Below are positions 1 through 40,530 of a stretch of DNA of 40,530 bases, piece by piece. A model generated the notes under the pieces. That model was not told the DNA's origin. It was given only the letters and a program-made list of their open reading frames with translations, and did no database searches. The stretch is from positions 1 to 40,530 of the forward strand of contig RGQD01000006.1 in NCBI GenBank assembly GCA_010030205.1, given 5' to 3'. Within the stretch, counting starts at the first letter, position 1; the number at the start of each line of letters is the position of its first letter. The position numbers and the translations under genes were made by a program. This DNA comes from Betaproteobacteria bacterium (lineage in GTDB: Bacteria > Pseudomonadota > Gammaproteobacteria > Burkholderiales > Burkholderiaceae_C).

Positions 1-1
1 G

Positions 2-94
2 CACAGCCCGCTGTCGATAGGCTTTGCGGTCGCAGCGGCCGTGATCCTGGGCGCCGGCTTGTGGCCGAGGCGGGTCGCCGCGCCTCGAGGCTGA
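2..94 (+). CDS. C-terminal end of a membrane protein, possibly MFS transporter (5' truncated by window)
   Basis: Open frame from window edge HSPLSIGFAVAAAVILGAGLWPRRVAAPRG*, resembling a last TM helix; too short for a firm family call. Confidence 0.4.
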   Translation, partial: HSPLSIGFAVAAAVILGAGLWPRRVAAPRG

Positions 95-152
95 ACCGAC
101 GGCGTCACGGCGCCGCGCTTGGACAAGCTCGGTTCGCAAGCAAAGGCCTCCG

Positions 153-1738
153 ATGAATCCGAACCCATCCGCCACGTCGGCTCACGCGATGCTGTCGGTG
201 TTTGCCGCCAACGGCATCGACCGCATTTTCCTGGTGCCAGGCGAGAGCTATCTCGGCATCCTCGACGCTTTGAGCGATTTTCCGCAGATCGACGTGCTGA
301 CCTGCCGCCACGAAAGCGGCGCGGGTTTTATGGCCTGCGCGGATGGGCGATTGACGCACCGACCTGGTGTCGTGATGGTCAGCCGCGGCCCAGGGGCCAC
401 CAACGCGGCAATCGCGGTTCACACCGCCCAGCAAGACGCGGTGCCGCTGATCCTGGTGATTGGGCAGATTCCCAAAGCCGATCTGCGCCGGCAGGCGTTT
501 CAGGAGATCGACTACCAGCAGATGTTCGGGTCCATCGCCAAGTGGGTGGTCGAAGTCACCGATCCTGACAAGCTGGCCGAGGCCGCTTTCAAGGCCTTGC
601 GGATCGCGATCACCGGCACGCCCGGTCCGGTCGTGCTGGTCGTGCCCGAAGACATCCAGCAGCAGCCGGTCGCCCAGCGGACCTGGCAGTTGCCGGCGCG
701 GGTTGCGAGCCTGTCTGACCAAGACGCGCTGGCGAAGATCCATGCGCTGTTGTGCCGTGCCGAACGTCCGCTGATCATTGCCGGCGGCGCGCTCGACTCG
801 GGTCCCGGCCGCGCCGCGCTGCTGGCTTTGGCCGAGCGTTTCCAGGTGCCGGTGGCGGTGTCATTCCGCCAGCACGACCTCTTTCCGAATCGTCATGGCT
901 TGTTTGTCGGTGACCTCGGTTTGGCCAACCCCAAGGACCAGATCGCGGCCTTCGACTCGAGCGACCTGATCCTGGCGATCGGCACGCGATTGGGTGACAT
1001 CACGACCCAGGGCTACACCTTCCCCAGTCTGCCCAAACCCTCGCAGACCTTGGTTCATGTCTATCCCGATGACCGGGCGGTGGGGCTGCACTTCGCCGCT
1101 GATTTCGGCATCGTCGCGGACCCTGCACTGTTTGCCGCAGCCTTGGCCGCGATCGACGGCGCTGTGGTGTTGCCGCAGCGCAGGGCTTGGCTCAGCAGCC
1201 TGCGCAGCATCCACGACCGCATTGCCGCCTGGCCCGCAGCGCGTGCTGTTGCCGCGGATGGCGTGCCCTTCGTCAACGTGGTCGCCAGGCTAGACGCGAG
1301 CCTGCCGGCCGATGCGATCGGATGGGCTACGGCACGCCGGCGGCGATCGCCTCGCAGCTGCGCAGGACGGGTCAGCGAGTGGTCTGCCTGGTCGGCGACG
1401 GCGGCTTCATGATGACGGGCAACGAGATGATCGCCGCCGTCGACCGGCAACTGCCTATCCTGTTCATCCTGTCGAACAACCAATGCTACGGCTCGATCCG
1501 GGTCCACCAAGAGCGGCAATACCCAGGCCGCCATGTTGGCACCAGCTTGACCAACCCTGACTTCGTCGGCATCGCACGCTCGTTCGGCATCCAGGCCGAG
1601 CGGGTTGGCGCTGTCGACGAGATCGACGCGGCGCTGGCGCGCGGCTTGGCGGCGCGCCAGCCCTACTTCATCGAGGTGATGTCCAGTCTGTCCGCCAGTT
1701 TTTCGGCCCCACCCGCCGTCGATCGGCCGGGCGATTGA
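153..1738 (+). pseudogene. ThDP-dependent enzyme, acetolactate synthase large-subunit-like; frame-disrupted with an internal gap
   Basis: N part MNPNPSATSAHAMLSVFAANGIDRIFLVPGESYLGILDAL...(frame of 153) and C part MGYGTPAAIASQLRRTGQRVVCLVGDGGFMMTGNEM...NNQCYGSIR (frame of 1187) are the two halves of one ThDP enzyme; the segment before MGYGTPAAIA is missing. Confidence 0.8.
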
Positions 1739-1764
1739 CCGACTCGCTGCGGCGGCGCAGCCGA

Positions 1765-2355
1765 TCAGAAAGGCGCGAGCCCCAGTGCGCTGCGGAAGCG
1801 GTTTTTCAGGTGCACGCCGTCGCGCGACGGCAAGGCGCGTGGCAGGTCTTCGGCACGAACATGGACTTGCGCTAACGCGCAAGCCTGGCGACGGTTGACC
1901 AGTGTGGCGAGCGCTGCGACCTCGGCTGGGTCGCGGATCTCCATCACCTGACGGATGCCGCAGCCGCGCGCGACGGCTGACAAGCTGGTGCCCAGGCTGC
2001 TGTGGCTGGCCTGCATGCCTGTCTCGCCGAAATGCCCGTTGTCCAGCACCACAATGCTGAGGTTGGCGGGCTGTTGCGCGCCGATCGTCGCGAGCGTACC
2101 GAGCCCCATCAGCTGCTCACCGTCGCCGGTGATCACCAGCACGCTGCGTGCCGGCTGCGCCAGCGCCAACCCCAGGCCCATCGCTGCGGCGCCGCCCATC
2201 GCACCCCAGAGGTAGAAGTTTTCAGGCCGGTCGCCGGCAGCGAACAAGTCGTACGAAGGCGAGCCCAGACCGCTGATCACCAGCGCATCGGGGCAGGCGG
2301 CCAGCAGGCGTGCGACGAATTCACGCCGTTCAATCAAAGCAGTGGTTTGAGTCAT
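1765..2355 (-). CDS. ThDP-binding subunit, sulfopyruvate/phosphonopyruvate decarboxylase beta-subunit-like
   Basis: MTQTTALIERREFVARLL...GAMGGAAAMGLGLALAQPARSVLVITGDGEQLMGLGTLATIGAQQPANLSIVVLDNGHFGETG (GDG...N ThDP motif). Confidence 0.75.
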   Translation of the reverse strand: MTQTTALIERREFVARLLAACPDALVISGLGSPSYDLFAAGDRPENFYLWGAMGGAAAMGLGLALAQPARSVLVITGDGEQLMGLGTLATIGAQQPANLSIVVLDNGHFGETGMQASHSSLGTSLSAVARGCGIRQVMEIRDPAEVAALATLVNRRQACALAQVHVRAEDLPRALPSRDGVHLKNRFRSALGLAPF

Positions 2356-2825
2356 TTCGAACGGGTCCATTCTTTGCGGCCAATCAGGCTTTGCGCCAGC
2401 AGCACCGCGACCGGCTCGCCGCTGTCGAAGGCCGCGTCGAGTGCGGCGCGCACGGTCTCGGCCGCCTCTTCGGCTTTGCTCACGCGCAGCACCGTGATGC
2501 CCATCAACTCCAGCGTTCCCTGGGTCGCCTTGCTCATAGGCACCTGCCAGGGGTTGAATTCAGCCCATTCGCCGCGCATCGTGATCAGCGTGAGCAAAGG
2601 GAAGCGGCAGTTCTGGATCAGCGACAGCATGTTGATGCAATTGCCCACACCGCTGCTCTGCATCAACAGCGCAGAACGCTGGCCACCCAGCCAGGCGCCG
2701 CAGCAGATCGCCACGCCTTCCTCCTCGGTCGTCAGCACCTAGGCGACCTGGCGGATGCCGCCTTGCTTGAGGGTCGAGAAGATGTCTTCCTGCCATTGCG
2801 GCGCGGAGGCGATTGCACTGCTCAT
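2352..2825 (-). pseudogene. ThDP enzyme alpha subunit (sulfopyruvate decarboxylase alpha-like) interrupted by in-frame TAG at a short internal deletion
   Basis: MSSAIASAPQWQEDIFSTLKQGGIRQVA*VLTTEEEGVAICCGAWLGGQRSALLMQSSGVGNCINML...; all one frame, stop TAG at 2739-2741; overlaps the beta subunit start. Confidence 0.7.
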
Positions 2826-2863
2826 GAATCAAAGCCTTTCATTGCGGAGGTCTTGTCAAACCA

Positions 2864-3823
2864 TCAGTCGATCTTCACACCGGTGTCGCGCACCAGTTTG
2901 CCCCATTTTTCCTGCTCGCTCTTGATGTGGGCGGCGAACTCCTCGGGCGTGCTCTTGAGCAGCTCCGAGCCCATCGCCAGCAATCGGCTTTGCGTCTGCG
3001 GCTCGTCGAGAATCGCATTGAGTTCGCGGTTGAGCTTGTCGACGATGGCCTTTGGGGTGCCCGCCGGCGCCAACATGCCCAGCCAGGCACCGGCGTCGAA
3101 GCCCGTGACGCCGAGCTCGTCCAGGGTCGGGATCTCCGGCGCGTACTTCGAGCGGTGCAAGGTGCTGACGGCCAGCGCCTTGAGCTTGCCGTTCTTGACA
3201 TGCGGCATGATCGACACCAGCGTGTCGAAGGTCGCGTCGACCTGTCCGCCGATCAAATCGGTCTGGGCTTGCGCGCTGCCCTTGTAGGGGATGTGGGTGA
3301 GCATCGTCATCAGCAAATGGCTGGTCGTGCCGTTGCCGATCGACGCAAAACTCATGGTCGCCGGACGCGCTTTGGCGTTGGCCTGGAATTGTGCAAAGCT
3401 GTTGACCTTCGAGTTGGCATTGACCACCAGCGCATAAGGCAACCAGGAGTGCAGGCCTATCGGCGCGAAATCATGCACCGTGTCGTAGGGCAGCTTGGGG
3501 TAGACATGCTGGTTGATGGTCAGTGGCGCGGTCGCGCTCAGCAGCAGCGTGTAGCCGTCGGGCGCGGCTTTGGCCGCCACGGCCGCGCCGATGCTGCCGC
3601 CCTGGCCGGCCTTGTTGTCGATGATGAAGGTCTTGCCCAGGCGCTGCGTCAGGCGTTCGGCCAGCACCCGGCCGATGCTGTCGGTGGCGGTGCCGGGCGG
3701 GAAGCCGACGATCATCGTCACCTGTCGGCTGGGGTAGTCGGCGGCCGGGTTCTGCGCCTGCGTGCCTTGGGCAAGACCGAGCGCCGCCAGCACGCCGATC
3801 ACCGTCTGGTTCAAGGTTTTCAT
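2864..3823 (-). CDS. Tripartite tricarboxylate transporter (Bug family) substrate-binding protein
   Basis: Signal peptide plus DYPSRQVTMIVGFPPGTATDSIGRVLAERL...KTFIIDNKAGQGGSIGAAVAAKAAPDGYTLLL. Confidence 0.9.
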   Translation of the reverse strand: MKTLNQTVIGVLAALGLAQGTQAQNPAADYPSRQVTMIVGFPPGTATDSIGRVLAERLTQRLGKTFIIDNKAGQGGSIGAAVAAKAAPDGYTLLLSATAPLTINQHVYPKLPYDTVHDFAPIGLHSWLPYALVVNANSKVNSFAQFQANAKARPATMSFASIGNGTTSHLLMTMLTHIPYKGSAQAQTDLIGGQVDATFDTLVSIMPHVKNGKLKALAVSTLHRSKYAPEIPTLDELGVTGFDAGAWLGMLAPAGTPKAIVDKLNRELNAILDEPQTQSRLLAMGSELLKSTPEEFAAHIKSEQEKWGKLVRDTGVKID

Positions 3824-3844
3824 GCGGTTCTCCGAGCGGGGCGA

Positions 3845-5524
3845 TCAGCCCGAGACGTTGCCGAAGCCGTCGTCGACGATGACCTCGACCAGGTTGGGCA
3901 GCGCGCTGGCGATCGCCGTTTTCAGCACGCTGTCGAGTTCGGCCGGGTCGGTGACGCAGCGTGCCGCCAGACCCAGGCCGCGGGCGACCGACACGAAGTC
4001 GATCGACGGCTGCTTCAAGTCCATCGCGATGAACTGGTCAGACCCGCGACCAGCCAGCAGGCGCTCCTTGATGATCCGGTAGCTGCGGTTGTTGACGATC
4101 AGGTAAGTGATCGGCAGTTTCAGGTGGGCTGCGGTCCACAAGGCCTGGATGCTGTACATCGAGCTGCCATCGCCGACCACCGCGACGACGGGACGCCCGG
4201 GCTGCGCCAGGCTGATGCCGATGGCGCCGCCCATCGCAAAGCCCAGCCCACCGCTGGCCAGGCCGTAAAAGCTGTTGGCGTCGCGCATCGGCAGCAAGCT
4301 CGTCAGCGCCGGTGTCGCGGTCAGTGCTTCTTCGACCACGATCGCGGTCTCAGGCAAGGCCTCGACCAATCGCAGCATCAGCCAGCGCGGGTCTATCGGC
4401 TGGCATGAGGCGGTCGCGCTGGCCGCCTGCTGCGCCTTGACGCGTCGCGCCGCCCAGTTGTCTGCGCTCAGCGCTGCCAGTCTGGTGCTGGCCTGTTGAG
4501 CCTGCGCGGTCGATCGCGCGGCGCGCAGCAGCGGCAGCAAGGCGCGCAGGGTCTCGCGCACGTTGGCGCGGATCGCGATCTCGGTCGGATAGTTCTTGCC
4601 CAGTTCCCAGTCGCGCTCGCTGATGTGCACGACCGCGAGCTCGTCGGGCAGCGGGTCGACCTCGCTGTAGGGCGACATGCGCAACAGATCGGCGCCCAGG
4701 CACAGCAGCAGGTCGTGGCGCTGCAGGGTCTCGCGCACACGCGCTTGGTTGCGCGTCAGGTCACCCATGCAGGCTGGATGGCTTGACGGGAAGCGCGCGT
4801 TATAAGGCACAGGCTCCTGGTACACCGCAGCGCCGAGCAGGCTGGCCAACTCGCCGGCTTCTTCGAAACAGCCGTGGTGGGCCAGTTCGCGGCCCGCGAT
4901 CAGCACCGGCCGGTCTGCGGCGAGCAAGCGGTCGGCCAGGCGGCGCAAGCTGTCGTCCGACGGCCGGGTCGACCCCTCGATGCGCGTCGGGTGGCCAAGG
5001 TCGAGGTCGGCTTCGTCGTCCAGGATGCTGCCGGGCAGGCTGATGAAGACCGGTCCGGTCGGCGCGGTCATCGCGATCTTCGCGGCGCGGCGCACGATGC
5101 GCGGCAGGTCTTCGATGCGCGTGACCTCGACAGCCCATTTCACCAGCGGCTGCGCAATTGGCACCAGCGGCTCGTACAGCAAGGGCTCAAGCAGGCCATA
5201 GCCGATCTCGTATTGCCCGGCCGTGATGATCAAAGGCGAGCCGGAGAACTTCGCGCTGTAGATCGCCCCCATCGCGTGTCCCAGCCCGGGCGCGCAATGC
5301 AGGTTGACCGCAGCGAGCCGGTTCGAAGCGCGTGCAAAGCCATCGGCCATGCCGACGACGATCGATTCCTGCAGTCCAAGCACATAACGCAGTTCAGGGA
5401 ATTGCGGAACCGCCTCCATGATCGCGAGCTCGGTCGTGCCCGGATTGCCGAACAAATGGGTCACGCCCTCGTCGACCAGCAACTGCAAAAAGGCGGCACG
5501 GCCGGTCATCCTGCGCTTGGGCAT
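3845..5524 (-). CDS. Thiamine pyrophosphate-binding protein, benzoylformate decarboxylase/acetolactate synthase-like
   Basis: GRAAFLQLLVDEGVTHLFGNPGTTELAIMEAV...LQESIVVGMADGFARAS...GDGSSMYSIQALWTAAHLKLPITYLIVNN. Confidence 0.9.
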   Translation of the reverse strand: MPKRRMTGRAAFLQLLVDEGVTHLFGNPGTTELAIMEAVPQFPELRYVLGLQESIVVGMADGFARASNRLAAVNLHCAPGLGHAMGAIYSAKFSGSPLIITAGQYEIGYGLLEPLLYEPLVPIAQPLVKWAVEVTRIEDLPRIVRRAAKIAMTAPTGPVFISLPGSILDDEADLDLGHPTRIEGSTRPSDDSLRRLADRLLAADRPVLIAGRELAHHGCFEEAGELASLLGAAVYQEPVPYNARFPSSHPACMGDLTRNQARVRETLQRHDLLLCLGADLLRMSPYSEVDPLPDELAVVHISERDWELGKNYPTEIAIRANVRETLRALLPLLRAARSTAQAQQASTRLAALSADNWAARRVKAQQAASATASCQPIDPRWLMLRLVEALPETAIVVEEALTATPALTSLLPMRDANSFYGLASGGLGFAMGGAIGISLAQPGRPVVAVVGDGSSMYSIQALWTAAHLKLPITYLIVNNRSYRIIKERLLAGRGSDQFIAMDLKQPSIDFVSVARGLGLAARCVTDPAELDSVLKTAIASALPNLVEVIVDDGFGNVSG

Positions 5525-5669
5525 CTGTGACGCACCTCATGACGACTGACGGGAACTTGACGGAGCCGCCGCGGCGGCTGCCGCAGATGGTAGCGCATCA
5601 CGCACGGGGGCATGCCGCGACGCCGTCGATTGACAAGCGCCTGAGCCACAGCACAAGCCCCCCGCTGGG

Positions 5670-6689
5670 TCAAGCGTTATCGGTCGTGAAACCGGGCATG
5701 ACTTCGCGGTGAAACAGTTTGACCGATTGCGTGGCTTCGGCCAGCGTGACAGTGCCGAACGCAAAGCGGCACAGCATGTAGTTCGCGCCGCTGCGCTCGA
5801 TCTGCTCGGCCAGCATCTCGCGCACGGTCGCGGGTGACCCCACCAGCGCAACGCCGGCTTGTTGCGCCTGCGCGAGGTCGGTCGGAAACATCGCCAGCTG
5901 CGGCGCGCTGCCATGCTGGAGCCACAGCTTCATGAAACTGTTGTACCACTGCAGGTAGGCGGGCTCGGCGATCTGGCGCGCCTGCTCGTCGGTCTCGGCC
6001 ACGACGATGTGGCGCGTCGTGCCGACAAAAGGCATGTCCTTGGGCGCATGGCCGGCCTCGGCCCAGCGTGCGGCGTACCGGTCGACGATGGCGCGCACCC
6101 GCTCCAGCGGGCCGTTGACCACCGCGTTGACGCGGTTCGCGACGCACCAGTCCACGCCCTCGGGTGCGCCCACGCCGTACCACAGCGGCGGATGGGGTTG
6201 CTGCAAGGGGCGCAGCACGATCGGCACCTCCCGAAACTGAAAGCGCTGGCCTTCGTGGTTGAGCACGTCTTGCGTCAGCGCCTTGATCAGCACCTCGAAG
6301 CTTTCGAAATAAATACCAGGTGCCTCGGCAGCGTCGACGCCGAAGTGGCCGAGTTCGAACGGCGAAACCCCCCGGCCCACGCCGAGTTGCAAGCGCCCGT
6401 TGCTCAGGTGGTCGAGCATGCAGACCTCTTCGGCCACGCGCAGCGGGTGGTAGAGCGGCAGGATGTAGACCAGCGGGCCGAAGCGCAGCCGTTGGGTGCG
6501 CTGCGCCACCGCGGACAGGAACACCGAAGGCGAAGGCGCCATGCCCAGAGGCGTTGAATGGTGCTCGGCGACATGGTAGGCATGAAAGTCGGTGCGGTCA
6601 TACAACTCGACCAGCTTCAGGCGTTGCTCGTAGTACTGCGCCATCGGCAGTTCGTTGCGGTCCAGGTGGTCGAAAATGCCGAACTTCAT
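5670..6689 (-). CDS. LLM class flavin-dependent oxidoreductase (bacterial luciferase-like)
   Basis: MKFGIFDHLDRNELPMAQYYEQRLKLVELYDRTDFHAYHVAEHHSTPLGMAPSPSVFLSAVAQRTQRLRFGPLVYILPLYHPLRVAEEVCMLDHLSNGRLQLGVGRG. Confidence 0.9.
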   Translation of the reverse strand: MKFGIFDHLDRNELPMAQYYEQRLKLVELYDRTDFHAYHVAEHHSTPLGMAPSPSVFLSAVAQRTQRLRFGPLVYILPLYHPLRVAEEVCMLDHLSNGRLQLGVGRGVSPFELGHFGVDAAEAPGIYFESFEVLIKALTQDVLNHEGQRFQFREVPIVLRPLQQPHPPLWYGVGAPEGVDWCVANRVNAVVNGPLERVRAIVDRYAARWAEAGHAPKDMPFVGTTRHIVVAETDEQARQIAEPAYLQWYNSFMKLWLQHGSAPQLAMFPTDLAQAQQAGVALVGSPATVREMLAEQIERSGANYMLCRFAFGTVTLAEATQSVKLFHREVMPGFTTDNA

Positions 6690-6846
6690 CGTCTGCTCCG
6701 TCTGATGGCGCATCGCCATGGCCCTGGTTTTTACCATTGCACCGATACGGTCCGCGCTTGATGAGCGCATTGGCTCACGCGCAGCCGATCGATGGGTCCG
6801 ATTCCGCCTACAGTCCTGTTGACACCAACCCTCACGAAAGCGCCGC

Positions 6847-7935
6847 ATGAAGACCTACGCCATCGCCACCATCCCGGGTGACGGCATCGGCCAGGAAGTC
6901 ATTCCTGCCGGCCGGCAAGTGCTCGAGGCGATGGCTGCGTCCAGTACCAGCTTGCGCTTCGAGTTCGAGAACTTCGGCTGGGGCGGCGACTGGTACCGCG
7001 CCCACGGCGTGATGATGCCGGCCGACGGGCTCGACGCGCTGCGCCACAAGGACGCGATCCTGTTCGGCTCGGCCGGCGACCCGGCGATCCCCGACCACAT
7101 CACGCTGTGGGGATTGCGCCTGAAGATCTGCCAGGGCTTCGACCAGTACGCCAACGTGCGCCCGACCCGCATCCTGCCTGGCATCGACGGCCCGCTCAAG
7201 CGCTGCGGGCCCGACGACTTGAACTGGGTCATCGTGCGCGAGAACTCCGAAGGCGAGTACTCGGGCGTCGGCGGCCGAGTCCACCAGGGCCACCCGATCG
7301 AAGCCGCGACCGATGTGTCGATGATGACGCGCGCCGGTGTCGAGCGCATCATGCGATTCGCCTTCAAGCTGGCCGCGTCGCGGCCGCGCAAGCTGCTGAC
7401 TGTCGTCACCAAGAGCAACGCGCAACGCCATGCGATGGTGATGTGGGACGAGATCGCGCTGCAGATCTCGCGTGAATTTCCTGACGTGCGCTGGGACAAG
7501 GAACTCGTCGACGCCTGCACCGCACGGATGGTCAACCGGCCCGCCACGCTAGACACCCTGGTCGCGACCAACCTGCATGCCGACATCCTCAGCGACCTGG
7601 CTGCCGCGCTGGCTGGCAGCCTGGGCATTGCGCCGACCGGCAACATCGACCCCGAGCGTCGCTACCCGTCAATGTTCGAGCCCATCCACGGCTCGGCATT
7701 CGACATCATGGGCCAAGGCCTGGCCAACCCGGTCGGCACCTTCTGGTCGGCGGTGATGATGCTCGAGCACCTGGGCGAGACCGCTGCCGCGCAGCGCCTG
7801 ATGCGCGCGATCGAACAGGTCACCGCCAATCCGGCCTTGCACACCCGCGACCTCGGCGGCCCGGCGACCACGGCGCAGGTCACGCAGGCCGTTTGCGAAG
7901 GGCTCGCTGCTGGCGCGCAGCGCGCTCAGGGCTGA
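6847..7935 (+). CDS. Tartrate dehydrogenase / isocitrate-isopropylmalate dehydrogenase family
   Basis: IATIPGDGIGQEVIPAG...VRENSEGEYSGVGGR...NLHADILSDLAAALAGSLGIAPTGNI...FEPIHGSAFDIMGQGLANPVGTFWSAVMML. Confidence 0.92.
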   Translation: MKTYAIATIPGDGIGQEVIPAGRQVLEAMAASSTSLRFEFENFGWGGDWYRAHGVMMPADGLDALRHKDAILFGSAGDPAIPDHITLWGLRLKICQGFDQYANVRPTRILPGIDGPLKRCGPDDLNWVIVRENSEGEYSGVGGRVHQGHPIEAATDVSMMTRAGVERIMRFAFKLAASRPRKLLTVVTKSNAQRHAMVMWDEIALQISREFPDVRWDKELVDACTARMVNRPATLDTLVATNLHADILSDLAAALAGSLGIAPTGNIDPERRYPSMFEPIHGSAFDIMGQGLANPVGTFWSAVMMLEHLGETAAAQRLMRAIEQVTANPALHTRDLGGPATTAQVTQAVCEGLAAGAQRAQG

Positions 7936-8031
7936 AGCGTTCTTCGAATCGGCGCCCGGCAGTCGTTTCGAGCGTGAAATCGTTTCACTGTCGGCTGCGG
8001 TGCCGGCACCGGTGCGATCGCCTGCTGGCCG

Positions 8032-8307
8032 TCAGTAGACAGCGTCGTGATCGCCAAGGTCCAAGGGCACGATCTCCCGCTCGGTGATCAACAGGTGGAT
8101 CGTGATCCGGTAGGACAGGTTGATCGACACCGAATGCACACCGACCAAGCGCCCGCCTAGCGCGTGCAGGCGCAGCGAAGGGTGCTGCGGATTGACTTCA
8201 AGCAAGGCCAGTGTCTTCACGTAGGCCCGCGCCATGTCGGGGTGGCGCTGCAAAAAACGTGCGGCGATACGCGTATAGCGCTCGGTGAAGACGATCTTGT
8301 AGCTCAC
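8032..8307 (-). CDS. RelE/YafQ-like type II toxin
   Basis: MSYKIVFTERYTRIAARFLQRHPDMARAYVKTLALLEVNPQHPSLRLHALGGRLVGVHSVSINLSYRITIHLLI; overlaps adjacent antitoxin-like ORF. Confidence 0.75.
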   Translation of the reverse strand: MSYKIVFTERYTRIAARFLQRHPDMARAYVKTLALLEVNPQHPSLRLHALGGRLVGVHSVSINLSYRITIHLLITEREIVPLDLGDHDAVY

Positions 8308-8588
8308 TTGCCGGTCGCTGCATCGCTGACGATCAGCGCCTGCAGGCGGGCCAAGTGCTGGTCCGGCGACTCGACCACAGAACGGCCGGCGGCGATGTCA
8401 GCCCGACTCTCGGCCAGAGCCGCTTCGAGTTCGCATTCGCGCAGGTGCTGGTACTGCGCCAATTCCATCACCACATAGCGATCGGTTCCTCGCACCGACA
8501 CCACCGCCTCGGTGCATCCCGAGCCGAGCAAAGCCTCGATCGCGGCGATGCCGCGGGTCTTCAACTCATTGGCAGTGATGTGGGCCAT
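8304..8588 (-). CDS. Phd/YefM-like antitoxin partner of 8032-8307
   Basis: MAHITANELKTRGIAAIEALLGSGCTEAVVSVRGTDRYVVMELAQYQHLRECELEAALAESRADIAAGR; 4-bp overlap with toxin ORF. Confidence 0.75.
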   Translation of the reverse strand: MAHITANELKTRGIAAIEALLGSGCTEAVVSVRGTDRYVVMELAQYQHLRECELEAALAESRADIAAGRSVVESPDQHLARLQALIVSDAATGK

Positions 8589-8925
8589 GGTGAGAAACTC
8601 CAGATTTCCGATCAGCGCATTGTAAATCGTACGATTAATCGTGTTGTGTGGGGCTGGGCTGTTCAAGAGCCAATTTCCGTGGCTTTTGGGCCGGCCTTGG
8701 GTGGGTGACGCTGTGTTCTTCGCCTGCGCGGCGCTGCGGAATTCAAGCTTGGCCTTGGTGTTACAGCCGAAAACCTTCAGACCGCCTCAGGCCGGCCTGA
8801 AGGCCTGTCTCGGGCCTTGCTGGGGGAGGTTGAAATGCCTGTTCTTGCGCCACCGCATTGTTCTATGCTCAGACTCGTGGTCCCACTTGAGCCACAATGT
8901 AGCCCACCGTTGGGGGGAAGAACTT

Positions 8926-9192
8926 ATGTCAGCAAATTCAGTGGTCCGAGCCCGAATCGACGGGCAAATCAAGGAAGAAGCGACCGTTGTGTTGGCCGCG
9001 ATGGGCCTGACGGTGTCTGACGCATTTCGGATGTTGTTGACCCGTGTTGCCCGCGAGAAAGCGTTGCCGTTCGAGCCCTTGGTGCCGAACGCAGTCTCCA
9101 TCGCAGCCATGATAGAAGCCCGGCGTGGTGCTGGCTTGAAGTCCTTCGCAAGCGTTGAGGATCTGACGGCAAACCTGAATGCGGACGATTGA
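8926..9192 (+). CDS. RelB/DinJ family antitoxin
   Basis: MSANSVVRARIDGQIKEEATVVLAAMGLTVSDAFRMLLTRVAREKALPFEPLVPN; typical DinJ. Confidence 0.85.
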   Translation: MSANSVVRARIDGQIKEEATVVLAAMGLTVSDAFRMLLTRVAREKALPFEPLVPNAVSIAAMIEARRGAGLKSFASVEDLTANLNADD

Positions 9193-9262
9193 GCAGACCG
9201 GCCAGTTCAAGCGGGACTTGGTGTTCGACCTGTCACCCCGGTGGAAGTGCCAGGCGAGCTGA
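9179..9262 (+). pseudogene. Truncated YafQ-like toxin remnant
   Basis: Overlaps the antitoxin stop: MRTIEQTGQFKRDLVFDLSPRWKCQAS*; only the YafQ N-terminus (xRTIExTxQFKRD) is recognisable. Confidence 0.6.
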
Positions 9263-9304
9263 TTGCTTAGCATCGAGCCATCGCAATACCCCAGGGGTGA
9301 CCAG

Positions 9305-11590
9305 ATGGCCCACTTTCCCGGCAAGATCGGCAAGACGATTGCGCAGTCCACGCCTTGGTGGCCGCCGCGCGGTGACGGCGCGGCCAAGAAGCCCAACGTG
9401 CTGGTCGTGCTGTTCGATGACGTGGGTTTTGCCGATTTCGGCTGTTACGGCTCGTCGATCCGCACCCCGGCCATCGACGCGCTGGCCGCGCGGGGTTTGC
9501 GCCTGACGGGATTTCACACCACGGCGATGTGCTCGACCACGCGCGCCGCGCTGATGACCGGCTGCAACCACCACCGGGTGGGCATGGGCTGCCTGGCCAA
9601 CTTCGATTCAGGCTACCCCGGTTACCGCGGCAAGATCGCGCCCGAGGCGGCGACGTTGGCCGAGATGCTGCGCCCGCAGGGCTATGCCAACTACATGGTC
9701 GGCAAATGGCATGTCACCTCGTTAACCGAGACCGGCCCGACCGGTCCGTTCGACGGCTGGCCGCTGGGCCGGGGCTATGACCGCTTCTATGGTTTCATGG
9801 ATGCCGAGACCGACCAGTACGCGCCCGAGTTGGTGCGCGACAACACGCAGATTCCCACGCCAGGCAGCTTCGAGGCCGGCTACCACTTGAGCCTGGACCT
9901 GGTGGATCAGTCGCTGCGCTACCTGGCCGACCATGCCGCCGACCAGCCCGACAAGCCCTGGCATCTGTGGCTGGCACCAGGCGCCTGCCATGCGCCGCAC
10001 CAGGCGCCGGACGCGCTGATCAAGAGTTATGACCCGTTGTTCGGCCACGGCTGGGACGAGGAGAAAGCCCGCCGTCTGGCACGCCAGATCGAACTGGGCA
10101 TCGTGCCACCCGGCACTGTCTTGCCGCCGCCCAACGCCGGCGTTCAGCCTTGGGACAGCCATGCCCCGCCCTTGCGCGCGCTGATGACGCGGCTGCAGTC
10201 GGCCTATGCGGCGATGTTGGACCAGTTCGACGGCCAGATCGCCCGACTGGTGGATTTTCTCGAGGCCAGCGGCCAGTTCGACGACACCATCATCGTGGTG
10301 TTGTCGGACAACGGCGCCAGCCAGGAGGGCGGGCCGCTGGGCTTCATCAATGCGATGGGGCCTTACAACCAGCAACCCGAGGCCTTGGCCACCAAGCTGT
10401 CGCGCATCGACGACATCGGCGGGCCCGACACGCACAGCAACTTCCCCTGGGGCTGGGCGTCGGCGGCCAATACGCCGCTCAAGCGCTACAAGCAGAACAC
10501 CCATGGCGGCGGCATCCGCGATCCGCTGGTCATCAGTTGGCCCAAAGGCCTGGCCGCGCGTGGCGAACTGCGCCACGGCTTCCACCATGCCACCGACCTG
10601 GCGCCCACCTTGCTGGAACTGATTGGCGCGTCCAAGCCCGATTGCCTGAAAGGCCTGGACTGCCTGCCCTTTGACGGCGAGAGCTTCGCGCCCGCGCTGC
10701 GCGATGAGGCTGCGGCAGCACGGTCGCGTCCGCAGTATTTCGAGATGTTTGGCCATCGCGGGATCTGGGCCGATGGTTGGAAGGCGGTGGCTTTTCATCC
10801 ACGCGGTCAGGCCTTCGACGACGACGTCTGGGAGCTCTATCACCTGGACCAGGACTTCAACGAGAACCATGACCTCGCGGCCGCCCGCCCCGAGCAGTTG
10901 CAAGCGCTGCTTGCGCAGTGGTGGCGCGAAGCCGAGCGCTGTCAGGTGCTGCCGCTGGACGACCGCTTCGGCCAGCGCTTTGCCGAGAACGGCCGGCGCG
11001 TGCAAGGGTCTCGGCGTCAGTTCGTGATGCACGCCGGCATGGGACACCTGCCTAATGACATTGCGCCGGACATTCGCGGCCGCAACTATTCAATCGAGGC
11101 CGATGTCAGCCTGCCCGAGGGCGGCGCCGAAGGCGTGCTGATCGCCCACGGCGATGCCACCAGCGGCTACAGCCTGTACCTGCAAGGCGGCCATCTGGTG
11201 CATGACCTGAACATCGGCGGCGTGCACCGGGTGTTGCGCTCGGACCGACCCGTGACCGCTGGCCACCACCGGCTGGCAGTGCAGGTGGTGCTGGGCGCCT
11301 GGGTGCCCTACACCTGCCCGATGGCCGGACCGATCAAAGTGCCTGAGCATCGCACTGCCACCTTGTTGATCGACGGCGAGCCGGTCGGCAGTCTGGTCAG
11401 TCCGCACGGCTTCAACAATTTCATCTCCTGGTCCGGGCTGGACATCGGCCTGGACCGCGGCTCACCGGTGTCGCATTACGCAGCGCCTTTCGCGTTCACA
11501 GGCAAACTTCGTCGGGTCACGGTGACGCTAGACCCGCTGCAGGTGCTGGACGGCGATGCCGTCGGCCAGGCCGAGATGGCTCGCCAATGA
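9305..11590 (+). CDS. Type I sulfatase / arylsulfatase
   Basis: KKPNVLVVLFDDVGFADFGCYGSSIRTPAIDALAARGLRLTGFHTTAMCSTTRAALMTGCNHHRVGMG; Cys-type sulfatase signature and C-terminal lectin-like region. Confidence 0.92.
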   Translation: MAHFPGKIGKTIAQSTPWWPPRGDGAAKKPNVLVVLFDDVGFADFGCYGSSIRTPAIDALAARGLRLTGFHTTAMCSTTRAALMTGCNHHRVGMGCLANFDSGYPGYRGKIAPEAATLAEMLRPQGYANYMVGKWHVTSLTETGPTGPFDGWPLGRGYDRFYGFMDAETDQYAPELVRDNTQIPTPGSFEAGYHLSLDLVDQSLRYLADHAADQPDKPWHLWLAPGACHAPHQAPDALIKSYDPLFGHGWDEEKARRLARQIELGIVPPGTVLPPPNAGVQPWDSHAPPLRALMTRLQSAYAAMLDQFDGQIARLVDFLEASGQFDDTIIVVLSDNGASQEGGPLGFINAMGPYNQQPEALATKLSRIDDIGGPDTHSNFPWGWASAANTPLKRYKQNTHGGGIRDPLVISWPKGLAARGELRHGFHHATDLAPTLLELIGASKPDCLKGLDCLPFDGESFAPALRDEAAAARSRPQYFEMFGHRGIWADGWKAVAFHPRGQAFDDDVWELYHLDQDFNENHDLAAARPEQLQALLAQWWREAERCQVLPLDDRFGQRFAENGRRVQGSRRQFVMHAGMGHLPNDIAPDIRGRNYSIEADVSLPEGGAEGVLIAHGDATSGYSLYLQGGHLVHDLNIGGVHRVLRSDRPVTAGHHRLAVQVVLGAWVPYTCPMAGPIKVPEHRTATLLIDGEPVGSLVSPHGFNNFISWSGLDIGLDRGSPVSHYAAPFAFTGKLRRVTVTLDPLQVLDGDAVGQAEMARQ

Positions 11591-11639
11591 GTGGATTGGG
11601 GCGCGTCTCAAACCATGTTTTTCAACCGGAGACCTTTTG

Positions 11640-12462
11640 ATGGCCAACACCCAGGAACTGACGCTGATCGACATCGCCCAGCGCTACCGGCATATCCGGC
11701 CGGTGCCGCGAATGCCCAACTTCGCCGCCTGGATCGAGGGTGTCGACCTGACCCAGCCGCTGACCGAGCCGGTGCAGGCCGAACTGCGCCAGGCGCTCAA
11801 CGACTTCGAGGTGATCTTCTTCAAGCCGCAAACCATCACGCCGGCCCAGCATGTGGCGCTGGCCAAGGTGTTCGGGCCGGTGTCTGGCGGCTCGTATTTC
11901 GAGCGCAAACCCGGCGCGCCCGAGCTCGAGATGATCGTCTTCGACCGAGACCGGCCGCCCTCGATCGACAACTGGCACACCCTATGACGGCTTGTCGCCG
12001 GGCATGCAGGCCTACCTCGAAGGCCTGAGCGCGGTGCACACCTGGGAGGTTTCGGGTTTTCGCGAGGCGCTGGGCCGGCGCGGCGACGACGCGCTGATCG
12101 CTGCGATCAAGGCCTTCAAGCCGGTGACCCATCCGGTCGTCAGAACCAACCCCGGTTCGGGCCGCAAGTGCCTGTTCGTCAACGCCGACTTCACCCGCAA
12201 CATCGTTGGCATCGACCGCCACGAGGCGCGCAGCATGCTGAACTTCTTGCTCGACTGGATGCAAAAGCCCGAGTTCATGGTGCACCACCAGTGGGAAGCC
12301 GGCGGCATCGCCGTCTGGGACAACCGCAGCACCCAGCATTACGCGCTGGCCGACTACTGGCCGCACCAGCGGGTCAACCAGCGCGTGACCTTCGACGAAC
12401 CCGGCACGCCGACGGCCACTGTCAACGTCAACCAGCAGGTGCTGCAAGGCGACAAGCGCTGA
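11640..12462 (+). pseudogene. TauD/TfdA family Fe(II)/2-oxoglutarate dioxygenase, internally deleted and frameshifted
   Basis: N part ...FERKPGAPELEMIVFDRDRPPSIDNWHT (frame of 11640) and C part YDGLSPGMQAYLEGLSAVHTWEVSG...HPVVRTNPGSGRKCLFVN...MVHHQWEAGGIAVWDNRSTQHYALADYWP in another frame. Confidence 0.85.
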
Positions 12463-12567
12463 GCCAGCCGTGCCAGCGGTACCGAAGGCGACAGCGTGCA
12501 CCGCCCGGCTGGCGTACGCTGAAAGCCGCAACGCTGGCCGTCGCGCCTGGCCGACAGAGGAGACCCC

Positions 12568-14115
12568 TTGCTGCATCCGTATTTTCATGCCCGCACGACC
12601 CCTGACAAACCCGCGCTGATCTGCGCCGGCAGCGGCCAGGTCGTCACCTACCGCGAGCTCGACGACCGCTCCAACCAGGTCGCGCAGCTGTTTCGCTCGC
12701 TCGGGCTGCAATCGGGCGACCACATCGCGCTGATGCTCGAGAACCACCCGCGCTACTTCGAGATCTGCTGGGGTGCGCACCGTGCCGGCCTGATCTACAC
12801 CGCGATGAGCACCCGGCTGACCGAAGGCGAGGTCAGCTACATCGTCGACGACTGCGGCGCGAAAGCGGTGATCGCCTCCAAGGCGATGGGCGCGGCCGTG
12901 CAGCACCTGCCCGCCGCCTGCAAAGCCGTGAAGTCCTGGCTGATGCTCGGCGGTGTGATCGACGGCTGGGCGGCCTACGAGTCGGCTGTTGACGCGCAGC
13001 CCGTCGCCCGCATCGCCGACGAGCGCGCCGGCGGCGACATGTTGTACTCGAGCGGCACCACCGGTCGGCCCAAGGGCGTGTTCGTGCCGCCTGAGTTCAC
13101 CGCGATCGACGCCACCGGTCCGATGACCGACACCCTGACCAATCTCTACGGCGTGGACCCGAGCACGGTCTACCTGTCGCCCGCGCCGCTCTACCACGCT
13201 GCGCCGCTGCGATTCACCTTGGGCGTGCAGCGCCTGGGTGGCACCGTGGTGATGATGGAGCACTTCGACGCCGAGGAATGTTTGCGGCTGATCGAGCGCT
13301 ACCGCATCACCCACAGCCAACTCGTGCCGACGATGTTTGTTCGCATGCTCAAGCTGCCCGAAGCCGCGCGCAAGCAGTACGACCTGTCGTCGCTGCGCTG
13401 CGCGATCCACGCCGCAGCGCCTTGTCCCGTGCCGATCAAGGAGCAGATGATCGCCTGGTGGGGCCCGGTGATCTGGGAGTACTACGCCGGCACCGAGGGC
13501 AACGGCGTGACGATCGCGAACTCTGCGCAGTGGCTGGCGCACAAAGGCACGGTCGGTCGCGCGGTGATCGGCGAGCTGAAGATCTGCGACGACGAGTCAG
13601 GCGCGCTGCTGCCGCAAGGTCAGAGCGGTACCGTCTACTTCGCCAACGGCCGGCCCTTCAAGTACCACAACGACCCGGCCAAGACTGCGGGGTCTACCCA
13701 TCCGCTGGGCTGGACCACGCTCGGCGATGTCGGCTATGTCGACGCCGAGGGTTATCTGTACCTGACCGACCGCAAGGCCTACATGATCATCTCGGGCGGG
13801 GTGAACATCTACCCGCAAGAGGCCGAGAACGTGCTGATCAACCACCCGCAGGTGGCCGACTGCGCGGTGCTGGGCGTGCCCAACGAGGAGTTCGGCGAGG
13901 AGGTCAAAGCGGTGGTGCAGCCGCGCGACATGCGCGACGCCGGCCCCGAGCTCGAGCAGGCTTTGATCGCTTATTGCCGGCAGCACCTCTCGCACATCAA
14001 GTGCCCGAAGTCGGTCGACTTTGAAGCCGAGCTGCCGCGCCACGCCACCGGCAAGCTGTACAAGCGCTTGCTCAAGGACCGCTACTGGGCCGGCCACGCA
14101 TCGAAGATCGTCTGA
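12568..14115 (+). CDS. AMP-dependent acyl-CoA synthetase/ligase
   Basis: LYSSGTTGRPKGV AMP-binding signature; GWTTLGDVGYVDAEGYLYLTDRKAYMIISGGVNIYPQEAENVL. Confidence 0.93.
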   Translation: MLHPYFHARTTPDKPALICAGSGQVVTYRELDDRSNQVAQLFRSLGLQSGDHIALMLENHPRYFEICWGAHRAGLIYTAMSTRLTEGEVSYIVDDCGAKAVIASKAMGAAVQHLPAACKAVKSWLMLGGVIDGWAAYESAVDAQPVARIADERAGGDMLYSSGTTGRPKGVFVPPEFTAIDATGPMTDTLTNLYGVDPSTVYLSPAPLYHAAPLRFTLGVQRLGGTVVMMEHFDAEECLRLIERYRITHSQLVPTMFVRMLKLPEAARKQYDLSSLRCAIHAAAPCPVPIKEQMIAWWGPVIWEYYAGTEGNGVTIANSAQWLAHKGTVGRAVIGELKICDDESGALLPQGQSGTVYFANGRPFKYHNDPAKTAGSTHPLGWTTLGDVGYVDAEGYLYLTDRKAYMIISGGVNIYPQEAENVLINHPQVADCAVLGVPNEEFGEEVKAVVQPRDMRDAGPELEQALIAYCRQHLSHIKCPKSVDFEAELPRHATGKLYKRLLKDRYWAGHASKIV

Positions 14116-14230
14116 CAAACCGACAATCCTGCGCTAGCGCGGAGCGATTCGTGCTGCTCGCGGTGCCCGGCAGGCCGTGCACGCCATTGATCACCTCCTG
14201 CAAGCCAGGTCGGGTTTGAGAGATCCCAGC

Positions 14231-15604
14231 ATGAACCCTTCCCGTCGACACAACCTGCAAGGCCTGGCTGCGCTGAGCGCCAGCGCGGCCTTTGCCTACC
14301 CGGAAGCCTTCGCGATGAACCTTGACACTGCCCGCATTGATGCCCAGGTTGACGCTGCTTTCGAGTACGCGTTTCCGCTGTATGAGATGGCACGCACGCG
14401 CTTCAACGCGCTGGACAACCCAGCCAATCCCCGGCGCGGCCAGGTCAACACCGCAGGCCATCAGCGCAACTTGGCTGATCATCGTGCGCGCGCCGTCACC
14501 ACCCCGAACAACGACACGCTGTATTCATCGGCCTGGCTGGACTTGTCCGCCGGTCCCGTGGAGGTGTCGGTGGGCAGCTTGGACGCCGGGCGCTACTGGT
14601 CGGTGGCGCTGATGGACTTTTTCACCAACCACCCCGCCATCCTGGGCAGCCGATCGGAGGGCCAGGGGCCGGTACAGGCGCATCTGGTCGGGCCAGACTG
14701 GCGCGGTGCGAGGCCTAGCGGGCGTGTCATTGCCATGCCCGGCAATGACGTCTGGCTGTTGGGCCGCTGGCTGGCCGAGGGTCCGCATGATCTGGAGGCC
14801 GCCCGAGCCATGCAGGATGCCTTGCGGGTGACGCCCAGCGCAACGCCTGCCGCGCTCTCCCGCGTGGTGCCACGCAATTCGCGCGATGCCGAGAACTTTC
14901 TGGCCGTGGTCAACGAGGCACTGGCGCGCAACCCCGCGCCGGTCAACGAAGGCGCAGACTTGGCGCGCCATGCAGAGCTCGGCCTGCACGGCGGTCGCGG
15001 CTCAGCCTGGGCCGCGTTGGACCAAGGTGTGCGCAGCGCTTGGCAGCGCCGCATCGGTCCGGCGCATGACGCGCTGCGCAGCGGCCTGATGCGTGATGGT
15101 CGCCAAGTGCAGGGCTGGCGCCAGCCGTCGCCCGGCATCGGCAACTTCGACCGCGACCATGCGCTGCGCGCCAGCGTCGCGCTGGGTGGCCTGGCCGCGT
15201 TGCCGCCCGAAGAGGCGGTGTACCTCAGCCGCCAAACCGACAGCCTTGGGCAGACCTTGGACGGCGCGCAGGCCTGGCACATCCGCATGCCACGCGGTGG
15301 TGTGCCCTGCGACGCTTTCTGGTCGCTCTCGGTGTACGAGCGCATGCCTGACGGCCGACTGTTTTTTGCCGAGAACCCGATCGGCCGCTTCGCCATCGGC
15401 GACCGAACCCGCGGCATCGCGGTGCAAGCCGACGGCTCGATGGACATCTGGCTGCAGCGCACCGAACCGACCGATCCGCAACGCCGCCGCAACTGGCTTC
15501 CGGCACCGGCTGGGTCCATGCATTTGTCGCTGCGGGCGTACTTGCCCAAGCCGGCTTTGCGGGACGGGACGGCAGAGCTGCCGACCGTCGCTCGCGCGGA
15601 CTGA
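14231..15604 (+). CDS. DUF1254/DUF1214 domain-containing protein
   Basis: YAFPLYEMARTRFNALDNP...VTTPNNDTLYSSAWLDLSAGPVEVSV...GRYWSVALMDFFTNHPAILG...FWSLSVYERMPDGRLFFAENPIGRFAIGDRT. Confidence 0.85.
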   Translation: MNPSRRHNLQGLAALSASAAFAYPEAFAMNLDTARIDAQVDAAFEYAFPLYEMARTRFNALDNPANPRRGQVNTAGHQRNLADHRARAVTTPNNDTLYSSAWLDLSAGPVEVSVGSLDAGRYWSVALMDFFTNHPAILGSRSEGQGPVQAHLVGPDWRGARPSGRVIAMPGNDVWLLGRWLAEGPHDLEAARAMQDALRVTPSATPAALSRVVPRNSRDAENFLAVVNEALARNPAPVNEGADLARHAELGLHGGRGSAWAALDQGVRSAWQRRIGPAHDALRSGLMRDGRQVQGWRQPSPGIGNFDRDHALRASVALGGLAALPPEEAVYLSRQTDSLGQTLDGAQAWHIRMPRGGVPCDAFWSLSVYERMPDGRLFFAENPIGRFAIGDRTRGIAVQADGSMDIWLQRTEPTDPQRRRNWLPAPAGSMHLSLRAYLPKPALRDGTAELPTVARAD

Positions 15605-15782
15605 GCGCGACGACAGCCCGCTATCCGTCGCAGCGATCACGGCGCTCTACCGAGCAATAGGCCACCCCGTTGGTGGGCTAGACTGTCGCGCACCGGCCAA
15701 GGTACCGTCAGATGTGCAGACCCGGGTCCCGCACAGCCTGCTGATCGCACGATACCTTTCCATTCAATATCAATAGAGCACC

Positions 15783-17645
15783 ATGTTCCTCGGTCGTCAT
15801 CTCGCTTTCGCCGGTCTCGCCCTTGCGCTTCTGGCGCCGCCCGCCGAGGCCCAACAGGCGCCGCCCACGACCGCCGATCCAAGGCTGGTGTGGGACCTGA
15901 CCCGCTTGTTCCCTACCGATGCGGCCTGGGATGCCGAGCGGCTGGCCTTGTCTGCAGAGCTTCCCAAACTGGCCTCGCTCAAAGGCACGCTGGGGCGTGA
16001 CGCCGCAGCCCTTCGCCACGCGCTGGACCAATTCTCGAACGCCGACCAGCGGCTGAATCGGCTGTGGGTCTATGCCAGCACCCAGGTTTCTACTGACAAC
16101 GGTCAAGGTCGTAACCAGGAGCGCATGGGGCTGATGTCGGCCCTGTGGGGCCAGTTCAGCAGCGCACGCGCTTGGGCTGATCCAGAGATCCAGGCGATGG
16201 GCGCCGACAAGATCGCCGGCTTCCAGGCCGCCGAGCCTGCACTGGCTCGCCACGCGACCCGTTTGCGCCAAACGCTGCAGCGCGCGCAGCACACGCTGGC
16301 GCCAGAGGCGGAATTTGCGTTGGCCACCATGGCGCCAGTGATGGGGTCGTTCTCGAACATGAGGGAACTGTTGATCAACGCCGACATCGGCTGGCCAACT
16401 CTCAGCGTCGACGGCCAGCCCGTGCGCTTGTCCGACACGGGCTACGTGCAGATGCGCGCCCACCCTGACCGCGCGATCCGCAAACAGGCGTTTGACCTGT
16501 TCTGGAAAACCTACGGCCAATACGAGAACACGCTGGGCGCGTTGCTGGCGCAACGGGTGCAAGCCGGTGTGCTCAACGCTCGTCTGCGCAAGTACCCCAG
16601 CGCCGTGGCCGCGTCCTTGTCGTCGTCTGAGGTTCCCGAGGCGGTGCTGCGCATGCTGGTGGCCGAAGCGAACAAGGGTCTGCCTACCCTGCACCGCTAC
16701 TTCCGGCTGCGCCAGAAGATGCTCAAGCTGCCCGATCTGCATTACCACGACATCTACCCAGACCTGGTGACATCCACCCAGCGCTATCCGGTGGAGGCGT
16801 CCTCCCGGATCACGATGACGGCCATGAAGCCGCTGGGCGATGAGTACCAGGGCGAACTTGAGATCGCTCTGGGTGCCCGCACCATGCATGCGCTGCCGTC
16901 ACCCGGCAAGCGCGGAGGCGCTTATGCCACCAGCGTTTACGGGATGACGCCCTACATCTTCCTGAACCACGCCGACAACTTTCAGAGCCTGGTCACCTTT
17001 GCGCACGAATGGGGCCATGGCATGCACTCGGTGCTGGCGCAGCGTTCCCAGCCGCCAGAGACAGCGGGTTATCCGCTGTTCCTGGCAGAGATCGCCTCCA
17101 CCACCAACGAGGTATTGCTCACCGACCACATGGCCAAGCAGGCCATTAGTCGCGACGAGAAGGTGTTCGTGCTCAGTCAGGTGCTGGAGCGACTTCGCGC
17201 AGCGTTCTTTCGTCAGACGATGTTTGCCGAGTTCGAGTTGCTGGCCCACGATGCCCAACAGCGGGGTGAGGCGCTGTCAGGCAAGCGCTTTACCCAGATG
17301 TACTGCGGGCTGCTGCGCAAGTACCACGGCGCTGATACCGGCGTGATGACGATCGACCCGCAGTATTGCCAGGAGTGGGCCTACATCCCGCACTTCCATC
17401 GGCCGTTCTATGTTTACGCCTATGCCACCAGTGCCACCGCAGCGCAGTTTTTCGGCGAGCGCATCCTGGAGGGCAAGCCCGGCGCCCGCGAGGCCTATCT
17501 TGGCGTTTTGAAGGCTGGCGGCTCGGTGCCGCCACACGAACTGCTGAAATCCGCCGGTCTGGACCTCACGACCGCCGAGCCCTACCAGGTGCTGATCAAG
17601 CGCATGGATGTCGTCATGGACGAGGTGGAAAAGCTGATCGAATGA
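15783..17645 (+). CDS. M3 family oligoendopeptidase F-like metallopeptidase with predicted signal peptide
   Basis: HEWGH zinc motif in SLVTFAHEWGHGMHSVLA; hydrophobic N-terminus MFLGRHLAFAGLALALLAPPAEAQ. Confidence 0.9.
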   Translation: MFLGRHLAFAGLALALLAPPAEAQQAPPTTADPRLVWDLTRLFPTDAAWDAERLALSAELPKLASLKGTLGRDAAALRHALDQFSNADQRLNRLWVYASTQVSTDNGQGRNQERMGLMSALWGQFSSARAWADPEIQAMGADKIAGFQAAEPALARHATRLRQTLQRAQHTLAPEAEFALATMAPVMGSFSNMRELLINADIGWPTLSVDGQPVRLSDTGYVQMRAHPDRAIRKQAFDLFWKTYGQYENTLGALLAQRVQAGVLNARLRKYPSAVAASLSSSEVPEAVLRMLVAEANKGLPTLHRYFRLRQKMLKLPDLHYHDIYPDLVTSTQRYPVEASSRITMTAMKPLGDEYQGELEIALGARTMHALPSPGKRGGAYATSVYGMTPYIFLNHADNFQSLVTFAHEWGHGMHSVLAQRSQPPETAGYPLFLAEIASTTNEVLLTDHMAKQAISRDEKVFVLSQVLERLRAAFFRQTMFAEFELLAHDAQQRGEALSGKRFTQMYCGLLRKYHGADTGVMTIDPQYCQEWAYIPHFHRPFYVYAYATSATAAQFFGERILEGKPGAREAYLGVLKAGGSVPPHELLKSAGLDLTTAEPYQVLIKRMDVVMDEVEKLIE

Positions 17646-17730
17646 GGTCGGCCTCTTTCCTGGGTGAATCAGCCGGGGACTGCGTCAAGTTGAGGTCGCT
17701 GCGCGCTGGCTGTTCGCGCTGCCCGCAGAT

Positions 17731-18105
17731 TCAGGTTTTCGGGAAGTAACGCACACCCGGCAAATCCCGGTAGTCCTGATCCTGCGTCAGGAAGGTGGCC
17801 TGATGTTCCAAGGCCATGCTGTACATCACGGCGTCGGCCATCGCGAGTCGGTGGCGCTGCGCGACTTCAGAAGCGGCAATGGCGCGCTGGTCGCTGAGTT
17901 CGAGCACCAACCCCATCCGCATCACGTTCAGGCATGCCGCCAATGCCTCAGCGGGTATCTTGCGGCTCAGGACTCGGTGCACCTCATACAAGGCGATCAC
18001 CGGCACCAGCAAGTGTTCTCGCTGCTCGATCGCCGCGGCAAACAACTCGGCTCGCGGCGTGTCGAGCAGGTACTCGATCCAGCCCGAAGAATCGACAAGG
18101 TTCAC
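17731..18105 (-). CDS. PIN-domain VapC-like toxin
   Basis: MNLVDSSGWIEYLLDTPRAELFAAAIEQREHLLVPVIALYEVHRVLSR...MADAVMYSMALEHQATFLTQDQDY; PIN acidic residues. Confidence 0.88.
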   Translation of the reverse strand: MNLVDSSGWIEYLLDTPRAELFAAAIEQREHLLVPVIALYEVHRVLSRKIPAEALAACLNVMRMGLVLELSDQRAIAASEVAQRHRLAMADAVMYSMALEHQATFLTQDQDYRDLPGVRYFPKT

Positions 18106-18332
18106 AAGATTTCCCGGTCCTGCTCCTTGGGAATGGCCAGATCTGCCGGATCAAGCTTGTAGCGCTTGAGCAGGCCTCTGTAAGCGCTCATGGGAGGCTC
18201 TGGCTTGATGACCAATTCGTTGCCACGCAGTTCGAAATGAATGTGCGATCCAGCAACGATACCCAGTATCTTGCGCATCGCTGCGGGCAATGTGACCTGC
18301 CCTTTACTCGACACAATAGCTTCTGATTGCAT
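18102..18332 (-). CDS. AbrB/MazE (SpoVT-type) antitoxin
   Basis: MQSEAIVSSKGQVTLPAAMRKILGIVAGSHIHFELRGNELVIKP; overlaps the PIN toxin. Confidence 0.88.
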   Translation of the reverse strand: MQSEAIVSSKGQVTLPAAMRKILGIVAGSHIHFELRGNELVIKPEPPMSAYRGLLKRYKLDPADLAIPKEQDREIL

Positions 18333-18557
18333 GCGATATTTCCAACAAATTGGTAGGTAAGGCGCTGAGAATTGTAAAGAAATCGGAGGCGTTTGAGTGC
18401 CTAAAAATTGAGGCGTAGTCGGCGCAAGGATCGAAACAAGCCTTGCCAAGCGCGGCTTTGCCCGAAAAAGCATACTCGGGGTAGCGCCGATTGCAAAGCC
18501 GACGTTCCTCTCGATCGGCGCCAAGGTTGCAAGCCCTGTCTATCCAAGGAGACTCCA

Positions 18558-19331
18558 ATGCATGAATTCTGCAAGATCGAACGCGAAGGCCACCTGACCA
18601 TCGTGACGCTGAACCGCCCCGACGTGATGAACGCGCTGCACCACCCTGCGCACCTCGAGCTCGAAGGCGTGTGGGACGATTTCGCTGCCGACCCCGAGCA
18701 GTGGGTCGCGATCGTCACCGGCGCTGGAACGCGAGCTTTTTCTGCCGGCAACGACCTCAAGTACCAGGCCGGCGGCGGTGCGCGCGGCTTCGTGGCGTCG
18801 GGCTTTGCGGGCTTGACGTCGCGCCAAGGTCTTGACAAGCCGATCATCGCTGCTGTCAATGGCGTGGCGATGGGCGGTGGTTTCGAGACTGCCCTGGCCT
18901 GCGACATCATCATCGCGGCCGAAAACGCCAAATTCGCGCTGCCCGAGCCGAAAGTCGGTCTGGCAGCGCTCGCCGGTGGTATGCACAGGCTGCCGCGCAC
19001 CATTGGCATGAAGCGCGCGATGGGCATGATGCTGACCGCGCGCCACGTTTCTGCCAAGGAGGGTTACGAACTGGGCTTCGTCACCGCGCTGGCCGCCGAG
19101 GGTCAAGCGCTCATCGAGGCCAAGCGATGGGCCGCGATGATGCTCGAGTGTTCGCCGATGTCGCTGCGCGCGACCAAGCAAGCGGCGATGGACGGCATGG
19201 CCATCGCCGACGTCTTTGCCGCTGCAAAAGTGGAGTACGACGCCGTCGCTCGATTGCGCAAGAGCCGGGACTGGATCGAGGGGCCGAAGGCCTTCTCCGA
19301 AAAGCGCAAGCCGAACTGGATCTCGGAGTAA
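18558..19331 (+). CDS. Enoyl-CoA hydratase/isomerase
   Basis: MHEFCKIEREGHLTIVTLNRPDVMNALHH...GAGTRAFSAGNDLKYQAG...AAVNGVAMGGGFETALACDIIIAAENAKFALPEPKVGL. Confidence 0.93.
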   Translation: MHEFCKIEREGHLTIVTLNRPDVMNALHHPAHLELEGVWDDFAADPEQWVAIVTGAGTRAFSAGNDLKYQAGGGARGFVASGFAGLTSRQGLDKPIIAAVNGVAMGGGFETALACDIIIAAENAKFALPEPKVGLAALAGGMHRLPRTIGMKRAMGMMLTARHVSAKEGYELGFVTALAAEGQALIEAKRWAAMMLECSPMSLRATKQAAMDGMAIADVFAAAKVEYDAVARLRKSRDWIEGPKAFSEKRKPNWISE

Positions 19332-19361
19332 TCGTCTCCGGGTCTGTTGCGTGGCCAGACT

Positions 19362-21071
19362 CTAAAGCCCCAGGCTGGGGTGGTCGAAACAGGCCAGCAG
19401 CGCCAGGATTCGCGCGGAGTCGCCGATCGCCTTGACCTCCCCGCTGGCCATCGCTTCGCTCATCCGGACCTTGCCCGACAGAATGTTGGCCCAGGTCGGC
19501 AGGTCGAGCTCGATCGCGAGTTGGGCCTGCGTGCCGTCGGTGATCGCAGCGATGCCGTTGCGCAGGTGCAAGCCGACCTGTTCACCGGGGTCTAGGATCA
19601 CCCGCAGCGTGTGGACAAAGGCTTCGGGCGGGCTGGCCAGCACATCGCTGGGCGAGAAGCGGTGACGGCGGAAGCGGTTCAAGTCGAGCTTGCCTTCGAG
19701 GTCGAGCGCGCGCGTCAGACACCAGTTGCGGATGTTCGCAGCAGTGGTGCGCTGGCCGATCGCGCGCAGCACCGTCGCGAGCCGGGCACGGTCAGGCTGG
19801 CTGCCGGCATCGACCCGCGCTGTCGCGCTGGCATCCGACTGAACCAGCCACGCACTGAGCTCCAGCGCCCAGCGCAGGTCGTCATCAGCCAGCGCTTGCT
19901 CGGCTTGCGAACGGACTGCGTCAGCGCCGCCGAAGCCGGCGACCAATCGTGTCGCACGCTCTTGTGGCGGCAGAGGAAACAATGTCGATTCGTCGCCATC
20001 AAACCAGCCGCGCAGGCCATTGTGGATCTGGCGCACATGGTGTTCGACCACGCCGTAGTACTGGCTGGTGAAGTAGCTGCGGGCAAACACCGCGGGCAAC
20101 TTCACGCTGTCGCACAGCTCACCCAGCGTCAGCCCTTTGTTGATGCCGCGAACAGTCTGGTCCCACATGAACTGGATCGAGTCGCGGTACGCAGTCACCT
20201 CGGCCATGATCGCGCCCTTGCCCGACAGCGGCGGCCCATGCGCGCCCAGCAGGTAGTCGGCCTGCAGGCCCCGGATGTGGTCGAGTCCGGCCAGCAGCAC
20301 GCGCGGGTCGCGGTACTCCTCACCGCGGATCGGGAACACGTTGAACAAGGTCGGCCACACCATGTTGTTGACGCACAGGCCGAGTTCAGGGAACCAGATC
20401 GTGATCGAGTCGTCGCAGTCGGAAGGCGCTGGCGTCATCACGACGCGCAGACCGGCGATCGTCGCCTCGGTTGCGGCCTCAAAACTGTGGGTTGGTGGCA
20501 GGAATCCTGGCGTGTAAGGCGCATGGTCGGGCCGGCGGTAGGCCTGGCCCAGCCCGGTGCCAACCAGCCCATCGGGGCCTTGCGTGGGCAGGAAAATGCC
20601 GAATTGGTGCGCCATGCCGCGCGCTGCTGCGCCACTGACCTCGGCGCTCATGCGCAATCGGTTGGCGACGATGCGCTGGTGGCCCCAGATCGGCAACTCG
20701 CCGCCGTCAGCGGTCTTCACAAAGGGCAGCACGGCCTGGGTGCCGCCGACGTAGTGGAAATGGGTGTAGATCACCGCGGCAATCGGGCTGGCGCTGTGCT
20801 GCCTGACGGCGGCCAGCGCGTGCGCCATCTCCTCGATGCACTCGCCGGTGTCGATCGCGATCAAGCCTTGTGGGCCTTCGACAAAAGTCTGGTTGGACAG
20901 GCCGTTGCCGACCATGCACCAGACGCCAGGTCGCGGCGACCAGAGCTTGCGCTCGAACCGGTCGTTGTGCGTGATGGCATCGCGGTGAGCGCGCTGGCCA
21001 TGCCGGTCTGTAGCGATGACCGATGCATCGTCGCTGAAGCTGGGTGGATAGCGCTGGTCGAGACGGGTCAT
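19362..21071 (-). CDS. MBL-fold alkylsulfatase-like protein with dimerization and SCP2-like C-terminal domains
   Basis: VYWCMVGN-like region WCMVGNGLSNQTFVEGPQGLIAIDTGE...VIYTHFHYVGGTQAVLP...LGAHGPPLSGK...RGWFDGDESTLFPLPPQERA. Confidence 0.85.
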   Translation of the reverse strand: MTRLDQRYPPSFSDDASVIATDRHGQRAHRDAITHNDRFERKLWSPRPGVWCMVGNGLSNQTFVEGPQGLIAIDTGECIEEMAHALAAVRQHSASPIAAVIYTHFHYVGGTQAVLPFVKTADGGELPIWGHQRIVANRLRMSAEVSGAAARGMAHQFGIFLPTQGPDGLVGTGLGQAYRRPDHAPYTPGFLPPTHSFEAATEATIAGLRVVMTPAPSDCDDSITIWFPELGLCVNNMVWPTLFNVFPIRGEEYRDPRVLLAGLDHIRGLQADYLLGAHGPPLSGKGAIMAEVTAYRDSIQFMWDQTVRGINKGLTLGELCDSVKLPAVFARSYFTSQYYGVVEHHVRQIHNGLRGWFDGDESTLFPLPPQERATRLVAGFGGADAVRSQAEQALADDDLRWALELSAWLVQSDASATARVDAGSQPDRARLATVLRAIGQRTTAANIRNWCLTRALDLEGKLDLNRFRRHRFSPSDVLASPPEAFVHTLRVILDPGEQVGLHLRNGIAAITDGTQAQLAIELDLPTWANILSGKVRMSEAMASGEVKAIGDSARILALLACFDHPSLGL

Positions 21072-21460
21072 GAGTGGCTTCCGGGTTGCGCGAATGGCGT
21101 GGTGTTTTGGGTCGACCGGCGAGCCTGTCACGGCGGGGGCGGTGTGGACCTGGGTAGCTTCGGTTTATTGTCACCGCCGAGTGTCACCGTCTAGTCGCGC
21201 GCGGGCGGCATCTCTGTCGAGCGATTGGCCCTCTCGCGAGACGCGCCGGGTTTGTTGCGCCACCTTGCAAGAAACGCCCGGTTCAGGCTGCGCTGTCGGG
21301 TTCTCGGAGCACAGGGGGTTCAGATTTGAGACCCGGTCCCAAGGAAGGTCACCGGTAATCCGGTGAGCGCCATAGGCCAAACCAGGATTGCCGCGGCGTG
21401 GTGCGGCGTGGTCTGATCGACGATCGTCTTTCGCTCGACAAGACCCCTCTGGAGTTCTGC

Positions 21461-22432
21461 ATGTTTTTCAAGTCTGTCCGCCCCCTCGGCCTGCTGCTGA
21501 TGATGACCTTGCCTGCTGGCGCTGCGCTGGCGCAGGCCTGGCCCAACCGGCCAGTCAAGATCATCGTGCCTTACCCGCCGGGCGGCCAGACCGACATCGT
21601 CTCGCGCTGGCTGGGTGAGAAGTTGCAGGCGACGCTGGGCCAGCCCTTCATCGTCGACAACAAGGCCGGTGCGCAAGGCGTGGTGGGCATCAGTGCACTC
21701 AAGCAGTCGCTGCCAGACGGCTACACCATCGCCTATGTCAACTCTTCGAACATGATCATCAACAAGTTCGCGATGGTCAAGCTGCCCTACGACGCGCCCG
21801 ACGACTTCGAGATGGTCAACCAGATCGGGATGGCCGCGCTGGGCATGGTGGTGGCGCCGGCGCTGGGCACCAAGACGGTCGACGAGTTCCTGCGCTATGT
21901 TCGGGCCAACCCCGGCAAGACCTCGTTTGCGTCTTTCGGCATCGGCAGCAGTTCGCACCTGTACGGCGAGATGTTCAAGAGCGCTGCCAAGCTCGACATG
22001 GTGCATGTGCCGTACAAGGGCGCTGCGCCTGCGGTGCAGGACGTGATTGCCGGCACCGCAACGATGGGTATCCATGACTTCGCGACGATCGGCCCGTTGG
22101 TTCAGGGCGGGCGAGCCCAGTTGCTGGCCGTGACCGGACCCAAGCGCTGGCCGCACTTCCCGGCTGCGCCGACTTTTGTCGAACTCGGTTTTCCGCTCGA
22201 CCTGGTCGGCTGGAACGGCTTCGTCGCGCCCAAGGGCACGCCGCGCGCGGTGGTCGACCGGCTCAGCAGCGAGATCAGCAAGATCATCCAGACCCCCGAA
22301 GGCCGTGCCAAGATGCTGGAGTTGGGGCTGCTCGCGACCGGCACCACGTCGGCCGAATTCACCGACATCGTCAAGCGCGACACAGTGCGCTGGGCTGAGG
22401 TCTGGAAGGCCGCAGGCATCGCGCCGCAGTGA
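21461..22432 (+). CDS. Tripartite tricarboxylate transporter (Bug family) substrate-binding protein
   Basis: Signal peptide plus AWPNRPVKIIVPYPPGGQTDIVSRWLGEKLQATLGQPFIVDNKAGAQGVVGISALKQSLPDGYTI. Confidence 0.92.
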   Translation: MFFKSVRPLGLLLMMTLPAGAALAQAWPNRPVKIIVPYPPGGQTDIVSRWLGEKLQATLGQPFIVDNKAGAQGVVGISALKQSLPDGYTIAYVNSSNMIINKFAMVKLPYDAPDDFEMVNQIGMAALGMVVAPALGTKTVDEFLRYVRANPGKTSFASFGIGSSSHLYGEMFKSAAKLDMVHVPYKGAAPAVQDVIAGTATMGIHDFATIGPLVQGGRAQLLAVTGPKRWPHFPAAPTFVELGFPLDLVGWNGFVAPKGTPRAVVDRLSSEISKIIQTPEGRAKMLELGLLATGTTSAEFTDIVKRDTVRWAEVWKAAGIAPQ

Positions 22433-22463
22433 GGCTGTGGCGGCCAATGGCGATCAGGCGAGG

Positions 22464-24074
22464 CTAGAGCTTGACGCGCTGGATCTTCAGGCCTGCGCGC
22501 TCTCGGTCCCAGGTGTCGGGTGTCACGCCCTCGGCGCGCAGCACATGCTTCATCAGCTTTTGCGTCGCGGTCTTGGGCAGTGAATCGACGACGCGTACAT
22601 AGCGCGGTAGCATGAAGTGCGCCAGTCTGGGCTGCAGGAATTCAAGCAGCGCCTGCGGGTCTATCGTCGTGCCGGGTACTGCGGCCAGCACGCACATCAC
22701 TTCGTCTTCGGACAGCTCGCTGGGCACCGGGATCACCGCGACCTCGTAGACCGCGGGGAATGCGGCGATCTCGGCCTCGACCTCGAATGACGAGATGTTC
22801 TCGCCGCGTCGGCGGATCGCGTCCTTCATCCGGTCGACGAAGTAATAAGTGCCGTCTTCGTCAACCCTGAAGGCATCGCCGGTGTGGAACCAGCCGTTGC
22901 GCCAAGCCTTGGCGGTGGCCTCGGGGTTCTTGTAGTAGCCACTGTTCAGGGCCCAGGGCGCGTCGGTTCGCACCAGCAACTCGCCGGCCTTGCCACTGAC
23001 CACCTCGCAATCGTTGTCATCGACGACGCGCAACTCGACCCCGTCCCTGGGCTTGCCGCAGGACCCCAGCTGACTGGGGTTGATCTCGGAGACCAGCGGC
23101 GTCGAGATTTCGGTCATGTTGTACAGCGTGTAGACGTCGACCCCGAAGCGCGCAGCAAAAGACGGTGCGTCCTCGCACAGCGGCACGATGATGACCTTGC
23201 GCAGCGGGTGCTGCTGGTCCTGTCCATCGGGCGGGCGTTTGACGACGAAGGTCGCCATCACGCCGAGCAGCAGCACCACGGTGGTCTGGGTGTCGCAGAT
23301 GCTGGACCAGAAGGTGTCGGTGGAGAAGCTCGGGACCATCGCGATCGAGCCGCCCCGCGACAGCATGCCCATCACTGGAATCGTCCCGCCGACATGGAAC
23401 AGCGGCAGGTTGCACATGTAGCGGTCATCGGCGTCGAGCATTCGGAAGGCCTGCGGCCCAGCCATCGCATATAGGTGCGCGTAGGACGACAGCACGCCCT
23501 TGGACGGCCCGGTGGTGCCCGAGGTGTAGACGATCGATTGCGTGTCCCAGGCCTCGATCGGCCGCGGCGGCGCTGCCAGGTTCTGGCCAGACCCATCCAG
23601 CGCGCTCGCGGGCAGGACTTCCAGACCCTCGAATGGACCGCATTCGCGCCCGATCGCGACAACCTTCTTGAGCCTGGCGGTGTCGATGTCGCGCAGCAGG
23701 CTGATCAGCTCAGCGTGCGCGACGATCAGGTCGGCATCGGCGTTGGCCAGCACATGCTCGAGAACGCGTCCTTTGTAGGCGGTGTTGATCGGCACATAGA
23801 CGGCGCCCAGCCAATTGATCGCGAACCAGACCCGCAGGCAGTCCAGGCCATTGGGCAGCCACACCACGACGCGGTCATCCTGTCGCACGCCCAGCGCGTA
23901 AAGGCCTGCGGCGGTATTGGCCGTCAGTTCCAGCATCTGGCCGTAGCAGATGCCCTGGCTGCCAGCAAACTGCAGGAACACCTTGTCGGGTTGGACCGCC
24001 GCCCACTTCTGCAGCAGCGATCTCACGACGCATTGGTCAGGGGCTGGAATTCGCGGATCGGGGGTGCTGGTCAT
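22464..24074 (-). CDS. AMP-dependent acyl-CoA synthetase/ligase (CaiC-like)
   Basis: SIVYTSGTTGPSKGVLSS; WFHTGDAFRVDEDGTYYFVDRMKDAIRRRGENISSFEVE. Confidence 0.93.
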   Translation of the reverse strand: MTSTPDPRIPAPDQCVVRSLLQKWAAVQPDKVFLQFAGSQGICYGQMLELTANTAAGLYALGVRQDDRVVVWLPNGLDCLRVWFAINWLGAVYVPINTAYKGRVLEHVLANADADLIVAHAELISLLRDIDTARLKKVVAIGRECGPFEGLEVLPASALDGSGQNLAAPPRPIEAWDTQSIVYTSGTTGPSKGVLSSYAHLYAMAGPQAFRMLDADDRYMCNLPLFHVGGTIPVMGMLSRGGSIAMVPSFSTDTFWSSICDTQTTVVLLLGVMATFVVKRPPDGQDQQHPLRKVIIVPLCEDAPSFAARFGVDVYTLYNMTEISTPLVSEINPSQLGSCGKPRDGVELRVVDDNDCEVVSGKAGELLVRTDAPWALNSGYYKNPEATAKAWRNGWFHTGDAFRVDEDGTYYFVDRMKDAIRRRGENISSFEVEAEIAAFPAVYEVAVIPVPSELSEDEVMCVLAAVPGTTIDPQALLEFLQPRLAHFMLPRYVRVVDSLPKTATQKLMKHVLRAEGVTPDTWDRERAGLKIQRVKL

Positions 24075-24105
24075 CTGTCGACTCCTGGGTGGCGCGGTTT
24101 GCGGG

Positions 24106-25647
24106 TCAGGGCATCACGCCGTAGCGGGCCACCGGCGCGGGCGACTGCGTGCGGCGGTTTCTGGACAACTCGAGCGCCAGCTTGACCCGCTGGCGCGTCT
24201 CGGAAGGCTTGATCACATCGTGCACCGTGAACCTCGCGGCCGAATTGAATGGATCGGTGCCGTCCTTGAATCTTGCCTCAATCTCGCGCTGCATCGCTGC
24301 CGGATCGTCGGCAGCTGCGATCTCGGTCTTGAAGGCCGCGGCCACCCCGCCCGAGACCGGCAGCGACGCGAAGTCTGCGGTCGGCCAGGCGGCGATCAGG
24401 CTCTGCTCGCCGCCCCAGCCCCCCATCGCGCAGGCGCCAAAGCCAAAGGCCTTGCGCAGCACGATGGTGACTTTGGGGACGTCAGACCATGCCAGCGCAT
24501 AGACAACGGCCAGGCCTTCGCGCAGCGCGCCTTCTTTTTCGGCCTGAGGCCCGGTCATCACGCCGGGCACGTCCTGCAGAAACACCAGCGGAATGTGATA
24601 GGCCGAGCACAGGTCGATGAAGCGTCGCGCCTTGCGGGCAGCGGACGCTGTGATCGCGCCGGCATAGACCATCGACTGGTTCGCGACGATGCCCACCGAA
24701 TGGCCCTCAATCCGGCCCAAGCCGGTGACCAGCATCCTGGCCCAGTCGGGTTTGAGCTCGAAAAAGCTGCCGGCGTCGACGATGCCTCGGATCACCTGCT
24801 TGACGTCGTAGCCGCGTCGCGGGTTGTCGGGCAGCACCCGATCGAGGTCGATGTCTTCGGGCTCCGACGCTGCGGTCTGCGGCGGGTAGGCCCAGGCGTT
24901 GGTTGGCAGGTAGGACAGAAATGCTCTGGCGAGGTCGATCGCCTCCTCGTCGGTCTTCGCGACCCGGTCGACGATGCCCGACAACTTGGCATGGATCTCC
25001 GACCCGCCCAGGTCCTCCTTGGAGACGTCCTGGCCGGTGGCGGCCTTGACGACCGGTGGCCCGCCGGCGGCCATCATCCCGGTGCCCTCGCGCATCACGA
25101 TGAACTCGGTCGCCGCTCCGACCAGCGCCGAATCACCGGCGCAAGGCCCGAGCACCAGCGAGACCTGCGGCGCCGTGCCCGACAGTCTGGCGATCTCCAG
25201 GAAGTGCGTGACGTCGGGCAGCCCGTCGTTCATCAACTCCTGCCCTCGCGCGCCGGCGCCGTCGACCATCCACACCAGTGGTACGCGCTCGCGGCGCGCC
25301 ATCTGCACCATGTGCAACTTCTTCTTCGCGTTGATCACACCGTGCGATCCGCCCTTGACCGTGAAGTCTTCGGCGACCAAGGCTGCGAAACGGCCGCCGA
25401 TCTTGCCGAAGCCCGCGACAACGCCGTCGGCGGGCGTGATCTCGTCGGTGCGCTGCACCGCTTCCGAGACATGCGAGCACAGTTGGCCGTACTCCTGGAA
25501 CGTGCCCGCATCGGTCAGCAGGCCCACGCGCTCGCGAACCGTCAGCTTGCCTTGGTTGCGCTGGCGCTGGATGCGGTCCTCACCGCCCAGGGCGAGCGCG
25601 CGGGCTCGCCGCTGTTCAAGTTTGATCAGTCCGTCTTGCAGGTTCAT
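24106..25647 (-). CDS. Acyl-CoA carboxylase carboxyltransferase (beta) subunit
   Basis: KLTVRERVGLLTDAGTFQEYG...GSHGVINAKKKLHMVQMARRERVPLVWMVDGAGARGQE...VFLQDVPGVMTGPQAEKEG. Confidence 0.92.
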   Translation of the reverse strand: MNLQDGLIKLEQRRARALALGGEDRIQRQRNQGKLTVRERVGLLTDAGTFQEYGQLCSHVSEAVQRTDEITPADGVVAGFGKIGGRFAALVAEDFTVKGGSHGVINAKKKLHMVQMARRERVPLVWMVDGAGARGQELMNDGLPDVTHFLEIARLSGTAPQVSLVLGPCAGDSALVGAATEFIVMREGTGMMAAGGPPVVKAATGQDVSKEDLGGSEIHAKLSGIVDRVAKTDEEAIDLARAFLSYLPTNAWAYPPQTAASEPEDIDLDRVLPDNPRRGYDVKQVIRGIVDAGSFFELKPDWARMLVTGLGRIEGHSVGIVANQSMVYAGAITASAARKARRFIDLCSAYHIPLVFLQDVPGVMTGPQAEKEGALREGLAVVYALAWSDVPKVTIVLRKAFGFGACAMGGWGGEQSLIAAWPTADFASLPVSGGVAAAFKTEIAAADDPAAMQREIEARFKDGTDPFNSAARFTVHDVIKPSETRQRVKLALELSRNRRTQSPAPVARYGVMP

Positions 25648-25826
25648 CTCGTTCTCCAGGTATTTTCATGGACATCGCGGTAGGCCTTGCGTCGATCTGC
25701 AGCGGTCGATCGAGGATGGTCAGTGCGACGCTTGGTGATCTTGCTTCTCGATCGACAATAGCGCGCAGCAAGTGGCGCGGGTCGCGTTGTTCCCGACAGG
25801 CCATGTCGATGCGCCGGAGCATTCAA

Positions 25827-26456
25827 ATGTCAAAGTTATTGCCACTCAAGGACGCGGTTTCCAACCTCAAGCGCCAGCGCATCCTGGACGTCGCGAGCGA
25901 GTTGTTCTTCGAACTGGGCTACAAGGGCACGAGCATCGATGCGATCGCCGAACGGATGCAGCTGACCAAGCCATTTGTCTATTACCACTTCGACAGCAAG
26001 GCCGACATCCTGGCCGCAGTCTGTGGTCGGACCACAGCGTTTGCCGCTGGTTTTGCCGAGCAGCAGGCCGACAAGACCGGGCCGGTTCAGGACCGTCTCG
26101 TCGATCTGGTTCGGCAACTCTGCTTGCGGATCATCGAAGGGCGTGTCTACCTCGCTGTGTACTTTCGCGAAGAGAGGCATTTGCCGCCGGCCGCTTTCAA
26201 GGAACTCGCGGCCGACCGCCGACGTTTCGACCGCGCCTTGTCCAGGCTGCTGCAGGAAGGCGCTGATGCCGGCGTCTTTCATGTCGGCACGGTCTCGGTG
26301 GCCGCACAGGCCATCACCGGCATGGCCACCTGGATCTTCAACTGGTACCGCGCCAAGGGCACGCTGACACCGGATCAATTGGCCCAGCAAATGGCTGAGA
26401 TGACGCTGGCGATGGTCCAGCCGCCACCGCCTGATGATCGCCGGGCCAGCGCCTGA
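25827..26456 (+). CDS. TetR/AcrR family transcriptional regulator
   Basis: KRQRILDVASELFFELGYKGTSIDAIAERMQLTKPFVYYHFDSKADILAAV; divergent from the carboxyltransferase gene. Confidence 0.92.
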   Translation: MSKLLPLKDAVSNLKRQRILDVASELFFELGYKGTSIDAIAERMQLTKPFVYYHFDSKADILAAVCGRTTAFAAGFAEQQADKTGPVQDRLVDLVRQLCLRIIEGRVYLAVYFREERHLPPAAFKELAADRRRFDRALSRLLQEGADAGVFHVGTVSVAAQAITGMATWIFNWYRAKGTLTPDQLAQQMAEMTLAMVQPPPPDDRRASA

Positions 26457-27683
26457 TCATTTCTTGAGATAAGGGCACTGGCTGTCCTTGAGCGGCGTGA
26501 ACGCCTCGTCGCCAGGGATCTTGGCCACGAGCTTGTAGTAGTCCCAGGGGTACTTGGACTCTGCCGGGCTCTTGACCTCGTAGAGATTCAGATCGTGGAT
26601 GAACCTGCCGTCTTCGCGTATGCGACCTTCAGAGCCAAAGAACTTCATCGGACTGGCCTTCATCGCCACCATCACGGCCTTGGATTCGTCGGTCTTGGCG
26701 GTCTTGATCGCTTCGAGGTAGTGGCTGACGGTCGCATAAGTGGTGGCGTGCTCCCGCGTTGGCATCTTGCCAAAGCGCTTGAAGAAGCGCTGCGACCACT
26801 CGCGTGACTCGGCATTCATGTCCCAGTAAAAGCCTTCGGTCAGCATCAGCCCGTGGGCGTTTTGCAGGCCTAAGGCATGGATGTCGGAGATGAAGAGGAT
26901 CAGCCCGACCAGGCGTTGCTTGCCGTTCTTGGTCAGGCCGAACTCAACCGCCTGCTTGATCGCATTGGTGGTGTCGTTGCCGGCGTTGGCCAGGCCAATG
27001 GCCTTGGCGCCAGAGGCTTGGGCTTGCAACAGATACGAAGAGAAGTCCAGCGCGTTTTGTGGATGCCTGCGCGACCCCAACACCTTGCCGCCGTTCTCGA
27101 CGATGACCCGGCTGCTCTCGGCCTCCATCGCGGTGCCGAAGACATAGTCGGCGGTCAGAAAGTACCAGGTGTTGGCCCCGCTCTTGACAACGGCGCGCGT
27201 GGTGCCGGCCGACAACGCGGTCGTGTCGTCCGAAGTCTGGATGCTGAACGGCGAGCAGTCCTTGCCCGACAGAGACGCTGTGGCGGCGCCTGAAATCAGG
27301 AAGATCTTCTCCTTGTCGCGGGCGATGTTCTGCACCGCGATCGCGACCGAGGAGGTCGGCACGTCGACGATCGCATCGACCTCGTCGTTGTCGAACCACT
27401 TGCGGGCGACCTGGGAGCCGACATCGGCCTTGTTCTGGTGGTCGGCCGACAGAATCTCGATAGGCTGGCCGAGGACCTTGCCGCCGAAGTCTTCGACAGC
27501 CATCTTCGCTGCGAGCACCGACCCCGGACCGGCCAGGTCGATATACGGACCGGACATATCGTTCATCACGCCGATGCGCACCTTGCCGTGGGACAGTTGG
27601 GCCTGGGCACCTGCCGATGCGCCCAGCACAACGCCGATCAGAACGCTTGCGATTGTGTGTAGATTGCTCACTGCCGTCTCCAT
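26457..27683 (-). CDS. ABC transporter substrate-binding protein (branched-chain amino acid type)
   Basis: GKVRIGVMNDMSGPYIDLAGPGSVLAAKMAVEDFGGKVLGQPIEILSADHQNKADVG; N-terminal signal peptide. Confidence 0.9.
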   Translation of the reverse strand: METAVSNLHTIASVLIGVVLGASAGAQAQLSHGKVRIGVMNDMSGPYIDLAGPGSVLAAKMAVEDFGGKVLGQPIEILSADHQNKADVGSQVARKWFDNDEVDAIVDVPTSSVAIAVQNIARDKEKIFLISGAATASLSGKDCSPFSIQTSDDTTALSAGTTRAVVKSGANTWYFLTADYVFGTAMEAESSRVIVENGGKVLGSRRHPQNALDFSSYLLQAQASGAKAIGLANAGNDTTNAIKQAVEFGLTKNGKQRLVGLILFISDIHALGLQNAHGLMLTEGFYWDMNAESREWSQRFFKRFGKMPTREHATTYATVSHYLEAIKTAKTDESKAVMVAMKASPMKFFGSEGRIREDGRFIHDLNLYEVKSPAESKYPWDYYKLVAKIPGDEAFTPLKDSQCPYLKK

Positions 27684-28062
27684 TTTTACTGTTTGATAAG
27701 GAAATAATACTGATTGGTATATTTGGTGTCAATGGTGGTTTTCGCGGGCGTCAGACGCCCAGGTCTTCGGCCCTGAAATTCGGCCCTGCCTGCCTTGTTG
27801 TGACCCGGGGCCTTGACTTGGGGCCTCGGCCGGCCCGTTGAGGGCCCCAGACGAGTCACCTTGGCGCCATCCCTGGCTTGCGAACGGGCGCTACGATGAT
27901 CCGGGAGAGTCCGCGTTGCCGCTTTGTCGGGCTGCTGGCCCTGAATGTTCCCGGCTGCGCATCGATTTGCCGGCCGCGCATCCAAGGTCCTCGGGCTCGT
28001 CAAGCCGATCAGCGCGGGCTTTCGATCCGCATCCGAAAATTGACCGAAGTGGAGACCCCAAC

Positions 28063-29274
28063 ATGAAGCAACTCTTGAAAATCGCCGTCGGCTTGCTCGT
28101 TGCCGCGGCGACGATGCATGCGGCCTACGCGCAAAAGAAATACGGCCCAGGCGTCACCGACACCGAGATCAAGATCGGCCAGACCATGCCATACAGCGGT
28201 CCGGCGTCGGCTTATGGGTCGCAGGGCCGGGCCACGCTGGCTTACTTCAAGATGCTCAACGCCAAAGGCGGCATCAATGGACGCAAGATCAACCTGCTCT
28301 CGCTTGACGACGCTTACAGCCCGCCCAAGACGATCGAGCAGACGCGCCGTATGGTCGAGCAAGACGAAGTGCTGGCGATCATGAACGCGCTGGGCACGCC
28401 CACCAACAGCGCCACCCACAAGTACCTGAACCAGAAGAAGGTGCCGCATCTGCTGATCTCGTCGGGCGCCTCGAAGTGGAACGACCCCAAGAACTACCCT
28501 TGGTCCACGCCTTTCTTCCCGCCCTACATCGAGGAAGGCATGATTTACGCCAAGCACGTGCTCCAGCACTTCCCGAACGCCAAGATCGCGATCATCTCGC
28601 AGAACGACGATTCGGGGCGCGACTACGTCAAGGGCTTCAAGATGGGTCTGGGCGCGAAAGTCAGCCAGATCACCAAGGAAGTGACTTACGAGGTCACCGA
28701 CCCGACCATCGACTCGCAGATCATCGACCTGAAGAACACCGGCGCTGACACCTTGTTCACGATGGCCACGCCCAAGTTCGGCGCGATGGCGATCCGCAAG
28801 GTCGCCGACCTGGGCTGGAAGCCGAACTTCTACATCGTCTCGGTCTCGAGTTCGCAGGCCTCGGTGCTCGAACCGGCGGGTCCGCAGAACGCGGTCGGTC
28901 TGATCACCGCGATGGCACTCAAGCTCGTCGGCGATCCGAGCTGGGACAACGACCCGGGCATGAAGGAGTTTCTGGCTTTCATGAAGCAGTGGCACCCCGA
29001 AGGCAACCTGGCGGATTCTTCGGTCGTGCTGGGCTATGTGTCGGCCCAGATGATCGAGCTGATCTTGAAGAACTGCGGCGATGACCTGACGCGCGAGAAC
29101 GTGCTGAAGCAAGCCACCAGCATCAGGAACCAGCCTTTCAGCCTGCTGCTGCCCGGCGTGACGGTCACCGTGACGCCTGACGACTACTCGACCTTCTCGA
29201 CCTTCCGCACCGCGCGCTTCGATGGCAAGCGCTGGGTGATCTTCGGCGAGCCTATCCACGCCGGTTCGAAATAG
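28063..29274 (+). CDS. ABC transporter substrate-binding protein (branched-chain amino acid type)
   Basis: MKQLLKIAVGLLVAAATMHAAYAQKKYGPGVTDTEIKIGQTMPYSGPASAYGSQGRATLAYFKMLNAKGGINGRKI. Confidence 0.93.
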   Translation: MKQLLKIAVGLLVAAATMHAAYAQKKYGPGVTDTEIKIGQTMPYSGPASAYGSQGRATLAYFKMLNAKGGINGRKINLLSLDDAYSPPKTIEQTRRMVEQDEVLAIMNALGTPTNSATHKYLNQKKVPHLLISSGASKWNDPKNYPWSTPFFPPYIEEGMIYAKHVLQHFPNAKIAIISQNDDSGRDYVKGFKMGLGAKVSQITKEVTYEVTDPTIDSQIIDLKNTGADTLFTMATPKFGAMAIRKVADLGWKPNFYIVSVSSSQASVLEPAGPQNAVGLITAMALKLVGDPSWDNDPGMKEFLAFMKQWHPEGNLADSSVVLGYVSAQMIELILKNCGDDLTRENVLKQATSIRNQPFSLLLPGVTVTVTPDDYSTFSTFRTARFDGKRWVIFGEPIHAGSK

Positions 29275-29466
29275 CCGGCGCGCTGCCACCCAAGGCCGTT
29301 TTGGCATCGGGCGGCAGAGTTTGCTTGGGCGCGCGAGGTCTTGGGATGGTCCCGGACCTAAAATCGCCCGCACAAGCGCCATGTGCCTGAGAAGCCCGCG
29401 CGGACCTTCACCCGCTGGGATCAGACCTCCAGGTCTCGATCCGGGCCACTCCAGGGACATGCAGAC

Positions 29467-30180
29467 ATGGGCGCGCAGTGGAAAGCCAAGCACAAGGACC
29501 TCGCCGCGAATGCCAAGGGCAGGCTGTTCGGCAAGCTGGCCAAGGACATCATGATCGCGGCGCGGCACGGCGCCGACCCGGCGGCGAACTCGCGCTTGCG
29601 GCTGGTGGTCGAGCAGGCGCGCAAGGTGTCGATGCCCAAGGAAACGCTGGACCGCGCTATCAAGAAGGGCGCTGGGCTCAGCGGTGAAGCGGTGCACTTC
29701 GAGCACGCGCTGTACGAAGGCTTTGCGCCGCACCATGTGCCGGTGATGGTCGAGTGCCTGACCGACAACGTCAACCGGGCGGCCTCCGAGATGCGGGTGC
29801 TGTTCCGCAAAGGCCAGCTCGGCAGCTCGGGTGCGGTGGCCTGGGATTTCGAACACCTGGGCATGGTTGAAGCCGAGCCCGCCGTCAAAGGCGCAGACCC
29901 CGAACTCGCGGCCATCGAAGCCGGCGCGCAGGATTTCGAGCCAGCCGATGCGGACGGCGCGACGCTGTTCCTGACCGACCCGGCCGATCTCGACCTGGTC
30001 AGCCGCGCGCTGCCGGCCCATGGCTTCACGGTGCTGTCGGCCAGGCTGGGCTACAAGCCCAAGAATCCTGTCAGCGCCGACAGCCTGAGTGCTGAACAGC
30101 TGGAAGAAGTCGAGTCCTTTCTGGCCGCGCTCGACGCCAATGAAGATGTGCAGCATGTCTTCGCGGGGCTGCAGGGCTGA
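29467..30180 (+). CDS. YebC/PmpR family DNA-binding regulator
   Basis: [70 protein letters not shown]. Confidence 0.93.
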
Positions 30181-30270
30181 GCGCCGGCTTGGCTTCGTGG
30201 CCTGGCATGCGCGGCGCATGAGCGCCGCTTGGGCGCGTTGCGCCGGCATCACCGTCCAGCTTGGAGCCCG

Positions 30271-31137
30271 ATGAACCCAGACCTTCTCCCCCGGCGCCAA
30301 GCCATTGCAGGCGCCAGACGCCACGATTTGTCGTGCCGTTTGCGCCCGGCGGCAGCTCGGAGATCGTCGCGCGAGCGACCGCCGCCGAACTGGCCAAGCT
30401 GCTGGGTCAGAGTGTGTTCGTCGACAACAAGCCCGGTGGTGCCGGCAACGTCGCGATGGGCGAGGTCGCGCGTGCTGACGACCAGCACACGCTGATCCTG
30501 GGCCACATCGGCACCTTGGCAGTCAACCCCAACATCTTCGACAAGCTGCCCTATGACCTGGCCAAGGATTTCAGGCCGATCTCGCTGCTGTCCAAGGTGC
30601 CCAGCCTGTACGTGGTGCGGCCCGACCTGCCGGCCAGGAACCTGTCGGAGTTCCTCGCGCTGGCCCGGGCCAGGCCGGGCCAGCTGAACTACGGCTCGGC
30701 CGGCAACGGCAGCGCCGGGCATTTGGCGCTGGCAGCTCACCGACCTGATGGGCGGGCGGCTCGATGCGGCGGCCGTCGGCGCGCCGGCGGTGATGCAGTT
30801 CATCAAGGCCGGCAAGCTGCGCTGCATCGCCACCGGCAGCGCCCAGCGCTTGGCGCAGTTGCCCGATGTGCTGACCGTGGCCGAGCAGGGGTTCCCCGGT
30901 TTCGAGATGACGCAGTGGTATGGCATGCTGGCGCCGTCCTCGCTGCCGCAAGCCCATGCCGACAAGCTGGCCGCGGCGGCGGCCAAGGCCGTGCGCGAGC
31001 CCGCTGCGGCCAAGCTGCTCGAAAGCGAAGCCGCACTGGTGATCGGCAGCTCGAGCGCCGAGTTCGCCCGATTCATCGAAGCCGAGCAGCAGCGCTGGAA
31101 GCCGGTGATTGCGCGCGCGAAGATCAGGCCGGATTGA
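30271..31137 (+). pseudogene. Bug-type TTT substrate-binding protein with two frame breaks
   Basis: Three frames carry consecutive parts: MNPDLLPRRQAIAGA (signal start), RFVVPFAPGGSSEIVARATAAELAKLLGQSVFVDNKPGGAGN...NGSAGHLA, then LTDLMGGRLDAAAVGAPAVMQFIKAGKLRCIATGS... Confidence 0.85.
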
Positions 31138-31173
31138 CGCGGCCGCTCGGCGCAGCGGCCGAATCTGACAGGC

Positions 31174-31740
31174 TCAGCGGCTCGTCGCCGGCGGCGCCTT
31201 GTCGCCCGACACCTTGACGCTGGGCAGGTCGCCCTCGTCGATGTCGACGTCGAAGGTCTCGAGAAAGCGTGAGACCAGCATGTAGAAGCCGACGACTACC
31301 GTCAGCTCTTGCAGCGCCTTGTCGCCGAGCGCATCGCGCGCCGGCAGAAACGTTGCGTCGCCGGCCCGGACGTTCTGGACCAAGTCATCGGTGAATCGCA
31401 TCACGAGCCGCTGGCGCTCGTCGAACGCCGCCGCGTCCGGGCCTTCGTGGATCGCCTGGATCAGCGCATCAGACATGCCCAGGCGCCGGGAGATCGCCTC
31501 ATGCTGGAACACCTCGTAGCTCGCCTTGGACAGCACGCCAACCCTGACGATGGCGATCTCGCGCAGCACCGGGTCCAGGCTGGTGAGGTTGAGCAAGTAG
31601 CCGCCGAAGCGGCTGAATGCGGCCAGCATTTCACCCGAATGCCCCAGCATCCGGAAGATGTTGAGGTCGGGCAGCTTGGCATAGGCCTTGGCGGCGCGGT
31701 CGGTGGCGAGGGCAGGGTCGAAGTAGGGGATGCGGGCCAT
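31174..31740 (-). CDS. Carboxymuconolactone decarboxylase (AhpD-like) family protein
   Basis: LDPVLREIAIVRVGVLSKASYEVFQHEAISRRLGMSDALIQAIHEG; CMD fold signature without CxxC. Confidence 0.8.
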   Translation of the reverse strand: MARIPYFDPALATDRAAKAYAKLPDLNIFRMLGHSGEMLAAFSRFGGYLLNLTSLDPVLREIAIVRVGVLSKASYEVFQHEAISRRLGMSDALIQAIHEGPDAAAFDERQRLVMRFTDDLVQNVRAGDATFLPARDALGDKALQELTVVVGFYMLVSRFLETFDVDIDEGDLPSVKVSGDKAPPATSR

Positions 31741-31888
31741 GGTGGGTCTCGTTGAGGGGTTCAGCGAAGGCTACCAGCTTGGCCGGGCCTTAGGCAATCG
31801 GGGTTGACGCGCTGGTGTAGGCTGTGCGGCGCCGGGTCAGCCATGCGCCCGCCACAGCTTTCAACCCACCGCCACCAGGACCGCCACG

Positions 31889-32395
31889 ATGGACCAAGCC
31901 GAATTCACCCAACTGCTAGAGCGCTTCACCCGCGCCGCCGAAGCCGGCGACGGCGCCGCGTTTGCGGACTGCTTCACCGAAGACGCTGTCTACCACGACT
32001 ACATCTACGGCCCGCACCGCGGACGCCAGGACATCGCCCACATGATGCAAAACGTGTTCCACCGCGACGCCGGGCCCGATTACCGCTGGGAGATGTTCGA
32101 CCCGGTCTGTGTTGGCGGCACCGGTTATGCCTGGTCGCTGTCGAGCTTCACGTCGACGGTGGCGGGCTACGCTGGCCGGCCCGTGCTGATCGACGGCATG
32201 AGCCGCTTCGTGTTTCGAGGCAGCCTGATCGAGAGCTACCACGAGTCGGTCAACGGCTGTGTCGCGATGTCTCAGCTCGGCGTCGAGCCCGAGCGCATCG
32301 CCAAGGTCGCCAAGCGCTGGGCCGGCTGGCTGAACGAGCGGCCCGAAGCGGTCGAGTTCATGGCGCGCGCCAAGGGCACAAGGCGCGCGGGTTGA
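31889..32395 (+). CDS. Nuclear transport factor 2 / SnoaL-like family protein
   Basis: LLERFTRAAEAGDGAAFADCFTEDAVYHDYIYGPHRGRQDIAHMMQNVFHRDAG. Confidence 0.85.
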   Translation: MDQAEFTQLLERFTRAAEAGDGAAFADCFTEDAVYHDYIYGPHRGRQDIAHMMQNVFHRDAGPDYRWEMFDPVCVGGTGYAWSLSSFTSTVAGYAGRPVLIDGMSRFVFRGSLIESYHESVNGCVAMSQLGVEPERIAKVAKRWAGWLNERPEAVEFMARAKGTRRAG

Positions 32396-32503
32396 ACCCG
32401 TCGGTCCAGACTCAGCCTTGCGGCTGTTTGTGCTGATTTGATAACTTCCAAAAAGAGCGCCTGATTGCCGGAAGTCCACAGTGACGGAAGGCGACCCTGG
32501 CGC

Positions 32504-32884
32504 TCAAGCCTCGCCTGCCAGCTCCTCGAGCTGCAGCGCCAGCAATCTGGCCAATTTCTTCAGCAGTGCGACGGATGGCTCCCCTTTGCCTGACTCAAGC
32601 TTCGAAATATGGGCGGGCGTGACGTCGACCGCAGCGGCGAGTTGGGCCGCGGTCATGCCACGATGCTCACGCCAAACCCTCAGTGCGCTGTCGCCTGCGA
32701 ACAACCGATCGACGACTTCAATCGGAACAGTTTCGACTTCGCCCTTTGCATAGCGCTTGGCGAAACGAAGCAGCGCAGCCACGTCGTCGGCGTCGTCTGC
32801 CAGTTCGCGCAGGGCTTGATATTCGGCATAGGGCAGCACGGCGAAAGCGGGCTTGCCATTGGTTTCGAGAATCTGAACAGTCAT
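32504..32884 (-). CDS. XRE-family HTH antitoxin (HigA/RelB-like)
   Basis: LRVWREHRGMTAAQLAAAVDVTPAHISKLESGKGEPSVALLKKLARLL; overlaps RelE-like ORF. Confidence 0.88.
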   Translation of the reverse strand: MTVQILETNGKPAFAVLPYAEYQALRELADDADDVAALLRFAKRYAKGEVETVPIEVVDRLFAGDSALRVWREHRGMTAAQLAAAVDVTPAHISKLESGKGEPSVALLKKLARLLALQLEELAGEA

Positions 32885-33135
32885 CGGTAGACCTCTGCGC
32901 GTTGTGCGATCCGGATCACCTGGATCACGATGCGACCATGGTCCAGCAGGTAGACCACCCGCCAGTCGCCGACGCGCAATCTGAAGCCCGGATGCTCGGT
33001 CAGTTTCTTGACGTTGGGCGCGTTGTGCGGGTCTCGCGCCAAGTCGGTCAACCTGGCCCGAATGCGCAGCGCCTGGTCTCTGGGCATTCGCAGCATGGCC
33101 TTGGCCGCGTCCCGGCTGAGCTCAATACGCCACAT
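32881..33135 (-). CDS. RelE/ParE family toxin
   Basis: MWRIELSRDAAKAMLRMPRDQALRIRARLTDLARDPHNAPNVKKLTEHPGFRLRVGDWRVVYLLDHGRIVIQVIRIAQRAEVYR. Confidence 0.92.
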   Translation of the reverse strand: MWRIELSRDAAKAMLRMPRDQALRIRARLTDLARDPHNAPNVKKLTEHPGFRLRVGDWRVVYLLDHGRIVIQVIRIAQRAEVYR

Positions 33136-33362
33136 GCTTCGATGTTAACTTATAGATTATTAAATTTCAACCATTTGGCAACATTGGCGCGCAGAAGCTG
33201 GCAAGGTCGGGCCAAACTGGGCCGGCTCGTCACGCGCCAGCCAGGCAGCGCGCAGCGATATTTGTCGCCGCCGGGACATCGAGACCCAGCGGCCGGATGA
33301 CACGATCCTCAGCTCGCACAATGGCGCCGCTGGCGCTGCCGCCCACGATGAGCCCGAATGCC

Positions 33363-34799
33363 ATGAACCCCTTGCCTGATGGTTTGATCGTCGTCGTCAA
33401 GCGCGATTGCCCCACCTGCGCCCTGGTCGAGCCCTTGCTGCTCGAGCTGGCGATGGGGCGTTTGCCGCTGACGGTCTATGTCCAGGACGAAGCCCGCTAC
33501 GCGGCCTCGCTGCCGGGCGGTGTGTTCGACGACACGCTCGAGCGCTCGTACCGGCTGGGCATCGAGTTCGTTCCCACGCTGATCCGCGTCGCCGACGGCC
33601 GCGAAGTCGCGCGCACCCACGGCTGGCACCGCGGCGACTGGCGCGAGATCAGCGGCAGGCAAGACCTGGGCGCTGATCTGCCCGAGCTGCGGCCGGGTTG
33701 CGGCTCTAAGACGCTGGACCCCGGCATCGCCGAGGATCTGCTGCTGCGCTTCGGTGACTCGGGCCTGCAGTCGCGCGAGGTCGTGGTTGGCGACGCCGAA
33801 GACGACATCGAAGCCTGTTACGACCGCGGCTGGAGCGACGGCCTGCCGGTGGTGCCGCCAACGCCGGCGCGGGTGCTGCGCATGCTGGCCGGCACGACGC
33901 GCAAACCCGACGAGATTCTGGGTATGGTGCCGCCCGACCTGGTGCCCTGCACGGTCGAGAAAGTGGCGGTCAACGCGGTGATGGCCGGCTGCAAGCCCGA
34001 ATACCTGCCGCTGGTGTTGGCGGCGGTCGAGGCTGCGCTGATCGACGAGTTCGGCATGCACGGCGTGCTGTGCACGACGATGTTTGCCGGGCCGGTCGTC
34101 ATCGTCAACGGCCCGATGGCGCGCAGCGTCGGTTTGAATTCGGGCGTCAATGCGCTCGGCCAGGGCCACCGCGCCAACGCGACGATCGGCCGCGCGCTGC
34201 AGCTGGTGATCCGCAACGTCGGCGGCGGCCGCCCGGGCGAGCTCGACCGCTCGACGCTGGGCACGCCGGGCAAGTACAGCTTCTGCTTCGCCGAGGCCGA
34301 GGATCCGGCCTGGGATTCGCTGTCGGTCGAGCGCGGTTTCAGCCCCGAGGCCTCGACCGTGACGCTGTTTGCCGGCGAAGGCGTTCAAGGCGTGGTCGAC
34401 CAGAAGTCGCGAACGCCCGAGTCGCTGGCGCGCAGCTTCGCGCTGTGCCTGCGGGTCGTCGACCATCCCAAGCTGGCGATGGCAGGCGATGCTTTGCTGG
34501 TCGTCTCGCCCGAGCACAGCCGGGTCTTCATCGAGGCCGGCTGGAGCAAGGCCAGGCTGCGCGAAGAGCTGGCGCGCCTGCTGCTGCTGCCTGGTGACGA
34601 GATGGTGGTCGGCGCTGGCGGCATCACCGAGGGTCTGCCGCCGGCTGTGGCCGGCACGCAAGTGCCCAAGTTCCGGCCCGGCGGCTTGATCATCGTTCGC
34701 GCCGGCGGCGGCGCTGGGCTTTTTTCAGCGATCATCGCTGGCTGGGCCGCCTCCGGCCCGGTGGGTTCCACCCCTGTTTCCAAGGAGATCACTGCATGA
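33363..34799 (+). CDS. Thioredoxin-like domain (CPTC) fused to a large conserved domain; putative partner of the UGSC selenoprotein
   Basis: DGLIVVVKRDCPTCALVEPLLLELAMGRLPLTVYVQDEARYA then EDDIEACYDRGWSDGLPVVPPTPARVLRMLAG...PCTVEKVAVNAVMAGCKPEYLPLVLAAVEAAL...; stop overlaps the next start (ATGA at 34796-34799). ATGs at 33297 and 33363 both possible. Confidence 0.8.
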   Translation: MNPLPDGLIVVVKRDCPTCALVEPLLLELAMGRLPLTVYVQDEARYAASLPGGVFDDTLERSYRLGIEFVPTLIRVADGREVARTHGWHRGDWREISGRQDLGADLPELRPGCGSKTLDPGIAEDLLLRFGDSGLQSREVVVGDAEDDIEACYDRGWSDGLPVVPPTPARVLRMLAGTTRKPDEILGMVPPDLVPCTVEKVAVNAVMAGCKPEYLPLVLAAVEAALIDEFGMHGVLCTTMFAGPVVIVNGPMARSVGLNSGVNALGQGHRANATIGRALQLVIRNVGGGRPGELDRSTLGTPGKYSFCFAEAEDPAWDSLSVERGFSPEASTVTLFAGEGVQGVVDQKSRTPESLARSFALCLRVVDHPKLAMAGDALLVVSPEHSRVFIEAGWSKARLREELARLLLLPGDEMVVGAGGITEGLPPAVAGTQVPKFRPGGLIIVRAGGGAGLFSAIIAGWAASGPVGSTPVSKEITA

Positions 34800-35320
34800 G
34801 CGCATCACAGATACTGCTAGACCCGACCTCGGAGCGCGCGCCCGTGGCGCGGTCGCTGACGGCGCGGCCCGCCGGGCTCGAAGGCCTGACGGTCGGCGTG
34901 CTCGACATCTCGAAGTCACGCGGCAACGTGTTTCTCGACCGGCTTGCCGAGCAGCTCGGCAGCCGCGGCGTTCGTGTCAAGCGCTACCGCAAGCCGACGT
35001 TCACCCGGCCGGCACCCACCGCGCTGCGCCAACAGATCGCTGCCGAATGCCAGCTCGTGATCGAAGGCCTGGCTGACTGAGGGTCCTGTACGTCGTGCTG
35101 TATGCATGACATCGTGGATCTTGAGTCGCGTGGCATTCCGGGAGTCGGCGTTGCATCGAGTGAATTTGTCGTGGCCGCTGAAATGCAGGCCAAGTCGCTG
35201 GGCATGGACCCGGCGATGGTCTTCGTCGCCCATCCGATCCAGGACCGCAGCGACGATGAGCTGCGTGCGCTCGCCGACGCGGCACTGCCTGACATCCTGC
35301 GCCGGCTGGTGGCCGGCTGA
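34796..35320 (+). CDS. UGSC-family selenoprotein; UGA at 35078-35080 decoded as selenocysteine (174 aa)
   Basis: ORFs 34796-35080 and 35102-35320 share one frame; readthrough gives ...AAECQLVIEGLAD-U-GSCTSCCMHDIVDLESRGIPGVGVASSEFVVAAEMQAKSLGMDPAMVFVAHPIQDRSDDELRALADAALPDILRRLVAG*; directly upstream of selA, selB and selC. Confidence 0.92.
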
Positions 35321-35371
35321 GGACATCACCGGATTGCCCTGCAGCTCGCCGCGCTCTGCGGGCAAGCGCTC

Positions 35372-36793
35372 ATGGCCTTGATCCCGGCTGCGCTGCACCT
35401 GCCGGCGGTCGACCAGGTGCTGGCTTGGCCGGGCTTGGCCGGGCTGCTGGCATCGCAAGGCCGCCAGCCGGTGCTCGACGCGGTGCGCGCCGAGCTGGCC
35501 GAGCGGCGCGCCGCAGCGCGCTTGGCGCCGGCCGGTGCTGCGCCAGACCCAGCTGAACTGCTGGCCGGCATCACGGCCAAGCTGCAGGCCTGGGCCCAGC
35601 CCTCGCTGAGGCCTGTTTTCAACCTCAGCGGCACGGTGCTGCACACCAACCTGGGCCGTGCGCCCTTGCCGGCCCAGGCGCTGGCGGCGATCGCGCAGGT
35701 CGCCGCTGGCGCGTCCAACCTCGAATTCGACCTGGCCAGCGGCCGTCGTGGCGACCGCGACGATCATGTCGAGGCCTGGTTGCGGCGGCTGACTGGCGCC
35801 GAGGCTGCGACCGTGGTCAACAACAATGCCGCGGCGCTGATGCTGGTGCTGGGCAGCTTGGCGCGGCGGCGCGAGGTGATCGTCTCGCGCGGTGAGCTGG
35901 TCGAGATCGGCGGCTCGTTCAGGCTGCCCGAGATCATGGCGCTGGCCGGCTGCAAGCTGCGCGAGGTCGGCACCACCAACCGCACCCACCTGCAAGACCA
36001 TGCCGATGCGTTCGGCCCGCGCAGCGCGATGGTGCTCAAGGTCCACACCAGCAACTACCGCATAGAGGGTTTCAGCGCTGCGGCCGACGAGCGCGAGCTC
36101 GGCGCGCTGTGCAAGCAGCAAGGCCTGCCGTTTGTGGTCGACCTGGGCAGCGGCTCGCTGGTCGACATGGCGCGTTACGGCCTGCCGCGCGAGCCCACGC
36201 CGCAGCAGGCGCTGGCCGCCGGTGCCGACCTGGTGACCTTCAGCGGCGACAAGCTGCTCGGCGGGCCGCAGGCCGGCATCGTGGTCGGCCGCGCCGACCT
36301 GATCGCCAAGCTGAAGAAAAACCCCTTGAAGCGCGCGCTGCGCTGCGACAAGCTCACGCTGGCCGCGCTCGAGGCCGTGCTGCGCCTGTACGCCGACCCT
36401 GAGCGCTTGCAGCAGCAACTGCCCACGCTGCGGCTGCTGGCGCGGCCGGCGGCGCAGATCGAGGCGCTGGCGCAGCGCCTGCAGCCGGTGCTCGCGGCTT
36501 GGTTGATGCTAGGGTTGAGCGACCTGGCGATCGCGGTCGAGGTCGTCGCACTGAGCAGCCAGATCGGCAGCGGTGCGCTGCCGGTCGAGCGCTTGCCCAG
36601 CCATGGCTTGCGGCTGACGCCGTCGGGTGCGAAGCGGCGGTCGGGCAGCGCGCTCGAGGCGCTCGCAGCCCGCTTGCGCGCGCTGCCTGTGCCGGTGGTC
36701 GGCCGCATCGCTGACGGCGCGCTGCTGCTCGACCTGCGCTGCCTGGAGGACGAGCCGGGGTTTCGCACGCTGTTCGAGACCGGCCGCGCATGA
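35372..36793 (+). CDS. selA: L-seryl-tRNA(Sec) selenium transferase
   Basis: RPVFNLSGTVLHTNLGRAPLP...NNNAAALMLVL...VGTTNRTHLQDH...KVHTSNYRIEGF...VVDLGSGSLVD...DLVTFSGDKLLGGPQAGIVVG. Confidence 0.97.
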   Translation: MALIPAALHLPAVDQVLAWPGLAGLLASQGRQPVLDAVRAELAERRAAARLAPAGAAPDPAELLAGITAKLQAWAQPSLRPVFNLSGTVLHTNLGRAPLPAQALAAIAQVAAGASNLEFDLASGRRGDRDDHVEAWLRRLTGAEAATVVNNNAAALMLVLGSLARRREVIVSRGELVEIGGSFRLPEIMALAGCKLREVGTTNRTHLQDHADAFGPRSAMVLKVHTSNYRIEGFSAAADERELGALCKQQGLPFVVDLGSGSLVDMARYGLPREPTPQQALAAGADLVTFSGDKLLGGPQAGIVVGRADLIAKLKKNPLKRALRCDKLTLAALEAVLRLYADPERLQQQLPTLRLLARPAAQIEALAQRLQPVLAAWLMLGLSDLAIAVEVVALSSQIGSGALPVERLPSHGLRLTPSGAKRRSGSALEALAARLRALPVPVVGRIADGALLLDLRCLEDEPGFRTLFETGRA

Positions 36794-38700
36794 TCGTCGC
36801 CACCGCAGGCCATGTCGACCACGGCAAGACCAGCCTGGTCAAGGCCTTGACCGACATAGCCACCGACAACCTGGCCGAGGAGAAGCGCCGCGGCATGTCG
36901 ATAGACCTGGGCTTCGCCCATGCCGAGATCGGTGTCTCGGCCCAGGGTGAGCCGCTGACGCTGGGCTTTGTCGACGTGCCAGGCCATGAGCGCTTCGTTC
37001 GCAACATGTTGGCCGGCGTCGCGGCGATCGATCTGGCGCTGCTGGTGGTCGCCGCAGACGACGGCGTGATGCCGCAGACCCGCGAGCACCTGGCGATCCT
37101 GTCCTTGCTGGGCGTGCCGCGCTGCATCGTCGCGCTGACCAAATCCGACCGCGTCGCGCCGGAGCGGCTGGCCCAGGCCGGGCGTGAGGTCGCCGACTTG
37201 CTCGCCGATGGGCTCCACGCTCACTTTGCTGGCGCCCCGCAGTTCGCGCTGGTGGCCACCGATGCCGGCGACCCAGGCGTGCTGGCGCTGCGCCAGCACC
37301 TGGCCGATGCGGCAGCGCAGCTGGCTGCGCGCAGCACCGCAGGGCATTTCAGGCTAGCGGTCGACCGCAGCTTCGCGCTGGCTGGCGCCGGCCGCATCGT
37401 CACCGGCGCGGTGTTGTCGGGCCGTGTGCAGATAGGTGACGAGCTGGTGCTGTCGCCGCACGGCATCAGCGCCAGGGTGCGCGGCATCCAGGTCGGCAAG
37501 CAGCGCGCCGAGCAGGCCTTGGCCGGCCAGCGCTGCGCGCTCAACCTGGCCGGTGTCGACCTCAAGCGCCGCGACCCGGTCCGCGGCGACTGGATCTTGG
37601 CACCGGCAGCCCACGCGCCGACCGATCGATTGGACGTTCGGCTGCGCGTGCTGGCCAGCGAAGCGCGGCCCTTGCCTTCGCGGCAGATGCTGCAACTGCA
37701 CATTGGCGCTGCGGCGGTCAACGCCCGTGTCGCCGCGCTGGCGGGCTGGGACGCCGCGCCCGGCAGCAGCGGGTTGGCCCAGTTGGTGCTCGAGTCCCCG
37801 ATCGCTGCGCTGCACGGCGATCGGTTCGTGCTGCGAGACCCGGCCGCTAGCCGCACGCTGGCCGGCGGTCAGGTGGTCGACCCTTTCGGTCCGGTGCGTG
37901 GCCGAGACCGGCCGGCGCGCGCGCTGCAGCTGGCTGCGCTGGCGCTGCCCGAGCCCGCGCAAGCGCTGGCAGCGTTGCTGGCTGCCGAACCTGGCGGCGT
38001 GGACCTGGCCCGCTTCGCGCTGGCACGCAATCTGCGCGCCGACGAGGCCGATGCGCTGATCCTGGCGCAGGCGGTGCAGCGCATCCCGGGCTCGGTCTGG
38101 GGCCTGTCGGTCGGTCACTGGCAGGCGCTGCGTGAGCGGCTGTGCGAGGCGCTGGCGCGCTGGCATGCTGACCAGCCCGACGTCTCGGGTGTGGCGGCCA
38201 CCGTGCTGGCGCCTGGCCTGCGCACCGTCTTGCTGCGCGCGGCGCTCGACTCGCTGGTCGAGGCCGGCAGCTTGCAGCGCGAGGGCCTGCGCTACCGCTT
38301 GACGGGGCACATCGCCCAGCTGTCCGAGGCTGACGCCGACCTGCTCGCGCGCGTGACCGATCACCTGGCGCCTGCTGGCCTGCGCCCGCCCATCGTCGGC
38401 GAACTCGCGACGCTGCTAGGGCTGCCGCAGCCTGCGCTGCTCGAGTTCCTGGGCCGCGCCCACCGGCTGGGGCACTTGCTGCGGGTCGCGCCGAACCGTT
38501 TCTACCTGCCGCCCACGGTGGCTGAGCTGGTCCGGCATGCGCGCGAGCTGGCCGCCGAATCCGCTGACGGTGGCGTTGACGCCGCAGCCTTCCGCGACCG
38601 CACCGGCATCGGCCGCAACCTGACGGTGCAGGTGCTCGAGTTTCTCGACCGCGAAGGCCTGACGCGCTTCGATGGCATCCGCCACCGGCCGGTCGATTGA
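36790..38700 (+). CDS. selB: Selenocysteine-specific translation elongation factor
   Basis: MIVATAGHVDHGKTSLVKALTDIATDNLAEEKRRGMSIDLGFAH...FVDVPGHERFVRNMLAGV...; C-terminal winged-helix region; 4-bp overlap with selA. Confidence 0.97.
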   Translation: MIVATAGHVDHGKTSLVKALTDIATDNLAEEKRRGMSIDLGFAHAEIGVSAQGEPLTLGFVDVPGHERFVRNMLAGVAAIDLALLVVAADDGVMPQTREHLAILSLLGVPRCIVALTKSDRVAPERLAQAGREVADLLADGLHAHFAGAPQFALVATDAGDPGVLALRQHLADAAAQLAARSTAGHFRLAVDRSFALAGAGRIVTGAVLSGRVQIGDELVLSPHGISARVRGIQVGKQRAEQALAGQRCALNLAGVDLKRRDPVRGDWILAPAAHAPTDRLDVRLRVLASEARPLPSRQMLQLHIGAAAVNARVAALAGWDAAPGSSGLAQLVLESPIAALHGDRFVLRDPAASRTLAGGQVVDPFGPVRGRDRPARALQLAALALPEPAQALAALLAAEPGGVDLARFALARNLRADEADALILAQAVQRIPGSVWGLSVGHWQALRERLCEALARWHADQPDVSGVAATVLAPGLRTVLLRAALDSLVEAGSLQREGLRYRLTGHIAQLSEADADLLARVTDHLAPAGLRPPIVGELATLLGLPQPALLEFLGRAHRLGHLLRVAPNRFYLPPTVAELVRHARELAAESADGGVDAAAFRDRTGIGRNLTVQVLEFLDREGLTRFDGIRHRPVD

Positions 38701-38730
38701 GGCTGGCGCATGCTAAGGTTGGCTCGCTTC

Positions 38731-38826
38731 GGAAGGGCAGCGTTTCCCGGTGGAGCGCCCGGTCTTCAAAACCGGTGAGATGCGCCCAGCGTGTCTGGTG
38801 GGTTCGACTCCCACTCCCTTCCGCCA
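38731..38826 (+). tRNA. selC: tRNA-Sec (anticodon TCA)
   Basis: GGAAGGGCAGCGTTTCCCGGTGGAGCGCCCGGTCTTCAAAACCGGTGAGATGCGCCCAGCGTGTCTGGTGGGTTCGACTCCCACTCCCTTCCGCCA: 6-bp D stem, CCGGT/ACCGG anticodon stem with CTTCAAA loop, long variable arm AGATGCGC/GCGTGTCT, encoded CCA. Confidence 0.96.
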
Positions 38827-38934
38827 TTTCTTTCCCGGCCCAGGCGTTTGCACCGGCGACCCGGCAGCTGAGTCTCAGCGCCTGCTGTTTTCGAATCCCT
38901 TTCCCATCCCTTTCCCCAGCCATCGGAGTTAGCC

Positions 38935-40081
38935 ATGAGTCAGTCCCCCGCCCGCACCGGGCTGCAGCTTCGCACCCTCGTCAAGCCCAGCGCTGAGCTC
39001 GAGATCTCGCTGGTCAGCGTGGCCGTTCCCAGCCCGGCGGCCGACGAGGTCGTCGTTCGGATCGAGGCCACGCCGATCAATCCGTCTGACATCGGTCTGC
39101 TGCTGGGCGCGGCCGACATCGGCAGCGCCAAGCTCTCAGGCAGCGCTGCCAGCCCGGTGGTCACGCTGAGCATCGCCGAGCGGTCGATGAAAGGCCATGG
39201 CCGGCCGGCTGGGTCAGTCGCTGCCGGCCGGCAACGAAGGTGCCGGTGTGGTCGTCGAGGCCGGTGCTTCGGCGGCCGCGCAGGCCTTGCTGGGCAAGAC
39301 GGTGGCGTTGATCGGCGGCGCGATGTACGCCCAGTACCGCAGCATCCAGGCCGACCAGTGCTTGCTGCTGCCAGCGGGCACGACAGCGGCTGAAGGGGCG
39401 TCGTGCTTCGTCAACCCGCTGACGGCGCTGGGCATGGTCGAGACGATGAGGCGCGAAGGCCACAGCGCACTGGTGCACACCGCTGCCGCGTCCAACCTGG
39501 GCCAGATGCTCCAAAAGATCTGCCTGGCCGATGGCGTGGCGCTGGTCAACATTGTGCGCAAGCCCGAGCAGGCGGCGCTGCTGCGGGCGCTCGGCGCGAA
39601 GCATGTCTGCGACGCAAGCTCGGCCAGCTTCATGGACGACCTGATCGAGGCGCTGGCGGCCACCGGTGCGACCATCGCTTTCGACGCCACTGGCGGCGGC
39701 AAGCTCGCCGGTCAGATCCTCATCGCCATGGAGGCTGCGATCAACCGCAACGCCAAGGAATTCAGCCGTTACGGCTCAGCCGTGCACAAACAGGTCTACC
39801 TCTACGGCAACCTCGACCTCAGCCCGACCGAGATCAGCCGCAGCTTCGGCATGGCCTGGGGCATGGGCGGCTGGCTGCTGTTCCCGTTCCTGGACAAGAT
39901 CGGCGCGGCCGCGACCCAGGCCTTGAAACAACGGGTGGCGGCTGAACTCAAGACCACTTTCGCGAGCCATTACGCGCGCGAGATCTCGCTCGCCCAGGCG
40001 CTGCAGGCCGAGCTGATCGCGGTCTATGGCCAGCGCGCCACCGGTACCAAGCTGCTGATCAACCCCAGCTTGGGCGGCTGA
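38935..40081 (+). pseudogene. Zinc-binding alcohol dehydrogenase/quinone reductase-like (MDR), disrupted by a +1 frameshift
   Basis: N part LVKPSAELEISLVSVAVPSPAADEVVVRIEATPINPSDIGLLLGAAD (frame of 38935) continues as MAGRLGQSLPAGNEGAGVVVEAGASAAAQALLGKTVALIGGAMYAQY in another frame; removing one A of AAA at 39190-39192 restores ...MKAMAGRLGQ... Confidence 0.85.
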
Positions 40082-40116
40082 AGCCTGCGGGCCGCGAGAG
40101 GCCCTGTGCCCGGACT

Positions 40117-40530
40117 TCAGCTAAATCTCAATGTCAGCGGCCGCAGTGGCGCGCTGAAGTTCGCGGTCCAGCTCTGGCCGGCTTGTACCGGAAAGGCATC
40201 GGTCCAGGTGCCAGTGGTGACCAGGTCGCCGCGCTGGATGTCTGCTGCGCCGGGGCAGGCGCGCAGCTCGATCAGAAAGTGCAGCAGTGCGTCCAGCGGG
40301 CTGCCCAGCACGTTTGCGCCTTGGCCCGAGGCCATCGGTGCGCCATCGCATTGCAGCGCCACCGTGGCGCCGGCCAGCGCGGCCTGCAGCCCGGCGGCGT
40401 CGCTGGCGATTGCGCTCACCGGCTGACGCCGACCCACGACCAGACGGGCGTGTAGCCCGCCGTCGGCCACGGCTTCTGGCGCCTTGAACTTCCAGCCAGG
40501 ACTGTGGCTCTGGACGATTTCGAAGCCCGG
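40117..40530 (-). CDS. 2-keto-4-pentenoate hydratase / fumarylacetoacetate hydrolase family, C-terminal part (5' end beyond window)
   Basis: PGFEIVQSHSPGWKFKAPEAVADGGLHARLVVGRR...GSPLDALLHFLIELRACPGAADIQRGDLVTTGTWTDAFPVQAGQSWTANF. Confidence 0.85.
   Translation of the reverse strand, partial: PGFEIVQSHSPGWKFKAPEAVADGGLHARLVVGRRQPVSAIASDAAGLQAALAGATVALQCDGAPMASGQGANVLGSPLDALLHFLIELRACPGAADIQRGDLVTTGTWTDAFPVQAGQSWTANFSAPLRPLTLRFS

Follow-up and report, generated by a model that had tools for sequence, protein, structure and literature searches.

A UGSC-family selenoprotein gene and its near-constant partner: a candidate two-component selenoenzyme distantly related to the GRDB family

The gene at 34796-35320 of the DNA analysed here (the window, a 40,530-nucleotide stretch of contig RGQD01000006.1 from a Betaproteobacteria bacterium) almost certainly encodes a selenoprotein of the UGSC family, a prominent selenoprotein family that has been without a function since 2007-2008. 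We propose that it and the gene immediately upstream may specify a two-component selenoenzyme that cleaves bonds reductively in the manner of GRDB, with a thioredoxin relay as its electron supply, and we assign this whole mechanism a probability of roughly 0.6. Because a near-constant partner, a predicted fold, a distant relative among enzymes and a proposed route for the electrons can now be given for UGSC, its function becomes directly testable.

A UGSC gene with one in-frame TGA

The following features carry the argument at this gene:

34796-35320, plus strand: UGSC-family selenoprotein (PF24696, NF041046, translation; AlphaFold2 pLDDT 92.9)
35078-35080, plus strand: in-frame UGA (Sec) codon, residue 95; codon kept in relatives
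35092-35110, plus strand: bacterial SECIS hairpin, with loop 35099-35103 between the stem arms 35092-35098 and 35104-35110

The stretch 34796-35080 and the sequence that follows it form a single reading frame whose sole interruption is the TGA at 35078-35080 (codon 95); translating this TGA as Sec yields a 174-aa product that terminates at a second TGA, 35318-35320. The original prediction had described two open reading frames in one frame split by this TGA, a joined product of 174 aa, and the motif L-A-D-U-G-S-C-T-S-C-C around the Sec, and translation of the sequence bears out each of these points. The protein belongs to the UGSC family by a whole-protein match that exceeds the curated cut-offs of both family models: Pfam PF24696 (UGSC) matches residues 7-172 (1.5e-45, 155.8 bits, cut-off 25) and NCBIfam NF041046 matches residues 30-171 (158 bits, cut-off 125), and both models align through the TGA of the joined protein and extend over either side of it. 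U95-x-x-C98-x-x-C101 is invariant (U or C at 95) in 46 aligned UGSC proteins. These matches and the literature agree with the family first named for this gene, UGSC, of metagenomic origin and without known function. The description of the selenoprotein as "hidden" fared less well: the selenoprotein call is supported, but the word is too strong since the curated models PF24696 and NF041046 let current annotators recognise the gene. As knowledge of the family dates back to 2007-2008, the window gene counts as a new member of it.

Evidence for selenocysteine decoding

When 84,980 species genomes were scanned with the partner gene (below) as query, 80 loci were found, 75 of which have a UGSC gene (most of the genomes compared are MAGs, and the window's own genome has 6.9% contamination). 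In the Sec column of these 75 relatives the codon is TGA in 71, TAG in two and TGC in one, and one sequence is cut off before the motif, so that the column holds U or C, as had been expected of true homologs; more Cys forms of the motif occur among fused relatives (below). The TAG codons are those of Blastococcus and Geodermatophilus obscurus (L060:7302-7304, L102:7302-7304). In Geodermatophilaceae tRNA-Sec has the anticodon CUA, and UGSC-motif selenoproteins with UAG have been reported (PMC5330540); the Sec codon thus tracks the tRNA-Sec anticodon, which is not the behaviour of an ordinary stop codon.

The SECIS hairpin begins 11 nt 3' of the UGA. Among 69 distinct UGSC sequences the mean MFE of this hairpin is -10.6 kcal/mol, compared with -3.9 ± 0.28 kcal/mol for random synonymous codons, and by this synonymous-codon control the predicted hairpin just after the UGA is under selection. 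At its third-position pair 18-30, A is always opposite T and never C in the 69 sequences. Shuffling synonymous codons within columns changes the energy little (to -10.3), and most of the hairpin signal is therefore conservation and not covariation.

The decoding genes lie directly downstream, as the original prediction had placed them, and TIGR00474, TIGR00475, ARAGORN and RF01852 confirm their identities:

35372-36793, plus strand: selA, L-seryl-tRNA(Sec) selenium transferase (TIGR00474, 561.8 bits, cut-off 267.9)
36790-38700, plus strand: selB, Sec-specific elongation factor (TIGR00475, 372.7 bits, cut-off 242)
38731-38822, plus strand: selC, tRNA-Sec, anticodon UCA (ARAGORN; Rfam RF01852, 69.2 bits)

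A selD gene was found on contig C846 of the window's genome, where SelA, SelB, SelD and tRNA-Sec are all present, as are two further UGSC genes with one in-frame TGA in each. A genome of the same genus (G380) has the same UGSC-partner pair with selB beside it. A search for Sec-FDH in the window's genome gave only sub-cut-off matches, none of them with an in-frame stop.

Might the TGA at 35078-35080 nonetheless be an ordinary stop, so that the gene makes a 94-aa protein or has decayed, with the downstream similarity a remnant? The terminal stop of the gene is also TGA and the window is a MAG contig, both of which would suit that reading. However, TGA (or TAG matching the tRNA-Sec) is conserved across dozens of genomes, the SECIS is under selection, selABC is adjacent and three such genes occur in the window's genome; we regard a true stop as extremely improbable, and on codon conservation and the SECIS control we reject it as refuted in practice. 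Judged from its sequence, 34796-35320 is a genuine UGSC selenoprotein gene whose UGA at 35078-35080 would be read under SECIS direction with the selA/selB/selC just downstream.

A near-constant partner gene

33297-34799, plus strand: partner gene, up to 500 aa; Trx-like domain, PGCGS, ~350-aa partner domain

The original prediction overlooked this upstream 500-aa gene, which is a near-obligate partner carrying Trx-like CPTC and PGCGS centres. Its account of the UGSC gene itself stands, but the gene unit has to be enlarged: the upstream gene overlaps the UGSC start by ATGA (34796-34799), preceded by AAGGAG, and belongs to the unit. The partner has an N-terminal Trx-like domain with KRDCPTC (Cys38/Cys41), then PGCGS (Cys135) and then a ~350-aa domain of the "Unknown_1" type. 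M23 (33363) is the probable true start: alignments with homologs begin near residue 25, and residues 1-19 have pLDDT <50.

Comparison with NCBIfam matched no family to the partner, Pfam gave weak thioredoxin matches only, and among PDB sequences thioredoxin chains matched at the N-terminus only. Its AlphaFold2 model has a pLDDT of 88.8; Foldseek against the PDB recognises the thioredoxin part, and for the rest of the protein it returned nothing below E 1e-3. A fumarate hydratase-like match of the partner domain (E 3.6e-3, TM 0.2) is too weak to believe. The partner was also sought in viral contigs, and none was found there.

Every UGSC gene in the 22 regions fetched from related genomes has the partner domain adjacent or fused, and in a second set a UGSC gene with TGA is present at 59 of 60 partner loci, the exception lying at a contig end. 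UGSC is absent at five of the 80 loci of the first set; at one of these the contig stops just within UGSC, at two others the sequence continues downstream for only 1-2 kb, and L101 and L123 have 5-6 kb downstream with no UGSC. In the fused forms (~550-600 aa) UGSC comes first and the partner domain second, and several begin with a signal-peptide-like stretch. A gene resembling thioredoxin reductase (TIGR01292 at 1e-78, short of the cut-off) occurs at five of 14 fused-type loci, and it adjoins the fusion gene at both loci inspected (L032, L041). As far as our literature search reaches, the constancy of the partner beside or fused to UGSC is new.

A probable second selenocysteine in some partner proteins

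33699-33701, plus strand: Cys135 codon (TGC) of PGCGS; Cys in the window, TGA in 12 of 111 relatives

The codon for the PGCGS cysteine is an in-frame TGA in 12 of 111 partner proteins (L094:5338, L116:5932, L114:5938, L122:5929, L194:1831(-), L195:1837, L196:1840, L260:902(-), L261:841, L262:858, L263:906(-) and L264:838, where minus-strand positions are counted along the reverse complement), and in these PGUGS partners the Trx domain upstream of the TGA and the partner domain downstream of it are both intact. The 12 fall into three tree groups of seven, four and one members (supports 0.99 and 1.0), which amounts to three changes of the trait on the tree compared with 11.6 when labels are shuffled. 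The codon pattern is strong sequence evidence for a second selenocysteine in the partner.

With a short fold window a hairpin is predicted about 12 nt past the UGA at all 12 sites. Four PGUGS sequences whose flanks vary share the hairpin sequence CTCGAGCCCGGGGTGGCCGAG exactly, and GTTGATCC/GGATCGAC and GTCGACCC/GGGTCGAC differ by a compensated change. The hairpin of L122 is weak, with one mismatch, and against a synonymous null no single hairpin was significant, so a SECIS at this site is suggestive only; with a longer fold window the sites gave no SECIS signal. No counterpart of a PGUGS-type selenoprotein family was found in the family libraries or literature searched, and a second Sec in the partner would thus define a selenoprotein family that none of the lists and libraries checked contains.

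Predicted fold of UGSC and its distant similarity to GRDB

The AlphaFold2 model of UGSC (built with 46 relatives, pLDDT 92.9) has the order b-a-b-a-b-(Sec)a-b-a-b-a and places Sec95 after strand 87-93 and before helix 96-111. In the PDB it matches flavodoxins and reductases of flavodoxin-like fold at E about 2e-5, which at TM about 0.5 are generic flavodoxin-like matches only. The GOS paper gave UGSC a "likely Trx-like fold" (PMC2398784), and a 2026 review repeats this (PMC13188914). The model does not support it; a thioredoxin fold for UGSC was rejected on the predicted topology, the flavodoxin matches in the PDB and a profile comparison with the partner's own Trx domain, which gave a probability of 1%. 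Where the original prediction saw a redox motif of undefined kind, the modelled fold is flavodoxin-like and the distant relatives are GRDB/PrdB proteins.

Genomes with UGSC genes, when TGA is read through, also encode short proteins of PF07355 (GRDB) with the pattern ...LLVPV-U-PxC-HQTVSLVARHLEANGIPT. By hhalign a 67-sequence UGSC profile matches 18 of these short GRDB-like proteins with 93% probability, E 2.6e-7 and score 53, where E-values are those of a single comparison and the GRDB-like side consists of uncharacterised proteins from these genomes. The alignment places Sec on Sec and spans 94 columns. In control comparisons 100 column shuffles scored 18 at most, unrelated decoy families reached 2.5% at most, and masking the motif in both profiles still left 84% (E 7.6e-6). 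A narrower UGSC alignment gave only 10%, which rose to 93% when divergent paralogs were added. PF07355 itself has no match to UGSC members even at E<=10, and by Pfam's rule UGSC is outside the GRDB family.

The literature on this family supplies a chemical precedent: GrdB/F/H carry UxxCxxC (PMC6778437), the selenolate of which attacks an activated carbon in GRDB-family B subunits (PMC6778437; PMC10838667), and one Synergistota genome has eight grdB genes, including a fluoroacetate-cleaving candidate, with copies per substrate (PMC10838667). The UGSC-partner pair could instead be a two-component selenoenzyme of other chemistry (reduction of S-oxides, N-oxides, nitro groups or arsenic, or acyl transfer), its GRDB likeness reflecting a shared flavodoxin-like scaffold and a convergent Sec-helix motif. 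A search of the partner by Pfam recognised no GrdE/PrdA pyruvoyl subunit, the partner domain has no known fold, and PrdB-like genes occur in the same genomes without the UGSC partner, all of which lean that way; on the other hand, the profile similarity persists after motif masking and covers strand-Sec-helix-strand in the same LExxGIPT-type context. We consider this other chemistry improbable.

Two side observations concern related proteins. The short GRDB/PrdB-like selenoproteins of L127-L143, L045 and L046 have ORFs that end at the Sec TGA, with no UGSC partner nearby, and ordinary gene calling would truncate them. DUF116 (PF01976) weakly matches 11 of 46 UGSC proteins (best E 9e-4) and is possibly another distant relative.

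Paralog numbers and genomic neighbourhood

UGSC genes number 58, 26 and nine in genomes G1021, G788 and G332, respectively, and 19-26 in genomes related to G1021. G1021 (loci L245-L249, L254, L255) is 98% complete and belongs to the same taxonomic order as the window's genome, and nearly all of its 58 genes have one in-frame TGA. The 2026 review puts the largest bacterial selenoproteomes that it names at 57 and 63 genes and names anaerobes as the richest organisms (PMC13188914), so the 58 UGSC selenoprotein genes of G1021 rival these. Within the reach of our literature search, a genome with 58 UGSC copies is new. Such paralog numbers are more in keeping with substrate-specific enzymes than with housekeeping redox proteins.

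Only selA/selB, TctC receptors, MmgE/PrpD and CoA-transferases recur near UGSC genes. The 5.7 Mb of G1021 hold about 995 TctC receptor and 286 MmgE/PrpD first-look candidates, of which 150 each were scored and confirmed, an extraordinary organic-acid uptake repertoire. TctC and MmgE/PrpD genes flank many of the UGSC copies in G1021. We rejected these neighbours as a clue to the substrate; their closeness to UGSC carries no weight because they are as dense throughout G1021.

Three other genes of the window deserve mention. A TctC receptor ORF (30261-31217) matches positions 1-122 of the 274 of its Pfam model only and is probably frameshifted. A quinone-oxidoreductase-like gene at 38935-40081 is split between the overlapping frames 38935-39393 and 39197-40081, by either a frameshift or an assembly error. 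On the minus strand, 31174-31740 encodes a CMD/AhpD-like protein that weakly resembles the "YciW-related (seleno)protein" NF053654, below cut-off.

Proposed mechanism

We infer a physical UGSC-partner complex, the type of reaction and the path of the electrons; reductive cleavage with a relay is proposed because of the UxxCxxC motif, the related domain, a Trx-bearing partner with a Cys/Sec centre, and the paralog numbers. UGSC would be the small selenocysteine subunit, and the translationally coupled gene 33297-34799 would encode the large one. Sec is predicted at the helix N-cap after the third strand of the flavodoxin-like domain, with Cys at +3 and +6 (U-x-x-C-x-x-C), a GRDB-like arrangement. 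The substrate would be small and polar, probably an organic acid or amine bound where UGSC and the partner domain meet; attack by the selenolate on an activated carbon of this molecule would displace a leaving group. Cys98/Cys101 would resolve the seleno-adduct or selenenylsulfide so formed, followed by the partner's PG[C/U]GS and its CPTC thioredoxin domain, with electrons coming from a thioredoxin-reductase-like flavoprotein. The relay order would then be U95 - C98/C101 - PG[C/U]GS - CPTC - TrxR, and cleavage would occur at the UGSC-partner interface. The basis for the relay is the Trx domain of the partner, the presence of Sec at PGCGS in 12 of 111 partners and the TrxR-like gene at five of 14 fused-type loci.

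UGSC might alternatively be a generic thiol/selenol oxidoreductase or peroxidase (for antioxidant or disulfide repair roles), with the partner only its reductant or client. The UxxC motif, the Trx domain in the partner and the grouping of UGSC with Trx-fold redox proteins by the GOS paper (PMC2398784) and the 2026 review (PMC13188914) speak for such an enzyme, whereas the UGSC model is flavodoxin-like and not Trx-like, the Trx domain profile comparison gives 1%, and the obligate pairing of UGSC with a large conserved non-Trx domain and its up to 58 paralogs per genome fit a substrate-specific enzyme better; we think the generic enzyme unlikely, though it is the most probable of the alternatives.

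If two-component reductive cleavage is correct, UGSC and its partner may represent a large unrecognised class of GRDB-style selenoenzymes, their pairs substrate-tuned and present in up to 58 copies per genome, with the partner itself a selenoprotein (PGUGS) in three lineages, and may catalyse the selenium-dependent reductive cleavage of bonds in ordinary soil and water bacteria, aerobes among them. We hold this broader view tentatively, at a little less than even odds. As far as our literature search reaches, neither the second selenocysteine nor the revised fold nor the GRDB link is in print.

Comparison with known systems

The GRDB family (PF07355; GrdB/F/H of glycine, sarcosine and betaine reductases and PrdB of D-proline reductase) shares with UGSC the Sec and the Cys at +3, and in GrdB/F/H also the Cys at +6; the profiles align over 94 columns, and substrate-specific paralogs and thioredoxin as the reductant would be further shared features. 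UGSC differs in being below the PF07355 threshold and a stand-alone small domain, and in having another partner, in which no pyruvoyl GrdE/PrdA subunit was found. It also differs in occurring in genera known as aerobes (Geodermatophilus and Blastococcus). With the thioredoxin family the likeness is confined to the partner, whose N-terminal CPTC domain matches thioredoxins; UGSC itself is flavodoxin-like in topology and has no profile similarity to them.

From the UGSC family (PF24696/NF041046; the GOS "UGSC-containing protein") the window gene itself departs in nothing, having the same U-G-S-C motif, a full-length match and Sec with rare Cys forms. The GOS study of 2008 noted a "UGSC/Unknown_1 fusion" (PMC2398784), which is most probably what our fused relatives (UGSC, then partner domain) are. 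The window differs from this fusion in having two separate genes in reversed order, partner first, and in a partner that has gained a thioredoxin-like domain and the PG[C/U]GS centre.
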